This document shows, piece after piece, positions 1 through 64,000 of a stretch of DNA of 64,000 nucleotides. The stretch is from an uncultured Flavobacteriales bacterium (GTDB taxonomy: Bacteria > Bacteroidota > Bacteroidia > Flavobacteriales_E > Vicingaceae). Each line of letters begins with the position of its first letter. Positions within the stretch are counted from its first letter, which is position 1. The notes under the pieces are model-generated. The model made no database searches. It saw only the letters and a program-made list of their open reading frames with translations, and was not told the origin of the DNA. The stretch is from assembly GCA_905479995.1 (NCBI GenBank), contig CAJQON010000015.1:62001-126000 (forward strand), written 5' to 3'. Position numbers and translations under genes: made by a program.

Positions 1-2
1 TT

Positions 3-1115
3 TTTAAGAAAGAGTTGGAGTGGATGAGACGTCAACCAAAAGCAAGAGGGACAAAGGCAAAATCTCGTGAAGACGCCTTTCATGTAACTAAAGAAATTGC
101 GCATCAGAAGAAGGATAAAAGTAAAGTAGCACTCGAAATAAACATGAGTAGGCTAGGGAGTAAAATTTTGGAAATTCACCATGCCAACAAAGCATTTGGT
201 GATTTACAAATATTAGATGATTTCAATTACATTTTTAAGACAAGAGAACGCGTTGGAATAGTTGGTAAAAACGGAGTAGGTAAAACTACGTTTTTAGATA
301 TTGTAATGGGAATGCAAGAGGTTGATTCGGGGAAAGTGGTGCAAGGTGAGACTGTTGTATTTGGTTATTATACCCAAAGCGGTATGAAGTTAAAAGATGA
401 CAAAAAAGTGATTGAAACAGTAAAGGACATTGCTGAAGTTATTCCGTTAAATAAAGGCAAGAAAATAACTGCAGCCCAATTGTTAGAGCGGTTTTTATTT
501 CCAAAACACATGCACTATAACTTAGTAGAAAAGCTGAGTGGAGGAGAGAAAAGAAGGCTGTATTTGTTGACCATTTTAATGAAAAACCCTAATTTTTTAA
601 TACTAGATGAGCCTACCAACGATTTGGATATTATTACCTTAAATGTATTGGAAGAATTTTTAGAGGAATTTCCAGGTTGTTTAATGATAGTAACACACGA
701 TAGGTATTTTATGGATAAATTGGTTGACCATTTGTTTGTGTTTGAAGGCGATGGGAAAATCAAAGATTATTTAGGGAAGTATAACGATTACCGCCTTGAA
801 CTTAAAGCCAAAAGTAATGCTAAAAATACTGCGCCTAAAAAAGAGGTAAAGGTAGTGAAGGAAGTTGCAGTTCAAAATCCTGGAAAAGATACTGCTCCAA
901 AAATTAAGCTATCGTACAAAGAAAAAGTAGAGTTTGAAGCTTTAGAATACGATTTAGAACAATTGGAAATCAAGAAAAAAGAGTTGTCAGATAGGCTGAA
1001 TAATGCCACAACTGAGCATGAAGAAATTATGGAGATTACCACAGAATTTGGAACGGTAACAAAGGCTTTGGAAGAAAAAACAGACCGTTGGTTAGTACTT
1101 TCTGAATTTGCGTAA
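3..1115 (+). CDS. uup: ABC-F family ATPase, 3' part (Uup-like)
   Basis: This is the C-terminal part of a duplicated-ATPase ABC-F protein. The reading frame is open to the left window edge, so the listed TTG start at 15 is only an artefact and the N-terminal ABC domain lies outside. The basic linker with WMRRQPKARGTKAKSR is the ABC-F interdomain linker. The second ABC domain has Walker A GKNGVGKT (about residue 84 of the ORF), signature LSGGEKRR (about 174) and Walker B FLILDEPTNDLD (about 195). The last 60 residues are charged and helical, like the Uup C-terminal coiled coil. There are no membrane segments. Family knowledge places these proteins on ribosomes or branched DNA structures. Uup is preferred over other ABC-F subfamilies because of the coiled-coil tail, but the missing half limits certainty. 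Confidence 0.9.
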   Translation, partial: FKKELEWMRRQPKARGTKAKSREDAFHVTKEIAHQKKDKSKVALEINMSRLGSKILEIHHANKAFGDLQILDDFNYIFKTRERVGIVGKNGVGKTTFLDIVMGMQEVDSGKVVQGETVVFGYYTQSGMKLKDDKKVIETVKDIAEVIPLNKGKKITAAQLLERFLFPKHMHYNLVEKLSGGEKRRLYLLTILMKNPNFLILDEPTNDLDIITLNVLEEFLEEFPGCLMIVTHDRYFMDKLVDHLFVFEGDGKIKDYLGKYNDYRLELKAKSNAKNTAPKKEVKVVKEVAVQNPGKDTAPKIKLSYKEKVEFEALEYDLEQLEIKKKELSDRLNNATTEHEEIMEITTEFGTVTKALEEKTDRWLVLSEFA

Positions 1116-1619
1116 TTAAGATCGCGTTAATTGCTTTATTATGTTTTTGTGTTGCGGATAGCTTTGAGTTAATTCATCTCTTTTAGCTAGTTCAAAATCT
1201 TCAAAATCAAAACCAGGAGCTACAGTACAGCCAACAAAGGAATAGGAATCTTCTGTTTCAACATTAGAGGCAAACCAGCAATTTGCAGGAACAGTTAGCT
1301 GAGGAAAATGTCCTTTTTCAAGGTCCATTCCAACCGTATGTTTAATGTATTTGCCATCTGGATAAATTACATGAACCGATAAGGAAGATCCACTATAAAA
1401 GTGCCAAATTTCATCTTGTTTAATTCTATGGAAACCAGAAAAATTACTAGAAGTCAATAAGAAATAAATGCTGGTACAATAATTTCTATCGCCATTAAAT
1501 CCAGTAAGGTTAGATTGAGGTAAAATTCCTTTACTTCGATATTCCTCTTTGTAAAACCCTCCTTCTGGATGTTCTATTAGGTTTAATTTGTTGACTATAC
1601 TTGAATAGTTTGTTGACAT
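1116..1619 (-). CDS. Cupin superfamily protein, DUF985 type
   Basis: The 167-residue cytosolic protein matches the DUF985 (Cupin_5) family. It starts with the typical IEHPEGGFYKEEYRS stretch, has the FHRIKQDEIWHFYSGSSL cupin strand pair, and ends with the VGCTVAPGFDFEDFELA region that closes these proteins. Length is normal for the family. The fold is a small beta-barrel that probably binds a sugar-like or other small ligand; the biochemical role is not established. It ends immediately after the convergent ABC-F gene and starts 9 bases after the stop of the DUF2400 gene, so the two minus-strand genes are probably co-transcribed. Confidence 0.85.
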   Translation of the reverse strand: MSTNYSSIVNKLNLIEHPEGGFYKEEYRSKGILPQSNLTGFNGDRNYCTSIYFLLTSSNFSGFHRIKQDEIWHFYSGSSLSVHVIYPDGKYIKHTVGMDLEKGHFPQLTVPANCWFASNVETEDSYSFVGCTVAPGFDFEDFELAKRDELTQSYPQHKNIIKQLTRS

Positions 1620-1628
1620 AATATGTAG

Positions 1629-2381
1629 TTAAAATTTTTCAAAAACGCCCAATCCAAATAGGCTGAAATCATATTTTACAGGATCATTAACATCCATTTT
1701 TCGTAAGCTTTCGGTTAGTTCAATCACTGCTTTCCAGTCGTTTTGGGTACGCTTTAATAACCCAAGCTTCCGTGCTACATTTCCAGAATGAACATCCAAG
1801 GGACACATTAGGTTTTGTGTTGGAATGTTTTTCCAAATACCAAAATCTACTCCACGATTATCTTTTCTTACCATCCACCTCAAAAACATATTTATTCGTT
1901 TAGCAGATGAATTTTTTAAAGGATCAGAAACGTGTTTTGTGGTTCTACTAGGATGATCGATAGAGAAAAATGTTTTTTTAAAATTCCCAATCCCCAATTG
2001 CATGTTATCAGCTACAAAAGTGTGTTCTAATCCACCATGGTTGAGGTAAATGTTTCGCAATGAACAAATAAAATAGTTCAAATCGATGGAATTAAAAGTT
2101 CGATGTTTAAAATTATCAAACCGTTTTAAATCCTTTTCACTATGGTTAAGCACAAAATCGTATGGAGCCATATCCATTAACTCCACTAAACTATGAGCAT
2201 TCTTAACAATGGTCTTTCGTTGCCCCCAAGCTATGGTAGCACTCAGGAAACCTGCAATTTCAATGTCTTCGTTTTTGCTAAACAAATGAGGAATAGCAAT
2301 AGGGTCAGGTTCAATGAATGATTTTCTGTTGAACTGGTCATATTTTTCTTCTAAAAGTTGGTATATTTCTTGCTCATTCAT
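1629..2381 (-). CDS. DUF2400 (TIGR02757) family protein
   Basis: A 250-residue soluble protein of the DUF2400/TIGR02757 family, recognised from the opening IPHLFSKNEDIEIAGFLSA, the AWGQRKTIVKNAHSL motif, and the C-terminal half RMNMFLRWMVRK-like segment followed by PLDVHSGNVARKLGLL. That last part resembles the helix-hairpin region of HhH-GPD DNA glycosylases, so a nucleic-acid role is possible, but no reaction is known. No signal peptide or membrane segment is visible. It lies upstream of the cupin gene on the same strand. Confidence 0.85.
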   Translation of the reverse strand: MNEQEIYQLLEEKYDQFNRKSFIEPDPIAIPHLFSKNEDIEIAGFLSATIAWGQRKTIVKNAHSLVELMDMAPYDFVLNHSEKDLKRFDNFKHRTFNSIDLNYFICSLRNIYLNHGGLEHTFVADNMQLGIGNFKKTFFSIDHPSRTTKHVSDPLKNSSAKRINMFLRWMVRKDNRGVDFGIWKNIPTQNLMCPLDVHSGNVARKLGLLKRTQNDWKAVIELTESLRKMDVNDPVKYDFSLFGLGVFEKF

Positions 2382-2426
2382 TATTCGTTAAAAGTAAATA
2401 TTTAACTTTAACCAAAATTAGTTGAT

Positions 2427-3179
2427 TTGAGAATAAAAACTTTTCTACCCTTAGCCATAATAATGCTGCTGTTTACAGCAAACATTAGTGCGCAATCAAA
2501 AAAAGAATTAAAGCAACGTAAATTGGAGATGCTCGTAAAAATGCGTGCATTAATTGCTTCTGGTAAATCAGATTCCTTAATTGATTATGTTAAAGCGTTA
2601 ACATCAGTAGCAGATACTTCTGTGCAAACTTACGAATCTACCACACAAAGTGGAGGAGTGTTAGAAATGATTGTTTTGGATGGTGATACTGTTTATATCT
2701 ACAACATGCAAACATTTACTGTAGTTGATTTACAACCTTATGGCAATGTTCTTAAAGATAGAAAATTTAGAAAACTTCGATTCCATGTTAAGAAAACATA
2801 TCCTTATGCCAAAATTGCTGCTGATAACTTAACAAAATACAACAAACAACTAGAAACCGTTACTTCAAAAAGAAAGCGTAGGAAAATTATGAAGCTAAGG
2901 GAAAAGGTTTTAAAAGAGGAGTTTGAAGATGTGATTAAAGACATGTCACAAACATCGGGTAGAGTGCTTATTAAGTTAATTGATAGAGAAACTGGCCAAT
3001 CGACTTATGAGATTATTAAAGAGATGCGAGGTGGTTTTAAGGCTTGGACTTATCAAGGTGTAGGTAAATTGTACGGAGCAAATTTAAAACAGCGCTACGA
3101 TCCTAAAAACAATGAAGAAGACGAAATGATAGAAAGAGTAGTTCAGTCGTTAATAGATGAGGGAAGTATTTCTTACTAA
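2427..3179 (+). CDS. DUF4294 domain protein, secreted
   Basis: A 250-residue protein conserved in Bacteroidota. A TTG start at 2427 gives a good signal peptide (MRIKTFLPLAIIMLLFTANISA, then Q); the first in-frame ATG would remove its basic n-region, so TTG is preferred. The DUF4294 domain covers about residues 90-235, with RKLRFHVKKTYPYAKIAA and the terminal TYQGVGKLYGANLKQRYDP. The domain is rich in Arg and Lys. It probably works in the periplasm or at the outer membrane; function is unknown. It is convergent with the START-like gene and overlaps it by four bases. Confidence 0.85.
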   Translation: MRIKTFLPLAIIMLLFTANISAQSKKELKQRKLEMLVKMRALIASGKSDSLIDYVKALTSVADTSVQTYESTTQSGGVLEMIVLDGDTVYIYNMQTFTVVDLQPYGNVLKDRKFRKLRFHVKKTYPYAKIAADNLTKYNKQLETVTSKRKRRKIMKLREKVLKEEFEDVIKDMSQTSGRVLIKLIDRETGQSTYEIIKEMRGGFKAWTYQGVGKLYGANLKQRYDPKNNEEDEMIERVVQSLIDEGSISY

Positions 3180-3559
3180 CCTCCTAAAATTGAATGTAGA
3201 TCAGCAACTTGGCTCTCCCATAAGAGTTTGGCTTCATCTAGCTCATCTTCTTCAGCAAAATCGGTAATAATTAAAGAAACATCTTTGGTAATGTCATCTA
3301 TTTGGATTTTAAATTCAAAGTAATATTCTTCCTCTTCATCTTCATTCCATTTAAAACGGATGTATTGATTCATTTTTTTTGAAAGTAACACTGCTTTCTC
3401 TTCGCTGCTTTCCCAAATAAAAGTGAATTTTTCGCCTCTAGAATTTACATTGTCGGCAAACCATTGACTTAAACCACTTGGTGTAGAAATGTAAGTGTAT
3501 AATAATTTGGGTGATGATTTCACCACAAACTCTGCTTCAAATTTTACTTTATCTCCCAT
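3176..3559 (-). CDS. START-like domain protein
   Basis: A 127-residue cytosolic protein with the compact helix-grip (START/SRPBCC, AHSA1-like) pattern: an opening strand KVKFEAEFVVKSSPKLLYTYI, the GLSQWFADNV helix, a central sheet with FKWNEDEEEEYYFEF, and a C-terminal helix with WESQVADLHSIL. It is very acidic. Proteins of this size and sequence are widespread single-domain members in Bacteroidota. They may bind a hydrophobic ligand or act as co-chaperones, but the ligand is not known. Its stop overlaps the stop of the convergent DUF4294 gene. Confidence 0.85.
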   Translation of the reverse strand: MGDKVKFEAEFVVKSSPKLLYTYISTPSGLSQWFADNVNSRGEKFTFIWESSEEKAVLLSKKMNQYIRFKWNEDEEEEYYFEFKIQIDDITKDVSLIITDFAEEDELDEAKLLWESQVADLHSILGG

Positions 3560-3652
3560 AATATCACACTGTTAAGTCTACACGCAATATAGACAAAAAA
3601 ATGAATTTATTGAAGGGAGTAGAATGAAATAAAAAAATATAATGATGAATGG

Positions 3653-3681
3653 TTGATAAATGGACAAAAGCATTATATTTG
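3653..3681 (+). promoter_or_regulatory. Bacteroidota-type promoter of tRNA-Met
   Basis: TTG at 3653-3655, an 18-base spacer, then TATATTTG at 3674-3681 match the Bacteroidota sigma factor consensus (-33 TTG, -7 TAnnTTTG). The start point would fall near 3688, a few bases before the mature tRNA. Confidence 0.75.
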
Positions 3682-3693
3682 CACCCATATTTT

Positions 3694-3767
3694 GGCGAGG
3701 TAGCTCAGTTGGTTAGAGCACTGGATTCATAACCCAGAGGTCAAGAGTTCAAATCTCTTTCTCGCTA
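3694..3767 (+). tRNA. tRNA-Met (CAT anticodon)
   Basis: A complete 74-base cloverleaf can be drawn. The acceptor stem is GGCGAGG with TCTCGCT, the D arm is GCTC-AGTTGGTTA-GAGC, the anticodon loop is TTCATAA, and the T arm is AGAG-TTCAAAT-CTCT. CCA is not encoded. The anticodon CAT and the lack of the three G-C pairs of initiator tRNA point to elongator tRNA-Met; a lysidine-modified tRNA-Ile(CAT) cannot be fully excluded. Positions 31 and 39 (A and C) do not form a Watson-Crick pair. Confidence 0.93.
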
Positions 3768-3773
3768 CTTAAA

Positions 3774-3803
3774 AAGCTTCAACGATAGTTGGAGCTTTTT
3801 TTT
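3774..3803 (+). terminator. Rho-independent terminator after tRNA-Met
   Basis: AAGCTTCAAC, a GATA loop and GTTGGAGCTT form a ten-pair stem (one G-T), followed by eight T. It closes the tRNA transcript just before the convergent hypothetical gene. Confidence 0.88.
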
Positions 3804-3820
3804 AGTTCTAGATTTCGTTA

Positions 3821-4318
3821 TTAAGAATCAAACCAATAAAAATCACCATCAGTACCTGTGAATGTTTTCTCTCCAGCACAACCAACAAAAAACCTTATGC
3901 TTAATCCATTTTTAAAATTAGCGGCAAAGGTTCTAACTTTATCACAATGTTCACGATGAAACTTTAGCTCGCTTTCTTCCAATTTGTATGGTAAATCATC
4001 AACCATATCTACATAATAATTACCTACATATTGATTTTGCTCATTAAATACAAGTACCCTTGAAGTTGCTCGTTTGGACATTCCCCAATACCAACTTGAG
4101 GTTATAATTTTAAATTGTCTTCCATCTTTTGTACTAAACTTGCCAAGATATTTTAAGTGGGTTTCGCCTTCACCTCCATAAGTCCATTTTCCAAACACAA
4201 ACATTTCTCCAACACTCTCCTTTTCTAAAACTTGCTGTCTTATTTCATTGAAATTATCTTGACCAAAAGCATAGCCTCCAACAAACAGCAAAAATGAAAT
4301 GATGAAGAGTCTTTTCAT
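3821..4318 (-). CDS. Secreted hypothetical protein
   Basis: I do not recognise this 165-residue protein. It has a clear signal peptide (MKRLFIISFLLFVGGYAFG, then Q) and no further membrane segment, so it should be periplasmic. The mature part is rich in aromatic residues and contains three Cys-containing spots, including REHCDKVRTF and FFVGCAGEKTF, possibly a disulfide. The predicted content is mostly beta strand. It follows the 82-codon gene at 4320-4568 with a one-base gap and is probably co-transcribed with it. It is convergent with the tRNA-Met unit. Confidence 0.7.
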   Translation of the reverse strand: MKRLFIISFLLFVGGYAFGQDNFNEIRQQVLEKESVGEMFVFGKWTYGGEGETHLKYLGKFSTKDGRQFKIITSSWYWGMSKRATSRVLVFNEQNQYVGNYYVDMVDDLPYKLEESELKFHREHCDKVRTFAANFKNGLSIRFFVGCAGEKTFTGTDGDFYWFDS

Positions 4319-4319
4319 T

Positions 4320-4568
4320 TTAAGCTCTTAAAATATTAAGCAATTCACTAATCCTGTTCATGCTACTGTGCTGTTTTAGTTTGCTTTCTCCACTAAATGC
4401 GGCAACAGGAGCTTCTTGTTCAATTAGGTCATACAATTCAATTAATATTTCGTCACCATCATCTTCTGGAAACTCTATTAAATATGAATCATAATCAATC
4501 GTTTCCATAAATAGTTTCTCAGTAAGCTTAGCAGCGAGTAACCTGTCTTCTTTGTTAAATGATTCCAT
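4320..4568 (-). CDS. Small acidic hypothetical protein
   Basis: An 82-residue cytosolic protein of unknown function. It is acidic (PEDDGDEILIELYDLIEQE) and mostly helical, without signal peptide, membrane segment or metal motif. It is upstream of the secreted 165-residue hypothetical protein, separated by one base, which supports a two-gene transcription unit. It is kept as a gene because the frame starts with ATG, is free of stops, and its spacing to the next gene is typical of translational coupling. It could be a small regulatory protein, but nothing in the sequence shows this. Confidence 0.6.
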   Translation of the reverse strand: MESFNKEDRLLAAKLTEKLFMETIDYDSYLIEFPEDDGDEILIELYDLIEQEAPVAAFSGESKLKQHSSMNRISELLNILRA

Positions 4569-4665
4569 CCTTCTAAATTAACGAAAAACCTGAACTCTTT
4601 TTGTTTTAGAGGGAAGCGTATAAAACATTTGTACCATTAGCTGCTTAGGAAAGATGTTAAATAGC

Positions 4666-4673
4666 TACTTTTG
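4666..4673 (+). promoter_or_regulatory. -7 promoter element TACTTTTG
   Basis: The octamer TACTTTTG matches TAnnTTTG. No good -33 TTG lies at the right distance. If used, transcription would start near 4680, which favours the ATG at 4694 or 4703 as start of the next gene instead of TTG 4682. Confidence 0.45.
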
Positions 4674-4693
4674 AATGAATTTTGATTAATGCG

Positions 4694-5443
4694 ATGGAAC
4701 AGATGAATGACGAGAAAATAGCAAGCATAAATGAAGCGATAACTGCTTATTTTAAGGATAATCCAAAAGTAGAGTGGATACCCGTAAAAGAAATTATGCC
4801 ACAATTAATAGCAGCTGGTATCTTTTATAAAGATGAAAAGAAAGGGTTGCCGCTTCGTAAAATTTTAAGAGCCTTAGATAAGGATAATGATTTAGCTAAA
4901 ATTCCATTGTTACATGCAGAAAGAAAAGGGGTAGATACTTATTGGTACTTTGTTAGAGAGGGAGCTAAATATGTTACAAAAGACATTATTTTGCCTATTT
5001 CCAATAAACAACAAGCAGCATTAAAAAGAGAGAACAGTGATGAGTATTACTTAATAGGTTTGTGCAATGAGTTATTAAATGAAAAAGCCATTCACCAGCA
5101 TACGTTTAATTTTTTGTGGGGAGACTATCATAAAGATGGAAAAACAAGAACAAAATTGCCTTTGGATGCTTATTACGTAGGTTTAAATACTGTTGTTGAG
5201 CTTTTTGAAAAAGAAGATGAATCGGCCGATGAGGAGAAAGCACAGACCATAAGTAACATGAATAGAAGTGAACAAAGAAAAAAGTATGCGCAGCGGAAGA
5301 GAGAGGTTTTGGAAGAAAAAAAGATTCATTTAATGGAAATAGATTACGATGAATTTGAATGTAACAAAGAGAATAGATTAGTTCGCAACAAAGAGGCAGA
5401 TGTTAAGGTTTTAGAGGAGATCTTTAAAGATTTTTTGAAATAG
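4694..5443 (+). CDS. Winged-helix plus degenerate nuclease-like protein
   Basis: Not an annotated family I can name. The protein (249 codons from ATG 4694; the track uses TTG 4682) has an N-terminal winged-helix-like region with WIPVKEIMPQLIAAGIFYK and GLPLRKILRALDK (about 30-95). Its second half (about 130-250) follows the pattern of PD-(D/E)xK endonucleases of the Vsr/DUF559 type: FNFLWGDYHKDG, LPLDAYYVGLNTVVELFEKE, then an RRKYAQRKREVL-like helix and a strand IHLMEIDYDEFE. The Asp and Glu positions are present but the usual catalytic Lys or Gln after the Glu is not obvious. It may be a DNA-binding or nuclease-derived regulator. It precedes the HExxH gene by 40 bases. Confidence 0.65.
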   Translation: MEQMNDEKIASINEAITAYFKDNPKVEWIPVKEIMPQLIAAGIFYKDEKKGLPLRKILRALDKDNDLAKIPLLHAERKGVDTYWYFVREGAKYVTKDIILPISNKQQAALKRENSDEYYLIGLCNELLNEKAIHQHTFNFLWGDYHKDGKTRTKLPLDAYYVGLNTVVELFEKEDESADEEKAQTISNMNRSEQRKKYAQRKREVLEEKKIHLMEIDYDEFECNKENRLVRNKEADVKVLEEIFKDFLK

Positions 5444-5483
5444 AAAAAAGCTCATTTTTATTTGATTTATAAAAGACATTAGT

Positions 5484-6245
5484 ATGTTTAAATTGTTTGC
5501 TCCAAAAGAAAAAAAATGTCCCATAAGTGAAGACAGAAGGATATTTATAGAAAGTGCCTTGCCGTGGTTGTTTAATACCTTTGGAGAGGAGTTTTGCCAA
5601 AACCAGCAGGTGTTTACATCGGTAAAAGAATTGCTGAACCATTATCAATTAGAAAAAGCTTCTTTGGATGATATAGGAACCGTTGTGGCGCAACTTATGA
5701 GCATAGATTTTAATAAGGTAGAATTGGAGGTTTATGAGGAAGGAGAAGAGACTTTAGATATAGATGGTAATCCAATTTACATAGAAACCGAAGAAGAAGA
5801 ACAGACTACTGGAGGACTATATCTTGGTAAAAATGAAAATGGAAAGTTTGAGGTTGGTATAGAGCGTTCGGTATTGAGAGATCCTGTAAACTTAGTGTTT
5901 ACTTTGGCACATGAGTTTGCTCATATTAAATTATTGGGGGAAGAAAAAATAACTGAAAACGATGAGCATCTTACAGACTTAACTCCACTCGTTTTTGGAT
6001 TAGGAGTTTTTGGTGCTGCAAGTGTTTTTTCATTTAACCAAACACCACAAGGTTGGGCACACCGATCGTCAGGGTATTTAACGCAAATGGAATGGGGTTA
6101 TGCCCTAGCAGTTTATGCACATTTAAGAGAAGAAGAAGCTCCTGAATGGGTAGCGTATTTACCTAAAAATGTTCAAGCAGACTTTAAGAGAAGTGTTGCT
6201 TTTATGCTTGAAAATGAAACCCAACTATTTAAAGAGAAATGGTAA
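5484..6245 (+). CDS. HExxH metallopeptidase-like protein
   Basis: A 253-residue soluble protein containing LAHEFAHIKLLGE, a zinc-binding HExxH motif (about residues 143-147), followed after about 12 residues by acidic NDEHLTDLTPLVFGLGVFGA, which supplies a likely third ligand. This is a minimal gluzincin arrangement similar to ImmA/IrrE and M48-like proteins. No signal peptide or transmembrane helix precedes the motif, so it should act in the cytosol. The N-terminal third is unrecognised. It follows the winged-helix/nuclease-like gene on the same strand, and the two may form a unit. Proteolysis is inferred from the motif only. Confidence 0.65.
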   Translation: MFKLFAPKEKKCPISEDRRIFIESALPWLFNTFGEEFCQNQQVFTSVKELLNHYQLEKASLDDIGTVVAQLMSIDFNKVELEVYEEGEETLDIDGNPIYIETEEEEQTTGGLYLGKNENGKFEVGIERSVLRDPVNLVFTLAHEFAHIKLLGEEKITENDEHLTDLTPLVFGLGVFGAASVFSFNQTPQGWAHRSSGYLTQMEWGYALAVYAHLREEEAPEWVAYLPKNVQADFKRSVAFMLENETQLFKEKW

Positions 6246-6256
6246 ACTATTTCGTA

Positions 6257-7111
6257 TTATGAAATAATAGGTCCTGGAACTGGAACTTTTTCTGTACCAG
6301 TAGTTCCTTGCTCTAATGCCAACAATTCTTCTTCTTTTCTAGAATAGGCCTCTATCATTTTTATGGTAACAATGGCCAATGGAATACCTAAAATTGACAG
6401 TACAATATCTCCGGTAGTCATACCCAAATAATCGTTTAAACCTTCGCCACCAAAAGCAGAGTTTATAATGTTTTGACCGATGTTAGAAATGATCCATAAA
6501 GCCCACCAAATGCCCATCAAATTAAAGCTTTTTGGAGCAGCAGAATCAAGAGACTTTGCAGCAATTAATCCACTGGTTTTAGTCCACATTTCTTTCATTA
6601 TTTGGTAAGGACGGAACAACGATAGTATAGGAACAAACCATGCACCAGCAGCCCAACCTTCGGATAACTCACAATTGGTTCGGATGTTTAAATTGTAATA
6701 CGCTCGCCTAAACCATTGTATAAAAGTAACAGCTGAAACAATGTAAACTCCCAAATAAATTAAAGCCAAAATCGATTCTCTATTGTCGTTTGCTTCTAAC
6801 TCAGCATCAGGAAACATGGTTCCATCAATTAGTTGCGTTAATAAGTTGTATTGCATAAAAGAAGAAATAATCGACAAAATTTCTACCACCAAAACCGACC
6901 AGATGAGTATTGTAGCAATTTTTGCTCTGTCCTTGTTTGGTCTAATTTTTTCTTTAATGGTAGCCGATAAATTCAATTGCTTTTCGGTGACTTTGTAATC
7001 AGCACAGGTTACTTCAAAAGTTGGTTTTTCGTCAGTTAAACCACACACAATTCCTTGTTTTAAATCAAACTTCTTGTTCACACAAGTCTCACATAATTTT
7101 ATTCTATCCAT
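6257..7111 (-). CDS. DUF4328 membrane protein with Cys-rich N-terminus
   Basis: A 284-residue membrane protein. The first 40 residues carry four Cys in the pattern C-x2-C...C...C (LCETCVNKKF, IVCGLT, VTCADY), probably a small zinc-binding or redox knuckle. From about residue 65 come four or five transmembrane helices with the DUF4328 hallmarks: WFRRAYYNLN, GWAAGAWFVPILSLFRPYQIMKEMW and an IWWALWIISNIG helix. The C-terminus is a short charged helix (AYSRKEEELLALEQG) and tail. The function is unknown. It is convergent with the HExxH protein, 11 bases apart. Confidence 0.82.
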   Translation of the reverse strand: MDRIKLCETCVNKKFDLKQGIVCGLTDEKPTFEVTCADYKVTEKQLNLSATIKEKIRPNKDRAKIATILIWSVLVVEILSIISSFMQYNLLTQLIDGTMFPDAELEANDNRESILALIYLGVYIVSAVTFIQWFRRAYYNLNIRTNCELSEGWAAGAWFVPILSLFRPYQIMKEMWTKTSGLIAAKSLDSAAPKSFNLMGIWWALWIISNIGQNIINSAFGGEGLNDYLGMTTGDIVLSILGIPLAIVTIKMIEAYSRKEEELLALEQGTTGTEKVPVPGPIIS

Positions 7112-7205
7112 CTTTCGAAAATAATAAAAATAGTCTAAGAATGTGAGGTGTTGAGTTATTAAAAGACAATTTGAACTCGAAAGAAAGGTGTCTTCTTATT
7201 GTTAA

Positions 7206-7270
7206 GTTCTCGATAGAATTTTTGAATTTGTCTGTTCGAGTTCCCGAAAAATTTCGGGAGTATCGAGAAC
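7206..7270. repeat. Nested palindromic intergenic element
   Basis: Outer arms GTTCTCGATA (7206-7215) and TATCGAGAAC (7261-7270) are perfect inverted repeats; inside lies TCCCGAAAAATTTCGGGA (7242-7259), a second palindrome. No T-run follows. It resembles the short repetitive palindromes common between Bacteroidota genes. It occupies most of the gap between the DUF4328 and radical SAM genes; the 68-codon ORF across it is not a gene. Confidence 0.75.
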
Positions 7271-7312
7271 AAAAAATTAAAAACCAATCGAACTGATAGT
7301 GATCTGACAAAA

Positions 7313-8200
7313 TTAAAAACCTTTTGAGAAATTACTCCGCAAGTTGGCGTTCTCAGGAGCTTGAATTGCTTGTTGTATTTGGTTTAAGAACAAGGCTTTG
7401 TCTTTACCTAAAACGCCTTTAAGAATGAGGTTGTTGGAAGCATGATCGCTTCTAAAAATAGTCTCGGTTAAAGTTAAGTTTTCTATAAACTGGTGCAATT
7501 CAATAAATAGTTCTTGTTGACTTTGTATTTCATAAACACCTTTATATCTATTGCGGTAATGTTCAATTCCTTTGTGAGGAGTTAACACTAATGTGCTTAA
7601 ATATTTTGGCTGGGTTTCGTTTAATACTTTTGCCGAATTTAGGGCGTGTTGCTTAGATAATAGTTTACCACCAACTCCATTAATAATCATGACAGAACTG
7701 TTCATTCCTGCAGCCTTACTTTTATTAATTCCTTCAATAGTAGTTTGAAACGTTTCTCCTTTTTGGATACATTCCAACACCTCGCTATCTCCAGATTCAA
7801 TGCCTACATAAAGTAGTGTTAGTCCAGCTTCGTAAAGTTCTTTTAGTTCAGTATCGGACTTATTAGCTAAATTACTTGGTGAAGCATAAGTAGAAATTCG
7901 TTGTAATTTTGGAAAGGTAGCTTTAAGCTTGGTTAAAATACGCAAAAGTCGAGCGGTAGAAAGTACTAATGGATCGCCATCAGCCAAAAACACTTTTCTA
8001 ATTTCATTGGCATAAGGTAAAAAAGCATCAATATCCTTAAAAACATCTTCTTCTTTTCTAGCTTTAAAGTGTTTACTAGTGTACATTTCACAAAAAGAAC
8101 ATTTGTTCCAGCTACAGCCTAAAGTAATTTGAATAATTAAAGAACGCCCTTCGCTTGGTGGACGATATAGTGGTTCGTTGTAAGTTATCGGAAAACTCAT
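7313..8200 (-). CDS. Radical SAM protein
   Basis: A 295-residue cytosolic enzyme with the radical SAM cluster motif CxxxCxxC in TLGCSWNKCSFCEMY (about residues 29-40), followed by the glycine-rich SAM-binding strand LADGDPLVLS and the LYVGIESGDSEVLECIQKG segment typical of the Elp3/MiaB-like superfamily. It should bind a 4Fe-4S cluster and cleave S-adenosylmethionine to start a radical reaction. The substrate is not evident; there is no auxiliary-cluster or TRAM domain. It is divergent from the TonB-like gene, with 60 bases between start codons. Confidence 0.88.
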   Translation of the reverse strand: MSFPITYNEPLYRPPSEGRSLIIQITLGCSWNKCSFCEMYTSKHFKARKEEDVFKDIDAFLPYANEIRKVFLADGDPLVLSTARLLRILTKLKATFPKLQRISTYASPSNLANKSDTELKELYEAGLTLLYVGIESGDSEVLECIQKGETFQTTIEGINKSKAAGMNSSVMIINGVGGKLLSKQHALNSAKVLNETQPKYLSTLVLTPHKGIEHYRNRYKGVYEIQSQQELFIELHQFIENLTLTETIFRSDHASNNLILKGVLGKDKALFLNQIQQAIQAPENANLRSNFSKGF

Positions 8201-8260
8201 AATAAGCTAAACTAATAAATAGAAGAAATATAACTTAATAATGTTAGCTATATTTGCGTT

Positions 8261-9070
8261 ATGAGATTTTTAATAGCCATAATATTGTTTTCTTTTACGG
8301 TATCAATATGTGCTCAAAACACTAAAAAGGTAACAAAAGAAGAATCCCTCCCTGCTGAAAATTATGGTGGAAAAGTTGGATTAAAACAGTTTCTTATGCA
8401 GGAAATGAATTACCCCAAGGAAGCTTTAAAAAATAAAATTGAGGGAACGGTAGAATTGAATTTTAAGGTGGACTATATTACAGGTAAAACTTCAGAACTA
8501 AAAGTATTACAAGCTGTATCGCCAGAAATTGATGCTGAAGCAATTCGTTTACAACATTTATTGTTGTTTGAACCTGCTAAATATTTAGGAGATAAAACAG
8601 TTCCTTTTCGATCATTAAAAATTAAATTCTCGGTAAGCACTTACAAACGTTATTGTAAAAAGAGAGGATATGATAAGGTAATTTATGCTGCTGATATGGA
8701 TACTTCAGCTGTTATTTTTTCTACCAATAAATTGGATAAAAAGCCAAGAATGGTGTTTGCAGATAGTTTGGATAATATTTCCACTTTTTTAACAAAAAAT
8801 TTGAATTACCCAGAAGGAACTCGAAGTTTAAGTATTAAAGGAAAAGTAAAAGTATCTTTTGTTGTTGAACCAACAGGAAGAATAACCAATATAAAGTTAA
8901 TTAATGGCTTGGGAGGTGGAGCTACAAACGAAACCTTTAGGTTGTTAAAATTAATTAAATGGACTCCAGGAGTTATTAATGGTGTTTGTTGTAGGGTTGC
9001 ACAAACGTTTGAGGTTAGCTATACTCTTTCAGATGATTCGGGAATGGGTGTTTTGCCTAGCCGTTTTTAA
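8261..9070 (+). CDS. TonB-like protein with two C-terminal domains
   Basis: A 269-residue exported protein with signal peptide MRFLIAIILFSFTVSICAQ and no retained N-terminal membrane anchor. It contains two TonB C-terminal-like domains, at about 30-125 (MNYPKEALKNKIEGTVELNF) and 175-260 (LNYPEGTRSLSIKGKVKVSFVV, then LKLIKWTPG). Such periplasmic duplicated TonB_C proteins are common in Bacteroidota and may contact outer-membrane receptors, but without the membrane anchor it cannot energise transport as classical TonB does. A TATATTTG octamer ends four bases before the ATG, so a start of transcription almost at the ATG is possible. Confidence 0.85.
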   Translation: MRFLIAIILFSFTVSICAQNTKKVTKEESLPAENYGGKVGLKQFLMQEMNYPKEALKNKIEGTVELNFKVDYITGKTSELKVLQAVSPEIDAEAIRLQHLLLFEPAKYLGDKTVPFRSLKIKFSVSTYKRYCKKRGYDKVIYAADMDTSAVIFSTNKLDKKPRMVFADSLDNISTFLTKNLNYPEGTRSLSIKGKVKVSFVVEPTGRITNIKLINGLGGGATNETFRLLKLIKWTPGVINGVCCRVAQTFEVSYTLSDDSGMGVLPSRF

Positions 9071-9151
9071 AATTATTTCTAATTCTTTTCATCTATTAAA
9101 TCTTGTGTTTTGCAGAAATAGGTAATACTTTTGTCGGCTAATAAAAACAAT

Positions 9152-10714
9152 ATGACCAACTTATTTTTATCAAGATTATTCCTAATCTCTTTTACATTTT
9201 TAAGTACATTTTTAGTTGCCCAAGATAAAAATGAACTAAAAATAGCCAATGATAATTTTTCTAAAAACAATTTTATTGAAGCCTTAGATGGTTATTTAGA
9301 ATTGATTGAAAGTACACCTGATGACACCAAGCTGAATTATAAGATTGGAGTATGCTACCTTAATACAAACATTGATAAGGCCAACGCGATTCCATACCTA
9401 GAAAAAGCGTCAAAACAAGAAGGCGCTAATCCTAATACGTTTTACTTATTGGGAAGAGCTTACCATTTTGCATATCGTTTTCCAGAAGCTGTTGCCTTAT
9501 TTGAAAAGTTTAAGGCTTTAGATAAAGGACATTCTGTGAATTTAGCGGATGTAGAGAAACAAATTGAATATTGTTATAATGCAATGGAGTTAATAAAATT
9601 TCCTTTAGATGTAAGTTTTAAAAACTTAGGAGCAGCAATTAATTCAACCACAGAGGACTATTATCCTTTTGTTCCTTTAGATGAAAATTTTCTAATTTAT
9701 AATTCTAAAAGAGATGATGGTAGTGAACAAATACCAAACGGGGAGTATAACGCTGAAATATACATGTCGCATGTAAAAAATGGAACATTTTCTAATGCAC
9801 GAAAATTAGATCAAAACGTAAATACTTTAGAAGGATCTGAAGAAATAGTTGGGATGTCGGGCGATGGTAAATTCTTATTGTTTTACTACGAAAACGAAGC
9901 TCATTATGGTGATTTAATTATAGCCGAATACGATGGCGAATCTGTAACCAATGTTGAAAAATTGCCTAAAGTTATCAATACAAAAAATCATGAAATTGCT
10001 GCATCAATTTCTAAATATGGAGATGTTATTTATTTTGCTAGTAACAGAGATGGTGGCTATGGTGGTGTAGATATTTATACTTCTCGAAGATTACCGAATG
10101 GAAAATGGGGGCCTGCTCAAAATATGGGGCCATCTATTAATACTCCGTTTGATGAGGATTTTCCAAATATTACAGCAGATAACAAAACGTTATATTTTAG
10201 TTCAAAAGGGCATACGAGTATGGGAGGATATGACATTTTTAAAGCTTCGTGGAATTCTATAAAAAGAAATTGGGGAGACGTTCAAAATGTTGGTTACCCT
10301 TTAAATACTCCAGAAGATAATACGAACTTTAGGTCGTCAAAATCAGGAAGAACAGGTTATATTTCTGCATTAAGAGCAAAGGGTTTTGGTAATTTAGATG
10401 TTTATGGAGTTACATTTAATGAAGTAGATCCGCAATATTCAGTATTAAAAGGATTCGTAAATGCTTCAGATTCAAGTGAGCAAATTAAAGATGTGTTTAT
10501 TTCGGTATTGGATTTAGCTACCGATGAATTGTATGGAAGTTACATGACCAACCCCTTGTCCGGGAGATACGTTATTATTCTTCCTCCCGGAAAATACAAT
10601 GTTTTGGTAGAAGTTCCAGGCTTTGAAATGTATTCTGAAAATCTTGAAATTTTTGGGAAAGGATCATTTAGAAGTACCATTAAAAAGGATTTTCCTTTAA
10701 AGAGAATTCATTAG
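9152..10714 (+). CDS. TPR/PD40 propeller protein, PorE-like without OmpA domain
   Basis: ATG 9152 is chosen over the track's TTG 9131 because it starts a clean signal peptide (MTNLFLSRLFLISFTFLSTFLVAQ). The 520-residue protein has N-terminal TPR-like helices (about 25-140), a PD40/WD40-like propeller (about 150-430) with repeats such as GDVIYFASNRDGGYGGVDIY and NKTLYFSSKGHTSMGGYDIF, and a carboxypeptidase-regulatory-like beta domain (about 430-515). This order equals that of T9SS PorE and related OmpA-family proteins, but the C-terminal peptidoglycan-binding OmpA domain is absent; the ORF ends normally with TAG. It is probably periplasmic. Role in secretion or gliding is inferred from architecture only. 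Confidence 0.82.
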   Translation: MTNLFLSRLFLISFTFLSTFLVAQDKNELKIANDNFSKNNFIEALDGYLELIESTPDDTKLNYKIGVCYLNTNIDKANAIPYLEKASKQEGANPNTFYLLGRAYHFAYRFPEAVALFEKFKALDKGHSVNLADVEKQIEYCYNAMELIKFPLDVSFKNLGAAINSTTEDYYPFVPLDENFLIYNSKRDDGSEQIPNGEYNAEIYMSHVKNGTFSNARKLDQNVNTLEGSEEIVGMSGDGKFLLFYYENEAHYGDLIIAEYDGESVTNVEKLPKVINTKNHEIAASISKYGDVIYFASNRDGGYGGVDIYTSRRLPNGKWGPAQNMGPSINTPFDEDFPNITADNKTLYFSSKGHTSMGGYDIFKASWNSIKRNWGDVQNVGYPLNTPEDNTNFRSSKSGRTGYISALRAKGFGNLDVYGVTFNEVDPQYSVLKGFVNASDSSEQIKDVFISVLDLATDELYGSYMTNPLSGRYVIILPPGKYNVLVEVPGFEMYSENLEIFGKGSFRSTIKKDFPLKRIH

Positions 10715-10821
10715 AAATCTGCTGACTTTTGGCCTTAAAACTCAAGTTATCAAACCTTATTAACATTGCTTGAAAATGGACGCTTTTTGAGCGAATTTTG
10801 AGTAACCTAAAATAACGGAAC

Positions 10822-11646
10822 ATGCAGCAATATTTAGATTTATTAGATCACATTTTAACGAACGGAAGTAACAAAGGAGATCGAACAGGAACAGGAACAG
10901 TAAGCTGTTTTGGGTATCAAATGCGTTTCGATTTAAGCAAAGGTTTTCCTTGTTTAACCACCAAAAAGCTACATTTAAAATCTATCGTTCATGAACTGTT
11001 GTGGTTTATTAAAGGCGATACCAACATTAAATACCTACAAGACAATGGTGTTAAAATTTGGGATGGTTGGGCAAACGATGAAGGAGATTTAGGACCTGTT
11101 TATGGTTACCAATGGAGGAATTGGAATGGAGATGGAGTAGATCAAATTACCGAATTAATAGATCAAATTAAAACCAACCCGAATAGTCGAAGATTATTGG
11201 TTTCAGCATGGAACCCAAGTGTAATGCCAGATACCACCGTTTCTTTTGAAGAAAATGTTGCCAATGGTAAAGCTGCTTTACCACCTTGTCATGCTTTTTT
11301 CCAGTTTTATGTAATGGACGGAAAATTATCATGTCAATTATACCAACGAAGCGCAGATACCTTTTTGGGTGTTCCATTTAACATTGCTTCATATGCTTTG
11401 TTTGCTATGATGGTAGCTCAAGTTTGTGACTTAGAACCAGGAGATTTTATTCACACTTTTGGAGATGTTCATTTGTACAACGACCATTTAGAACAAGCTC
11501 GGTTGCAATTAACAAGAGATCCTCGTCCATTGCCAACTATGAAAATAAATCCAAACGTAAAAAGCATATTTGACTTTAAGTTTGAAGATTTTGAATTGGT
11601 GAACTACGAACCTCACGCTCATATTAAAGCAGCAGTGTCTTTGTAA
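10822..11646 (+). CDS. thyA: Thymidylate synthase
   Basis: ThyA methylates dUMP to dTMP with methylenetetrahydrofolate. The 274-residue protein has the dUMP-binding start [16 protein letters not shown], the folate-site [20 protein letters not shown], the catalytic Cys in [12 protein letters not shown] (Cys156), and the [18 protein letters not shown] and [12 protein letters not shown] segments. The ten extra residues before the active site ([13 protein letters not shown]) are a common variant. The stop codon overlaps the ATG of the next gene (TAATG), indicating translational coupling. No dihydrofolate reductase gene is adjacent, unlike many thyA loci. Confidence 0.97.
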
Positions 11647-12092
11647 TGGAAAAACTGAATTTACCGCAATACCCTTTAAAGCTAAAAAAAGAAGGAGGTA
11701 AGCAGTATATCTTTGATGTTATTCGTAAAAAGTATTTGGTACTCACTCCCGAAGAATGGGTGAGGCAAAACTTCATTCAATATTTAATTAGCGAAAAGGA
11801 GTATCCAGCAAGTTTAATTGCCATAGAAAAAGGCTTGAGACTTAATGAATTGCAAAAGCGCGCAGATGCTTTAGTATATAAAAATACAGACCCTATTGTT
11901 TTAATAGAATTTAAAGCACCAAAGATTAAAATTAACCAAGAAGTTTTTGAGCAAATAGGGCGATACAATAGCACTTTTAAAGTTCCTTACCTTATTGTTA
12001 GTAATGGATTTGATCATTACTGTGCTAAAATTAATTTTGAAAACAGCTCGTTTGAATTTTTGCACGAAATACCTAATTATGCCACGTTATAG
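11646..12092 (+). CDS. Orphan HsdR N-terminal nuclease-domain protein
   Basis: A 148-residue stand-alone protein matching the HsdR N-terminal family (type I restriction enzyme R protein N-terminal domain). It has LVLTPEEWVRQNFIQYLI at the start and the PD-(D/E)xK core RADALVYKNTDPIVLIEFKAPK, with Asp, then Glu-x-Lys, and QIGRYN after it. The helicase and methylase parts of type I systems are absent and no hsdS/hsdM genes are near, so it is not part of a complete restriction system. It is coupled to thyA by a one-base overlap. Its true role is unknown; nucleic-acid binding or cleavage is inferred from the fold. Confidence 0.85.
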   Translation: MEKLNLPQYPLKLKKEGGKQYIFDVIRKKYLVLTPEEWVRQNFIQYLISEKEYPASLIAIEKGLRLNELQKRADALVYKNTDPIVLIEFKAPKIKINQEVFEQIGRYNSTFKVPYLIVSNGFDHYCAKINFENSSFEFLHEIPNYATL

Positions 12093-12178
12093 TAATTGTT
12101 TGGTAGATATACCTTTTTCTCAAATTTAGTAAAACAACTCTTTATCATCGATTAAAAAAGTTTACTTAACTTTAGATA

Positions 12179-14719
12179 ATGAAAAATATCCTATTAGTTC
12201 TTTTGTTGTCCTTTTCAGCTGTTCTTTATAGTCAGCACTCTAAGGTAAATTTGGCGCTTCAAGTTAAATTGGCCAAACAAAAAAATAAAGCGGAATTATT
12301 CCCTCTATTTATTACTGGAAATGCATTACAAATAAAGCAAGAAACTGAAAAGGTTGGAGGAAAGGCAATACGATCTACCGGAGATGTTGTTCAAGTAAAG
12401 CTGCCTGTGGGAGCCATTGAATCGTTTTCTAAAAACACTTTTGTACAAAGCATTCCTTACTCTTTTTCGAAAGGAAGAACGCTTGCCGATACTATGATTA
12501 TTCATAATGATGTAGTACCGGTTCACAATGGAGATGCACCTTTGTTTCAAGAGTACACTGGTAAAGGAGTTGTTTTTGGGTTAATAGATACTGGTCATGA
12601 TATTGACCATCCTGACTTTAAAGATACTTTAGGGAACACTAGAATTTACCGTTTGTGGGATCAAGTTGCTAGTATTAAGTGGGATTCAGCATCCATTAAT
12701 AATGCGACTTGTACCCATACAGATTATGGAAGCACTTCGCATGGTACACAGGTTTCTGGCATTGGAGCAGGTAATGGCTTAGCGCTAAATAAATTTGTTG
12801 GTGTTGCACCTGAGGCTACAATTGTAGCTGTGGCAAGTGATTTTAGTTCACCCAATTGGTTAACAACTGTAGTAGATGCTGTAGATTACATTTATGCTGT
12901 TGCAGATTCATTAAACATGCCATGTGTTATTAATATTAGTGCTGGAACTTATTTTGGGTCTCACGATGCTACAGACCCTGCAGCTAAATTAATTGACAGC
13001 TTAGTTAATTATAAATCTGGTAGAGCATTGGTTTGTGCAGCAGGAAATTGTGGAGCCATTAAGTGGCATGTGGAACAAACTGTAACTGCTGACACCTCAT
13101 TCTCCTGGTTAAAGTACAACCCTTCTTCTGCTTTTGGTTTTGGTTCTGTTTACTATGAAGTATGGTCTGATACGGCAGATTTTAACAATGTGGATTATGC
13201 TTTTGGTGCAAATTTACCTAGTGGAACTTTTGAAGAAAGAGGGAGAACCTCGTTTTTTAACATTAAAAATAGGTTAGGTTCATTTAAAGATACCATTTGG
13301 AATGGATCAAATATTTTAGCAATTGTTGATGCTTATGGAGAACTGCAAGGCGATAAGTATTTGTTAGAAGTAATGCTTAACGAACCTGATTCAAACACCT
13401 ACAACTTTAGTATTTTAAGTACAGGTTCAGGGCAATTTGATTTTTGGTCAACTACAGCTTTAGGAACTTCAGAAATTATAGCTACAGGTTTGCCTACTGC
13501 AGCAGTTTATCCACCAATAGCTTTTTATACTTTGCCAGATACGTTAAAAACAACAGTAAGTAGCTTTACCTGTTCACCTACTGTTCTTACAGTAGCAAAT
13601 TTTATTAACCGAAGTACCTATTACGATGTTGACAGTATTTTGAGAATTCAGCCTTATGAGGTTGGTAAGTTATCGGAATCATCTAGTAGAGGTCCAGATA
13701 GAAGAGGAAATCAAAAACCAGATATTGGTGCAACTGGAGATCAGACTTTTGGAGCAAATTCTGCAGCAGTATGTGCAGCTGCAATGGCGGCAAGTCCATC
13801 CAATAGAGCAAAAGTGGCATTGGGCGGAATGCATCGAAGAAATGGAGGAACCTCAATGGCTTCTCCAGTAATAGCTGGAACGGTAGCTTTATATTTTCAA
13901 AAATGCCCAAATGCAACTATGGCTGAAGTTAAAGCAGCAATTACAGGCAGTGCTAAAGTTGACTTGCAAACAGGAAGCGTTCCAAATGTAGGGTATGGCC
14001 ATGGTAAAGTTGATGCTTTTGCAGCTTTAAACTATTCAAATTATACAGTGACTTTAGCTCCAGATAAGGATGTTTGTGCTGGAGATAGTATTCAAATTAC
14101 ACCCGGAACTTATTCTACCTACCTTTGGTCAAATGGAGATACTTCCAACACTGTTTATATAGATTCTACCGAGCAAGTTTATGTATCGGTGAGTAACGCA
14201 AGCGGATGTATTGCTCATTCTGACACAATAAATGTAACCTGGCGTCCATTGCCTGTAGTAGGAAACATTACTGTTGTTGGTAATGATACCTTAATTTATA
14301 CCACGAATTTAAACATCCAATGGTATTACAATAATGGTATTATTCCTTCTGAAACTGATACCTTGCATCAAGTGGCAAATAATGGTGACTATTATGCTGA
14401 AATAACAGATAGTTTAGGCTGTAAGAGTAATACCGATACGGTAAATATTATTTTGTTGGGTATTGAAAATTTTGAAAATAATGCTATTAATATTTATCCA
14501 AACCCAACATCAGGAAACCTAACGGTTGAAACCAATCAAGCTGACATTACTAGTATTTCTATATTAAATGTATTGGGAGAAGAAGTAATTAATCGCATCG
14601 TTAAGGGTAATGAGAGTCGCATTGTTTTCGACCTTAATAATTATGCTGAAGGTATTTATTATGTAAAAGTTAAATCTAACGAAAAAGAATACCTCCAAAA
14701 GCTGATTTTGGTTCGTTAG
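12179..14719 (+). CDS. T9SS-secreted S8 subtilisin-like protease
   Basis: An 846-residue secreted serine peptidase. Signal peptide MKNILLVLLLSFSAVLYSQ; peptidase S8 domain with Asp137 (VVFGLIDTGHDID), His188 (STSHGTQVSG) and Ser559 (GGTSMASPVIAG). A long insert between His and Ser carries a lectin-like beta region, as in the Bacteroidota gliding/secretion-dependent subtilases. Then follow Ig-like/SprB-type segments with ITPGTYSTYLWSNGDTS, and a C-terminal T9SS type A sorting domain from about 760 (INIYPNPTSGNLTVE ... GIYYVKVKSN ... KLILVR). It should cross the outer membrane through T9SS. A second subtilase follows after 13 bases of spacer. Confidence 0.93.
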   Translation: MKNILLVLLLSFSAVLYSQHSKVNLALQVKLAKQKNKAELFPLFITGNALQIKQETEKVGGKAIRSTGDVVQVKLPVGAIESFSKNTFVQSIPYSFSKGRTLADTMIIHNDVVPVHNGDAPLFQEYTGKGVVFGLIDTGHDIDHPDFKDTLGNTRIYRLWDQVASIKWDSASINNATCTHTDYGSTSHGTQVSGIGAGNGLALNKFVGVAPEATIVAVASDFSSPNWLTTVVDAVDYIYAVADSLNMPCVINISAGTYFGSHDATDPAAKLIDSLVNYKSGRALVCAAGNCGAIKWHVEQTVTADTSFSWLKYNPSSAFGFGSVYYEVWSDTADFNNVDYAFGANLPSGTFEERGRTSFFNIKNRLGSFKDTIWNGSNILAIVDAYGELQGDKYLLEVMLNEPDSNTYNFSILSTGSGQFDFWSTTALGTSEIIATGLPTAAVYPPIAFYTLPDTLKTTVSSFTCSPTVLTVANFINRSTYYDVDSILRIQPYEVGKLSESSSRGPDRRGNQKPDIGATGDQTFGANSAAVCAAAMAASPSNRAKVALGGMHRRNGGTSMASPVIAGTVALYFQKCPNATMAEVKAAITGSAKVDLQTGSVPNVGYGHGKVDAFAALNYSNYTVTLAPDKDVCAGDSIQITPGTYSTYLWSNGDTSNTVYIDSTEQVYVSVSNASGCIAHSDTINVTWRPLPVVGNITVVGNDTLIYTTNLNIQWYYNNGIIPSETDTLHQVANNGDYYAEITDSLGCKSNTDTVNIILLGIENFENNAINIYPNPTSGNLTVETNQADITSISILNVLGEEVINRIVKGNESRIVFDLNNYAEGIYYVKVKSNEKEYLQKLILVR

Positions 14720-14768
14720 TTAAAAGAGGTAAATGGTTTTGTCTTTTATTGTTACCTTCGTTTATAAG

Positions 14769-17492
14769 ATGAATAACGCTTTATTTAACATAAAATTATA
14801 CTGTTTAGTTTGGACATTTTTATTGGCAACTCTAACTAATGGGCAGTTTCAAGATGAGGTATTGTCTCAAACGATTATTTTTAAAATAAAAGAAACGCAT
14901 CGGGCTAAATGTTCAATAACTAAAATTGATGATGATCGTTTTAATTCTTTATTGAATGAAGTAGGTGTTTCAAAACTTCAAAAGATATTCCCAAATAAGC
15001 AAAAAGAAGAACGTACAGATTTTATTGATTTGTCGTTAATTTATGAGTTGCATTATACCAAGAGTTTTACCATTCAAGAAGTTATAGCTAAAATTAATTG
15101 GCTTAAAATTACAGATTACGTAGAACCTTACTACTTGCCAAAGTTGTGTTTTACACCAAACGATACCTTATTAATTGACCAATGGTACATTACAAAAATT
15201 GATGCCGAAAATGCTTGGACCACTCAAAAAGGTGACACAAATATTGTCATTGGAATTACAGATACAGGTTGGGATCCAACTCATCCTGATTTGGTTGATA
15301 ACGTAAAAAAGAATTATGCCGATCCAATTAATGGATTGGATGATGATGCCGATGGATACATTGACAATTATTTGGGATGGGATTTAGGTAGTAATGATAA
15401 TGATGCCTTGTGGGAATCTACTGGACATGGTGTTTATGTTACTGGTTTGGCTGCTGCTGCAACCAATAATGTTACAGGGGTAGCAGGAGTGGGGTTTAAT
15501 ACCAAATTTTTGCCTGTAAAAATATCTGACAATATAGGTATACTTACACAAGCTTATCAAGGTGTTGTTTATGCCGCAGATCATGGTTGTGATATCATCA
15601 ACTGCTCTTGGGGCAGCTTTACACCTTCTCAATTTAATAAAAGTATTATCGATTACGCCATTGTAAATAAAGGTTGTATGGTTGTTGGTGCAGTAGGAAA
15701 TGACAATGGAGATAATGTATTTTATCCGGCTGGATATCCAGGTGTTTTTAGTGTTGCTGCTACGGAGCAAAACGATTTAAAAAAGAACAATTCTAATTAT
15801 GGTTATTATGTCGATATTTCTGCTCCAGGAGAGGCAATGAAAACCACTGGACCAAATGGTGGTTATGGTGTTAATGGTGGAACATCTATGGCTGCTCCAA
15901 TAGTGGCTGGTGCTGCTGCAATTGTAAAATCTCAATATCCAGCATACACCAACGAGCAAATTATTGCAGTTTTACGCGCTACAGCCGATGATTTAAATAT
16001 ATTGAATCCAACCTTTGAAGATAAGCTGGGGAGTGGAAGAGTCAATTTATTTAAAGGAGTAAACACTTCAAATCCTAAATTTATTGAATTAACCAATTAC
16101 ACGACAACAGACAACAATAACAACATTTTTGTTTTGGGAGATACCATTTTAATTGAAGGGTTTTTTACCAATTGGTTAGATCCTTTGAGTGGTTTGTCTG
16201 TCACAATAAGTTCTACATCTCCTTATGTAAATGTGTTAGATGGAGTAACCAATTTACCTGTTATGGCAACTTTAATGTCAACGACTAATGTTTTAGATAA
16301 ATTTGCTGTTGAAGTATTGGGTTTAGCTCCATTAAATGAAGTGGTTACGTTTAAAGCTGTTATTACCAATGGTAGTTATACCAGTACAGAATATTTTACG
16401 ATTATTTTAAATACAGACTATTTGCACTTGGAAGAAAACTTAATTGCCACAACCATTACGAGCAAAGGAAAAATTGGTTTTAATGACACCTTAAATACTG
16501 TTGGGTTAGGATTTGCTTACAAGGGCAATCAATTGCTTTTTGAAGCAGGATTGATGATAGGTAATAGTACTAGTAGAGTAGCAAGTTCGGTAAGAGGTGT
16601 GAGTGGTTGGGAGGATGATTTTCAGGCAAGTCTGAATGTACAGGAAAAACCACCTTTTAAATCTTCTAAAGACCTTTATGGTGTTATGGATAATGCTTTG
16701 ATGGCATCACCTTTGGAGTTAAATGTGGTACACTATTCATATGCTTATAAAAATGCTCCAGATGATAAATTTGTTATTCTTTATTATGAAATTGAAAATA
16801 TGAGCAGTAGCACCATTAATAATTTGTATGCTGGAATTTTTGCAGATTGGGACATCAAGAATGCTACTGCAAATAAAGCGGGTTATGATGCCAGTAGAAG
16901 TTTGGGTTACGTTTATGCGATGGATAAGGACAGTTTGTATGCTGCTATAAAAGTACTTTCTACTGCTACTGTAAATAATTATGCATTTGATTTAGATGGT
17001 AGTTCTGGAATTGATGTAAACGGTGGTGGATTTACAACGGCTGAAAAATATACTGCAATGTCAACAACTAAAAATACTGCTGGAGATCCAACCGGTAAAG
17101 ATGTGGCTCATGCTGTTTCTACTGGGAATGTTTTGTTATTACCCGGGCAAAAAATGGTTGCTGCTTTTGCCTTAATTGCTGGAGACAGTTTATTGGATAT
17201 CCAAGCAAGTGCTGATGCTGCTCAGTTAAGGTTTAACAGTGATAATTTAAGTGTAACTGAAAGCATAGAGAATAATCAAATTCAAATTTATCCTAACCCT
17301 ACAAAAGGATTTTTTAAGATTAATACTAAGTTAACTATTGATAAGGTAGTGTTAAGAAATTTGTTAGGAGAAATTGTCGCTACTTTTCCATCTAATCAAA
17401 TAGACATATCCAATCAACCTGATGGAGTTTATTTAGTTGAGGTAGTAACTGATAAATCGATTGAAGTAAAGAAGATATTATTGGTTAAGTAA
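14769..17492 (+). CDS. T9SS-secreted S8 subtilisin-like protease, second copy
   Basis: The ATG at 14769 is preferred over 14733 because MNNALFNIKLYCLVWTFLLATLTNG is a good signal peptide. In track numbering the catalytic residues are Asp177 (IVIGITDTGWD), His232 (STGHGVYVTG) and Ser385 (NGGTSMAAPIVAG), with oxyanion Asn in GAVGNDNGDN. The region after the protease domain is unlike that of the preceding gene: a long beta-rich part (about 430-820), then a T9SS type A sorting domain (IQIYPNPTKGFFKINT ... KILLVK). Sequence similarity to the first subtilase is limited to catalytic motifs and the sorting domain, so this is not a recent duplication. Probably an extracellular or cell-surface protease. 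Confidence 0.92.
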   Translation: MNNALFNIKLYCLVWTFLLATLTNGQFQDEVLSQTIIFKIKETHRAKCSITKIDDDRFNSLLNEVGVSKLQKIFPNKQKEERTDFIDLSLIYELHYTKSFTIQEVIAKINWLKITDYVEPYYLPKLCFTPNDTLLIDQWYITKIDAENAWTTQKGDTNIVIGITDTGWDPTHPDLVDNVKKNYADPINGLDDDADGYIDNYLGWDLGSNDNDALWESTGHGVYVTGLAAAATNNVTGVAGVGFNTKFLPVKISDNIGILTQAYQGVVYAADHGCDIINCSWGSFTPSQFNKSIIDYAIVNKGCMVVGAVGNDNGDNVFYPAGYPGVFSVAATEQNDLKKNNSNYGYYVDISAPGEAMKTTGPNGGYGVNGGTSMAAPIVAGAAAIVKSQYPAYTNEQIIAVLRATADDLNILNPTFEDKLGSGRVNLFKGVNTSNPKFIELTNYTTTDNNNNIFVLGDTILIEGFFTNWLDPLSGLSVTISSTSPYVNVLDGVTNLPVMATLMSTTNVLDKFAVEVLGLAPLNEVVTFKAVITNGSYTSTEYFTIILNTDYLHLEENLIATTITSKGKIGFNDTLNTVGLGFAYKGNQLLFEAGLMIGNSTSRVASSVRGVSGWEDDFQASLNVQEKPPFKSSKDLYGVMDNALMASPLELNVVHYSYAYKNAPDDKFVILYYEIENMSSSTINNLYAGIFADWDIKNATANKAGYDASRSLGYVYAMDKDSLYAAIKVLSTATVNNYAFDLDGSSGIDVNGGGFTTAEKYTAMSTTKNTAGDPTGKDVAHAVSTGNVLLLPGQKMVAAFALIAGDSLLDIQASADAAQLRFNSDNLSVTESIENNQIQIYPNPTKGFFKINTKLTIDKVVLRNLLGEIVATFPSNQIDISNQPDGVYLVEVVTDKSIEVKKILLVK

Positions 17493-17494
17493 GA

Positions 17495-18265
17495 TTAATT
17501 GTCAATAAATTTCTTCAACTCTTCTTTGCTGTATTCTAAATTAAAGGCTTCGTTTAGTTTCTTGTAATTGTCTACATCAAAAGCATATTGAAACATGTAT
17601 TTGGCAAATTCTAATCGGGTTTCTTCGTATTCAAACAGTAAAATAAGCTCAAGAATTTGGTCAACTAAAAAGCAAGGTTCATCCATAAAAGAAATGGCTT
17701 CTTTAATTTTTTCTAGCTTGCTATCGTCTATTGATTCGGTGTTAATTTTGTTTTTTAAAACAATCAGTTCTTCAGATTTAATAGGGAAGGCACAAGCTAT
17801 TTTTCCTTTATAATCTTCTAAATGGTAGTAATCTTCAAACTCTGGCGTGTATGACGTATCTATTACAACTGTATCAACTTTGGTAATTAATTTTTGTTCA
17901 ACACCGCTCGATACATAAGAAATTTCACCTATTGTTTTGGAGGATTCGTAACTTAACTCAGGGAGCATTTTGGTTAATTGAATTCCAGTTTTCGAAACGG
18001 AATACAAATGCATAAAGCCATCATCTAATAAGTATAGATTAGATTTTACTGTTGTGGTATCTCCGTTAAATTCGATTTGAACAACGTGCATGTTCTTTGA
18101 ATTTAAGTCGTTTATTCTAATGTCAGTAGTAAAGTTGGAGTACTGTTCTTTTTTATTGATGCTAACTCTAAAAGCATCGGGTCCACTAAAAATTACTGAA
18201 CAGTTTTGAGCATAGCTTGATACAGTAATAATGAAACAGGCTACTATTAATACATGTTTAGTCAC
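17495..18265 (-). CDS. Secreted DUF4476 protein
   Basis: A 256-residue exported protein. The start codon is GTG, overlapping the TAG stop of the upstream metallo-hydrolase gene by one base (TAGTG). Signal peptide MTKHVLIVACFIITVSSYAQ. The C-terminal 95 residues fit DUF4476: CAFPIKSEELIVLKNKIN, FLVDQILELILLFEYEETRLEFAKYMF and DVDNYKKLNEAF. The N-terminal half is beta-rich and unrecognised. DUF4476 is common in Bacteroidota periplasmic proteins; its function is unknown. Last gene of a three-gene unit with the M18 peptidase and MBL genes. Confidence 0.8.
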   Translation of the reverse strand: MTKHVLIVACFIITVSSYAQNCSVIFSGPDAFRVSINKKEQYSNFTTDIRINDLNSKNMHVVQIEFNGDTTTVKSNLYLLDDGFMHLYSVSKTGIQLTKMLPELSYESSKTIGEISYVSSGVEQKLITKVDTVVIDTSYTPEFEDYYHLEDYKGKIACAFPIKSEELIVLKNKINTESIDDSKLEKIKEAISFMDEPCFLVDQILELILLFEYEETRLEFAKYMFQYAFDVDNYKKLNEAFNLEYSKEELKKFIDN

Positions 18266-19104
18266 TAACTAAAAAACTCGTTAAATTTAAATGTTTCTTT
18301 TAAACGAACACCTTTTTCGGTATGTTGTACAGTGCAGCATTCATTTACATGGTCGTGTTCAAAAAACAAAATGTAATCGTTATCAGCTGCTGTCTTTAAA
18401 AAGTTAGCTTTTTCGTCTAAAGTTAATAAAGGCCTAGTATCATATCCCATCACATATGGCACAGGCAAGTGTCCAACAGAAGGGAGTAGATCAGCCATAA
18501 AAACCACTGTTCTATCTTGGTATTTTATGTGTGGTATCATTTGGGCATCAGTATGTCCATTTACCATTAAAATATCAAAATAATCAAAGCCTTCCTTATC
18601 AATAAACTTAAGTTGATCGAGCTCTATCATTGGAATAATGTTTTCACTTAAAAATGAAGCTTTCTCTCTGCTGTTGGGTTCAGTTGCCCATTTCCAGTGA
18701 GAGCTATTGGTCCAATAATTGGCATTTTTAAAAGTCGCTTCAAACTTAGTTCTGTCTCTATTCCATTTAATTCCGCCACCACAATGATCAAAGTGTAAGT
18801 GGGTTAAAAATACATCTGTAATATCATCGGGATGAAACCCTAATTTCTTGATGTTTCCTTCTAAGGTTTCATCACCAAACATATAGTAATAGCTAAAAAA
18901 CTTTTCACTTTGCTTGTCGCCCATACCATTATCGATGAGTATTAATCTGTCACCATCTTCAATTAACATACACCTTAGCGCCCAGCTACACATGTTATTG
19001 TTGTCGGCAGGGTTGGTTCTTTGCCAAATACTTTTAGGCACAACACCAAACATGGCGCCACCATCTAATTTGAAGTTTCCAGTATTTAAAGGATGTATTT
19101 TCAT
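18265..19104 (-). CDS. MBL-fold metallo-hydrolase
   Basis: A 279-residue cytosolic metallo-beta-lactamase-fold enzyme. The zinc motif HxHxDH is at residues 102-107 (LTHLHFDHCGGG), a further ligand Asp lies in VVFMADLLPS, and the last His in LFFEHDHVNE. The upstream strand LILIDNGMGDK is the usual first loop. The YWTNSSHWKWA and MVNGHTDAQMIPHI segments place it with the AttM/quorum-lactonase-like MBL group, but the substrate is unknown. Its ATG directly follows the TAA of the M18 peptidase gene and its stop overlaps the next gene, showing a tight operon. Confidence 0.9.
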   Translation of the reverse strand: MKIHPLNTGNFKLDGGAMFGVVPKSIWQRTNPADNNNMCSWALRCMLIEDGDRLILIDNGMGDKQSEKFFSYYYMFGDETLEGNIKKLGFHPDDITDVFLTHLHFDHCGGGIKWNRDRTKFEATFKNANYWTNSSHWKWATEPNSREKASFLSENIIPMIELDQLKFIDKEGFDYFDILMVNGHTDAQMIPHIKYQDRTVVFMADLLPSVGHLPVPYVMGYDTRPLLTLDEKANFLKTAADNDYILFFEHDHVNECCTVQHTEKGVRLKETFKFNEFFS

Positions 19105-20376
19105 TTAGTCTTTATAAAATTGGTCAAAAACTTTTACCATCATGTTGTGATCTTCTCTACCTGCCATTTCTCTAATGCTGTGCATTGATAACATTGGGTT
19201 GCCAATATCAATGGCCGGAACGCCTAATTTTGAAGCTGTCATTGGTCCAATAGTAGAGCCACAGCCCATGTCGTTTCTTCCACAAAAATCTTGAAAAGGA
19301 ACTTTGGCTTTATTACAAATCTGCTTAAATTGAGCAATAGTTTTTCCATCCGTTGCATAACGCATGTTGGCATTACTTTTAATTACTGGACCTCTATTCA
19401 TAAGTGGTTTGTGATTAGGATCATGTACCTCTATGTAACAAGGATGTACAGCATGTGCCATATCTGCTGAGATAAAGTAAGATTTAGCCATGGTTTGTAA
19501 TAACTCAACTTCTGTTAAACCAAAGTTGGCTACAATTCTTTTAGTGGTAGCTTCTAAAAAGTTAGAATCTGCACCATTTTGAGTGTTAGAACCTATTTCT
19601 TCGTTATGAAAGTAAGCTGCTACTTGAAAGTGGTCGTTGCTATTTTTTTGTGTTTTAATCGCTTCAAATGAAGCATGAACCATAGCTAGGTTGTCCATTC
19701 TTGGAGAGAAAATAAATTCTTCTTTCATTCCTCCAAATGCTGATGCTTCAGAATCGAATAAGAATAAATCGGTGCTCAACACTTCGTTTTTCGTTTTCAT
19801 TTCCTTTTGCAGCACTTTATTGAAGTCTACTTTGTCATCCAATCCTAAAATTGGCATCATTTGCGTTTGTGGGTTAACCTTAAAACCATTGCTATTAACC
19901 TCTCGGTCTAAATGAATAGCCAACCTTGGTACCCTTACTTTAAATGGCAATGTAACTAAGTGCTTTTCAATTTCACCTTTCTTGTTTTCAGTAAAAACTC
20001 TACCGCCAATCAATAAATCTTTATCAAACCAGCTGGTTAGCAATACACCGCCATAAATTTCTATGTTTAACAGTTGGTAGCCTTCTTTACTGGAAGTTGG
20101 GTTGCTTTTCACCTTTAAGCAAGGAGAATCGGTGTGCGCTCCAATAAATTTAAAGCTAGTTTTATTACTTACTTTTTTAGGAGAAGTAAAAATAATAATG
20201 GAAGCATCTTCTCTAATTACAAAGTACTTGCTGTTGGGTTTAAGCTTCCAGCTTTCTGTTTCGTTTAATTGCTCATAGTTCAAGTTGTTTAACTCATTTT
20301 TTAGTTCCTCAACCGCATGAAAAGCAGTTGTACTTTTATTAACAAATGAAATTAAGTTTTTTGAATAATCGGCCAT
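19105..20376 (-). CDS. M18 family aminopeptidase
   Basis: A 423-residue cytosolic zinc aminopeptidase of family M18. Metal ligands and signature blocks are visible: FIGAHTDSPCLKVK (His), LVTLPFKVRVPRLAIHLDR, SPRMDNLAMVHAS (Asp), HNEEIGSNTQNGADS (Glu pair, one catalytic), ISADMAHAVHP and the C-terminal GCGSTIGPMTASKLGVPAIDIG with SMHSIREM. The length is normal. It should remove N-terminal residues, typically acidic or neutral, from peptides. It is the first gene of the unit with the MBL and DUF4476 genes. Confidence 0.95.
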   Translation of the reverse strand: MADYSKNLISFVNKSTTAFHAVEELKNELNNLNYEQLNETESWKLKPNSKYFVIREDASIIIFTSPKKVSNKTSFKFIGAHTDSPCLKVKSNPTSSKEGYQLLNIEIYGGVLLTSWFDKDLLIGGRVFTENKKGEIEKHLVTLPFKVRVPRLAIHLDREVNSNGFKVNPQTQMMPILGLDDKVDFNKVLQKEMKTKNEVLSTDLFLFDSEASAFGGMKEEFIFSPRMDNLAMVHASFEAIKTQKNSNDHFQVAAYFHNEEIGSNTQNGADSNFLEATTKRIVANFGLTEVELLQTMAKSYFISADMAHAVHPCYIEVHDPNHKPLMNRGPVIKSNANMRYATDGKTIAQFKQICNKAKVPFQDFCGRNDMGCGSTIGPMTASKLGVPAIDIGNPMLSMHSIREMAGREDHNMMVKVFDQFYKD

Positions 20377-20458
20377 TGTTTGTTTTATTGGTGCGTAAAA
20401 ATTTGAATAGCTAAAGGTAAAAAATATGTTTTGATTAAAATAGTGGGTTTAGTATTAA

Positions 20459-22381
20459 TTAACCGTTGTAATGCCTCACTTGTTTAATGTATAACTTGCG
20501 TTTTTCAGTATCCAATTTAAATTCTACATCCAAACCGTATTTATCGAATTCGTAATAAGTATCCCTGTTGTAGAAGTATTTTTTAATAATTTCTAATTGT
20601 TTAGAGAGGTGAACCATTTCCAAGTCGGTCATAATGAGTTTGTTGTTGTTTAAACTAGATTTGGTAATTACTTCAATGATATCTTTTTCGGTATAAATTT
20701 TATTTACACTACTCTCGTAACAAATCACCTGATCACATACTTCTCCAGCTTTTGGTTCAACCACGCTGTTGTTGCCAACCTGAATATTAATAACATAGCC
20801 CATGTTGCTTTCGCGGTAAATGTTTTTAGTAATGGCAACACCATTTGCAATTTCGTTGGGGAATGATCTGTGTACTAATATACCCATGGCTACTTTAGTT
20901 TGGTCCATACTGAAGTACGATCGTTCATTAAAAGCCTGTACATTCCAGAGACTAGCCCACACTTTTTTTAAGGCAGTTTCTATTGTTTTTGTAGTATCTC
21001 CTAAAATGGCGGATTTAGAAGTATATAAACCTGCGCCACTAAATCCATCCATATCTTCGGCATTGGTAGATGACCTAAACCTGAAACGAACATAACCATT
21101 TTCATTTTCCAATTGTTTACTTATTGAGTCAATTAAACTTTGACTAACAGATCCTTTTTGTATCGATTTTCGGATTTTCTTCAAGCGTTTTTTTAGGTTA
21201 ACACTGTCTCTTTCAGTTTTAAGGTCTAGTAATAAATCATCAATTAGCTTTTGTGTATTTGAGGATTTAATGTGTTCATCATAAAAGTAAAATGGAATTG
21301 CAAAAGCATTTTCTGGGACTTTGAAATCTGCGTTTATACTGATGTGTTGCAACGTAGCAAAGTTTTTGGCTTTATTTCCTACCGATTTTGAATTGACATT
21401 TTTGAGCACATTAAAATTTACCAATTTGTTTACAGATAAGTCCTTTTTTAAGTGAATGGTTTTCTTGTTTCGGTGGGGTTTTGGTGCCTTTTCACTATTA
21501 CTTATTTTAATGGTGTAACCATATTGGTTTACAGTTAATTTTACAAACTTGTTTTTATATTTTTTCAGTTTACTCAAGTTAAAAGCATCCTTATAAGCCA
21601 TAATGGCAATGTCTCTGTTTTTTCCTAATATAGAAAGGTGGCTCAATGGTGTTTGAAATTCTGAGGCTATAATTCCCGCAACCAAAGGGATTGTAAGTGG
21701 TGTTTCTTCTAAAACTAAAATGTCGTTGCTCCCATAAGTGTTCTTTTTGAGGTCTTTTAGCGTTACAAACTTTAAGTATCCATAAGCTGTATTGCTACTA
21801 ATGGATTGGAATTGTTGGTTTTTATAAATGTCTTCAGGAGCAATTGTTTTTATGGCAAACTGTTCTTTCAGCTCAATTAATCGAGAAGTATTGAGTAATA
21901 AGGATACCTCTTTTTTGAAATAAGAAGCTTTTGTTATTTTGGCATAAAGCTGTTCAATCAATTCGGTACCCATTAAATCGGCAGGAGAAATGTCCATGAT
22001 GTATTGATTGATGGATTTGTAGTAATTGATGTTACCTAAAATGTACTTTCTGAGTTTAGAATTGGCTGCGTAATTGTGGGCGTTAAAATGCTCTAACCCT
22101 TTACTGTAACCTAGTTTGTATCGGCAAAATCCATGATGGTATTTATAGTTTTTACTATTTAAAAAATAGATTTTGTCTTTTTCAATGTCGTAAACCACTT
22201 TAACAGCTTCAACTTCGCCATACTTACTAGAAAGTGGTTTGCCGTTAAGTAAGTTAAAATCGGAAATGTTTGTTAATTCATTTAGGTATTTGGGTGGCTT
22301 TTGGGCAGTACTGCAATTATTTAATAGAATAAAAATGAAACAAGCGATAAAGCCATTCAAAATGAGTTTAAAAAGAGACAT
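20459..22381 (-). CDS. PEP/pyruvate-binding domain protein with lipoprotein-like N-terminus
   Basis: The ATG at 22381 is preferred to the track's GTG at 22393 (640 residues). The N-terminus MSLFKLILNGFIACFIFILLNNC looks like a lipoprotein signal with Cys23, though Asn at -1 is not classical. About residues 225-300 carry a phosphohistidine-swivel-like block (ETPLTIPLVAG, EFQTPLSHLSILGKNRDIAI) and the last 300 residues a PEP/pyruvate-binding ATP-grasp domain (SVGNKAKNFATL, VRFRFRSSTNAEDMDGFSGAGLY, KKVWASLWNVQAFNER, MGILVHRSF). The swivel block precedes the ATP-grasp domain, the reverse of PEP synthase. How an exported protein would obtain ATP is unclear. Single gene, divergent from mpl. Confidence 0.82.
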   Translation of the reverse strand: MSLFKLILNGFIACFIFILLNNCSTAQKPPKYLNELTNISDFNLLNGKPLSSKYGEVEAVKVVYDIEKDKIYFLNSKNYKYHHGFCRYKLGYSKGLEHFNAHNYAANSKLRKYILGNINYYKSINQYIMDISPADLMGTELIEQLYAKITKASYFKKEVSLLLNTSRLIELKEQFAIKTIAPEDIYKNQQFQSISSNTAYGYLKFVTLKDLKKNTYGSNDILVLEETPLTIPLVAGIIASEFQTPLSHLSILGKNRDIAIMAYKDAFNLSKLKKYKNKFVKLTVNQYGYTIKISNSEKAPKPHRNKKTIHLKKDLSVNKLVNFNVLKNVNSKSVGNKAKNFATLQHISINADFKVPENAFAIPFYFYDEHIKSSNTQKLIDDLLLDLKTERDSVNLKKRLKKIRKSIQKGSVSQSLIDSISKQLENENGYVRFRFRSSTNAEDMDGFSGAGLYTSKSAILGDTTKTIETALKKVWASLWNVQAFNERSYFSMDQTKVAMGILVHRSFPNEIANGVAITKNIYRESNMGYVINIQVGNNSVVEPKAGEVCDQVICYESSVNKIYTEKDIIEVITKSSLNNNKLIMTDLEMVHLSKQLEIIKKYFYNRDTYYEFDKYGLDVEFKLDTEKRKLYIKQVRHYNG

Positions 22382-22523
22382 AATAATTTTCACAATTTAA
22401 AAATAGTTTTTATTGTTGATTAGATGCGGATCTTCTCCTAATTTCATAAGAATAAGAACCTATTTTAAACACATTTGTTGTATAACTTTTAACAGCAATG
22501 TTTTAATAAATAATTAAACCAAT

Positions 22524-22531
22524 TATTTTTG
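22524..22531 (+). promoter_or_regulatory. -7 promoter element TATTTTTG before mpl
   Basis: TATTTTTG fits TAnnTTTG and would give a transcript start near 22538, ten bases before the mpl ATG. No convincing -33 TTG is at the expected distance. Confidence 0.4.
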
Positions 22532-22547
22532 AGTAAAATTGAATTAG

Positions 22548-23906
22548 ATGAAAGTACATTTTATAGCAATAGGAGGTAGTGCGATGCACAATTTGGCGAT
22601 AGCCTTAAAGTTAAAAGGGTTTTATGTTACAGGATCGGATGATGAAATTTTTGAGCCTTCAAAAGGTCGATTAAAGAAGCATCATATTTTGCCGAAAGAA
22701 TTCGGATGGTTTCCAGAAAAAATTACCACCGAATTGGATGCTATAATTTTGGGAATGCATGCTAGAGAAGATAATCCTGAATTGTTAAAAGCGAAAGAAT
22801 TAGGCGTTAAAGTATATTCCTATCCTGAATATATTTATGAGCAATCTAAAGATAAAACCAGAGTAGTAATAGGAGGGAGTCATGGTAAAACATCTATTAC
22901 TTCAATGATATTACATGTTTTGGGTAAGCTCAATGTACAATTTGATTATATGGTAGGAGCACAATTGGATGGGTTTGAAACCATGGTTCAGTTAACTGAT
23001 GCTCCGGTAATAATTTTAGAAGGCGATGAATACCTTTCTTCTCCAATAGACCGTAGACCGAAGTTCCATTTGTACCATCCTAACATTGCTTTAATTAGCG
23101 GTATAGCTTGGGATCATATCAATGTTTTTCCAACTTTTGAAAACTATGTAGAGCAGTTTGCTGAATTTATTAAGATGATTGAAAAAGATGGCGTTTTGGT
23201 GTATTGTAAAGCCGATATGGAGGTAAATAAGATTGCCTTAACGACTAGTAATCCTGATATTGATAGAATAGGATACCAAACACCAGAAAATGTAATAGAA
23301 AATGGAGTGACTTCTATTTTAATGAATGGTAATAAAATTCCGTTAGAAATATTTGGAGACCATAATTTACAAAACTTAAATGGTGCACGTTTAGTTTGCA
23401 ATCAGCTAAAAATAAACGATGAGCAGTTTTTTGAAGCGATCCAATATTTTAAAGGAGCTTCTAAACGACTAGAGCTAATAGCAAGAAATGAGTCCATTGC
23501 AGTGTATAAAGATTTTGCACATTCACCTTCTAAATTGAAAGCAACAACTCAGGCTGTAAAACAACAATTTAGCAAGCGAAAAGTAATTGCTTGTATGGAA
23601 CTGCACACTTTTAGTAGCTTAAATAAAACTTTTTTACAAGAATATAAGAATAGTATGGCAGCTGCAGATGAAGCTTATGTTTATTATAGCAATCATACGT
23701 TGGAGCATAAAAAGTTAGACCCAATTGCTCCAGAAGTGGTAAAAGAAGCCTTTGGATCGGAGAATGTGAAGGTGTATAACAGTTCTGATGAATTGTTTGA
23801 TATGCTCAATAAAAAAGAATGGAACAACAGTGCTTTGGTATTGATGAGCTCTGGAAATTTTGATGGGAAAGATTTAAACGCCTTTGGAAAAGGGTTGGTA
23901 AAATAA
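22548..23906 (+). CDS. mpl: UDP-MurNAc:L-Ala-gamma-D-Glu-meso-DAP ligase (Mpl)
   Basis: Mpl re-attaches recycled murein tripeptide to UDP-MurNAc in peptidoglycan recycling. The 452-residue protein begins with the Mur-family nucleotide loop HFIAIGGSAMHNLAIALK, carries the ATP-binding GGSHGKTSITSMI (109-121), EGDEYLSSPIDRRPKFHLY, the HINVFPTFENY His, and the C-terminal ligase domain with KDFAHSPSKLKAT. The opening Met-His after GGSA and the DDEIFEPSK loop separate Mpl from MurC. It is cytosolic. It is monocistronic, with a strong terminator starting at its stop codon. Confidence 0.93.
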   Translation: MKVHFIAIGGSAMHNLAIALKLKGFYVTGSDDEIFEPSKGRLKKHHILPKEFGWFPEKITTELDAIILGMHAREDNPELLKAKELGVKVYSYPEYIYEQSKDKTRVVIGGSHGKTSITSMILHVLGKLNVQFDYMVGAQLDGFETMVQLTDAPVIILEGDEYLSSPIDRRPKFHLYHPNIALISGIAWDHINVFPTFENYVEQFAEFIKMIEKDGVLVYCKADMEVNKIALTTSNPDIDRIGYQTPENVIENGVTSILMNGNKIPLEIFGDHNLQNLNGARLVCNQLKINDEQFFEAIQYFKGASKRLELIARNESIAVYKDFAHSPSKLKATTQAVKQQFSKRKVIACMELHTFSSLNKTFLQEYKNSMAAADEAYVYYSNHTLEHKKLDPIAPEVVKEAFGSENVKVYNSSDELFDMLNKKEWNNSALVLMSSGNFDGKDLNAFGKGLVK

Positions 23907-23931
23907 AAGGCGAGCAGAACGCTCGCCTTTT
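23905..23931 (+). terminator. Rho-independent terminator of mpl
   Basis: AAAAGGCGAGC, loop AGAAC, GCTCGCCTTTT: seven G/C-rich pairs extended by A-T pairs and a short T-run directly at the mpl stop. The symmetric A and T tracts allow weak action from both sides, and the next gene is convergent. Confidence 0.85.
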
Positions 23932-23974
23932 GCACTAACTAAACAGGAAGGAACTACTCTTCTAGTTTTTATTT

Positions 23975-24361
23975 TTAATTCAGTCTATCGAACTTTTTAT
24001 TTAACAGTAATCGAGTTAATATTACAGAAGCAATACAAAGCAATGTCAATCCATGTTCTAGAGGCCTTAATGTTAATTGACCAAACGATATGACTGTAAT
24101 CACAACAACTAGCGTTAAATAGATTAATGAGATCTTGAAATTATCTTTTATTAACTTTTGGTAAACTAGTTCGATTAATGGAATACTAAGCGCTAATATT
24201 GTTAATAATGTAATAGTAATGTTTTGATAATCAATAAATTGATCTGCATTAATAGTACTTTGTTGAGGATTATAAAATATGCTTCCTATGCCAAATGCTA
24301 TTGAATTGAATAGCGGTATAGATATAAAAAGTAAGAGCGACTTTAATATTAAATTCTTCAT
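23975..24361 (-). CDS. Small four-helix membrane protein
   Basis: Unrecognised membrane protein. The ATG at 24361 (MKNLILKSLLLFISIPLFNS, 128 residues) is preferred; the track's longer start at 24442 lies inside the DUF6249 gene and adds a basic non-membrane tail. Four hydrophobic helices cover nearly the whole length (about 5-30, 45-65, 70-90, 98-118), ending in RLLLNKKFDRLN. It follows the DUF6249 gene by ten bases, and both are probably co-transcribed opposite to the ECF sigma gene, which suggests but does not show a link to that regulator. Confidence 0.7.
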   Translation of the reverse strand: MKNLILKSLLLFISIPLFNSIAFGIGSIFYNPQQSTINADQFIDYQNITITLLTILALSIPLIELVYQKLIKDNFKISLIYLTLVVVITVISFGQLTLRPLEHGLTLLCIASVILTRLLLNKKFDRLN

Positions 24362-24371
24362 AACTCGTAAA

Positions 24372-24719
24372 TTAGGCTTCTGGGTTTTCTTTTTCCTTTT
24401 TCTCGATAATTTTGTAAGCAGTAAATAATCCAGCACCGCCAAACAAAAAGATCATAGAGAAATAAACTACTTCATCATCTAAATTTGTATTGGCATCTAA
24501 TAAATTACCTACCAATAATCCTATCCCAACTCCTACGGCCATTAATGCAAACTTAATAACTCCATTGCTACTTTTTTTAACTTTATGTTGACCAACATCT
24601 AATCCTTTTTCAATCATTTTTAACTTTTCTATGTGTTCCATTCTTCTCAATAGAATAATCATGGTAAAAGCACCTAGCGTTATTAATATTGGTATAAGCA
24701 TCCCTAATTCGTTTTGCAT
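24372..24719 (-). CDS. DUF6249-like membrane protein
   Basis: The ATG at 24719 (MQNELGMLIPILITLGAFTMI) is used; the track start at 24758 is not supported. The 115-residue protein has an N-terminal membrane helix, a cytosolic KLKMIEKGLDVGQHK segment of the kind seen in DUF6249 proteins, then two more helices with VGVGIGLLVGNLL and FLFGGAGLFTAYKIIEKKE. Proteins of this type are often encoded next to ECF sigma factors in Bacteroidota, as here, where the sigma gene is divergent. Confidence 0.75.
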   Translation of the reverse strand: MQNELGMLIPILITLGAFTMIILLRRMEHIEKLKMIEKGLDVGQHKVKKSSNGVIKFALMAVGVGIGLLVGNLLDANTNLDDEVVYFSMIFLFGGAGLFTAYKIIEKKEKENPEA

Positions 24720-24802
24720 AATTCTATGTTTTTTTTGGTTTCTATAACTTAGACACACGTTTTTAATTTGATGTTACACTTTTTTTTAAAAAAAAAATAT
24801 TG

Positions 24803-24832
24803 TTTGAAATCTTGTAACATCAATTACCTTAG
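24803..24832 (+). promoter_or_regulatory. Promoter of the ECF sigma gene
   Basis: TTTG at 24803-24806, 18-base spacer, TACCTTAG at 24825-24832 (seven of eight TAnnTTTG positions). The start would be about 24839, leaving a leader of about 20 bases before the TTG start codon. Just upstream lies a T8/A10 homopolymer junction (24781-24799) that may act as a bent or UP-like element. Confidence 0.6.
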
Positions 24833-24860
24833 TTGTGTCTAAAGAGTAACTATCAATATA

Positions 24861-25424
24861 TTGAACGATTCAGATTTAATACGAGGCCTATTAAACCAGC
24901 AGACCAGTGCTATTAACTATTTTGTAAATAGTTACCAGCAGTTGGTATACGTATTGGCGGTAAAAATGACGAATAATAAAGAGGTTGCTGAAGAAATTAC
25001 GCAAGATGTTATGATTAAATGCATCGAAAAAATTGGACAATTTAAGCAAGCTTCTAAATTAAAAACGTGGGTTTATACTGTTGCCAAAAGAGAAGTATTA
25101 AATTACATTAGAATCAATAAGCTAGAAACAACACAATTAACCGAAAACGAAACTTTTAATCCTTCAAGCGAAGAAGTAGAGTTACAGCTAAATAATGAAG
25201 ACATTAAAAGTGTAATTTCTAAAACCTTTAATCAATTGTCGCTAGAATTGAAGGAGTTGTTGACTCTTTTTTACTTGCAAGAACTTTCATTAAAAGAAAT
25301 TGCTGTAATAACTGAACTATCTGAAGCCAATGTTCGGGTTAAGCTTTTTAGGGCAAGAGAGGGCTTTAAAAAAGTGCTTTCAAAAAAAGACATATCTTTA
25401 TTAAATCAATTACGTTATGACTAA
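24861..25424 (+). CDS. ECF-type RNA polymerase sigma factor
   Basis: A 187-residue sigma-70 family factor of ECF size. Region 2 is at about 10-85: YQQLVYVLAVKMTNNKEVAEEITQDVMIKC and KLKTWVYTVAKREVLNYIR. Region 4 is at about 118-175: FNQLSLELKELLTLFYLQELSLKEIAVITELSEANVRVKLFRAR, a clear helix-turn-helix. The start is TTG; no upstream in-frame ATG exists and MNDSDLIRGLLNQQTSAI is the typical beginning. It overlaps the next gene by eight bases, as sigma/anti-sigma pairs do. The target regulon cannot be read from the window. Confidence 0.93.
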   Translation: MNDSDLIRGLLNQQTSAINYFVNSYQQLVYVLAVKMTNNKEVAEEITQDVMIKCIEKIGQFKQASKLKTWVYTVAKREVLNYIRINKLETTQLTENETFNPSSEEVELQLNNEDIKSVISKTFNQLSLELKELLTLFYLQELSLKEIAVITELSEANVRVKLFRAREGFKKVLSKKDISLLNQLRYD

Positions 25425-25848
25425 ACATTTAACTGAAATAGAATGCTTTGAATACGCCAGCAATTTAATTGTTGACGAAGCACTATTGGGTCCATTAAAA
25501 ATGCACTTGACTAACTGTGATTTGTGTGCAAAGAATGTTGAGATTGAGCAAAAGTTAACCTCAGATGTTGAAGCGACTTTAGCTGTAAATGAAGAGATTG
25601 ATGTAAAAGAAACGGTATTGAATTACTTTACCAAACCAGCTACTAATTTAGTAGGTGTAGATGTTTATTGGGCAAGCATTGCTTTTTTGTTTATTTCCTT
25701 GTTATTGGTAGTTGGAGAAGTAACTTCGTTTAATGAAGCATTTCCTCAATTAACCTATACAACATTAATTGCCTCAGCAATATCAGCTTTACTTTTGGTC
25801 GATTTTTTCTTTAAATACTTAAAGTACAAGAAGGGAATTACTTCTTAA
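25417..25848 (+). CDS. Putative anti-sigma factor with zinc-finger-like motif
   Basis: A 143-residue membrane protein. The N-terminal cytosolic part has the H-x3-C-x2-C pattern of zinc-binding anti-sigma domains (MHLTNCDLCAKNVE, about 28-41). Two hydrophobic helices follow (about 88-105 and 112-132). Its start lies within the end of the ECF sigma gene (eight-base overlap), which strongly supports a sigma/anti-sigma pair; the factor would be held at the inner membrane until a signal releases it. The second helix ends close to the C-terminus, so there is no large periplasmic sensor domain. Confidence 0.8.
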   Translation: MTKHLTEIECFEYASNLIVDEALLGPLKMHLTNCDLCAKNVEIEQKLTSDVEATLAVNEEIDVKETVLNYFTKPATNLVGVDVYWASIAFLFISLLLVVGEVTSFNEAFPQLTYTTLIASAISALLLVDFFFKYLKYKKGITS

Positions 25849-26383
25849 ATCCAGGGAATTTCTTCATTAGTAAGGCGAAAACACCAGCATTAAATAAACC
25901 CAAAAATACCAATCCAAACATTGTCCACATAGCGTGAAAATAAGGCGATAACATTGTGTTGATGCTATAGATTTGGTTGGTAATATTTTCTTTTAAAACC
26001 TTTACTTTTTTGGCTTCTGTAATTTCTAGTTCTGCCTTAAACTTAACTTGTAGTTCCTCCATTAAAGGTTCTTTCATTACATTAAAAAACTCACTATCTA
26101 TTTTAGCATAATATACATAGGTGATTAGTGCAGTTAAAATAGCAAAAAATGATGCTGTTCTTGCACCAGCTCTAAAGTCCTCGCCAAAAGTAGTTTGTTT
26201 TTCTGCTGCAATTTTATTGCTTCGCACACCAAAAAATACAGCCATTAAAATTAATAGCATGTAAATGTATCGTATCCCAGTTTCCATAGCACCATGCTGA
26301 ATTCCCATGGCATAAAGCACTATTTTTATGGTTAATGCTATTACGGCAAATGCTACTGCTACTTGAAAAGGATTTTTAAACAT
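25838..26383 (-). CDS. DUF4199 membrane protein
   Basis: A 181-residue protein with the DUF4199 layout: two N-terminal membrane helices separated by a short loop (about 8-27 and 38-52), the VRSNKIAAEKQTTFGEDFRAGAR loop, a third helix, a long periplasmic helical part with many Lys and Glu, and a final helix with FLGLFNAGVFALLMKK. The function is unknown. It is convergent with and overlaps the end of the anti-sigma gene by 11 bases, and lies downstream of rho on the same strand beyond a hairpin. Confidence 0.85.
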   Translation of the reverse strand: MFKNPFQVAVAFAVIALTIKIVLYAMGIQHGAMETGIRYIYMLLILMAVFFGVRSNKIAAEKQTTFGEDFRAGARTASFFAILTALITYVYYAKIDSEFFNVMKEPLMEELQVKFKAELEITEAKKVKVLKENITNQIYSINTMLSPYFHAMWTMFGLVFLGLFNAGVFALLMKKFPGFKK

Positions 26384-26407
26384 TCTTTGGATTTTATGAT
26401 AAAATAA

Positions 26408-26435
26408 GGAGTGTTAAAGCTAACTCTAACACTCC
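26408..26435 (-). terminator. Hairpin downstream of rho
   Basis: GGAGTGTTA and TAACACTCC form a perfect nine-pair inverted repeat with a ten-base loop. In the direction of rho transcription it is followed by TTATTTTAT, a weak T-rich tract. It may terminate rho, or separate it from the DUF4199 gene. Confidence 0.6.
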
Positions 26436-26460
26436 ATATGCTTTTAAATTTGTTTTTCTA

Positions 26461-28149
26461 TTATCTTCCGCCCTTCATAGACATTAAGAACTCTTCGTTG
26501 CTGGTGGTTTTATTCATTCTATCTTTAATGAATTCCATTGCTTCAACCGGGTTCATATCTGCAATATGGTTTCTTAATATCCACATTAATTGGGTAATAT
26601 CATCACCTAACAATAGATCTTCTCTTCTTGTTGAAGAAGAAATTATATCAATTGCTGGGTAAATACGTTTGTTCGATATTTTTCTATCCAACTGAAGTTC
26701 CATGTTACCAGTTCCTTTAAATTCTTCAAAGATAACTTCGTCCATTTTAGAACCAGTTTCAGTTAATGCAGTAGCAATAATAGTTAAAGAACCACCGTCT
26801 TCAATTTTACGAGCAGCTCCAAAAAATCTTTTTGGTTTGTGTAATGCATTAGCATCTACACCACCAGAAAGTACTTTTCCTGATGAAGGTGAAACTGTAT
26901 TGTAGGCTCTTGCTAAACGTGTAATAGAATCAAGTAACACAACTACATCGTGTCCACATTCAACCATACGTTTTGCTTTTTCAATAACTAAGTTGGCTAA
27001 TTTTACGTGCTTTTCAGCAGGCTCATCAAAAGTAGATGCTACAACTTCAGCATCAACGTTTCTTGCCATATCTGTTACTTCTTCAGGTCTTTCATCAACC
27101 AATAAAATTAACAAGTAAACTTCAGGATGGTTTTCAGCAATGGCATTTGCCACATCTTTTAATAAAGTAGTTTTACCCGTTTTAGGCTGTGCTACAATCA
27201 TACCTCTTTGCCCTTTACCAATTGGTGTAAACAAATCGATTACTCTGTTCGATAAAGTAGCATTTGTTTTACTTACTAAGTTTAATTTCTCAGAAGGAAA
27301 AACAGGCGTTAAGTATTTAAATGGAACTCTATCTCTTACTACTGCTGGATTTCTATTGTTAATAGATTCAACCTTAATAAGTGGGAAGTATTTTTCACCA
27401 ATTTTTGGTGGTCTAACGCTTCCTCTTACAGTATCACCAGTTTTTAAACCAAATAATTTTATTTGAGATTGAGATACATAAATGTCATCAGGAGAATTTA
27501 AGTAGTTGTAATCTGAAGATCTTAAAAACCCATAACCATCAGGCATAATTTCTAAAACACCTTCACTAACTACAATTCCATCAAAGTTGTAACCGTGGTC
27601 ATCACCTTTATTTCCTTGGCTTTTTCCATTTCCAGAATCGTTGTTTCTAGGATTTGGTCTGTTGTTGTTATCTCTCTGGCCTTGTCTTTCGTTTCTTTGA
27701 GGCTGATTTGAATTTTCATTTCGTTGTGGCCTCGGGTTCGGTTTATTGTTTTCTCTTGGAGCAGGTTTGTTTGGTTTGTTGTTAGCTTCAGGAGTAGTTG
27801 TTTTTTCATTCGTTTTAGTAGCTGGACTCTGTGTTGGTTTAGCCTCAGGTGCTTCTGTTTTTTCGCCTGTTGGAACGTCATCGTTAAAGAGACTTGGTTT
27901 CTCAGCTGGCAATCTTTTTCTTTTGGGTTTAGAAGACGTAGCTCCGTTAGAAGAACCCGCAGGAACTCTTTTTCTTTCTTTAGGAGTTGGAGTGTTTTCT
28001 TTTTTAGGGGGATTTACTGCCTGTTGATCTAAAATCTGATAAACTAATTCTTCTTTTTTAAGTTTATCCGATTTTTTAACGTCCAATCCTTTGGCAATTT
28101 CTCGAAGCTCACCAACGAGCTTCTTGTTTAATTCAATAATATCGTACAT
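26461..28149 (-). CDS. rho: Transcription termination factor Rho with disordered insert
   Basis: Rho is the hexameric RNA-dependent ATPase that ends transcripts. This 562-residue protein has the N-terminal Rho_N helices (1-43), a long low-complexity insert rich in Asn, Pro, Lys, Arg and Gln (about 45-188), the cold-shock-like RNA-binding domain (189-265, [18 protein letters not shown]) and the ATPase domain with Walker [10 protein letters not shown] (320-328), [16 protein letters not shown], and the arginine-finger/Q-loop region. Escherichia coli Rho has 419 residues, so the insert accounts for nearly all of the extra length. Single gene, preceded by a 258-base leader region. Confidence 0.97.
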
Positions 28150-28407
28150 GTAATGTGTAATGTTTTTTTAATTTTCTTTCTATAAGAATTTTTGACTTTG
28201 GTTATTACCAGAATAGTAATAACTATCTTTTGGTGTGATTATTTAATTTTCTGCTTTAAAATGTAAGTAGAGATTTAATTTTGTTAGGTTTGATACTGGT
28301 TGTAGTACCGTTATCAGGAATCTGATAATACAATAGTACGAATTTATTTATACATCTAATCAATTTTAGGGATTTTGTTTGAATGTTTAAGCTTTATATG
28401 GTGATAA

Positions 28408-28905
28408 CTATATCGTTTCTACTTCAAAGAGCTTGCAAAGCCAGCCTAAATGACCAGCGTGTGCTGATTCGTGCCTAATGGCATGCTTAATAATAGAGCC
28501 AATACTATCTTTACCTCCTAAAGTTACTCCATTTGTAGTTGGTTTAGCTAAAGACTCATCAGTTAAAGAGCTGATGTATTTTATCGATTTTTGATGTACT
28601 TCGTTGAAATAGGTCATAATCTCTTCAGCTGGAGGGTAATCTTCTTTGTTCGGTATTGTAGAGCCTAAGCCAAATTGCCTTGCCCATGGTATGGCTACTT
28701 TTTCGCCACCAGTACAAACTAGTAATAACCAGTTTTCCGAAACAGTAATGTGCGCAATTAACCACAATATGCTGTTTAACTGTTTGCCTTCTATTTCAAA
28801 AACTTTATAAATGTCTTGACCTTCTAATTTCTTAAAGTAAAAATGGGTTAGTTGTCTGCTCATTTCTAGCATTTCAACTAAAACTTCGGTTTCTTTTTTT
28901 TGCAT
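28408..28905 (-). CDS. DinB family protein
   Basis: A 165-residue four-helix-bundle protein of the DinB/YfiT superfamily. Likely metal-site His residues are in LIAHITVSENWLLL (about 52) and AIRHESAHAGHLGWL (about 143-151). Length and helix pattern fit the family, whose members include metal-dependent thiol transferases and enzymes of unknown reaction. The start codon overlaps the stop of the fused MFS/spermidine synthase gene by one base, so the two are translationally coupled. The substrate is not known. Confidence 0.85.
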   Translation of the reverse strand: MQKKETEVLVEMLEMSRQLTHFYFKKLEGQDIYKVFEIEGKQLNSILWLIAHITVSENWLLLVCTGGEKVAIPWARQFGLGSTIPNKEDYPPAEEIMTYFNEVHQKSIKYISSLTDESLAKPTTNGVTLGGKDSIGSIIKHAIRHESAHAGHLGWLCKLFEVETI

Positions 28906-30413
28906 TAGTATTGTTGTAAATAGTATTTAGTATTAAACTCATTGTATTCTGTTCGCCAAGCCATAGCAGCTTCCAAGTATAAGTGGTCTAGTTTTGGTTT
29001 GTCATCTGTTAATACTTCTGCATCCTTAAAATCAATGTCCATTTCGTAAATAATAGGGTGGAGCACTTTGTTATTTGCCTTTAACTCTTTATTGCTGCAA
29101 AAAAACAATAGGTTTCTTTCAGATTCAATGGCAGATGTACCCATTAATCGTACGTTGTAATCTGCCTCGAGTAGTGTTTTGTATACCGACCTGGCTGCTT
29201 TTCCTTTTTCCCCAGTAATAAAACCGTAAAAATTAACCACCAAAATTCCATCAGGAGTTAACTTGTCTTTAATGTCATTAAAAGCCTCTTGGGTCATAAT
29301 ATGAATAGGTGGAGTTTCTGCTTGAAACAAATCATAAATAATCACATCATATTTTTGATCGGTAACATTTAAATAGTGTCGAGCATCATCTACCACCACA
29401 TTTAAATCTTTATTAATGTGGAAATATTCTTTGGCTACATTGGCAATTCGCTCATCCAATTCCACCACATCAATAGCGTAATCATGCTTTTTAAGTGATT
29501 TGTATAAGGTTCCACCTCCTAAGCCTAATAATAGCGTTTTCTTTTGCGCTGCATATAGGTTAATGTTGTAGGTAAGTATTTCAACATAATCCCAATAACT
29601 TTTGTCTGGATTGTCTTTATCCATAATTGTTTGAGAAATATTATTAACGATGAGTTGCCGGTAGGTTTTCATTTGGCCTTCTTTTTCACTAAAAAGTGCT
29701 CTATCTACTACTTTAACTTCGCCTAATATTCCTTCAGAGAAATAAAGGGTTTCACCCGAAACTTTATGCTGAAAATTGAAACTTAAAATACCCAGCAAAA
29801 CAATTACTGCTGCACTTGTTTTAAACGATTTTGTGTAAATTATAAGGTAAAGAGAAATGGCCATTACCAATATCCCATAGCCATATAGCGTTTTGGTAAT
29901 TCCAAATTCAGGGAGGGTGTAGAAGCCAACCAAAAAAGTGGTTATAATTCCACCTAAAGTAGATATGGCATAAACTGTTCCACTGCTTTTTCCCGACTCA
30001 TTTACATCTTTAGTTAAGTAGCTAATTAATAATGGAGAAGTAGCGCCAAATAGCATTAAAGGGAAAAACAAGAAACAAAGTAAGGATATAATTGAGCCTG
30101 TGGCCAAACCAAAATTGATGGTTATTGGTAAGATGGTATCGCTTATAATTGGCGTTATTGTTAACAGTAAGCCACCAACTAACATTAGCCAATATATAAT
30201 GCTGTTATTTTTCTGTTTTGATGATAGGTAGCCTCCTAAGTAATAACCACTCATTAAAGCAGTTAATGTTATACCTAAAACCGAGGCCCAAATGTAAATG
30301 GATGTACCAAAAATTGGGCTTAAAATTTTCGCGCTACAAAGTTCTACGCACATTACCCCACCACCCTCAATAAAAGCTAAAATAAAAAGTAGTAGTTGTA
30401 GTTTTTTGCTCAT
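28905..30413 (-). CDS. Fused MFS/spermidine synthase-like protein
   Basis: A 502-residue inner-membrane protein. The first 210 residues form about seven membrane helices (LLLFILAFIEGGGVMCVEL, ISSLLCFLFFPLMLFGATSPLL and others). The C-terminal part (about 220-500) is a spermine/spermidine-synthase fold: YWDYVEILTYNINLYAA, LLLGLGGGTLYKSL (nucleotide loop), IDVVELDERIANVAKEYF, DDARHYLN and YDVIIYDLFQAETPPIHIMT. The Asp of VVDDARHYL, needed for decarboxylated-SAM binding, is present. Polyamine transfer is inferred from the fold; these fusions have not been tied firmly to a product. It is first in a two-gene unit with the DinB gene. Confidence 0.88.
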   Translation of the reverse strand: MSKKLQLLLFILAFIEGGGVMCVELCSAKILSPIFGTSIYIWASVLGITLTALMSGYYLGGYLSSKQKNNSIIYWLMLVGGLLLTITPIISDTILPITINFGLATGSIISLLCFLFFPLMLFGATSPLLISYLTKDVNESGKSSGTVYAISTLGGIITTFLVGFYTLPEFGITKTLYGYGILVMAISLYLIIYTKSFKTSAAVIVLLGILSFNFQHKVSGETLYFSEGILGEVKVVDRALFSEKEGQMKTYRQLIVNNISQTIMDKDNPDKSYWDYVEILTYNINLYAAQKKTLLLGLGGGTLYKSLKKHDYAIDVVELDERIANVAKEYFHINKDLNVVVDDARHYLNVTDQKYDVIIYDLFQAETPPIHIMTQEAFNDIKDKLTPDGILVVNFYGFITGEKGKAARSVYKTLLEADYNVRLMGTSAIESERNLLFFCSNKELKANNKVLHPIIYEMDIDFKDAEVLTDDKPKLDHLYLEAAMAWRTEYNEFNTKYYLQQY

Positions 30414-30540
30414 TCAAATGTGTAGATTGATCGTTTTTAAGTAGTAGCTGGTCGTTTTTATGTGATAATTGGTCGCTTTTTAATGCGTTTTATGTAATAA
30501 TACAAAAATTTTGTCATACTAATTCCCAGTTATAGCTTCA

Positions 30541-30576
30541 TTATTTAACAATATTAGATATTATTGTTAAATAATT
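30541..30576. repeat. Perfect 14-base inverted repeat
   Basis: ATTATTTAACAATA and TATTGTTAAATAAT flank an eight-base spacer. The composition is almost all A/T. It sits about 35 bases upstream of a -7 element, a position suited to an operator; a terminator is less likely because no gene ends nearby. Confidence 0.65.
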
Positions 30577-30609
30577 TTGCTTTTTAATTCTAACTATGCT
30601 GATAATGAG

Positions 30610-30617
30610 TATCTTTG
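30610..30617 (+). promoter_or_regulatory. -7 promoter element TATCTTTG
   Basis: Exact TAnnTTTG match. Transcription would begin near 30624 and leave a leader of about 175 bases before the ATG at 30801. The nearest TTTTG (30576-30580) is 29 bases upstream, too far for a standard -33 box. Confidence 0.5.
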
Positions 30618-30800
30618 CTTTAACTACTAAACTAAATTTAAGAGGAAATAATTGAGACCACTTTTTTTGAAACGCTTTTAAATTTAAAGCTTTTTTATTT
30701 TGGTTGAAAGTAAGATCTGTTTGATTGAAAAATTTCTTATTATTAATTGAAATATAGTGTTCTTTCTTTTTATTTGGAGTTAATACAGATAAAACTTATT

Positions 30801-31151
30801 ATGACTACTACTACTACTACTACTACTAATAGCTGTGCTATTTTGTTGTCGCTATTTTTCAGTTTTTCGCTATGCGGATATTCACAAAATGCTGTAACAG
30901 GTAATTCTAATCCTATCGAAAATAGACGAATAGAGGCTGTTAACACTTTAGCCGAAGCTAAGTATTATGAAATAATTTCTACTAATAAAGATTTGGTATT
31001 ACCTAAAATTGATTCCGTTTTATTAGACCAGATTAAGAAAATTAGAGACCCTAAAGAAATTAGGTACATCATACTTTCTATTGATTCAAAAATTAAGGTT
31101 TATCCCTATTCACTTCAAAACTCGACTAGCCATGTTAATAAACAAAAATAG
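30801..31151 (+). CDS. Small secreted hypothetical protein with ACT repeat
   Basis: The ATG at 30801 is chosen because it directly precedes a signal peptide; the track start at 30747 adds an unlikely tail. The 116-residue protein starts with Met and eight Thr encoded by eight ACT triplets, followed by NSCAILLSLFFSFSLCGYSQ, then a Lys/Ile-rich mature part with RRIEAVNTLAEAKYYEII and IDSVLLDQIKKIRDPKEIRYIILSID. No family is recognised. Its end overlaps the start of the next T9SS gene by 20 bases, which supports a shared transcript. Confidence 0.65.
   Translation: MTTTTTTTTNSCAILLSLFFSFSLCGYSQNAVTGNSNPIENRRIEAVNTLAEAKYYEIISTNKDLVLPKIDSVLLDQIKKIRDPKEIRYIILSIDSKIKVYPYSLQNSTSHVNKQK
30805..30828 (+). 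repeat. ACT trinucleotide microsatellite (eight units)
   Basis: Eight uninterrupted ACT units at codons 2-9 of the small secreted protein. Unit gain or loss keeps the frame and only changes the length of the Thr run before the signal-peptide core. Confidence 0.85.
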
Positions 31152-32586
31152 TTTCGGTTTGATAAGGTTTGGACTGCTATTGTTTGTTGTCTTATCAATA
31201 AATACAGATGTATTTGCAACCGCTTGTGCTCCTAGTACAACTACTGGCTCATGTGGAGCAGTTAATTCTTTAGTTGTTGGAGATCCATGTGAAAATCAAA
31301 CTACCTGCGGAGGTTCGGGGGCTAATGCTGCGAGTTCTGTTGGTAGTGGGGAATGTTCTTGGAGTTCTTTTGTTGCAAGTTCTACCGATATGGTTGTTAC
31401 AATTGATGTTACTAATGTTCCAGGTTGTTACATAACTTCATCAGTATATTCAAGTACGAGTGCTTGTAGTGGACTCGCAGAAATTAGTGCTTCGCAAGGA
31501 ACTCCTCATGATGATGCACATTATTTAAATAATTTGACTGTTGGGTTTACTTATTATATAGAAGTTTGTGAATCTCAATTTGGATCATGTGGTAACGAAA
31601 AAGCAGATTATTGTATAGAGGTTGATGAGTATACACCTTGTAATGATTGTTCAACTCCTTGTGGAGTTTCTCAAGGTTTCCCAACTTCACCAACAGTTGC
31701 AACGGTAGTTGCTGGCTGTACTAGACCTGACTTTTCTCCATTGTTACAGCCAGGACATACCTATACTTTTTGCGATGAGTTTAGAGCGGATAATGCTACG
31801 ATTGACTGGAATATAATTATTACCTCAAATTGTGGTATTGGTAACGTAGATAATTTTACTTGGGCATTATACAATTCTCCATCTTGTGGTGCTGCAATTC
31901 AAACCGGAACATTGGCTAGTTTTCAGTTTACTGGTTTAACTGTAAATAACAATTATGTTTACTGTTATACGTTTGATGTTCCTTCTGGTTGTACTCATAC
32001 CAAGCATTGTCCCTTTGTTGTGGGAGCTACGATATTACCTGTTGAGTTATTGAGTTTTACAGCAAATACCATTGAAAACAGTTTTGTGGAACTGGCATGG
32101 CAAACTGCTAGTGAGGTAAATAATGACTTTTTTACGATTGAGCGCTCTTCGGATGCTAATGTTTTTGAGGTAGTAGGAATTGTTGATGGATCTGGTAATT
32201 CAACTATGATTAACGACTACAACTCAAAAGATGAGAATCCTTACAAAGGAAGATCATATTATCGTTTAAAACAGACCGATTATGATGGGAAACATGCTTA
32301 TTCTGCTATTGAAACGGTAGAAATTAAAGGCCAATTTGAGAATTTGGTGATACGACCAAATCCTGTGAGTGGAAATGGATCTTTGTCTTTTGATGCATCC
32401 ATAGTTGGAGAAGCTGTTGTGGAAATTTATGATATATCTGGAAGGGTTGTTTTTAAAACCAATTATGAAATTTTATCAGGTAGAAATTCTGTAGTACTAA
32501 AAACGGATGAATTAAATGCTGGAATGTATTTTGTTAACTTGAGTAATGGAACCGAAAACGTATCGTTAAAGTTGATTAAAGACTAA
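31132..32586 (+). CDS. T9SS-secreted Cys-rich surface protein
   Basis: ATG 31132 is preferred (MLINKNSFGLIRFGLLLFVVLSINTDVFA is a signal peptide); the track start at 31081 is upstream of it. The 484-residue protein has a long Cys-rich beta region (many Cys in pairs such as ACAPSTTTGSCGAVN, DPCENQTTCGG, YTPCNDCSTPCG) that is probably disulfide-bonded outside the cell, then the common ILPVELLSFTANTIENSFVELAWQTASEVNN module, and a T9SS type A sorting domain (LVIRPNPVSGNGSLSF ... GMYFVNLSNG ... KLIKD). The function is unknown; adhesion or matrix roles are guesses. A 32-codon ORF starts on its stop codon. Confidence 0.88.
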   Translation: MLINKNSFGLIRFGLLLFVVLSINTDVFATACAPSTTTGSCGAVNSLVVGDPCENQTTCGGSGANAASSVGSGECSWSSFVASSTDMVVTIDVTNVPGCYITSSVYSSTSACSGLAEISASQGTPHDDAHYLNNLTVGFTYYIEVCESQFGSCGNEKADYCIEVDEYTPCNDCSTPCGVSQGFPTSPTVATVVAGCTRPDFSPLLQPGHTYTFCDEFRADNATIDWNIIITSNCGIGNVDNFTWALYNSPSCGAAIQTGTLASFQFTGLTVNNNYVYCYTFDVPSGCTHTKHCPFVVGATILPVELLSFTANTIENSFVELAWQTASEVNNDFFTIERSSDANVFEVVGIVDGSGNSTMINDYNSKDENPYKGRSYYRLKQTDYDGKHAYSAIETVEIKGQFENLVIRPNPVSGNGSLSFDASIVGEAVVEIYDISGRVVFKTNYEILSGRNSVVLKTDELNAGMYFVNLSNGTENVSLKLIKD

Positions 32587-32684
32587 TGGGAACTAAGAAA
32601 GAAAAAGCGCTTAATATTCATGCTTATTTATTCTGGTTTTTTGTAATTGTATTACCAATTCTTGGAGGAGTATTCTTGTTTTAA
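32586..32684 (+). CDS. 32-residue single-helix membrane protein
   Basis: This ORF is too short for the supplied track. ATG overlaps the stop of the T9SS gene (TAATG), and the product is MGTKKEKALNIH followed by the hydrophobic AYLFWFFVIVLPILGGVFLF and TAA. The basic N-terminus and 20-residue helix predict one membrane span with the N-terminus in the cytosol. Translational coupling and the regular helix argue for a real gene; conservation cannot be checked here. It could be a small subunit or regulator of a membrane complex. Confidence 0.6.
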   Translation: MGTKKEKALNIHAYLFWFFVIVLPILGGVFLF

Positions 32685-32688
32685 CAAT

Positions 32689-33690
32689 TTAATGAACAGC
32701 TATGCCATTTTCGGTAGCAATCCATTTCTTACTATCAAATCCATGGCAAATTCTATTCACAAAGTTATTTGGTAGATTAGAATTACCAGCATTATAATGA
32801 GACCAATCATTTAAGGTGTAATTGAACTGAACTATTCCTTGTCCTGCCATTCCTATCCATAATAGATTGTTATTGTCAATATCAATTGTTCGTACTAAAT
32901 TTAAAGGTAAACCTGAGTTTTGCATGTCATAAGTTTGCCAATTAAGGTCATCAAATCTCGTTAAACCACCATTACTGCCTATCCATTTAATGTTGTTATT
33001 GTCAATGCTTATAACATAAACATTACTATTTGGTAGAGGAGAATTAGCAATGTCGAAATTTGTAAAAGTGCTTCCATCAAATTTTGAAACTCCATTAGCA
33101 GTTGAAATCCATATATTTCCTATATTATCTGCTACTACAGAAGCTACAGCATTATTTGGCAGGTTTGAATTTGATGGAGTGTAAACAGTCCAGATAGTAC
33201 CATTAAATTGAGCTAAACCACCCCCGCTAAAACTGCCAACCCATAAGTTTCCTGTGGGATCAATTTCTAGACTCCTTATTTTGTTAGAAGGGATGGGAGA
33301 ATTACTCATGTTAAAAATAGTCATTGTTGATCCATCATACTTTACTAGGCCATTATCTGTGGCAATCCATGTTAACAAACCGTCCGATTTTACTGCATTT
33401 ATTTTATTTGAAGGAAGTGCAGAATTTGCTGTTGTGAAAACATTCCAAATTGAACCATTGTAAGTAACATAACCATTGTTTGTTGCAATCTTAACTAGTG
33501 AGGTTGAATAGTCTATGTCGTTGATGTTATTATCAATTAGGCCACTATTTGTTGAGTTATACAACGTAGAAAAAAAGTTTACAGTTGTAGCTGGATTATC
33601 CTCACTTTTTTCAGGATTAACAGTTGCTTCTTTAGAACATGAAAGCAACATGGAGGCAATAATGATTGTATAAAAATGTAGTATTTTCAT
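32689..33690 (-). CDS. Propeller-repeat lipoprotein
   Basis: ATG 33690 is chosen because MKILHFYTIIIASMLLSC is a lipoprotein signal with Cys18; the track start at 33759 is not needed. The 333-residue mature protein consists of about seven repeats of 40 residues of the two-component-regulator propeller type (GLVKYDGSTMTIFN, GNLWVGSFSGGGLAQFNGTIW, NIWISTANGVSKFDGSTF, IKWIGSNGGLTRFDDLNW). They should form one beta-propeller. No kinase or DNA-binding domain follows, so this is a stand-alone surface or periplasmic lipoprotein. Its ligand is unknown. Confidence 0.82.
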   Translation of the reverse strand: MKILHFYTIIIASMLLSCSKEATVNPEKSEDNPATTVNFFSTLYNSTNSGLIDNNINDIDYSTSLVKIATNNGYVTYNGSIWNVFTTANSALPSNKINAVKSDGLLTWIATDNGLVKYDGSTMTIFNMSNSPIPSNKIRSLEIDPTGNLWVGSFSGGGLAQFNGTIWTVYTPSNSNLPNNAVASVVADNIGNIWISTANGVSKFDGSTFTNFDIANSPLPNSNVYVISIDNNNIKWIGSNGGLTRFDDLNWQTYDMQNSGLPLNLVRTIDIDNNNLLWIGMAGQGIVQFNYTLNDWSHYNAGNSNLPNNFVNRICHGFDSKKWIATENGIAVH

Positions 33691-33790
33691 AGTGTTTATA
33701 TAGCCAATGTAGGTAAAAAAATGAAAAAATAAAAAGTGGAGATTTATATTTTTTATCAATTCTTAGTATCTTAAACAGTCAACTATTCAA

Positions 33791-35038
33791 CTATTCAACT
33801 ATTTCACCATTCAATATTTTCTTTTCATAATCTAATATGAGAAGATAATATAGAAAAACTCCAATAAGGTAAAGTCCTGCTGTTATTAGAAAAACATAGA
33901 TGTATTGTAACCCTATTTGTCTTAATACTTGAAAAATAATAGAACTTATAAACCAGCTTCCTGACCATACTGCAGAGGTTAGCGCACTCATCATTTCTCT
34001 GTTTCTTTCGCCAACATATTTCATTACAATATCTGAGGTCATAGGACCAGCCATGTTCATTAAAGGCTGTCTGAGTAAATACATTCCCATGGCCAAGTAA
34101 ATGGCGAGCCAAGAATCGATAATTTCGGTAAAAGCCAACACAATTAGGGCTGAAATGGCAGTTAATTGTGTTAATGGAATGGCGCGTTTATAGCCTAGCT
34201 TTTCTTTAATTACAGGGACAAATAATACTACCCCAAATACTATAGCTGTAGCAAAAGCGGTTAGTATGGCAAACTTATCAGAATCTAAATGGTGTACCTT
34301 GAAAAAGAACAATCCAATAAATGGGATGGTTAATCCTGCACCAACAGCAATAATTAAAGTAGGTACAAGAGCTTTAATAATAATAGGCCAATCAAAATCT
34401 TTTAAGTCTGTTCGTTTTCTTTTTAAAGCTGGGATTTGTTCTTTCTTTTTGATGCTAAAAATGAAAAAGATGCCAACAAATCCTAATAAGGATATTATTT
34501 GAAGAATTAATTTTTCATCAAACAAAGTGGGATTAATATTGCTTAATCCGTAAATAACACCTCCACTAACTATTCCTGCAACACTCCAAGTAGAATAGCT
34601 AAGGGTTATGGCTTGGGTATGGGTTTCTTTTTTTGCATTTCGTAAAATGTAAGGCAAGGCAGAAATTTGGATTCCAGTAAAGCTAATTCCCCATAAAAAC
34701 AGGCTGGCATAAAGGAGCCAATCTATTTGTGTATCGATGGCTTCTAAAATACAAAGCGCTAAAATTGGCGTAAGCAAAGAACTGATGTAAAATATTGGTT
34801 TTAGTTTTCTTCCTTTAATGATGAGACCTAAGGGGAACGCAAACAATAAAACACCTAAAAAACGGAAAGAAACAAAGGAAGCACTTTGATGATCTTGGTA
34901 ACCCACTTTCTCCATGTAAATGAGCATAATGGTCATAAAAGCAGAATTGATCAGTTGCAAGAAAAATTCTGCTACAATAAACTGAATAATGTGCTTTTCA
35001 ATGCTTTTATAATATGTTAAAAAGGCGAAAGGGTTCAA
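33791..35038 (-). CDS. MFS transporter
   Basis: A 415-residue inner-membrane protein with twelve predicted helices, of which several are obvious (LGVLLFAFPLGLIIKG, LILQIISLLGFVGIFFIFSI, ALVPTLIIAVGAGLTIPFIGLFFF, YIYVFLITAGLYLIGVFLYYLLI), and a charged loop of about 30 residues between helices 6 and 7 (KKKEQIPALKRKRTDLKDFDW). The two-times-six layout is that of the major facilitator superfamily. The substrate cannot be deduced. Its start overlaps the end of fmt by four bases, so they are probably co-transcribed. Confidence 0.88.
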   Translation of the reverse strand: MNPFAFLTYYKSIEKHIIQFIVAEFFLQLINSAFMTIMLIYMEKVGYQDHQSASFVSFRFLGVLLFAFPLGLIIKGRKLKPIFYISSLLTPILALCILEAIDTQIDWLLYASLFLWGISFTGIQISALPYILRNAKKETHTQAITLSYSTWSVAGIVSGGVIYGLSNINPTLFDEKLILQIISLLGFVGIFFIFSIKKKEQIPALKRKRTDLKDFDWPIIIKALVPTLIIAVGAGLTIPFIGLFFFKVHHLDSDKFAILTAFATAIVFGVVLFVPVIKEKLGYKRAIPLTQLTAISALIVLAFTEIIDSWLAIYLAMGMYLLRQPLMNMAGPMTSDIVMKYVGERNREMMSALTSAVWSGSWFISSIIFQVLRQIGLQYIYVFLITAGLYLIGVFLYYLLILDYEKKILNGEIVE

Positions 35039-35988
35039 GCGGTGGTGTAATTTTCAAAATTAAACCCATTTAAAAGAGCAGAAGTTTCCATTCTCTTTTT
35101 ACCTGCAACTTGCAGCTCCAAAATATGGATAAAGCCACCGTTTACAGCAATTTTCAATTCATTTTTAGCTTGATGAATCGATTTTATTGGATGATCGTGA
35201 GCAACAGTTTCTCGTTCTGTTTTAAAAATTTTACAAGAAACAACTTCCTCAGTTTCCTTATTAGTAAATGTGGTCCAAGCTGTTGGGTAAGGACTTAAGC
35301 CTCTAATGTGGTTGTGTACTTGATCGATGGAATTTGTCCAGTCGATTTGACAAAAAGGCTTGAATATTTTAAAAGCTTCTTTTAGTTCTTGGTCCTCATT
35401 TTGAGGAATAGAATTAATGGTGTCAGCTGCTATGTCTTGAACTGTTTTTAAGACCAAGTCTTTTCCAATTAGCATTAGTTTGTCGTGCAATTCACCAGCT
35501 GTTTCGTTTTCTCCAATTGCTGTTTTTTCTTGAGCAATAATATCGCCTGTATCAATTTTATGCTGCAAGAAAAAGGTAGAAACGCCTGTTTCTTTTTCGC
35601 CATTAATAATGGCCCAATTAATTGGTGCTGCACCTCTGTATTGGGGTAGAAGAGAAGCGTGTAAATTAAATGTACCTAATTCTGGCATGTTCCAAACTAA
35701 CTCGGGTAACATTCTAAAAGCTACCACAATTTGTAGGTTGGCAGATAGTGCTTTTAGTTCTGTTAAAAAATGTTCGTCCTTTAAGTTGGTTGGCTGTAAA
35801 ATGGTTAAGTCATTTGCTTGAGCATATTTTTTTACAGCTGATTCATTTACTTTTTGACCTCTTCCTGATGGTTTGTCAGGAGCAGTAATAACACCGACAA
35901 TATTGTAGTTGTTTTCTACTAATATTCTTAACGACTCCACAGCAAAATCTGGAGTTCCCATAAAAATTATTCTCAATGCTTTATTCAT
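35035..35988 (-). CDS. fmt: Methionyl-tRNA formyltransferase
   Basis: Fmt adds the formyl group from 10-formyltetrahydrofolate to Met-tRNA(fMet) for translation initiation. The 317-residue protein shows RIIFMGTPDFAVESLRILVE, the catalytic block FNLHASLLPQYRGAAPINWAIINGE (Asn, His) and GVSTFFLQHKIDTGDI with the catalytic Asp, plus the C-terminal beta-barrel domain (about 205-315) with IRGLSPYPTAWTTF. The length is normal. The usual neighbour def is not in the window; fmt here overlaps the downstream MFS gene. Confidence 0.97.
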   Translation of the reverse strand: MNKALRIIFMGTPDFAVESLRILVENNYNIVGVITAPDKPSGRGQKVNESAVKKYAQANDLTILQPTNLKDEHFLTELKALSANLQIVVAFRMLPELVWNMPELGTFNLHASLLPQYRGAAPINWAIINGEKETGVSTFFLQHKIDTGDIIAQEKTAIGENETAGELHDKLMLIGKDLVLKTVQDIAADTINSIPQNEDQELKEAFKIFKPFCQIDWTNSIDQVHNHIRGLSPYPTAWTTFTNKETEEVVSCKIFKTERETVAHDHPIKSIHQAKNELKIAVNGGFIHILELQVAGKKRMETSALLNGFNFENYTTA

Positions 35989-36051
35989 GCCTGTAAAGGT
36001 AGAATTTAGTATTAAGAAAAATAAAATATGCGCTATTGATTTATTGACAAG

Positions 36052-36840
36052 CTATTGTTTCGTAGCAGACAGACTAAATACCATTGGTATTTTATCATCC
36101 AAATGTTCTATTCTATATTGATTGGGAGCAATTTCAATGGTTTTATTAAAGCAATTGTAAGGAGAATAGTCATATTCATTAAACGAATTTATTGTTAATC
36201 CATTTTTTAGGAGGGCGTTAAGTACTTCACCTAAACTGTGGTTCCAGCATACCGAATCGTGTTTAATGTCAGCATTCTTGTCAGCATAGGTTCCTTCTTC
36301 AACTTCCACTATAGGTCCATCATTAAAGTAGTTGTATTTTATTTTAGTAAAATTTTCGTCAAACATCCAAACTACCGGATGAAATTCAACAAATACCAAT
36401 TGACCACCTGGCTTTAAAAAATGATTAATTGTGTTGGCCCATTTATCCAGATCGGGTAACCAACCTATAGTTCCGTAGCTGGTATAAACAATGTCAAATT
36501 GTTGGTTGAGGTGGTTGGGTAAATCATAAATATCACAACAAATAAATTCTGTTGATGCTTTGGTTTTATCTGCTAAATCTTTGGCTGTTGAGATCGCTTT
36601 GTCGGATAAATCTACACCAGTAGTGTTTGCACCTAATCTGCTCAACGAAATGGTGTCTTGTCCAAAGTGGCATTGTAAGTGTAAAATCGATTTTTCTTTT
36701 ACATCTCCAAGAAGTTTAAGTTCTAAAGGGTTTAAAGAAGATTTGCCTTTAATGAAATTGGTATTATCATAAAATTCAGAATTAACATGAATTGCTGTTT
36801 TATTGTTCCAAAGCTTTTTATTGATTTCGAGGTAATCCAA
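36052..36840 (-). CDS. Class I SAM-dependent methyltransferase
   Basis: A 262-residue cytosolic methyltransferase. Motif I is ILHLQCHFGQDTISLSRLGA (about 51-70), the acidic end of strand 2 is TGVDLSDKAI, motif II FICCDIYDLP and the post-motif FDIVYTSYGTIGWLPDLDKWA. Gln-Cys-His in place of the normal Gly-x-Gly of motif I is typical of one subgroup of class I methyltransferases in Bacteroidota. The substrate is unknown. It follows the Bat operon by four bases and may be its last gene. Confidence 0.9.
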   Translation of the reverse strand: MDYLEINKKLWNNKTAIHVNSEFYDNTNFIKGKSSLNPLELKLLGDVKEKSILHLQCHFGQDTISLSRLGANTTGVDLSDKAISTAKDLADKTKASTEFICCDIYDLPNHLNQQFDIVYTSYGTIGWLPDLDKWANTINHFLKPGGQLVFVEFHPVVWMFDENFTKIKYNYFNDGPIVEVEEGTYADKNADIKHDSVCWNHSLGEVLNALLKNGLTINSFNEYDYSPYNCFNKTIEIAPNQYRIEHLDDKIPMVFSLSATKQ

Positions 36841-36844
36841 TTGT

Positions 36845-37603
36845 TTAAATACTTTTTAAACTTTCAGTACTAATCCAACCGACATTTCCATTCGGGAGTT
36901 TTACTTTACTCCAGCCATCATTTTCTTCGAGTAAGCTTACTTTTGTTCCTTCGTGAAGGGTGAATAATTTTTCGGCATTTTCATTGGGTTCACTTTGAAC
37001 TGTTATGGTGCTTGCAAAAATTATGGCTTCGGAAGATTCGTTAACAATGCCTTGATGCTGAGCTGCCATTAGCCAACTAAATAAGGAAGTTAGCAAAAAG
37101 AAGATGCCTGCATAAAAGTTTATTTTTTTAATAAAGGCTTGTTGCATTAATAAGTATCCAATAAAAAAGAGCGCTGCTAAAAACACTAAACCTATCGAAT
37201 ACCACGCCCAATCATTAACGGTTTTAGAGGTTACCAAGTTTTTCCAAGTACTGCCAATAAATAAATCAGGTAAGCGTTCAATTTTATCTATTGTTTTTTT
37301 ATTGGCCATTGCCAAGTTAAAAATAGCATCTTCATTGTCTGGCTTAAGTTTTAGTGCTTTCTCATAATTTAAGATGGCAGCAGCAATTTTATCGGTTTTG
37401 TAATAAGCATTTCCAAGGTTAAAATAAATGTCTGTAGAAACTTTATCGTTTGCTAAAATTGCTTCGTATTCTGCTGCTGCTGCTGCATAATTGCCTTCAG
37501 CATAAAATGCGTTGGCACTTTCTGGAGTAGCATAAGCCTCGGCTTTTAGCGATAATGACCCGGTTAATATGAGCAAGCCTAAGATGTAATTTTTTAAACT
37601 CAT
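36845..37603 (-). CDS. batE: BatE, TPR and SH3 domain protein
   Basis: A 252-residue exported membrane protein with signal peptide MSLKNYILGLLILTGSLSLKAEAYA, TPR repeats at about 28-100 (NAFYAEGNYAAAAAEYEAILA, DIYFNLGNAYYKTDKIAAAILNYEKALKLKP), two membrane helices (about 130-185) and a C-terminal bacterial SH3 domain (IIFASTITVQSEPNENAEKLFTLHEGTKV ... GNVGWISTESL). This is the BatE layout of Bacteroides aerotolerance operons. It overlaps batD by four bases and is followed by a methyltransferase gene. Confidence 0.88.
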   Translation of the reverse strand: MSLKNYILGLLILTGSLSLKAEAYATPESANAFYAEGNYAAAAAEYEAILANDKVSTDIYFNLGNAYYKTDKIAAAILNYEKALKLKPDNEDAIFNLAMANKKTIDKIERLPDLFIGSTWKNLVTSKTVNDWAWYSIGLVFLAALFFIGYLLMQQAFIKKINFYAGIFFLLTSLFSWLMAAQHQGIVNESSEAIIFASTITVQSEPNENAEKLFTLHEGTKVSLLEENDGWSKVKLPNGNVGWISTESLKSI

Positions 37604-39387
37604 GCTTTAACCTCCTGTTCAATTTGGTTAATAATACTTTCTGCCTTGTTGTAAACTTCTTGCTCTGCAACATTTACTGGAGCAAAACGTGCCATATCAC
37701 ACAATTCAAGTGTTTCCATTAGAGAATTTGATGTTTGCTCACTAACGTTAATACTTACTAGCTTTTCTTTAATGTTGTTTTTGTTTAACTCCGAAGCGGC
37801 CATGTTTAATTTGTCTCCTAAATAGCCAAATAATGCCTTGGAAATATCTTCATAAAATGCAGTTTTGTTGTTGGCCGCCAAGCTTTGTTTCGCTGAACTC
37901 AATAATTTACCTGCTATTTTACTTGCTTTTTTACTTTTTACTTTAACCGTATCGCTTTGTATCGTTCTAATTTTGTTTCTAAAAACAAAGGCTATTACAA
38001 ATAGGATAGGAGCGAGTAACCACAATAAATAAAACGATATTCCTCCATAAAATGTTTGGTTGGTGTTGGTTAGCACAATGTTTTTGGTGTGGATGTATCG
38101 GATGTCGTTACCTAAAACCTTAATTTCTTCTTTGTTGGCAGAAGTGTATACCGTATTTTCATCCGAACCTTCGCCTTTTAGTACGTTAATTTCTATGGGG
38201 TGAGATGTAATGGTTTTGTATTTTTTTGTGACAGGATTAAAGTAACAAAACGTTACCGGATCAATTTTAAAATTGCCTTGATGTCTTGGAATTACTAAAA
38301 AGTCAAACTCCTTAAAACCATTAACACCAGCTGCAGTAGTTTGTGTTTTTTCATTAATTTTTGGATCGTAAGTTTCAAAATCTGAAGGGAAATTAATGGT
38401 GGGTGGGTCAATTAAATTAAGGTTTCCTTTTCCTGAAATTTTAACTTTAATGTTCACTGCTTCGTTGGCTTTTATTTCGCTTGTCGAAACATCAACTTTC
38501 ATGTCTAAATTACCAACAGCTCCATTAAATCCTTCAGGTAATGGAGTTGGAGTAGGGAGCACATTAATTTTAATAGGCTTACTTTTTAGGTTAGATTCTA
38601 CATTTTCAACTCTTCCAAAAAATTGATCAAACACACTTTGTCCACCACCTTGTGCTCTTCGTTGAATGATAAATTTCATTTCAAGCGGATCAATCGTAAG
38701 TTTACCAGATCGTTGAGGAAACAAAACTATCTTTCTAATGGTTGCAACTCTCCATCGGTAACCACCAATAATTTCTTCTGTCCATTGCGATTGTCCTAAG
38801 TCTATTTCTTGTCCCCAAAAACCATTTAAATCGGCTGTTTTAACAAACTCATAATTAGCAATACTTACACGAGTATAAAGTTTGTAGGTAGCAACAATTT
38901 GCTCGCCTTGGTAAACGTTGGTTTTACTTACAGATGATTTTATAAAAATGTCATCGGATATGTTTTCGGTTTTAGAAGTATTTGTTGTACCTGCATTTTG
39001 CACTTTAACTCCTTTGCCAACACTTATTTTAAAAGGCTCTGTTTTGTAACTTTTTCCTGCAATAGTTGCCGTTGCAGCACCAATGGTAATTTCTCCTTCT
39101 GAAACGGCCATAAGTGTGTAAGTGTAGGATACAGAATGGGTTGTTTTACCGTTTACCCAGCTCATTTGAGTGCTTTCATTTGGACCAGATAACACTCTAA
39201 ACTTAGCCAAATTAGGAGGCTTAAAGTTTGTCATTGTGGAGTTTGCAGCAAACTGAATTTGAAAACGATCTCCTGTTTTTAATTTGGTTTTACTGGTTGC
39301 TGAAGTAAATTTTACCTGTGCAAAAGCTCCGGTTATTATCAATAACAGGAGTAATGTGGATCCAATATGTTTACTCAGTTTTTGCAT
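37600..39387 (-). CDS. batD: BatD, oxygen-tolerance protein
   Basis: A 595-residue protein with a signal peptide (MQKLSKHIGSTLLLLLIITGAFAQ), three to four Ig-like beta domains (about 25-420) including MSWVNGKTTHSVSYTYTLMAVSEG and the PRHQGNFKIDPVTFCYFNP block, one transmembrane helix (about 448-468, ISFYLLWLLAPILFVIAFVFR) and a helical cytosolic tail. This is the BatD family layout; the large domain lies in the periplasm and is thought to work with the von Willebrand proteins BatA and BatB. It lies between batC and batE; the ATG is 34 bases after the batC stop. Confidence 0.92.
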   Translation of the reverse strand: MQKLSKHIGSTLLLLLIITGAFAQVKFTSATSKTKLKTGDRFQIQFAANSTMTNFKPPNLAKFRVLSGPNESTQMSWVNGKTTHSVSYTYTLMAVSEGEITIGAATATIAGKSYKTEPFKISVGKGVKVQNAGTTNTSKTENISDDIFIKSSVSKTNVYQGEQIVATYKLYTRVSIANYEFVKTADLNGFWGQEIDLGQSQWTEEIIGGYRWRVATIRKIVLFPQRSGKLTIDPLEMKFIIQRRAQGGGQSVFDQFFGRVENVESNLKSKPIKINVLPTPTPLPEGFNGAVGNLDMKVDVSTSEIKANEAVNIKVKISGKGNLNLIDPPTINFPSDFETYDPKINEKTQTTAAGVNGFKEFDFLVIPRHQGNFKIDPVTFCYFNPVTKKYKTITSHPIEINVLKGEGSDENTVYTSANKEEIKVLGNDIRYIHTKNIVLTNTNQTFYGGISFYLLWLLAPILFVIAFVFRNKIRTIQSDTVKVKSKKASKIAGKLLSSAKQSLAANNKTAFYEDISKALFGYLGDKLNMAASELNKNNIKEKLVSINVSEQTSNSLMETLELCDMARFAPVNVAEQEVYNKAESIINQIEQEVKA

Positions 39388-39420
39388 TTAAAAATTCAAA
39401 ATAATTAAAAAAATATTGGG

Positions 39421-40194
39421 CTACCAATCTTTTTCAATTTTAACTTTTTTCTTTTTTAGTTTAGCTTGTATCTCTTTTTCTTTATTGTTTAAAGCGTCTA
39501 ACATTCGTTGAGCATCTTTTTTGGATATTTTTTGAGATTTCTGCTCTTGTTTTTTCTTCTCTTCATCTTTCTTTTTTTCTTCTTCACTTTTCTCGTCCTT
39601 GTTCTTTTCGTCTCCCTTATCCTTGTTCTCGTCTTTATTATCTCCTTTATCTTTGTTCTCGTCTTTGTTGTCTCCCTTGTCTTTGTTCTCGTCCTTTTTT
39701 TCGTCCTTATCCTTGTTTTCGTCTTTTTTCTCTTCGTCTTTCTTTTTTTGTTCTTCTTCCTTCTTTTGTTGCTCAATTAATTTCTTTCGAGCATATGAAA
39801 GGTTGTATCTTGTATCATTGTCGCTAGGGTTTTCTCTCAATGCCTTTTTGTATGCATCAATACTTTCTTTATATTTCTGAGATTCCAATTGAGCATTACC
39901 AATGTTATGGTAAGATTTTGCTTTAAGATCTTTGTCGGTAGTTGTGGTAGCTACTTTTTCGAATTGTTGAATGGCCTCGGCATACTTTTTTTGCTTGTAC
40001 AAAGCATCTCCTAAATTAAAATCTGCTTTGGTAGATTTACTATTCTTTTGCAATGCTTTTTCATAACTAGCTTTCGCTTCTTCAAATTTATTAGCCTTAA
40101 ACTGGTCGTTTCCTTGCCGAATGTATTTCTTCTCCTCTTGAGCGTTAGCACTAAAGCAAAACAAAATGGATAATATGAATAATACGTTTTTCAT
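39421..40194 (-). CDS. batC: BatC, TPR protein with low-complexity tail
   Basis: A 257-residue periplasmic protein: signal peptide MKNVLFILSILFCFSANA, three to four TPR units (about 20-145; YIRQGNDQFKANKFEEAKASYEKALQ and SYHNIGNAQLESQKYKESIDAYKKALREN), then a very charged Lys/Asp/Glu/Asn stretch (about 148-225) with repeats of DNKDENKDKG, and a C-terminal helix ending in KLKKKKVKIEKDW. The tail is a common but length-variable feature of BatC. It shares the operon with batB (one-base gap). Confidence 0.9.
   Translation of the reverse strand: MKNVLFILSILFCFSANAQEEKKYIRQGNDQFKANKFEEAKASYEKALQKNSKSTKADFNLGDALYKQKKYAEAIQQFEKVATTTTDKDLKAKSYHNIGNAQLESQKYKESIDAYKKALRENPSDNDTRYNLSYARKKLIEQQKKEEEQKKKDEEKKDENKDKDEKKDENKDKGDNKDENKDKGDNKDENKDKGDEKNKDEKSEEEKKKDEEKKKQEQKSQKISKKDAQRMLDALNNKEKEIQAKLKKKKVKIEKDW
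39600..39725 (-). repeat. Tandem repeat in batC coding sequence
   Basis: Imperfect units of about 30 bases coding for DNKDENKDKG or DEKKDENKDK repeat three to four times. In reading direction AAAGACGAGAACAA(A/G)GATAA is the core. Low complexity here also creates long shadow ORFs in three other frames. Confidence 0.8.
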
Positions 40195-41235
40195 CTACTT
40201 TTTAACTTCAAATAAATTAATGCCATCCAATTTGGTTGTTTTTCTGTTTGAAATAAAGAATTCTATCAGCAATAATACGAAAGCTATGATTAGAAACAAC
40301 TGAAATCGGTCTTCATAATCTTTTATTGATTTACTACCAAATTCCTTTTTTTCGAGTTGATCTATTTGCTCCATAATTATGGCCAATCCTGCATTTGCAT
40401 TGGTGGCTCTAACATAAGATCCTCCACCAGCTGTAGCGATTTCTTTTAGCATAGTTTCGTTGAGCTTAGTAACCACAGTGTTGTTAGTATTGTCTGTTCT
40501 AAACCCAACCTGAGCACCATTTTTGTAAATAGGTATTGGCGCTCCTTTTTCAGACCCCATACCAATGGTATGCACGGAAACACCTTCTGAATTTGCAGTT
40601 TCAGCCGACCCTTTTGCATCATCTTCATGGTTTTCTCCATCGGTTATAACAATAATTGATTTAGAAGTTCCATTTTCAAAATCAAATGATTCCATAGCCA
40701 AGTCTATAGCAGATCCAATAGAAGTTCCTTGTGTGGGAACAATGTCAGTACTAATCGTTTCTAAAAATAGTTTTGCCGATGAATAATCTGTTGTAATTGG
40801 AAGTTGAACATAAGCATCTCCAGCAAAAACAATAATACCTAATCTGTCATTGTGTAGCTTTTCTATAAGTTGGTAAATGGCTCGTTTAGAACGTTCTAAA
40901 CGGTTAGGAGATAAATCTTCAGCTAACATAGAATTCGAAACATCTAAAGCGAGCATAATGTCTACACCTTCGCGTTTTACTTCATCAACTTTGGTACCGA
41001 ATTGCAAATTGGCTAAGCCAAGAAGTAATGAACTTATAGCCAGTGTATACAATACAAATTTTACGATGGGTTGCGTTTTGGCCACATTTGGCATTAAGCG
41101 TTGTGTAATTTCAAGGTTTCCAAATTGTTTTCGTTTTCTCGATTTCCAATTTTGGATCAATACAAAAACAAGTACCATTATTGGTATAATTACCAAAATA
41201 GACCACAAGTAGATATGATTTTCGAACCTAAACAA
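40195..41235 (-). CDS. batB: BatB, von Willebrand factor A protein
   Basis: A 346-residue inner-membrane protein with two N-terminal membrane helices (about 8-27 and 58-78), a von Willebrand type A domain (about 88-290) with the metal-site motif ALDVSNSMLAEDLSPNRLERSK and TDG in IIVITDGENHEDDA, and a C-terminal membrane helix (FQLFLIIAFVLLLIEFFIS). BatA, directly upstream, has the same layout. The operon is known for oxygen-stress tolerance in Bacteroides fragilis. The domain should face the periplasm. Overlaps batA by eight bases. Confidence 0.93.
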   Translation of the reverse strand: MFRFENHIYLWSILVIIPIMVLVFVLIQNWKSRKRKQFGNLEITQRLMPNVAKTQPIVKFVLYTLAISSLLLGLANLQFGTKVDEVKREGVDIMLALDVSNSMLAEDLSPNRLERSKRAIYQLIEKLHNDRLGIIVFAGDAYVQLPITTDYSSAKLFLETISTDIVPTQGTSIGSAIDLAMESFDFENGTSKSIIVITDGENHEDDAKGSAETANSEGVSVHTIGMGSEKGAPIPIYKNGAQVGFRTDNTNNTVVTKLNETMLKEIATAGGGSYVRATNANAGLAIIMEQIDQLEKKEFGSKSIKDYEDRFQLFLIIAFVLLLIEFFISNRKTTKLDGINLFEVKK

Positions 41236-42226
41236 TGCCTTTAAAGATTAAGTTTCTTAATAAAAATTCTAACAGCAACAATGCAACAGCCAATAGAGCG
41301 AATGGTATAAAACGTTCCGATTTCTTTTTGTATTCTGTTACTTCAATTTTAGATTTTTCTAGTTGGTCAATTTCTTTGTAAATGTCTTCTAGTTTGCTTT
41401 TGTTGGTTGCTCTAAAGTATTTTCCATCTGTAATTTCCGCAATTTCTTCCAATGTTTTTTCGTCAATTCTTACCGGAACATTTTGATATTGTTTCCGTCC
41501 AAATTGATCTAAATAAGGTGTTCTGGCCGTTCCATTTGAACCTACACCAACTGTGTATACTCTAATACCAAACTCCTTGGCTATTTCTGCAGCAGTTACT
41601 GGAGGAATAGATCCTGAATTGTTGGATCCATCCGTTAACACAATTGCTACTTTACTAATGGCTTCACTGTCTTTTAGTCTGCTTACAGCTGTTGCCAATC
41701 CCATTCCAATGGCTGTTCCATCTTCAATCATTCCATTTTGAATGTCTCCAAAAAGGTTCAATAAAACATCATGGTCAGTCGTTAATGGGCATTGAGTAAA
41801 GCTCTCACCAGCATAAATTACCAAACCAATTCTATCATAGGGTCTTTCCGAAATAAAGTCCATCGCTACTTGTTTTGAAGCTTCCAATCTATTGGGCTTA
41901 AAGTCTTCTGCTAACATACTTCCAGAAATATCTAAAGCAATGGCAATGTCAATTCCTTCTGTAGTTACATCTTGCCAGCTTAAAGAGGTTTGTGGACGTG
42001 CAATGGCAGTAATTAATGCGGCAAGTGCCAAACACTTTAATACGATTAAACTGTGTCTGAAATGGCCCAATACAGAGCTACCGAAATTAGTGGTAGTTCC
42101 AAACTTAACCGTTCCGTGTAATTTTTTGTTTCTTAAAATGTACCACAATACCAAAACAGGAATCAGTAGGAACGCCCAGAAAAATTCAGGGTTAGCAAAT
42201 GTTATGTTTCTCCAATCACTCAGCAT
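41228..42226 (-). CDS. batA: BatA, von Willebrand factor A protein
   Basis: A 332-residue paralogue of BatB: two N-terminal membrane helices, vWA domain with ALDISGSMLAEDFKPNRLEASK and VLTDGSNNSGSIPP, the IGLVIYAGESFTQCPLTTDH strand pair, and a C-terminal membrane helix (RFIPFALLAVALLLLEFLLRN). The metal-dependent adhesion site residues DxSxS and TDG are complete, so metal binding is expected. It overlaps the preceding 320-residue gene by 11 bases and batB by eight bases. Confidence 0.93.
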   Translation of the reverse strand: MLSDWRNITFANPEFFWAFLLIPVLVLWYILRNKKLHGTVKFGTTTNFGSSVLGHFRHSLIVLKCLALAALITAIARPQTSLSWQDVTTEGIDIAIALDISGSMLAEDFKPNRLEASKQVAMDFISERPYDRIGLVIYAGESFTQCPLTTDHDVLLNLFGDIQNGMIEDGTAIGMGLATAVSRLKDSEAISKVAIVLTDGSNNSGSIPPVTAAEIAKEFGIRVYTVGVGSNGTARTPYLDQFGRKQYQNVPVRIDEKTLEEIAEITDGKYFRATNKSKLEDIYKEIDQLEKSKIEVTEYKKKSERFIPFALLAVALLLLEFLLRNLIFKGIV

Positions 42227-43178
42227 CTTCTTCCTTTTCTTCGGTTGGAGTAATGATTAATTTGGTGGCTAAAACGATTTCCATTGCATTGCTAAACGAA
42301 AGTTCATTTTCTGAAGCGATAGGTTGTTCTTTAGCAAATTTCACTAAATCGGAGAGCATTAATACTTGATTTAATTGACTCAATGTTGCTGGAGGAATAG
42401 TTTCAAAGCGCAAGCTTCTCATTATTTCATCTGTTGTATTTTCGAGTGCAGTAATGTTAAACCTACTTTCTAAATAAGCTCTTATAATTTCAGATAATTC
42501 AGAATGGTAGGCTTTTACTTTGTTGTTTTGCCATAGTTGTTTCTCCCTGAGTTCATTTAATCTTTCAATGGCAGTAGTATAGTCGGGTATGGTTGGAATA
42601 ATTTCTTCCACAACAGTTTTTGGTCGACTTTTTAAGTATTTAATTAATACAATAATTAAGATAATGATGGCCAAACCTGTTGCCAGCCAAACCCAATTTT
42701 CTTTGAGCCAATCGGTAAAAGAAAAAGGTTCTTCTATCGGTGCTTTAATGTCAAATATTGCTTTGGTAGTATCTACCAGCATTGGTTGAACATCTATAAA
42801 AAGTTCTTCAGTTGTTGTTAATGTAGTTTCATCTAACTTAAAATTAAAGTAAGGTATTTTGTAGTAGCCCGAATCAAAAGAGGTAATGGTAATGGTTTGG
42901 GTTTGTTCTACCAACGATAAATCATCTTTGTTTGGATAACCTGTGTCAATTTTAGAAGAATAAACGACTTCAACAAATTTATTTAAAGTATCTAATAAAT
43001 CAGGGAATTGAACTGCTACGGGCTTTCCGTCTAGCTGATATTGTAGTTTTAGGTGAATCTGAGTTTGTTCTCCTAACAACAATTGATTGGTGTCAATGGA
43101 AGCGTTTACTTTAGCATTTTGAGCACTAACCTGAAGTGCTACAAAAAGAAAAAGGACGATGTAGATTAGTTTTTTCAT
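42216..43178 (-). CDS. Bat-operon membrane protein, BatD/DUF4381-like
   Basis: A 320-residue protein regularly found between the DUF58 and batA genes in Bacteroidota. It has a signal peptide (MKKLIYIVLFLFVALQVSA, then Q), a periplasmic Ig-like domain (about 22-135; LLLGEQTQIHLKLQYQLDGKPV), one membrane helix (about 165-183, WVWLATGLAIIILIIVLIKYL) and a cytosolic helical domain (about 205-310; ERLNELREKQLWQNNKVKAYHSELSEIIRAYLESRF) similar to DUF4381 and to the tail of BatD. It probably joins the vWA complex. It overlaps both neighbours by four and 11 bases. Confidence 0.82.
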   Translation of the reverse strand: MKKLIYIVLFLFVALQVSAQNAKVNASIDTNQLLLGEQTQIHLKLQYQLDGKPVAVQFPDLLDTLNKFVEVVYSSKIDTGYPNKDDLSLVEQTQTITITSFDSGYYKIPYFNFKLDETTLTTTEELFIDVQPMLVDTTKAIFDIKAPIEEPFSFTDWLKENWVWLATGLAIIILIIVLIKYLKSRPKTVVEEIIPTIPDYTTAIERLNELREKQLWQNNKVKAYHSELSEIIRAYLESRFNITALENTTDEIMRSLRFETIPPATLSQLNQVLMLSDLVKFAKEQPIASENELSFSNAMEIVLATKLIITPTEEKEEDAE

Positions 43179-44056
43179 GCTCCTCTTCTTTTAAATAATG
43201 CCATTAGTGGTTTTACATAGTCTTCGTGTGTTCCAATGTTGCTAGTATCCACTCCCGACTTTCTAAATGTATTGTGCAAATAGTCTTTTCGTTTTAAGGC
43301 ATTAATTTTATAGTTCTTTTGTACCTCATTACTTGATGTATTAACCCATTTTACTACTCCTGTTTCTGCGTCTAGCATTGGTACTAAGCCAATATTGGGT
43401 AATTCTTCTTCGGCTTTATCGTATAAGCGTAAAGTAATTAAATCGTGCTTTCTATTGGCAATTTTTAAAGCATTTTCAAAATCGTTATCGGTAACGAAAT
43501 CAGAAAGTAAGAAGGCTGTACAACGCTTTTTAATTACATTGTTAAAGTATTTTAATGCTTGACCTATATCTGTTCCTTTGCTTTCAGGTTCAAAATCAAT
43601 TAAGTCTCTAATAATCATTAAAATATGACTCTTTCCTTTTTTCGGAGGAATGAACTTTTCAATTTTATCACTAAAGAAAATAACACCTACTTTATCGTTG
43701 TTTTGAATGGCCGAAAAGGCTAAAACAGCACAAATTTCTGTAGCCAATTCTTGCTTGCTTTTTTGTTGGGTACCAAATTCTTTAGATCCACTTACATCAA
43801 CAATAAGCATCACGGTCATTTCTCGTTCTTCTTCAAAAACCTTTACATAAGGATGATTAAAACGAGCAGTAACATTCCAATCTATGGTTCTTATTTCATC
43901 ACCATGCTGGTATTCTCGCACTTCGCTAAAGGCCATACCTCTTCCTTTAAAGGCAGAATGATATTCACCCGAAAATATTTGATTGCTCAAACCACGGGTT
44001 TTAATCTCTATCTTTCTAACTTTTTTTAATAGATCAGATGTAGATAAGTTACTCAA
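43175..44056 (-). CDS. DUF58 domain protein
   Basis: A 293-residue cytosolic protein of the DUF58 family: KIEIKTRGLSNQIFSGEYHSAFKGRGMAFSEVREYQHGDEIRTIDWNVTARFNHPYVKVFEEERE is the diagnostic N-terminal block, followed by a vWA-like fold with VMLIVDVSGSKEFGT and FLLSDFVTD. These proteins are always linked to MoxR ATPases. Here its ATG lies three bases after the moxR stop. The partner relation to MoxR is known for the family; the substrate is not. Confidence 0.93.
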   Translation of the reverse strand: MSNLSTSDLLKKVRKIEIKTRGLSNQIFSGEYHSAFKGRGMAFSEVREYQHGDEIRTIDWNVTARFNHPYVKVFEEEREMTVMLIVDVSGSKEFGTQQKSKQELATEICAVLAFSAIQNNDKVGVIFFSDKIEKFIPPKKGKSHILMIIRDLIDFEPESKGTDIGQALKYFNNVIKKRCTAFLLSDFVTDNDFENALKIANRKHDLITLRLYDKAEEELPNIGLVPMLDAETGVVKWVNTSSNEVQKNYKINALKRKDYLHNTFRKSGVDTSNIGTHEDYVKPLMALFKRRGA

Positions 44057-44059
44057 AAA

Positions 44060-45109
44060 TTAAGGGATTTCAACGTTGTTTAATATACCGTTAATTATTT
44101 CTTCAGAGGTAATATCTTCCGCTTCTGCTTCATAACTTAAACCAATTCTGTGCCTTAAAACATCATGGCAAATTGCTCTTACATCTTCAGGAATAACGTA
44201 GCCTCTTCGTTTTATAAATGCATATGATTTTGAAGCTAAAGCTAAGTTAATACTCGCTCTTGGAGAACCTCCAAACGTGATTAAGTTTTTATATTCAGCT
44301 AAGTTGTAGTTCTCTGGATTACGTGTGGCATCAACAATATCCACAATGTATTGCTCAATTTTTTCGTCCATATAAACCTCCTTTACAACAGCACGAGCTC
44401 TAGTAATGTCTTCTGGTTTTAACACGCAGTTAGGAGTAGGGAATCCATTGATTGAATTTCGTATAATAACTTTTTCTTCGTCTTTTGTTGGGTAGTCTAA
44501 CACTACTTTTAGCATAAAACGATCGACTTGTGCTTCTGGCAAAGGATATGTTCCTTCTTGCTCAACAGGATTTTGAGTGGCTAATACTAAAAAAGGTTCT
44601 GGTAATTTAAAAGTTTCTTCACCAATGGTAATTTGTCTTTCTTGCATGGCTTCTAATAAAGCACTCTGTACTTTTGCTGGAGCTCTGTTTATCTCATCTG
44701 CTAACACAAAGTTGGCAAAAATTGGTCCTTTCTTTACAGTAAAAGCTTCTTGCTTTTGGTTGTAAATCATCGTTCCAACAACATCGGCAGGTAATAGATC
44801 TGGTGTAAATTGAACCCTACTAAATTTTGCGTCAACCGTTTTGGCTAAAGTGTTTATTGCTAAAGTTTTTGCTAGTCCAGGAACACCTTCCAGTAAAATA
44901 TGTCCATTAGAAAGTAGGCCAATTAGTAATCTTTCAGTCATTTGTTTTTGACCAATGATTACTTTTTCCATCTCCAATGTAAGAATATCTACAAAGGCAC
45001 TTTCTTTTTGTATTTTTTGATTTAACGCATTAATATCTACGTTAGAGGTGTTAGTATTTGTATTTACGGAGGCTGTATTTTGCGCATCCATTTTAGTTTC
45101 TTCTTCCAT
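44060..45109 (-). CDS. MoxR-family AAA+ ATPase
   Basis: The ATG at 45109 is used; the track start at 45142 lies upstream of the likely transcript start. The 349-residue protein has a Ser/Asn/Thr-rich N-terminal 30 residues, then the MoxR AAA+ core: GHILLEGVPGLAKTLAINTLA (Walker A GxxGxxKT), FVLADEINRAPAKVQSALLEAMQERQ (Walker B and sensor), ATQNPVEQEGTYPLPEAQVDRFML and the C-terminal GGSPRASINLALASKSYAF lid. It probably acts as a chaperone-like ATPase for the DUF58/vWA proteins encoded downstream. First gene of the Bat operon. Confidence 0.94.
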   Translation of the reverse strand: MEEETKMDAQNTASVNTNTNTSNVDINALNQKIQKESAFVDILTLEMEKVIIGQKQMTERLLIGLLSNGHILLEGVPGLAKTLAINTLAKTVDAKFSRVQFTPDLLPADVVGTMIYNQKQEAFTVKKGPIFANFVLADEINRAPAKVQSALLEAMQERQITIGEETFKLPEPFLVLATQNPVEQEGTYPLPEAQVDRFMLKVVLDYPTKDEEKVIIRNSINGFPTPNCVLKPEDITRARAVVKEVYMDEKIEQYIVDIVDATRNPENYNLAEYKNLITFGGSPRASINLALASKSYAFIKRRGYVIPEDVRAICHDVLRHRIGLSYEAEAEDITSEEIINGILNNVEIP

Positions 45110-45130
45110 AGGATCTATTTTCAATATGTT

Positions 45131-45161
45131 CAAAGATACCAAGTGTATAGAAATTAGGCAA
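45131..45161 (-). promoter_or_regulatory. Promoter of the moxR-bat operon
   Basis: On the minus strand TTG (45161-45159), a 20-base spacer and TATCTTTG (45138-45131) fit the Bacteroidota consensus. The start near 45124 gives a leader of about 15 bases to ATG 45109, which decides the start of moxR. Confidence 0.65.
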
Positions 45162-45261
45162 TATTTAAGGTTGAGACCTTGTTAAAAATTGTTAAAACCT
45201 TATGATTACTTTGTTATTCATACTCTTAGATAATGATTATTTTTGTTGGGAAACATTATAA

Positions 45262-47382
45262 ATGGAACTTATGAAATTACTACTATCAGTTTTTTGCCTT
45301 GGTTTAATGGGATCGCTTATTTCTCAAGAATCTGCTACTTACAATACTCATAAGATAAGTGTTAAGAAGGAAAGCGTAGTTCATCCTAAATTAGCTCCAG
45401 AAACATATAGCCCACAATTAATAAATCATGAAGCACCGCTTCCTGATGGTAGTTCTGTTAAATCTTATATTTTGCAGCAAAAATTAAAATCTAAGAAGCT
45501 GTTTCCGGTAAAAAAAGCAAGACATAATAAATCAAATAATCCAGCTCTACAACCTAGTATAGGTCAAACTTTTAAGTTAGAAAGAACTTTTAATGGAAAC
45601 ACATTTCCTCTTACTGGTGGTATACCAAATGACAATACATTAGCTGTTTCAGATAGTGGAATTGTTTTAGTTGGAATAAACTCTTTTGTGTATGCTTATG
45701 ATTTAGAAAGAGACACTACACTTTTTCCACTTCAAGCAATTGCTTTGGGGACTATGGCCAATAATGTGGGAGTTGGATTACATTACTATGACCCTAAGGT
45801 GATTTATGATAAAGAAGCAGATCGTTTTATTTTGGTTTTTTTAAAAAATACTGATCCTGCTAGCAATAGAATTATGATTTGTTTTTCTACTAGCAATAAT
45901 CCTAATGACAGCTGGAATTTATATAGTTTACCCGGAAATCCTTTAAACAATAACCGATGGACAGATTTTCCTGCAATATCAATGACGGATACAGACTTAT
46001 TTATTACCGGAAATTTAATTGTACCAAATGTTTCGTGGCAAATAGGTTTTGATGGTTCTGTAATTTGGCAAGTGGAAAAGGAGAGAGGTTATAATGGAGA
46101 TACTACATTAAATACGGTGTTTTATGATGATATTAAGTATGGTGGAAAGTTTATAAGAAACTTACATCCTGTTCAAGGAGCCGATGGATCAGTTGATGAA
46201 CAGTTCTTTTTATCTAACAGGAATTTTGATGTAACCAATGATTCAATTTTTATTTTAAAAGTAGAAGGAACTTCCGTTGACACTTTAACAAACCTTACGA
46301 TTGATGTTTATCAATCTGATTTAAATTATGGTATGCCTCCTAATGGAAGACAGCAAGATACAGATACGAGTGACATTACAAGTGGGCTTCAGACTAATGA
46401 TGCAAGAGTTTTGGGAGCTATTAAAATTGGTGAGAATGTTCAGTTTGTGTCTAATACGGTAAATCCATTAACGGGATACGCTGCAATTTATCATGGTTCA
46501 ATTTCTTCTATTGCAGACCAGCCTGTTGTAACAGCTAAAATTATTGGGGATACAGTTAAGGATTATGGATATGCTAATATTGCTTGGACAGGAAATGAAG
46601 CTTGTGATATTGAAACAATGATTTCGTTTAACTACTCTTCTTTTACTGATTTTCCAGGTATTGCTTGTATTTATCACGATAATGATGGGAACTATTCCAA
46701 TGAAGAGGTAATTAAACCTGGAGATAATTATGTAGATCGATTATCGGGAACGTATGAAAGATGGGGAGATTACTTTGGCTTACAGCGCCATTATAAAAAC
46801 CCAGGAGCTGTATTTTCATTTGGGTATTATGTTCAAGCAGATAATATTAATAGCGGTTTTTGTGCCGAATTAATAAGTCCAGATTCTAGTAGAATTGATT
46901 TAACAGTAGAAAAGGAAAATCAAGCTGCATTATGTCTTCAAGCAATTAGAGTTAATGTTGTTGGAGGAGTTCCTCCATATAATTACTTGTGGAGTAACAA
47001 TAGTTCTAATAATACCAATGTTGCTGCCAATATCTGTTTAGGCGATACTGTTGAGGTAACTGTAACGGATTCACGAGGATGTATGGTGAGCAGAATTGTG
47101 CATGGTGAAACAATTGAATTGGCAGAAGAGATTAAGATTTATCCAAATCCATTTTCTACACAGTTTGCTGTTCAGTTTAACTTGGAAACTGAAGCTGAAA
47201 TTACTGCTAGAATTTATGATATAACTGGGCGTATGGTTACGGATTTATTGCAACGAAATGCAAAACAAGGTTTAAATGAAGTGGTGTTTTCATTGTTGCC
47301 TTTAAGTGTAGGTGAGTACATTTTAAAAATTGAAGCAAACGGTAAAGAAATCGTAAATGAAAAAATTGTAAAAAATGAGTAA
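45262..47382 (+). CDS. T9SS-secreted beta-rich protein
   Basis: A 706-residue secreted protein. The signal peptide is MKLLLSVFCLGLMGSLIS, starting at Met4; ATG 45271 could therefore be the true start. The large middle part (about 90-560) is beta-rich with repeated Asn/Asp turns (YYDPKVIYDKEADRFILVFLKN, NNRWTDFPAISMTDTDLFIT, GTYERWGDYFGLQRHY), resembling exo-acting propeller proteins without visible catalytic motif. An SprB-like module (GGVPPYNYLWSNNSSNN) follows, then a T9SS type A sorting domain (IKIYPNPFSTQFAVQF ... GEYILKIEANGKEIVNEKIVK). Function unknown. It overlaps the next gene by eight bases. Confidence 0.87.
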   Translation: MELMKLLLSVFCLGLMGSLISQESATYNTHKISVKKESVVHPKLAPETYSPQLINHEAPLPDGSSVKSYILQQKLKSKKLFPVKKARHNKSNNPALQPSIGQTFKLERTFNGNTFPLTGGIPNDNTLAVSDSGIVLVGINSFVYAYDLERDTTLFPLQAIALGTMANNVGVGLHYYDPKVIYDKEADRFILVFLKNTDPASNRIMICFSTSNNPNDSWNLYSLPGNPLNNNRWTDFPAISMTDTDLFITGNLIVPNVSWQIGFDGSVIWQVEKERGYNGDTTLNTVFYDDIKYGGKFIRNLHPVQGADGSVDEQFFLSNRNFDVTNDSIFILKVEGTSVDTLTNLTIDVYQSDLNYGMPPNGRQQDTDTSDITSGLQTNDARVLGAIKIGENVQFVSNTVNPLTGYAAIYHGSISSIADQPVVTAKIIGDTVKDYGYANIAWTGNEACDIETMISFNYSSFTDFPGIACIYHDNDGNYSNEEVIKPGDNYVDRLSGTYERWGDYFGLQRHYKNPGAVFSFGYYVQADNINSGFCAELISPDSSRIDLTVEKENQAALCLQAIRVNVVGGVPPYNYLWSNNSSNNTNVAANICLGDTVEVTVTDSRGCMVSRIVHGETIELAEEIKIYPNPFSTQFAVQFNLETEAEITARIYDITGRMVTDLLQRNAKQGLNEVVFSLLPLSVGEYILKIEANGKEIVNEKIVKNE

Positions 47383-47782
47383 AGAAGACCTTAGTTTATC
47401 AGCTACCATTGATATGGTTAAAACTTTTCATGAAGCCTTTAAAATTGGTAATGAAGAAACGCCTATTGCAGCAATTGCAGCCAAAGATTATAACTTGCGC
47501 TTTGAGTTAATGAAAGAGGAGAATGAAGAATACCTCGAGGCGGCTCAAAATGGCGATTTAGTAGAGATTGCTGACGCTTGTGGAGACATGTTGTACATTT
47601 TATGTGGAACCTTATTAAAGCACGGCTTACAACATAAAATAGCCGAAGTTTTTGAAGAAATACAATCGAGCAACATGAGTAAGTTAGATGCGGATGGTAA
47701 TCCGATTTACAGAGAAGATGGAAAAGTATTAAAGAGCGACCAATACTTTAAGCCAAACATTAAAAAGATTTTAGAGAATTAG
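47375..47782 (+). CDS. MazG-like NTP pyrophosphohydrolase
   Basis: A 135-residue all-alpha NTP pyrophosphatase of the MazG/PRA-PH superfamily. The two metal-binding blocks are ELMKEENEEYLEAAQNGD (ExxE) and EIADACGDMLYILCGTLLKHG (ExxD), with a helix after them and a short tail SKLDADGNPIYREDGKVLKSDQYFKP typical of phage- and Bacteroidota-type members. It probably hydrolyses a non-canonical nucleoside triphosphate or related substrate. It starts eight bases before the end of the T9SS gene, so expression may be coupled although functions are unrelated. Confidence 0.88.
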   Translation: MSKEDLSLSATIDMVKTFHEAFKIGNEETPIAAIAAKDYNLRFELMKEENEEYLEAAQNGDLVEIADACGDMLYILCGTLLKHGLQHKIAEVFEEIQSSNMSKLDADGNPIYREDGKVLKSDQYFKPNIKKILEN

Positions 47783-47875
47783 CCGCTTTGTTTGTCAGTT
47801 CGAATGCTCCGATTCTTCGAAGGGTAGTCTAAGAATAGTTAAATAAAATAACTAAAGTCTTAAAATTGAAAACAA

Positions 47876-47911
47876 CAAAAAAGGTGCAAGATTAAATCTT
47901 GCACCTTTTTT
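47876..47911. terminator. Bidirectional terminator
   Basis: A-run, GGTGCAAGAT, loop TAA, ATCTTGCACC, T-run. The ten-pair stem is symmetric and lies between the convergent mazG-like and ABC permease genes, so it can serve both. Confidence 0.9.
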
Positions 47912-47931
47912 AGTTAATTATAGATAGGTAA

Positions 47932-49290
47932 TTATTTTTTCAATTTAGGATTCATTGCATCTGTTAAGCCTTCACCAATTAAGTTGTAAACGGTTACGGT
48001 AATAAATATGGCAAAACCAGGGAATATCGCTAACCACCATGCCGTAGAGTCTTGTCTTGAAGCAGACAATAAAGATCCCCAAGTAATGGTTTCTGCTGGA
48101 ACTCCAACACCAATAAATGATAAAGTAGATTCAATTAAAATTGCAGAAGCAATACCAAATGCAATGGAAATTAATACCGGTGAAAGCGCATTAGGCAATG
48201 CATGTTTTATAATGATTCTTAATTCTTTATAGCCTAAAGCATTTGCTGCTTCAATGTACTCTAAGTTTCTTACTCTTAACAATTCTGCTCTAGTAAAACG
48301 AGCTATCCCTGTCCAAGTTGTTAAACCAATAATCATCATTACAATAAAAATAGATGGTTTTGCTACTACGGCTGCAATAGATATAATTAAGAATAAACGA
48401 GGAATAGAAACAACAACTTCAATTAATCGACTAATTAAGATATCTGCAGGAACAACCACTTCTTTGGTTAAAAATGGAAGTTTTTTTAATCCTTTGCTAA
48501 TTAACTTAAAGGCATACATTATTGCTCCAAATATGAAAAAGCTTATCAAAAGTTCTAAAAAGAAATCGCTAAAAGATTCACCAATAGAATCAGAGAGTGC
48601 ATAAGAGCGAACACCAAATCCATAAAATAGGGCAACAATAAATCCTATAATGTAAATGACTAAAGTAGAAATTCTCATTTTTAACTTGTCATCACCATAA
48701 TATCCGGCAATTGCGCCAAAGAATATTCCAATTAAGGCAGCAATACCCATAGATACAATACCAACCAGTAAGGCAATTCTAGTACCGTGAATCATTCCTG
48801 CAAAAACATCTCTACCAAGCGCATCTGTACCTAGCCAGTGTTTCCATCTAGTAGATTCTATATCTTGTTCATCGAATGGACCAACAGAGGTGTTCATAAA
48901 ATCGATGTTTTTAGGCAGGTAGGGAGTAAGTGGCCAAACTTCCCACTCATAATCCAAATCTTTCCATGAAACATTTATAAATTCTTTTTGCCAATCTGAA
49001 ATGCCTAAATCAACAGCGTACTCTTTAAAAACTGGAAAATAAACTTCGCCTTGGTATTTTGCAGCAATGGGTTTTTCATTGGCTAAAAAATCGGCCAATA
49101 AAGCGATGAATACAAAAACGTAAACAATGCGTAAAGACCATACCGCAATCTTATTTTTTTTAAATTGCTTTTTTACAATCGTCCAATAGCTTTCATTTTC
49201 ATTACCTGTAAATGACTCTCTGTTGCCAGCCATATCAATTATTTCTTGCTCGGCAGCCTTTCTTCTAGAAAATATGTTTAACAAGCCCAT
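47932..49290 (-). CDS. Oligopeptide ABC transporter permease, OppC-like
   Basis: A 452-residue inner-membrane permease. N-terminal cytosolic part and first helix (VYVFVFIALLADFLAN), periplasmic region with HWLGTDALGRDVFAGMIHGTRIALLVG, which is the OppC/DppC signature, and the EAA motif EAANALGYKELRIIIKHALPNALSPVL near the C-terminus. It is about 150 residues longer than Escherichia coli OppC. Part of the excess is an insert with two extra hydrophobic segments between GYYGDDKLK and ILISRLIEVVVSIPR. Partner of the OppB-like permease, two bases upstream. Confidence 0.92.
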   Translation of the reverse strand: MGLLNIFSRRKAAEQEIIDMAGNRESFTGNENESYWTIVKKQFKKNKIAVWSLRIVYVFVFIALLADFLANEKPIAAKYQGEVYFPVFKEYAVDLGISDWQKEFINVSWKDLDYEWEVWPLTPYLPKNIDFMNTSVGPFDEQDIESTRWKHWLGTDALGRDVFAGMIHGTRIALLVGIVSMGIAALIGIFFGAIAGYYGDDKLKMRISTLVIYIIGFIVALFYGFGVRSYALSDSIGESFSDFFLELLISFFIFGAIMYAFKLISKGLKKLPFLTKEVVVPADILISRLIEVVVSIPRLFLIISIAAVVAKPSIFIVMMIIGLTTWTGIARFTRAELLRVRNLEYIEAANALGYKELRIIIKHALPNALSPVLISIAFGIASAILIESTLSFIGVGVPAETITWGSLLSASRQDSTAWWLAIFPGFAIFITVTVYNLIGEGLTDAMNPKLKK

Positions 49291-49292
49291 AA

Positions 49293-50720
49293 TTATTTTT
49301 TATTTGAGAATGAAATTCGTGGATCAACGTATGCATAAAGCACATCCGCTACTAAATTCCCTACAAGGGTTAACATTGCTGTAAACATTAATACGGTAAA
49401 CACTATTGGGTAATCTCTGGCAAAAATTGCTTCAAGTGTTAATTTCCCCATACCAGGTATAGAGAAAATTATTTCTATCACAAAAGATCCTGAAATAGCT
49501 AAAGGAAAAATACTTGCAAACAAGGTGATAATTGGAATCAATGAATTTCTAAAAGCATGTTTCCATATTACTACTTTTTCTTTTAATCCTTTTGCTCGAG
49601 CAGTTCTTATGTAATCCATTTCCAACACATTTAACATTCCACCTCTCATTTGACGAGAGATAAATGCAAATGAAGCATAAGTTAAACAAAACAGTGGTAA
49701 AACTAAGTGGTAACCTGTTTCAAAGAAACGGTCCCAATAAGGTGCAGTGGCAGGTAAGCTTCCTAAACCAAATGTTGGAAACCATCCAATTCCGTTTCCA
49801 TCACCTAAATAACGGATTAGCATTGTTGCTACCCAAAAATTAGGTAAAGAATACAATAGGAATAAACCAGTTGTAATTAGTTTCTCCGACCATTTCCCTT
49901 TGTCAACTGCCGAACGAACTCCTAATGGAATTGCAACCAAATAAGCCATAATTATAGATAAAACACTCAATATCATTGACCATTTTAAAGCATCAAATAC
50001 TTTAGAGCTTACCGGTCGTTTATCTTTAAATGAAATCCCAAAATCTCCTTGAACAAAAGCCCATATCCATCTATGATACTGGTTTTCTAAGCCATACCAT
50101 ACCAACTTAGGAATGTACCTGTTTGTTGAACTTTTGTAAAGGTTCATATGTGTGTAAGCATTTAAAAAGTCGTAATACTTTTTAGCTCCGTATTTTTTTA
50201 TTTTTTTGTTTTTGAATAAGTCAAACTCAATATTTTGGATAGTCGATTCTGTTTTATCGGAGTCGTAGTTAATGTATAAAACACTGATAGCATCTTTAAT
50301 TTTTCTTAAATCGGAAGAAGTTTTATCGTTTATTTCTATGGTAAAAATTTCATCTTCAAAAGCCCTTAAACTATGATAGTAAGCAGAAACATTGTTCCAT
50401 TCACCATATTCATAAGACATTCGTTGTAGGTTCTCTCTGTGCGCTTTTTTAGGAATACGGTGTAGTGTATCTGGAAAAGTCGCATTGGTAAATGAAAAGT
50501 AGAAGAGAGGAAGGTCGAAACCTAGTTCATGTCGTTTGTCAATGTAAGTTTGTTCATTGGCTAGTTTTTCACCACTCATTCCATCTCCACCAACATTTTG
50601 GTTTAGCATGGTTTCTACCGGATCACCAGGAGCGTTAATACTAATTACAAAGGTAAGTAGTGATATCGCAAATAGCGTTGGTATAAATATTAATAATCTC
50701 TTTACAATGTACTTAAACAT
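49293..50720 (-). CDS. Oligopeptide ABC transporter permease, OppB-like
   Basis: A 475-residue inner-membrane permease. MFKYIVKRLLIFIPTLFAISLLTFVI is the OppB first helix, followed by NAPGDPVETML. An insert of about 150 residues (about 55-210), mostly polar with YDSDKTESTIQNIEFDLFK, lies in the periplasm before the conserved FVQGDFGISFKDKRPVSSKV. The rest has the normal helices and the EAA motif RTARAKGLKEKVVIWKHAFRNSLIPI. The large insert is known in Bacteroidota peptide permeases. Located between oppA-like and oppC-like genes. No ATPase genes follow. Confidence 0.92.
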   Translation of the reverse strand: MFKYIVKRLLIFIPTLFAISLLTFVISINAPGDPVETMLNQNVGGDGMSGEKLANEQTYIDKRHELGFDLPLFYFSFTNATFPDTLHRIPKKAHRENLQRMSYEYGEWNNVSAYYHSLRAFEDEIFTIEINDKTSSDLRKIKDAISVLYINYDSDKTESTIQNIEFDLFKNKKIKKYGAKKYYDFLNAYTHMNLYKSSTNRYIPKLVWYGLENQYHRWIWAFVQGDFGISFKDKRPVSSKVFDALKWSMILSVLSIIMAYLVAIPLGVRSAVDKGKWSEKLITTGLFLLYSLPNFWVATMLIRYLGDGNGIGWFPTFGLGSLPATAPYWDRFFETGYHLVLPLFCLTYASFAFISRQMRGGMLNVLEMDYIRTARAKGLKEKVVIWKHAFRNSLIPIITLFASIFPLAISGSFVIEIIFSIPGMGKLTLEAIFARDYPIVFTVLMFTAMLTLVGNLVADVLYAYVDPRISFSNKK

Positions 50721-50740
50721 ACTTTTCTAAAGTGGATTTG

Positions 50741-52528
50741 TTATTGAGCTGCATTTGTAGATTTAACACTAAAACCACTTAACCTATAACCTGGTCTCAT
50801 AGCAGTTGTTTCAGCATTGTCAAATCTTTTGTGAATTCCAATTCTTTCTTTAGGGTAATACAAGTAAATGTAAGAACATTCATCGTTTAGGATTTCTTGA
50901 AATTTGTAGTTTAATACTGCTCTTTTGTCTTCATCTATTTCAACTCTAATAGCGTCAATTAATGCATCTGTTTCGTCATTTCCGAAACCAGTGTAGTTAG
51001 ATCCACCGTTGTAAGAAGCAGTGTGATATATTTGTTTATGATCGTTTGGGATTGGAGAACTTACCCAAGCACCATAATACATATCGAAATCGTGTTGTTT
51101 GGTATTTTCTAAGAAAATTGACCAATCTTGAGAAACAACAGTTACAACAATTCCAATTTTTCGGGCTTCTTCTTGAAACATTAACCCTACTGCTTTTCTA
51201 GAATCGTTTCCTTGGTTGTATAAGTAAGACATTTCAAACTTCATTTTTTCTCCATCAATTGTATTGTCCAAAATACCATCACCATCTGAGTCAGTCCAAC
51301 CAGCTTCAGCTAACAATGCTTTCGCTTTTTCTGGGTTGTAATCGTACATTTTAACATTGTTGTTAAACTGTTTTTCTTTTTTAGGATGGATAGGACCAAC
51401 AGCTCGTGTTCCATAACCTAAAGCAATTTTTTCAATAATTTTATCTACATCAATTAAATGGGCTATTGCTTTTCTTGTTCTTTTGTCAGAAAACTTTGGC
51501 TTTCTAACGTTTAAACCTAAGTAAGAATAAGCCATTTGTGGAGGTGTGTGACTTTTAAAGTTGTTTAAGAATTTGTCATTTTTTAACAAACCTTGAAAAT
51601 CTTTGGCCTTAATTCCTCTCATCACATCAACACTTCCAGCAATTAATGCTTCCTTAGCTGTAGTTTGATCGTTTATGGTTTGGTAAACAATTTTAGAAGG
51701 GTTAATGTCAAAAAACATTCCTTGACCTGCTAATTTGTCTCCCCACCAGTTTTCTTTCTTCTTTAAAACAATTTTTTGTCCTGTTTGCCATTCTTCTAAT
51801 TCGTATGGTCCACAACCAACAATAGATTCTTTATCTCTTTGGTACTTTTCAGAGTTGAAATCTGTAGCAAATTCAACAATTTTTTCATTGGTAGCCAATT
51901 CACTTTGGTTTTCCGACAATTGTTTGATTGTAAACTCATCCATTAAGTTTTTTGGATCGTAAATGCTTCTAGGTAATAACGCTAAATCTCCAGCTTGTAC
52001 TTCAGCTAAAATATAAACATCTTTACATTTAAAAGTGAATTTTTGAGGATCATCATCATAAAAAACCATGTCTTCAATAAATTCAAAATAAGGCTTGTTG
52101 TTAACATTATCAACCTTAGGATTTTTAATTACCTTCAAGGTAAACTCAACATCTTTAGGTGTAATTGGTGTTCCATCATCCCAAGTTGCTTCTTTTCTAA
52201 TTTTAAAGGTAATGTTCATTTTACCATCTTCAGTAATTTCAATTTCTGGTCTTGCCTCAGCAACAACAGGAACTAATTCTAAGGTATTAAAATCGATAGA
52301 AAGCAGTGGGTAAAACATGTTTTTTAAGATGTAACCAGCACCAGCATCGCTATAGTTTATTGGGTTTAACATTTGAGCATCCGACAATTCATGTCCGATA
52401 ACAATGTCGCTTACATTTTCTGGTGTATTTGCATCAGAAGAAGAGCTAGACCCGCCTCCACAAGAGATTAATGTTAATGATGCTGTTATAATAATTGCTG
52501 AATAAACAGTTAAATGCTTGATTTTCAT
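50741..52528 (-). CDS. Peptide ABC transporter substrate-binding lipoprotein
   Basis: A 595-residue family 5 extracellular solute-binding protein. Lipoprotein signal MKIKHLTVYSAIIITASLTLISC with Cys23, followed by GGGSSSSS, a flexible linker. Family marks include WDDGTPITPKDVEFTLKVIKNP, GCGPYELEEWQTGQKIVLKKKENWWG, KRTRKAIAHLIDVDKII and the C-terminal KFQEILNDECSYIYLYYPKE. It probably binds oligopeptides and hands them to the two downstream permeases. It is the first gene of the unit; a -7 element precedes it. Confidence 0.94.
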   Translation of the reverse strand: MKIKHLTVYSAIIITASLTLISCGGGSSSSSDANTPENVSDIVIGHELSDAQMLNPINYSDAGAGYILKNMFYPLLSIDFNTLELVPVVAEARPEIEITEDGKMNITFKIRKEATWDDGTPITPKDVEFTLKVIKNPKVDNVNNKPYFEFIEDMVFYDDDPQKFTFKCKDVYILAEVQAGDLALLPRSIYDPKNLMDEFTIKQLSENQSELATNEKIVEFATDFNSEKYQRDKESIVGCGPYELEEWQTGQKIVLKKKENWWGDKLAGQGMFFDINPSKIVYQTINDQTTAKEALIAGSVDVMRGIKAKDFQGLLKNDKFLNNFKSHTPPQMAYSYLGLNVRKPKFSDKRTRKAIAHLIDVDKIIEKIALGYGTRAVGPIHPKKEKQFNNNVKMYDYNPEKAKALLAEAGWTDSDGDGILDNTIDGEKMKFEMSYLYNQGNDSRKAVGLMFQEEARKIGIVVTVVSQDWSIFLENTKQHDFDMYYGAWVSSPIPNDHKQIYHTASYNGGSNYTGFGNDETDALIDAIRVEIDEDKRAVLNYKFQEILNDECSYIYLYYPKERIGIHKRFDNAETTAMRPGYRLSGFSVKSTNAAQ

Positions 52529-52560
52529 TTCTTTGCGTTATTTTTAAATTACAAGGATGA

Positions 52561-52568
52561 CAAATATA
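52561..52568 (-). promoter_or_regulatory. -7 promoter element TATATTTG of the peptide transporter
   Basis: On the minus strand TATATTTG is an exact TAnnTTTG match, predicting a start near 52555 and a 27-base leader. A matching -33 TTG at the standard distance is not seen. Confidence 0.5.
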
Positions 52569-52708
52569 ATATTCTTATTGATTTTTTTGCCCTTTGAGTT
52601 GGACTTTTAGACAAACGGTGTAAATGGGGTGATAAGTGGGATATATTTTGTTGGAATAAAAAATGCAAAAAATAATGCTAATTTATTTTCTCCTTAAATT
52701 TTGATTGT

Positions 52709-52716
52709 TACTTTTG
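52709..52716 (+). promoter_or_regulatory. -7 promoter element TACTTTTG of tRNA-Ser
   Basis: An exact TAnnTTTG match. The start near 52723 is five bases before the mature tRNA. A TTTT 19 bases upstream is the only -33 candidate. Confidence 0.6.
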
Positions 52717-52727
52717 CCAACCTTATT

Positions 52728-52815
<88 letters not shown>

Positions 52816-52827
52816 AAATAAAGACTA

Positions 52828-52854
52828 AAGCCCTTACGTAGTAAGGGCTTTTTT
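52828..52854 (+). terminator. Rho-independent terminator after tRNA-Ser
   Basis: AAGCCCTTAC, loop GTA, GTAAGGGCTT and six T in all. Ten-pair stem, 14 bases after the tRNA end. Confidence 0.9.
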
Positions 52855-53027
52855 ATTGGTTGATAGTATAGTTGATAGTTCTAAGGCTTTTAACAGCCTC
52901 ATAAAAACCATTTTAACGTTTAAATAATATTATCTGGCTCTTGGTTTTGGTATTAACGAATTCTTGTTATGATTTGTAAAAGCTAAGAAATAGTCTTATT
53001 CTTCATTTCTTTTTCAATTATTACCAA
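52855..53027. other. Non-coding spacer between tRNA-Ser and cassette region
   Basis: No credible ORF or RNA. It is AT-rich with several short TTAACG-like words. It marks the left border of the accessory island and could hold decayed cassette or recombination-site sequence, but no clear repeat is visible. Confidence 0.5.
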
Positions 53028-53213
53028 CGTTCAGGCTCTGGTTAGTACGGGAATTAAAAGTAGTAAATTTCCGCTTAAGCACTTAGCCAAAACTTTTTAT
53101 TTTGTTTTATCTTTTTCTTTATAAAGCCAAATCAAAAGATTTGGCGGACTTGATTAAAGCAATAAACTTTGCCCTAAGTACTAAACCCGTATTAACTATA
53201 GCCATTGTTAGGC
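53028..53213 (-). repeat. attC-like palindrome 1 (3' of the 618-codon gene)
   Basis: About 186 bases. On the minus strand it begins with GCCTAAC, nine bases after the stop of the 618-codon gene, and runs to ...GAACGTTGG. The outer arms GGCTCTGGTTAGTACGGG (53034-53051) and CCCGTATTAACTATAGCC (53186-53203) match at 15 of 18 positions, the next arms contain CACTTAGC and GCCCTAAGTA, and the centre has the perfect GCCAAATC-AAAA-GATTTGGC hairpin (53126-53145). The position, imperfect symmetry and GCCTAAC/GTT borders are those of an integron attC site, but it is longer than usual. Confidence 0.65.
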
Positions 53214-53222
53214 ACTGGAGTT

Positions 53223-55079
53223 TTATTTTTGTATTGCTTTAATAATTCTATCTTCTTGTATTAATACATCTCGCATAAGTAATTTATGAGGGAATTGTTT
53301 GTGTTTTTTAGCCTTTTTAAACCCTTCTAATATTTTCATTAAAGAAGATGCTGTCAAAAGAGATAGATTTAGTTCGCTGTCCATTTCGCAATCAGTTATA
53401 AAGTCATTACTAAATTCAGGAGCTACTATTAATATCTTAGATACTCTATATCCTTTTGCTTCTGCAAGTTTGAAATATGAACCTACTTGTCTAGAAATTG
53501 AACTGAATTTATTGTAGCCGCTTTCTTTGACTGTTTTACATTCTACAATGAACAATTCATTATTTCCTAAGTTTAGTAGAATGTCAATTTTGTCTTTTTT
53601 AGTATTGAGTTCCTTTTTTAATTTTTCGTCAACATTTAATCCTAATTGGCTAAAAATTGTTTTGGTTAACTCTTCAAATTTAATTCCTAAGTCAGCCTCT
53701 TTTATTCTAATTCCATTTTCTTTCAAAGTGTTTAAATCTCTGCATCCTATATTTATATAGTTTTCAATGTATAGGTTTTCAGAGTCTTTGTAAGCGTCAA
53801 GAATATTTTCAATATCATTTCCTCTACTTTTAATTTCTCTAGCTTTTATGAATGCTGAAAGGTCAGTTAAGTTAATTAAATCTAAAATGTCTCTTGGTTT
53901 GATATTGTAGTCAAGTAGAAGTTCACTTTTAAGTGCATTTTCTTCTTGGATTTCAAATTCAGACTTTACTTGAGCATTTAATTTAGGAAGTGTTTCGCTT
54001 AATTCTGTTAGAAGTTTCTCATAGCCATCAATTGAAATTCCAACTTTTTCATCTTTCTCGATGGCATCAAAATAAGCTAATATATTTTCGATTTTATCTT
54101 CAAGAGTTGTTCCTTTTAAAGCAGGAGATAAGTTTAGGTTTTTACTCCAAAGTTCATTGATGAACTTCTTTTTGTCAGAAAGATTTGTATTGTCTTTATG
54201 AACGTCTTCCGTTAAAACATCTGTGAACGAAATACCTTCATTTATGATTTCTTTTATTTTTTGTTCGAAGGTCAGTTTTCTATCAATGTTATGATTTTTA
54301 CAAATCAAATTAATTTGAGGTTCTCTGAATGAGCGTAAAATTCTTCTAAAGAACTTGTCAGCAACTACTTTCCCTCTAATTTTTCTAAGCACTCGCACCA
54401 TTTCATCAGCTACGTAAATTGTACTTGTCTTTTTTGAATAGAAGATTACTCCTAGGTTTTTCAGTTCATTAATTACATTATCAATTTCAGCTTTTTTAGC
54501 TGGTAAAATCAAATAGTTAATTAACTTAACTTCTTCTTGTGAAAGTCCAAGTTGCTTAGAAAGCGTTAATAATATTGATAATTCATCATCTGTTATTTTT
54601 GCTTCTCTGTTATTTTCTATATCATTATGAAAAGCTGTGTGAACACAGGATTTATAAATTTTGTAATCTCTTTTTCTGCTTTCTGAGATTTCAGATTTTG
54701 GATCTTCAACATTTTTTTGAAGTTCTTTAATCTTCTTATTTATGGTTTTGATTTCAGTTTCATATAGTCTAGCAAACCAATCTTGTTTCATTATGCAATT
54801 TCCATCACGAACAATAATATCAGTAAGTATGTCAAGTTGAGAGGATGTATTTACAAATTCAGTTTTTATTAACTGAGAGAACTCATTTTCAATAAGTCCG
54901 AAGATTTTCGATATAACTACATTGTCAAGGTTTTTAAGTCCTGACTTGTCAGATTCCGAGATGATTTTATCAATTTCTTTTGAGTTCTTTGCTCCATTTC
55001 CAATAATGTTGTCAATTATCTTGATGAATGAATTCTTTTCTAATGAATTCAAGTTGTCTAATATCTTCTCTAGTTTCAT
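53223..55079 (-). CDS. 618-residue protein with PD-(D/E)xK nuclease-like C-terminus
   Basis: No full-length family is recognised. The N-terminal 450 residues are helical, Lys/Glu/Asn-rich and lack a signal peptide; about 170-260 resemble a winged-helix or TerB-like helical region (LSILLTLSKQLGLSQEEVKLINYLI, ELKNLGVIFYSKKTSTIYVADEMV). The C-terminal domain (about 465-570) has the Mrr-like restriction endonuclease order: GIKFEELTKTIFSQLGL (Glu), DKIDILLNLGNNELFIVECKTVKES (Asp, then Glu-x-Lys) and SSISRQVGSYFKLAE. A DNA-cleaving role, such as phage defence, is inferred. It is a single gene bounded by GTTAGGCAC and GTGCCTAAC, so it is probably a mobile cassette. Confidence 0.82.
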   Translation of the reverse strand: MKLEKILDNLNSLEKNSFIKIIDNIIGNGAKNSKEIDKIISESDKSGLKNLDNVVISKIFGLIENEFSQLIKTEFVNTSSQLDILTDIIVRDGNCIMKQDWFARLYETEIKTINKKIKELQKNVEDPKSEISESRKRDYKIYKSCVHTAFHNDIENNREAKITDDELSILLTLSKQLGLSQEEVKLINYLILPAKKAEIDNVINELKNLGVIFYSKKTSTIYVADEMVRVLRKIRGKVVADKFFRRILRSFREPQINLICKNHNIDRKLTFEQKIKEIINEGISFTDVLTEDVHKDNTNLSDKKKFINELWSKNLNLSPALKGTTLEDKIENILAYFDAIEKDEKVGISIDGYEKLLTELSETLPKLNAQVKSEFEIQEENALKSELLLDYNIKPRDILDLINLTDLSAFIKAREIKSRGNDIENILDAYKDSENLYIENYINIGCRDLNTLKENGIRIKEADLGIKFEELTKTIFSQLGLNVDEKLKKELNTKKDKIDILLNLGNNELFIVECKTVKESGYNKFSSISRQVGSYFKLAEAKGYRVSKILIVAPEFSNDFITDCEMDSELNLSLLTASSLMKILEGFKKAKKHKQFPHKLLMRDVLIQEDRIIKAIQK

Positions 55080-55111
55080 CTATGTATGTTTTTTCAGTTT
55101 TTTCTTCTTGT

Positions 55112-55353
55112 GCCTAACGACAACTGTATGTTGCGTTTTACACAGTTGTTTAATAACTACTAAACTAATGAAATTTTGTAGAAATTTCAAGTTACGATTA
55201 ACAATCAAGTAGGCAAGTAGTTCGCTGTCCGAAGCAAGGATGCAACTTGCAAAACTTTTAGATAACCACCTACAAAATGAATGGTACTAACTCTCAAAAT
55301 TGTCAAAAAGCTAAAACTGCTTGCAAGCAAAATGCAATATACAGCTTGTTAGC
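55112..55353 (-). repeat. attC-like palindrome 2 (3' of the zeta-like gene)
   Basis: About 242 bases. The outer arms CTGTATGTTGCGTTTT (55124-55139) and AAAATGCAATATACAG (55329-55344) are complementary at 14 of 16 positions. A second arm pair is TTTTGTAG (55173-55180) with CTACAAAA (55269-55276), and a central hairpin involves GCAAGTAG and GCAACTTGC. On the minus strand it starts with GCTAAC five bases after the ancestral stop of the zeta-like gene and ends with GTTAGGC, 33 bases before the ATG of the 618-codon gene. It fits an attC site between two cassettes. Confidence 0.65.
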
Positions 55354-55358
55354 AAATG

Positions 55359-55961
55359 TTATTTTATTCTTTCAGCTATATTAAGAATCAGTTTGCTTAA
55401 ATATTTTGGAAAACTTTCTAAAACAACCAGTTCATTCTGTTCTATCGTCAATAGATGTTTTGGCTCTTTATTGTATGTGCTAGTTTAAAATAAATGAATA
55501 GCATCAAAGAATTTCCAATGTTTATTTAAGTTTTGAAAACCAAGGTTATATCTTTTCTCAATTTCAAGTGCAGGAACAAAATGTCCGCCATTTTCAACTC
55601 TAATTTGAACTCTTTTCTTTGCTTTTTCAATTGAGTCTAAACAGAAGAATGCTAGTTCAATTCTGTAGTTAGCTTTCTTGAAAATTTCAGGCCAATGAAG
55701 TGGAGTGGAATTGAAGTTTGTTTCGTAACAGAAATTTGATTTTTCTTTTATAGATGAATTGATATTGCTCTTCAAGTTGTCCATTGATAAGTTGTGAGCC
55801 ATTCGTTCTTTTAATTCATTGTCAATTAAAGAATTGTATTTGTCGAGAAATACAAGGTCATAGTCGTAAGCAGAATTATTGTCAGGTGTAAGAGCTTTTG
55901 AGAAAGAAGATTTGCCAGAACCATTGCAACCAGCAATCACTAGTAAGGTCGGCTTATGCAT
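55359..55961 (-). pseudogene. Zeta-toxin-like ATPase gene with internal TAA
   Basis: The reading frame encodes a P-loop kinase-like protein: TLLVIAGCNGSGKSSFSKAL (Walker A), FCYETNFNS, LAFFCLDSIEKAKKRVQIRVENGGHFVPALEIEKRYNLGF. The His-x-Val-Pro and RY motifs are those of the zeta-toxin/UDP-GlcNAc kinase-like family. The annotated ORF stops at 55485 after FFDAIHLF, but the same frame continues without another stop as TSTYNKEPKHLLTIEQNELVV and more for 40 residues to TAA at 55359, giving a normal length near 200 residues. So one TAA codon breaks the gene. Either it is inactive, or a shortened 158-residue protein is made. No antitoxin gene is adjacent. Confidence 0.72.
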
Positions 55962-56002
55962 TGAATTGAGGGGCAGGAGTTGGGTTTTTAGATTAGAGTT
56001 GG

Positions 56003-56066
56003 ATTAATGCGACAGAACCCGAAATTATGTACCTTTATATTTTAGATAAATTAATGCGTCAGAACC
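56003..56066. repeat. Direct repeat pair around a possible promoter
   Basis: ATTAATGCGACAGAACC (56003-56019) and ATTAATGCGTCAGAACC (56050-56066) match at 16 of 17 positions, 47 bases apart. TACCTTTA (56030-56037), a -7-like octamer, lies between them. They may be operator half-sites, or a duplicated junction at the island border. Confidence 0.55.
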
Positions 56067-56095
56067 ATAAACTTGCTCACTACAATTAAATAATT

Positions 56096-56854
56096 ATGAG
56101 AACCTACCTTAGAAATACACTTTCTAAAATAAAATATTTTCTTTTGAATGTCCACAGGGTTTTTCAAGATAAAAAAGTAGTCGTTATAGTCTCTACTATG
56201 CGGTCAGGTTCTACACTTTTAAAAGCTTTACTTGCTAACTCACCCGACACTACACATTTGTCTGAGGTAGATTTTCAGAAATTTAATAAATTAGATTATT
56301 GGAAATTAAAGATGAAATACAAGCAGAAAATAATAGTGATGAAAAAGCCTTGTTGGTATACAAATGCAGATCATTACCCTGTTTTACCAGATCTTAAAAA
56401 CATGAAAATAGTTGTATTGATAAGAAATCCTTACGACACCGTTTCGTCTATTAAAGAAATGGCGAAAATAAGGCCTAAATCTGATCAAGGTTTGGAAAAC
56501 AATGAATATGTTAATGACTATTGGTGTAAGGTGTACAAAAAAATATTAAAGTGTAAAATATTAGACCAACCAAACGCTACTCTTGTAAGGTATACTGAAT
56601 TGGTTCAAGATCCCATACGTGTAACTGAAGAGTTGTTTAAGTTTATTGGTTCAGAACAAATCAAAGGTGTAGATACTTATAGTTATCCTAAAGATGGAAT
56701 GTGGAAATGGGACAATGATGATGGTGGAGAAGTAATTAAAACACTTAAGGTGGTAGATAAGAAAAGAGATAAGAACGATCAGCGATTGATTGATACCATC
56801 GAAGCATCGAAATGTGTTGAGGAAATTACAACTGCGTATGATCTAACCAGCTAA
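56096..56854 (+). CDS. Sulfotransferase family protein
   Basis: A 252-residue cytosolic protein with the PAPS-binding loop VVVIVSTMRSGSTLLKALLANSPDT (5'-phosphosulfate binding, about residues 27-45) and the 3'-phosphate motif IVVLIRNPYDTVSSIKEMA (about 103-121). The layout is that of P-loop sulfotransferases. The catalytic base cannot be assigned with certainty. The acceptor, perhaps a polysaccharide or lipid, is unknown, and no PAPS synthesis genes are in the window. It stands alone beside the cassette region and on the other strand; it could be part of the island. Confidence 0.85.
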   Translation: MRTYLRNTLSKIKYFLLNVHRVFQDKKVVVIVSTMRSGSTLLKALLANSPDTTHLSEVDFQKFNKLDYWKLKMKYKQKIIVMKKPCWYTNADHYPVLPDLKNMKIVVLIRNPYDTVSSIKEMAKIRPKSDQGLENNEYVNDYWCKVYKKILKCKILDQPNATLVRYTELVQDPIRVTEELFKFIGSEQIKGVDTYSYPKDGMWKWDNDDGGEVIKTLKVVDKKRDKNDQRLIDTIEASKCVEEITTAYDLTS

Positions 56855-56881
56855 ACTTTTTTTTAACATTATAGTAAGGGT

Positions 56882-57964
56882 TTAGTTTATATTGAAATCT
56901 ATTTGATAGTGTAGTCCACTTTCTTTTTCAATTTGCTGTATGTCAGCAGTTATTTGTTCTGCAAACAACGTGATTAATTCCATTCCTAAAGAATCTTTTT
57001 TTGTTGCATTTTCATCTAATCCAACACCATTGTCACCAATAAAAATAGAGCACCTGTTTTTCTCTAGTTTCATGGTTAAATACATTTCAAAATCAGGGTT
57101 TTTACGGCCACCATGCTTAATGGAATTGGTAATTATTTCGTTTACAATTAAACCTAAAGGGATGGCTAGTTGAGTGTTTATAAAAACGTTGGCCATATCA
57201 ACGGTAACTTTAGTATATATTTTATATGAAGATTTTAGGCCGTCAATTAATGAGTTTAAATAATTTTTGAAATTAATTTCAGAAAAGTTCTCCGATCGGT
57301 ACAATGATTCATGTACTCTAGACATTGATATGATTCGGTTTTTACTACTTTGAAAAGCGCTTCTTAATTCTGGATTGTCAAATTGATTCATTTGAATGTT
57401 GAGCAGACTACTTATAATTTGAAAATTGTTTTTTACACGGTGATGCACTTCTTTTAAAAGCGTTTCAATGTTCTTTTTTTGTTCTTCAATTTCATCGTTC
57501 TTTTTTTGTAATACTATTTGCTGGTTTTTATTGTCAGTAATGTCTGTAATTAAACCTAATAGATAAAAATTGTTATTAGCATCTTCAATCCTTACTTTGG
57601 AGGTAAGTAGTTTGTTTACTTTACCATCAATAGTCAATTCTTCTTCATTCCAATTTACCTTTCCAGTAGCTAAAACTTCAGTATCTTTTTCGTAAAATAT
57701 AGCTGCTTGCTTTGCATCAAAAAAGTCAGCGTCCGTTTTTCCAAACATTTCTTCTTTAGTTAGGTTTATGAGGTCGCAAAAGGCATCGTTGCAAGCCATA
57801 AACAAATGTTTGTTGTTTTTTATAAATAAAGGATTGGGTAAAGAATCAATAATAGTCTGAGACCATTTCACCTCTTTTTCAACACGCACGCTATTTTTAA
57901 GAAGCTCTAACTTTAGTTTAGCATTTTCTTTTTGAAGGGCACTAATCTGTTGTTCTAAGCTCAT
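56882..57964 (-). CDS. PAS-domain sensor histidine kinase (HisKA_2 type)
   Basis: ATG 57964 (MSLEQQISALQKENAKLKLEL) is chosen; the track start at 58012 adds a hydrophobic tail without support. The 360-residue cytosolic kinase begins with a short coiled coil (1-30), then a PAS domain (about 35-150; IIDSLPNPLFIKNNKHLFMACNDAFCDL), a linker helix and a HisKA_2 phosphoacceptor with His in KEVHHRVKNNFQIISSLLNIQ, and an ATPase domain with NEIITNSIKHGGRKN and IFIGDNGVGLDEN. No membrane segment is seen, so it should sense an intracellular or diffusible signal. Its response regulator is not encoded nearby. Confidence 0.92.
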   Translation of the reverse strand: MSLEQQISALQKENAKLKLELLKNSVRVEKEVKWSQTIIDSLPNPLFIKNNKHLFMACNDAFCDLINLTKEEMFGKTDADFFDAKQAAIFYEKDTEVLATGKVNWNEEELTIDGKVNKLLTSKVRIEDANNNFYLLGLITDITDNKNQQIVLQKKNDEIEEQKKNIETLLKEVHHRVKNNFQIISSLLNIQMNQFDNPELRSAFQSSKNRIISMSRVHESLYRSENFSEINFKNYLNSLIDGLKSSYKIYTKVTVDMANVFINTQLAIPLGLIVNEIITNSIKHGGRKNPDFEMYLTMKLEKNRCSIFIGDNGVGLDENATKKDSLGMELITLFAEQITADIQQIEKESGLHYQIDFNIN

Positions 57965-58052
57965 TTTTTTTTTATTTACTATCGCTAAGATAGCATTTAT
58001 TTGGAAGTACAAAATTTCACTATAAAAAGATAGAGAATGCTCTTGGAGTGTA

Positions 58053-61000
58053 TTATTTTATAATCCTAGTTGTAATTGTTTCATCATCAGATTGAATTTT
58101 GATGAGATAAAAACCACTTGTTAGCTTACCCAAATTTAGTAGAGTTTGAAAATCATTTATTGTTTTTGAAAATACCAGTATTCCGATAGAATTATAAATG
58201 CTAATATTATTTATAAAGTGGTTTGACCTACTGTTAATTTGAATTGTATTTTTAAAAGGATTTGGGTAGATGTTAAAGTTTCTACTACTGTTTTCAATAA
58301 TACTACTTGGCATAACTTCGTGTATGTCAATATTGTCAATGTAAATTACATTTCCATTGTCAGAAGTATTCTCAAAATAGAATTGAATTGAATTTAATCC
58401 TGCAGTAGCGTTAATGTTTATGGTGTCGTTTCTCCATTGACTAGCAGTAGGGTTAAATAAAATTGGAAAATTACTAGCAGTAGATAGTGATGTTCCATCC
58501 TTTTGGTAGACTAAATTTTTAGTTACTCCACAATCGTTTGAGTAATATACAGAAAGAGTGTCTGATTTAGCAAACGACCATTGAGCGTGAGCTACATCAA
58601 AAGTTATTTCTGCATTAGTAACATTACTGAGATTTAATCGAGGTGAAATTATGTTGTCTTTTTCTCCTCTAAAATTAGTAGAGAAATTATCCAGATAAAA
58701 AGAAGAAGAGCTTAAGCCAAAGCCACCAACAGAAGGGTTGTGTTGCCATGTTATGCCTTGATCTGAGTTTTCTATGGCCCAACCGCTAGGTATGGATGTG
58801 CTGCTTTCAAAGCCTTCAACTAAAGGGAGAGTAACTCCATTACCACTTGTTTGAACGTTAATATAATTTACTACATAAGTAGAATCGGTTCCTGCTGGAT
58901 TGGTAACTGTTAAGGAAACAGGGTAACTTCCAATAGTGCTGTAGCAAATTAAAGGATTGAGATTGGTAGATGTGCTTGGTGTTCCTCCTGGGAAATACCA
59001 CGTCCAATTTAAACCTAAGTTTGGGCTTGTATTTGTAAATTGGGCGCATGCTCCAGGACATATTAATGTGTCTAAAGTTTCAAATTGTGCAACAGGAGGC
59101 AGTGTTACATATAAATCCGATTCCCATATACCTCTTCCGTATGTAGCTGCTCTAAGTTTATTGGTAGCATATTGAATTTCTAATTCATAAACCATAACAT
59201 TAGGTAAGCCATCCATATATGGTTGCCAAAGAGGCATGTTGTCATTTTTATAGTAAATGCCAATGTCGGTTCCTATATAAACCCCATTAGCGCTTCCGTA
59301 TTCATAAGTAATACAGTTAATGGGTAAATTAGGTAGGTTGCCAGAAAGGTTGATCCAAGTGCTTCCACCATCTGTTGTTTTGTAAACCTTTTCTCCTCCA
59401 GTAAATCCAGAAAGACTAACCCATACTGTATTTGGGTTGGTGTTGTGAACCGAAAGGTAAGTAATGGCATTGTTGGGTAAGCCAGAAGTAATGTTTGTCC
59501 AGCTTGTACCACCATTTATTGATTTATATAAAACACTATTGGTTGCAGTGTAAATTCTGTTGTTGTCAGATGGTGCAATTACCAATGATTTTAGATCGTT
59601 ACTTCCAGCAAAGGAAGTGATGGAGTTCCAGGTATTACCTCCATCGGTAGTTTTCCAAATATCATGGTAGCCTAAAAGTATTGTGTTAGGATTTGCGGGG
59701 TCTTGAGCGTAAGGAGAAACCCAAGCTCCTTCAAGGCCAATGCTATTAGTAATAACACTAAATGAGCCTCCACCATTGGTAGATTTGTATAGTTTTCCAT
59801 TTTGGCTGCTAACATACATGTTGTTTGGGTTGGCATAATCTACAATACATTCCATTCCATCCGCACCTGTTACATGAGTCCAAATATTATTTTTAAGCAT
59901 AAATGAGCCATTGTCTTGTGCGCCACACAACAATATTCCAGCATCAACTTGGCTAGTAGATAGTCGATAAAATTGTGAATTCTGAAGGCCAGATGTTAAA
60001 TCAGTAAATGTAGCGCCAGAGTTAATGGACTTAAAAATTCCTCCGTCAGAACCTGAAAATAAGGTGTTTCCATAAAAATCTAGCGTATGTATGTCGGCAT
60101 GCACATATTCATAAGAACCACTTGGCCAATTCCACTTAGATAAGCAGTTTAGCGTGGTTCCGCCATTAGTAGATTTCCAAACATTAATTCCACCAGTATA
60201 TACTTCGTTTTTGTTTGTTGGAGAAACAGCCAATGCCATGTCGTACCAGCTCTGACCTCCTGCATCTAAGCCGTTGGTGTTGTACCCGAAAACATTAGGA
60301 CTGTTACTTCTTAGCGAAAAAGAAGTCCCAGCATCTGTTGAGCGGTATAGTCCTGAAAAGCTAGCATCACCTGCATCTGATGCTAATAAGTAAACGTAAT
60401 TGGCATCATGTGGTGTTGTGGCAATAGATAGACGTCCAACGTTAGAGGATGGTGTTCCATTTAAAATTGTTGTAAAAGATGTTCCTCCATTTGTTGATTT
60501 GTAAAATTGATTGCTGCTACAAGCGAAAATAGTATTCGGATCATCTGTTTTAAATTCAACATCTCTAATTGAACCACCTAATATGCTTGTCCAATTGGAA
60601 CCTGCATCAGTAGTTTTATATAATCCATTGCTTGTGGCAACTATCAAGGTTTTAGAATTGCTTGGGTCAATAAGGATTCTTCTCATTACACGAGACTGAG
60701 TCGTTAACCAATTTAATCCAGTGTTGCTCCAAGAGTTTCCTCCATCTACAGATTTCATAACTCCAATGCTATAAGTATCATTCCCATCACCATCACCAGT
60801 TGCTATGTATATTGTGTTAGAGTTGTTGGGGTCAACTGCTATTCCAGAAACCCCTAAGGTAGCCATGTCATCTGTTAGAGGTGACCAAGTTGTTCCTCCA
60901 TTTGTAGATTTCCAGCATCCACCCGCTGGTGTTCCTACATAAATTATACTGGTATTATTTGGGTCAACTGTAATGGCATTAATTCTTCCAATACCAGGAT

Positions 61001-61361
61001 TCCATCCTTGAACAGCCCAGTTGGTTGGTCCCATGGGAGTCCAGTTTGCAGCTTTGTTGTTGGTGCTCTTTTTAGATGAAGAATATTTATCAATAAACTT
61101 ACGATGTTCTTCAAATACAAGTCCAGGGTTTGTTATTTTTCCAGTTGGATAGACACGAGGTTCCATAAAGTACTCCCAACGTTTAAATTGTTTCCAGCCT
61201 TTTCCTTTTTCTACCGATTTTCCATCCCAAAATTTATTAAATGATGATTGAATGTCATAAAAATTAGTGTTTTGTTGTTCCATTAATCGGCTATACTCTT
61301 GAGCGTTAGATTTAACGGTTAAAATGCTGATTATTAGTATAAGGAGGGCGGTCTGTTTCAT
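58053..61361 (-). CDS. Giant T9SS-secreted BNR/VPS10-like propeller protein
   Basis: A 1102-residue secreted protein. Signal peptide MKQTALLILIISILTVKSNAQ; about residues 100-730 contain more than ten BNR/sortilin-like blade repeats of the form SxDGGxTW (KSTNGGTTWSPL, KTTDAGSNWTSIL, KTTDGGNTWNSIT, KTTDGGSTWINLS), which form one or two beta-propellers. Then follow a PKD-type domain (ARFTNTSPNLGLNWTWYFPGG-like), a MAM-like beta-jelly-roll with SSSFYLDNFSTNFRGEKDNI, and a T9SS type A sorting domain (FNIYPNPFKNTIQINS ... GFYLIKIQSDDETITTRIIK). Such proteins are thought to bind or cleave glycans or proteins on the surface, but no catalytic residue can be assigned. Confidence 0.9.
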   Translation of the reverse strand: MKQTALLILIISILTVKSNAQEYSRLMEQQNTNFYDIQSSFNKFWDGKSVEKGKGWKQFKRWEYFMEPRVYPTGKITNPGLVFEEHRKFIDKYSSSKKSTNNKAANWTPMGPTNWAVQGWNPGIGRINAITVDPNNTSIIYVGTPAGGCWKSTNGGTTWSPLTDDMATLGVSGIAVDPNNSNTIYIATGDGDGNDTYSIGVMKSVDGGNSWSNTGLNWLTTQSRVMRRILIDPSNSKTLIVATSNGLYKTTDAGSNWTSILGGSIRDVEFKTDDPNTIFACSSNQFYKSTNGGTSFTTILNGTPSSNVGRLSIATTPHDANYVYLLASDAGDASFSGLYRSTDAGTSFSLRSNSPNVFGYNTNGLDAGGQSWYDMALAVSPTNKNEVYTGGINVWKSTNGGTTLNCLSKWNWPSGSYEYVHADIHTLDFYGNTLFSGSDGGIFKSINSGATFTDLTSGLQNSQFYRLSTSQVDAGILLCGAQDNGSFMLKNNIWTHVTGADGMECIVDYANPNNMYVSSQNGKLYKSTNGGGSFSVITNSIGLEGAWVSPYAQDPANPNTILLGYHDIWKTTDGGNTWNSITSFAGSNDLKSLVIAPSDNNRIYTATNSVLYKSINGGTSWTNITSGLPNNAITYLSVHNTNPNTVWVSLSGFTGGEKVYKTTDGGSTWINLSGNLPNLPINCITYEYGSANGVYIGTDIGIYYKNDNMPLWQPYMDGLPNVMVYELEIQYATNKLRAATYGRGIWESDLYVTLPPVAQFETLDTLICPGACAQFTNTSPNLGLNWTWYFPGGTPSTSTNLNPLICYSTIGSYPVSLTVTNPAGTDSTYVVNYINVQTSGNGVTLPLVEGFESSTSIPSGWAIENSDQGITWQHNPSVGGFGLSSSSFYLDNFSTNFRGEKDNIISPRLNLSNVTNAEITFDVAHAQWSFAKSDTLSVYYSNDCGVTKNLVYQKDGTSLSTASNFPILFNPTASQWRNDTININATAGLNSIQFYFENTSDNGNVIYIDNIDIHEVMPSSIIENSSRNFNIYPNPFKNTIQINSRSNHFINNISIYNSIGILVFSKTINDFQTLLNLGKLTSGFYLIKIQSDDETITTRIIK

Positions 61362-61747
61362 GAGGTTTAAATGTTGAAATAATTTAGCTTTTCAAATTTA
61401 TTTATTTTTTTCAATAAAGTAAGCTGCAAACAATATACGGATACTTTCGGTATTTATCGGTTATAATAAAAGCGGTTAATTAATTTGCCGTTTTTTAAGT
61501 TGTTTTAAATGAGCTGATAACTAAAGTTGCGTTAAAGAATGGATGGATGAAGCTGCGGGTAATTTATTCTGTTTTTACATCCGCTCGACAGGCTCAGGGT
61601 AAAGTGTACATCATATTCTAACGCCTCTTATTTGGATTAGATCCTCAATCTAGTTGAGGATTTGTATTATCTGGTCTTCGATCTTTAACTTCGTTAAATT
61701 CTTACACCGATAACGCCCATTCGGCTGAGCTCAGGGTAAACTATACT
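61362..61747. other. 386-base gap with repeated elements
   Basis: Non-coding. It contains TAAATTTG on the minus strand (61400-61393), a possible -7 element for the giant propeller gene; the repeat word TCGACAGGCTCAGGGTAAA (61585-61603) and its relative GCTGAGCTCAGGGTAAA (61724-61740); and the perfect hairpin ATCCTCAA-TCTAG-TTGAGGAT (61641-61661). These are short intergenic repeats of the kind frequent in Bacteroidota genomes. Confidence 0.65.
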
Positions 61748-61767
61748 TTATATGCTTACGCCTATAA
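61593..61767. repeat. Imperfect direct repeat pair, copies 137 bases apart
   Basis: Copy A starts at 61593 (CTCAGGGTAAAG..ATATTCTAACGCCT) and copy B at 61730 (CTCAGGGTAAAC..TATGCTTACGCCT). Copy B includes the last codons of the PP2C gene. Similarity is strongest at the CTCAGGGTAAA and ACGCCT ends. Confidence 0.5.
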
Positions 61768-63901
61768 CGCATACATCATCAATTTGTTCTAGGTTGCCTT
61801 TCCAATTTTCGAAGTTGGAGTTAATAATTTGTTTTTGTTCTTCCATTGTTTTGTTTTGTATAGAAAGAAGAAGGCTTCTGAAGGCTTTTGCTTTAAATTT
61901 CTTGCCTTTTTCTCCTCCAAACTGATCTACATATCCATCAGAAAAAATATAAAAGGCATCATTTTTCTGAAGCTCAAAAGTATGAGTGGTGTAGGGAACG
62001 GGATTATCGCATTTTCCTATTGGTTGTTTGTTGGCTTTAGTTTCAATTATTTCTCCGTTTCTCACAATCCATAACGGGTTGTTTGCTCCGGCATATTCCA
62101 ATTTATTTCCTGTTAATGAACAAAGTGCAATGTCCATTCCATCTTTCACTTCTTCGTCCGATTTTTCAAACTCTTGTATTACTATTTTTCTAGTTTTGGT
62201 CAGAATTTCTCCAGAATCAGTTAAGCCATGTTCTCTAACCGAGCGGTTCAGTGCGTTGTTACAAATAACCGAAACCATGGCTCCTGGAACACCATGTCCA
62301 GTACAGTCGGCCGCAGCAAATAATACTGTAGTTTCGTCATTGCGAACGGAGCTTTTGTGGAGAGAAGCAATCTGTTTATTTTCAGGCGATTGCTTTATGC
62401 CTCGCAAAGATGTCTCATTTGTTGATAATTCGACAGGTTCATTATGATAAATAGACTCCATCCAATAAAAATCACCAGCAACAATATCCTTTGGTTTATA
62501 AAGAATAAAGCTTTCCTGTAAATATTCTTTAACTACTTTGTTGGGAGGAAGAATGGCTGACTGAATACGTTTTGCATAAGTAATGGAGTCCATTATTTCT
62601 TTGTTCTTTTCTTCCAATTCAGAATGTGCTTCTTCAACTATTGTTTTTTGTTTTTCTACTGCTAATTTTTGCTCTTCAATTATTTTTTTTTGTTTTCGAG
62701 TGGCGCGTAAGCGATTAAATACAAAAATTAAAAAGATAATAACAAGTCCGAGTCCTGTTGCGGTAGCTCCTGTTAGAATTTTTTGTTTTTCCTTTTCTTC
62801 AAACTCAATGGCTAATACTTTGTCATGTTCGGCATCATCAATAGCTTTTTGTTTTTCATACTCATATCTTGCTTGTTGTTGAGCAGATGCTTTTTGAGTT
62901 GCTTTATTATGGGTGCTATCTTTCATAGAAATGTATAGTTTATACATTTCTAAAGATTTTTTGGAGGCACCTTGTTTTTCATGCACTATGCTTAAAACTT
63001 CGGCTGCATCTCTAATATATTCAGGTAAATTAGATTTTTGAGCCATTTCTAAGCTTTTATTGGCGTATTTAATTGCGCTGGAATTTTTGTTTGTTTCCAG
63101 ATATACCCACGCAATGTTATTGGTGGTTTGTATTTCTCCAAGTTTGTACTTGGTGTCTTGTTCAATTTTAAGGGCTTTAAAGAGGTATTCTAAACTTTTA
63201 TCATATAGTTTTTGTTGCTTATAAACCATTGCAATATTATCGTAAGAATCTGCAGCGGTATTTGCTCCAATTGTTAATCTACCTTCTAAACCTAAGTGGA
63301 GGTAGTGTAAAGCAGAATCTAAATCCCCTTTGTATTTGTATACTACTCCGATGTTGTTGAGTGATCGGGCTACACCAACCTTGTCATCTATTTCTCGCTC
63401 AATTTTAAGACCTCTTTTGTATATGCTAAAAGCTTTCTCTAAATCCCCTTGGTGTCTATATATTTGCCCAATAGTGTTAAGGGTGGGTGCAATTCCTGCT
63501 TTATGATCAATAGATTCACTAATTCTTAAACTTTCATGAAGGTATTCAAGGGCCAAAACAATGTTTCCTTTGTATTTATAAATAAATCCAAGATTATTTA
63601 ATGCGTCAGAAAGGGTTCTTTTTGCAGGAATTTGAAAGCTTGCATTGGTTTCTTTTTCTAGGTATGAATTACAATCGGTAACAATGGTGTCCCAAAATCC
63701 AGCTCGAGTATTCCAGAATGCTTCAGCGTATTTGGACCGAGCATCTAATAAAGTAGTGTCGTGATTTTTTGGGTTATTAATTTCTTCCATTATACTATCA
63801 GTATAATGTTTAAACCATTCATCATAAGTTTCTGAGTAACCTAATGAAGGTAGAATTAATAGGCTTATGTAGATGAAGAGTTTAATGGAATAAATATACA
63901 A
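61748..63901 (-). CDS. TPR-containing SpoIIE-like PP2C phosphatase
   Basis: A 717-residue membrane protein with a TTG start (no ATG precedes the signal peptide MYIYSIKLFIYISLLILPSLGYS). About residues 70-330 are periplasmic TPR repeats (ALNNLGFIYKYKGNIVLALEYLHESLRI; six or more units), then a coiled coil, a membrane helix (ILTGATATGLGLVIIFLIFVF, about 373-393), a second coiled coil and a SpoIIE-type PP2C phosphatase domain (about 440-717) with YKPKDIVAGDFYWME, AAADCTGHGVPGAMVS, VKDGMDIALCSL and FSDGYVDQFGG. A foreign-looking 40-residue insert lies between the first two blocks of that domain (see the repeat entry). It should dephosphorylate a regulatory protein, such as an anti-sigma antagonist, in response to a periplasmic signal. 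Confidence 0.9.
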   Translation of the reverse strand: MYIYSIKLFIYISLLILPSLGYSETYDEWFKHYTDSIMEEINNPKNHDTTLLDARSKYAEAFWNTRAGFWDTIVTDCNSYLEKETNASFQIPAKRTLSDALNNLGFIYKYKGNIVLALEYLHESLRISESIDHKAGIAPTLNTIGQIYRHQGDLEKAFSIYKRGLKIEREIDDKVGVARSLNNIGVVYKYKGDLDSALHYLHLGLEGRLTIGANTAADSYDNIAMVYKQQKLYDKSLEYLFKALKIEQDTKYKLGEIQTTNNIAWVYLETNKNSSAIKYANKSLEMAQKSNLPEYIRDAAEVLSIVHEKQGASKKSLEMYKLYISMKDSTHNKATQKASAQQQARYEYEKQKAIDDAEHDKVLAIEFEEKEKQKILTGATATGLGLVIIFLIFVFNRLRATRKQKKIIEEQKLAVEKQKTIVEEAHSELEEKNKEIMDSITYAKRIQSAILPPNKVVKEYLQESFILYKPKDIVAGDFYWMESIYHNEPVELSTNETSLRGIKQSPENKQIASLHKSSVRNDETTVLFAAADCTGHGVPGAMVSVICNNALNRSVREHGLTDSGEILTKTRKIVIQEFEKSDEEVKDGMDIALCSLTGNKLEYAGANNPLWIVRNGEIIETKANKQPIGKCDNPVPYTTHTFELQKNDAFYIFSDGYVDQFGGEKGKKFKAKAFRSLLLSIQNKTMEEQKQIINSNFENWKGNLEQIDDVCVIGVSI
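62334..62412. repeat. Palindromic repeat inserted in frame in the PP2C gene
   Basis: TCGTCATTGCGAACGGAGC...GAAGCAATC, a short spacer, and GATTGCTTTATGCCTCGCAAAGATG form a long imperfect palindrome (CATTGCGA with TCGCAAAGATG, GAAGCAATC with GATTGCTT). This is the form of a widespread Bacteroidota intergenic repeat. Here it is translated on the minus strand as SLRGIKQSPENKQIASLHKSSVRNDE-like sequence without breaking the frame. The adjoining TTCGACAGGTTCAT (62429-62442) resembles a second repeat family. Confidence 0.72.
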
Positions 63902-63913
63902 TAATTTGGGTAC

Positions 63914-63948
63914 GAAAAAAAGCCTCTGAAATTCAGAGGCTTTTTTTT
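63914..63948. terminator. Bidirectional hairpin terminator
   Basis: A7, GCCTCTG, loop AAATT, CAGAGGC, T8. On the minus strand it would end a gene lying beyond the right edge and insulate the PP2C phosphatase gene, which starts 13 bases further on. Confidence 0.85.
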
Positions 63949-63957
63949 GTTTTGATT

Positions 63958-63984
63958 GTCACACTGAGCTTGTTGAAGTGGTAT
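63958..63984. repeat. Intergenic repeat word GTCACACTGAGCTTGTTGAAGTG
   Basis: Matches the short repeat CACTGAGCTTGTCGAAGTG seen in many Bacteroidota intergenic regions (one base differs), and relates to TCGACAGGCTCAG at 61585. Only one arm is present before the window ends. Confidence 0.6.
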
Positions 63985-64000
63985 CAATTAAAATTTTTTA

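Follow-up and report, generated by a model that had tools for sequence, protein, structure and literature searches.

In-frame palindromes have been reported in Rickettsia and in other REP-rich genomes (PMC3733652). The Rickettsia palindromic elements (RPEs) are small palindromic repeats lying in frame within protein genes, and the CGTC-tagged repeats include two of them, RPE-4 and RPE-6 (PMC3733652). CGTC-tagged REPs (Di Nocera et al, 2013) carry an outer CGTC followed by ATTGC...GCAAT, with the two halves facing each other. They are mostly intergenic, with some known intragenic copies, count Bacteroidetes among their hosts and have no dedicated transposase (PMC3733652); Di Nocera et al found no enzyme for them. 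The GTAG REP/RAYT systems are likewise built on small non-autonomous palindromic repeats, and homing endonucleases and inteins place an endonuclease domain in a conserved host gene, at the same site in its homologues, and spread into insert-free copies.

Here we compare these systems with an insert in a phosphatase gene of an uncultured Flavobacteriales bacterium (genome G000), located in the analysed window, a stretch of 64,000 nucleotides. Like the RPEs, and RPE-4 and RPE-6 in particular, the element is a small CGTC-tagged palindromic repeat that lies in frame inside an open reading frame and is absent from homologues, so that the RPE parallel drawn in the initial annotation was apt. It differs from the RPEs in that the intragenic copies of its family converge on a single loop in a single protein family, in that this loop is also used by several unrelated repeats, and in that the inserts appear to pass between paralogues. 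The outer tag, the facing halves and the mainly intergenic distribution liken the family to the CGTC-tagged REP super-family, of which four families have been published; its spacers are longer and variable. In contrast to the GTAG REPs, it lacks a GTAG tag; no Y1_Tnp (PF01797) gene was found in G000, and mobilization by a RAYT was rejected on this ground. While in-frame palindromes as such were already known, what is new is that a single loop is used recurrently and by unrelated repeats, that inserts spread between paralogues and that DUF559 elements occur in frame.

The host phosphatase and the boundaries of the insert

The host gene (61748–63901, minus strand) was delimited from the open reading frame list, Pfam and a homologue and encodes 717 residues. 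Its only Pfam matches are TPR repeats and a C-terminal SpoIIE domain that follows them (PF07228; score 70 bits, cut-off 25), and the conserved columns of the domain alignment include D31, D86, D141, D202 and D209. On the strength of this match and of the conserved acidic residues, the host is classified as a SpoIIE-type PP2C phosphatase. The 3.1-Mb genome contains about 24 SpoIIE/PP2C paralogues, a large expansion in which the N-terminal sensory parts vary.

The insert lies between FYWMES (62453–62470, minus strand), at the end of strand beta1, and VLFAAADCTGHG; the codons VLFAAA (62309–62326, minus strand), which open strand beta2 and lead into DCTGHG, follow it immediately, as seen in the translation and the aligned columns and, for FYWMES, also in the AlphaFold2 model. 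It comprises 42 codons (62327–62452, minus strand; residues IYHNEPVELSTNETSLRGIKQSPENKQIASLHKSSVRNDETT), slightly more than the approximately 40 residues at 62334–62445 that the initial annotation had recognized correctly as a real, in-frame insertion between the same flanks. The 717-residue frame runs through it, as had also been claimed. In the window phosphatase the spacing from the tryptophan to the DC motif is 51 residues, against a commonest value of 13 among the collected SpoIIE loops. In an alignment with the SiaA phosphatase domain (PDB 6k4e), which is both the nearest solved structure and the top fold match (E about 1e-19), 7 residues stand where the window protein has 45. An AlphaFold2 model (mean pLDDT 85) predicts the insert to be a low-confidence coil linking strands 31–39 and 78–86, consistent with the loop of the beta1–beta2 hairpin that the loop comparison and the 6k4e alignment indicate. 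The top full-length homologue (L167; 391 of 675 residues identical, 58%) has a loop of 13–20 residues, as do most paralogues, and we therefore rejected an ordinary conserved loop, which the initial annotation had named as one of its two refuting outcomes. The open frame, the retained catalytic residues and the constrained flanks suggest that the protein tolerates the insert.

A decayed copy of a CGTC-tagged repeat

Most of the insert DNA is taken up by a decayed palindrome, CGTCATTGCGA...GAAGCAATC/GATTGCTT...TCGCAA (62335–62412, no strand assigned), recognized from inverted repeats and homologous intergenic copies; on the plus strand the order is CGTCATTGCGA...GAAGCAATC...GATTGCTT...TCGCAAAGATG. 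The inverted-repeat search placed arms at 62337–62345/62402–62410 and inner arms at 62365–62372 (AAGCAATC) and 62388–62395 (GATTGCTT). The terminal CGTC is intact at the 62335 end and degraded at the 62412 end, and neither the inverted-repeat nor the folding score of this copy exceeds those of shuffled sequences (folding z −1.2, uninformative). This decayed copy is identified by its homology with other members of the family and not by its own symmetry. The same insert also contains what is left of another interspersed repeat, TTCGACAGGTTCA (62429–62441), identified through TTCGACARGYTCA, which has 15 exact sites in the genome and a longer form enriched in the window. Two 35-nt copies of a further repeat, GCTCAGGGTAAA..ACGCCT, adjoin the host gene at 61592 and 61729 (region 61584–61763), and CTCGACAGGCTCAG-type motifs stand beside it at 61584 and 63964 (the latter in region 63964–63977).

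In G000, exact CGTCATTGCGA occurs at 10 sites against 0.56 expected (P about 5e-10). Several of these CGTC-terminated sites form convergent pairs that are separated by 60–110 bp and enclose inner arms resembling GAAGCAATC/GATTGCTTC, and interrupted palindromes are exemplified by C24:20554, C37:70576, C8:5789 and C40:94330. Each half, CGTC-ATTGC...GCAAT, shows five contiguous pairs by eye; the stem of CGTC-tagged REPs is described as 8–9 bp long, starting with A-T pairs, with a loop of 4–5. Pattern searches, from which all repeat counts for G000 derive, recognized 12 further family members outside the loops, all of them intergenic or overlapping gene ends. The initial description of a palindrome of intergenic type, for which the lack of other genomic copies had been set as the refutation, therefore holds for the family, whereas the window copy on its own is not a significant palindrome. 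Intergenic copies align poorly because their spacers vary, and no covariance model was built. Of 120 related genomes, 67 contain a strict two-arm pattern, with up to 96 copies and near-zero controls in most; G000 itself has 4 matches to it and its control 2, and for this genome the CGTCATTGCGA count is therefore more telling.

Only two family copies in G000 lie inside proteins, one in the window gene (C15) and the other in a paralogue on C43, at the identical loop position. The composite of leader and palindrome that they have in common was found nowhere else in G000. At two intergenic loci (L041, G000:C2:90724; L066, G000:C40:90813), a second repeat of the TTCGACAAGCTCAG type is nested within a first palindrome; composites thus also arise outside genes.

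Inserts and flanks of paralogues differ in age

Comparing C15 with C43, we found a synonymous divergence (pS) of 0.30 in the insert and 0.72, near saturation, in the flanks (Fisher p 3.6e-5), a mismatch on which plain common ancestry of the two inserts was rejected. Seven genomes besides G000 show the same pattern, with insert and flank pS of 0.11 and 0.72 in G036, 0.14 and 0.86 in G040, 0.06 and 0.66 in G174, 0.00 and 0.54 in the genome of L218, and 0.32 and 0.34 against 0.80 and 0.75 in G006; it also holds for two of three pairs in G108 and for nearly all pairs in G052. In eleven pairs of ordinary long loops, used as a negative control, loop and flank values are about equal. The near-identity of the L218 pair has sharp edges, starting at the FYW codons and stopping at the FAA codons, and the two insert hosts of G040 fall in separate regions of the tree (a quick tree with modest support). 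The divergence mismatch, these edges and the G040 placement together indicate that inserts passed between paralogues at one site and left their flanks behind.

Two other histories have to be weighed against this one. The insert might be old, inherited from the common ancestor of the paralogues, with synonymous change lowered by strong constraint on DNA or RNA structure. The C15 and C43 inserts do occupy the same site and frame, with 62% identical residues, and their domains fall in one small, modestly supported tree group; this group, however, includes a member with a 13-residue loop, and the symmetry of the window copy is mostly lost, which argues that no structure is being maintained. At about 0.55, the dN/dS of the insert does not fall significantly below the neutral expectation, and the L218 pair is near-identical in the loop at a flank pS of 0.54. 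We regard such an old origin as highly improbable, while some constraint at the DNA or RNA level could account for part of the low synonymous divergence. Alternatively, one active repeat subfamily may have entered both paralogues separately, with no copying, this loop being the sole place where an in-frame arrival survives. The family is widespread in relatives and has reached the loop separately elsewhere in another reading frame, but C15 and C43 have the same composite in the same frame and nowhere else in the genome, and the G040 inserts differ by a pS of 0.14 in hosts far apart in the tree; we consider two separate insertions unlikely. The comparisons thus support a transfer or homogenization of the C43/C15 insert between paralogues after their divergence. 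Taken together, the 42 residues are probably a translated, decayed copy of a CGTC-tagged REP-type palindrome together with what remains of another repeat, sitting in the beta1–beta2 loop and copied between paralogues once C15 and C43 had diverged.

One loop, several unrelated repeats

The same loop is occupied in many relatives. We compared 91 loops of at least 27 residues, collected partly for their length and not for palindromicity, with 180 control segments of the same length from the same genes. An inverted-repeat z of more than 3 was reached by 41% of the loops and by 1% of the controls (Mann–Whitney p 3e-12 for palindromicity); the remaining loops include ordinary conserved ones. When a pattern was scanned across the class, 30 of 396 genomes had loops of about 27–47 residues, and the controls had none. 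The repeats involved are unrelated: CGTCATTCCGAACTTGTTTCGGAATC in G001, CTCCCTTGAGGGAGG in G007, CCCGATAGCTATCGGG in G365, CAGTTCACAGT in G036 and others, as well as CCCCGAAGGGG-type repeats in G052, G108, G112 and G285. A tree computed from 203 domains, with the loop excluded, requires at least 16 switches between palindromic and short states. The CATTGCGA motif is translated as S-L-R in G000 and as I-A-N in G042, G029 and G035, and these differing frames imply more than one independent arrival. In the few per cent of the G006 and G036 genomes that were sampled, copies of the loop repeats were not found outside SpoIIE loops, and the label "intergenic repeat" is therefore not supported for the inserts of those two genomes.

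In many relatives other repeats, and sometimes a whole DUF559 domain, fill this loop, which therefore resembles a landing site for mobile DNA across Bacteroidia. The initial annotation, which had concluded that such repeats move or spread, understated the case: several repeat families target the loop, and inserts are shared between diverged paralogues.

DUF559 domains between translated arms

A scan of 395 genomes detected four SpoIIE loops of 150–170 residues. They belong to three families, and each of them (L431, L432, L433 and L361) contains DUF559, a family that we take to be nuclease-like with a Vsr-like PD-(D/E)XK fold; a weak match to REase_MTES_1575 agrees with this. In G052, the arms CCCCCCGAAGGGGGG and CCCCCCTTCGGGGGG of a 161-residue loop surround an entire in-frame DUF559 domain, and further G052 paralogues carry short inserts whose ends are identical to those of this loop. 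The RecG protein of G000 (L404; C13:159902-160219) has DUF559 in frame between DEQHRFG..KG and PHVLVMTATPIPRT, with arms CCCAAAGGGAAG/CTTCCCTTTGGG, and the RecG proteins of G002 (L419) and G010 (L409) have it at the identical site. The flanking residues are almost adjacent in Thermotoga RecG (1gm5), against about 149 inserted residues here. In-frame DUF559 with translated palindromic arms is also present in MetH, LeuS, TsaB, RecJ and HsdR-type proteins (L401, L403, L406, L426, L414, L427, L402). In L425 (G052:C20), DUF559 is fused in frame close to the start of a 1890-residue open frame. Searches of the open-licence literature found no description of DUF559 inserted in frame and none of repeats inside SpoIIE loops.

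An endonuclease-like domain at one site of homologous genes, as in homing systems, is thus found in the four SpoIIE loops and the three RecG genes. Unlike in inteins, family searches found no splicing domain in the DUF559 cases, and the arms are translated. For the DUF559-associated repeats, sequence comparison makes a homing-like element without splicing plausible. Extended to the loop inserts, this reading would hold that at least the CCCC..GGGG family is mobilized by putative DUF559 endonucleases that cut insert-free conserved host sites and are translated without splicing, the short palindromes being deleted derivatives. The presence of DUF559 in every one of the loops of 150–170 residues, the common ends in G052, the recurrence of armed domains in RecG and the other proteins, and the spread among paralogues at a single site speak for it. 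On the other side, two of the four loops (L432 and L433) have decayed arms, and the LeuS cases, from three genomes, use at least two different sites. A Pfam search of the window protein found no endonuclease or other domain in its 42 residues, no DUF559 with CATTGCGA arms was seen, and the sole DUF559 of G000 sits in RecG, so that membership of the window repeat in a DUF559 system lacks support. Such mobilization of the loop inserts is a possibility that we entertain with some reserve.

Proposed mechanism and implications

For the preferred reading, in which the window insert was copied between paralogues, a simple course of events can be proposed. The loop would lie on the protein surface, distant from the metal-binding aspartates, and for this reason in-frame, stop-free arrivals would survive there, in a phosphatase that presumably still works. 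One paralogue would acquire an insert, which would then be copied into the identical loop of another, as in C15 and C43, after the domains had already diverged; most simply, a break in the loop would be repaired over a short tract, templated by the occupied paralogue. More broadly, and tentatively, Bacteroidia may have splicing-free in-frame homing elements, namely DUF559 between palindromic arms, translated in the host, together with endonuclease-free derivatives; the SpoIIE loop would be one of their homes, which other palindromes, including that of the window, would enter via breaks and repair from occupied paralogues.

These observations bear on how small palindromic repeats spread in the absence of a transposase, a question raised by the CGTC repeats, for which no enzyme was found by Di Nocera et al. 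In this one loop, arrivals across a bacterial class are recorded naturally: some relatives lack the insert, synonymous sites give relative ages, and some genomes have a candidate enzyme at that position. Through it, both the movement of such repeats and the origin of new protein segments out of non-coding DNA become directly testable.
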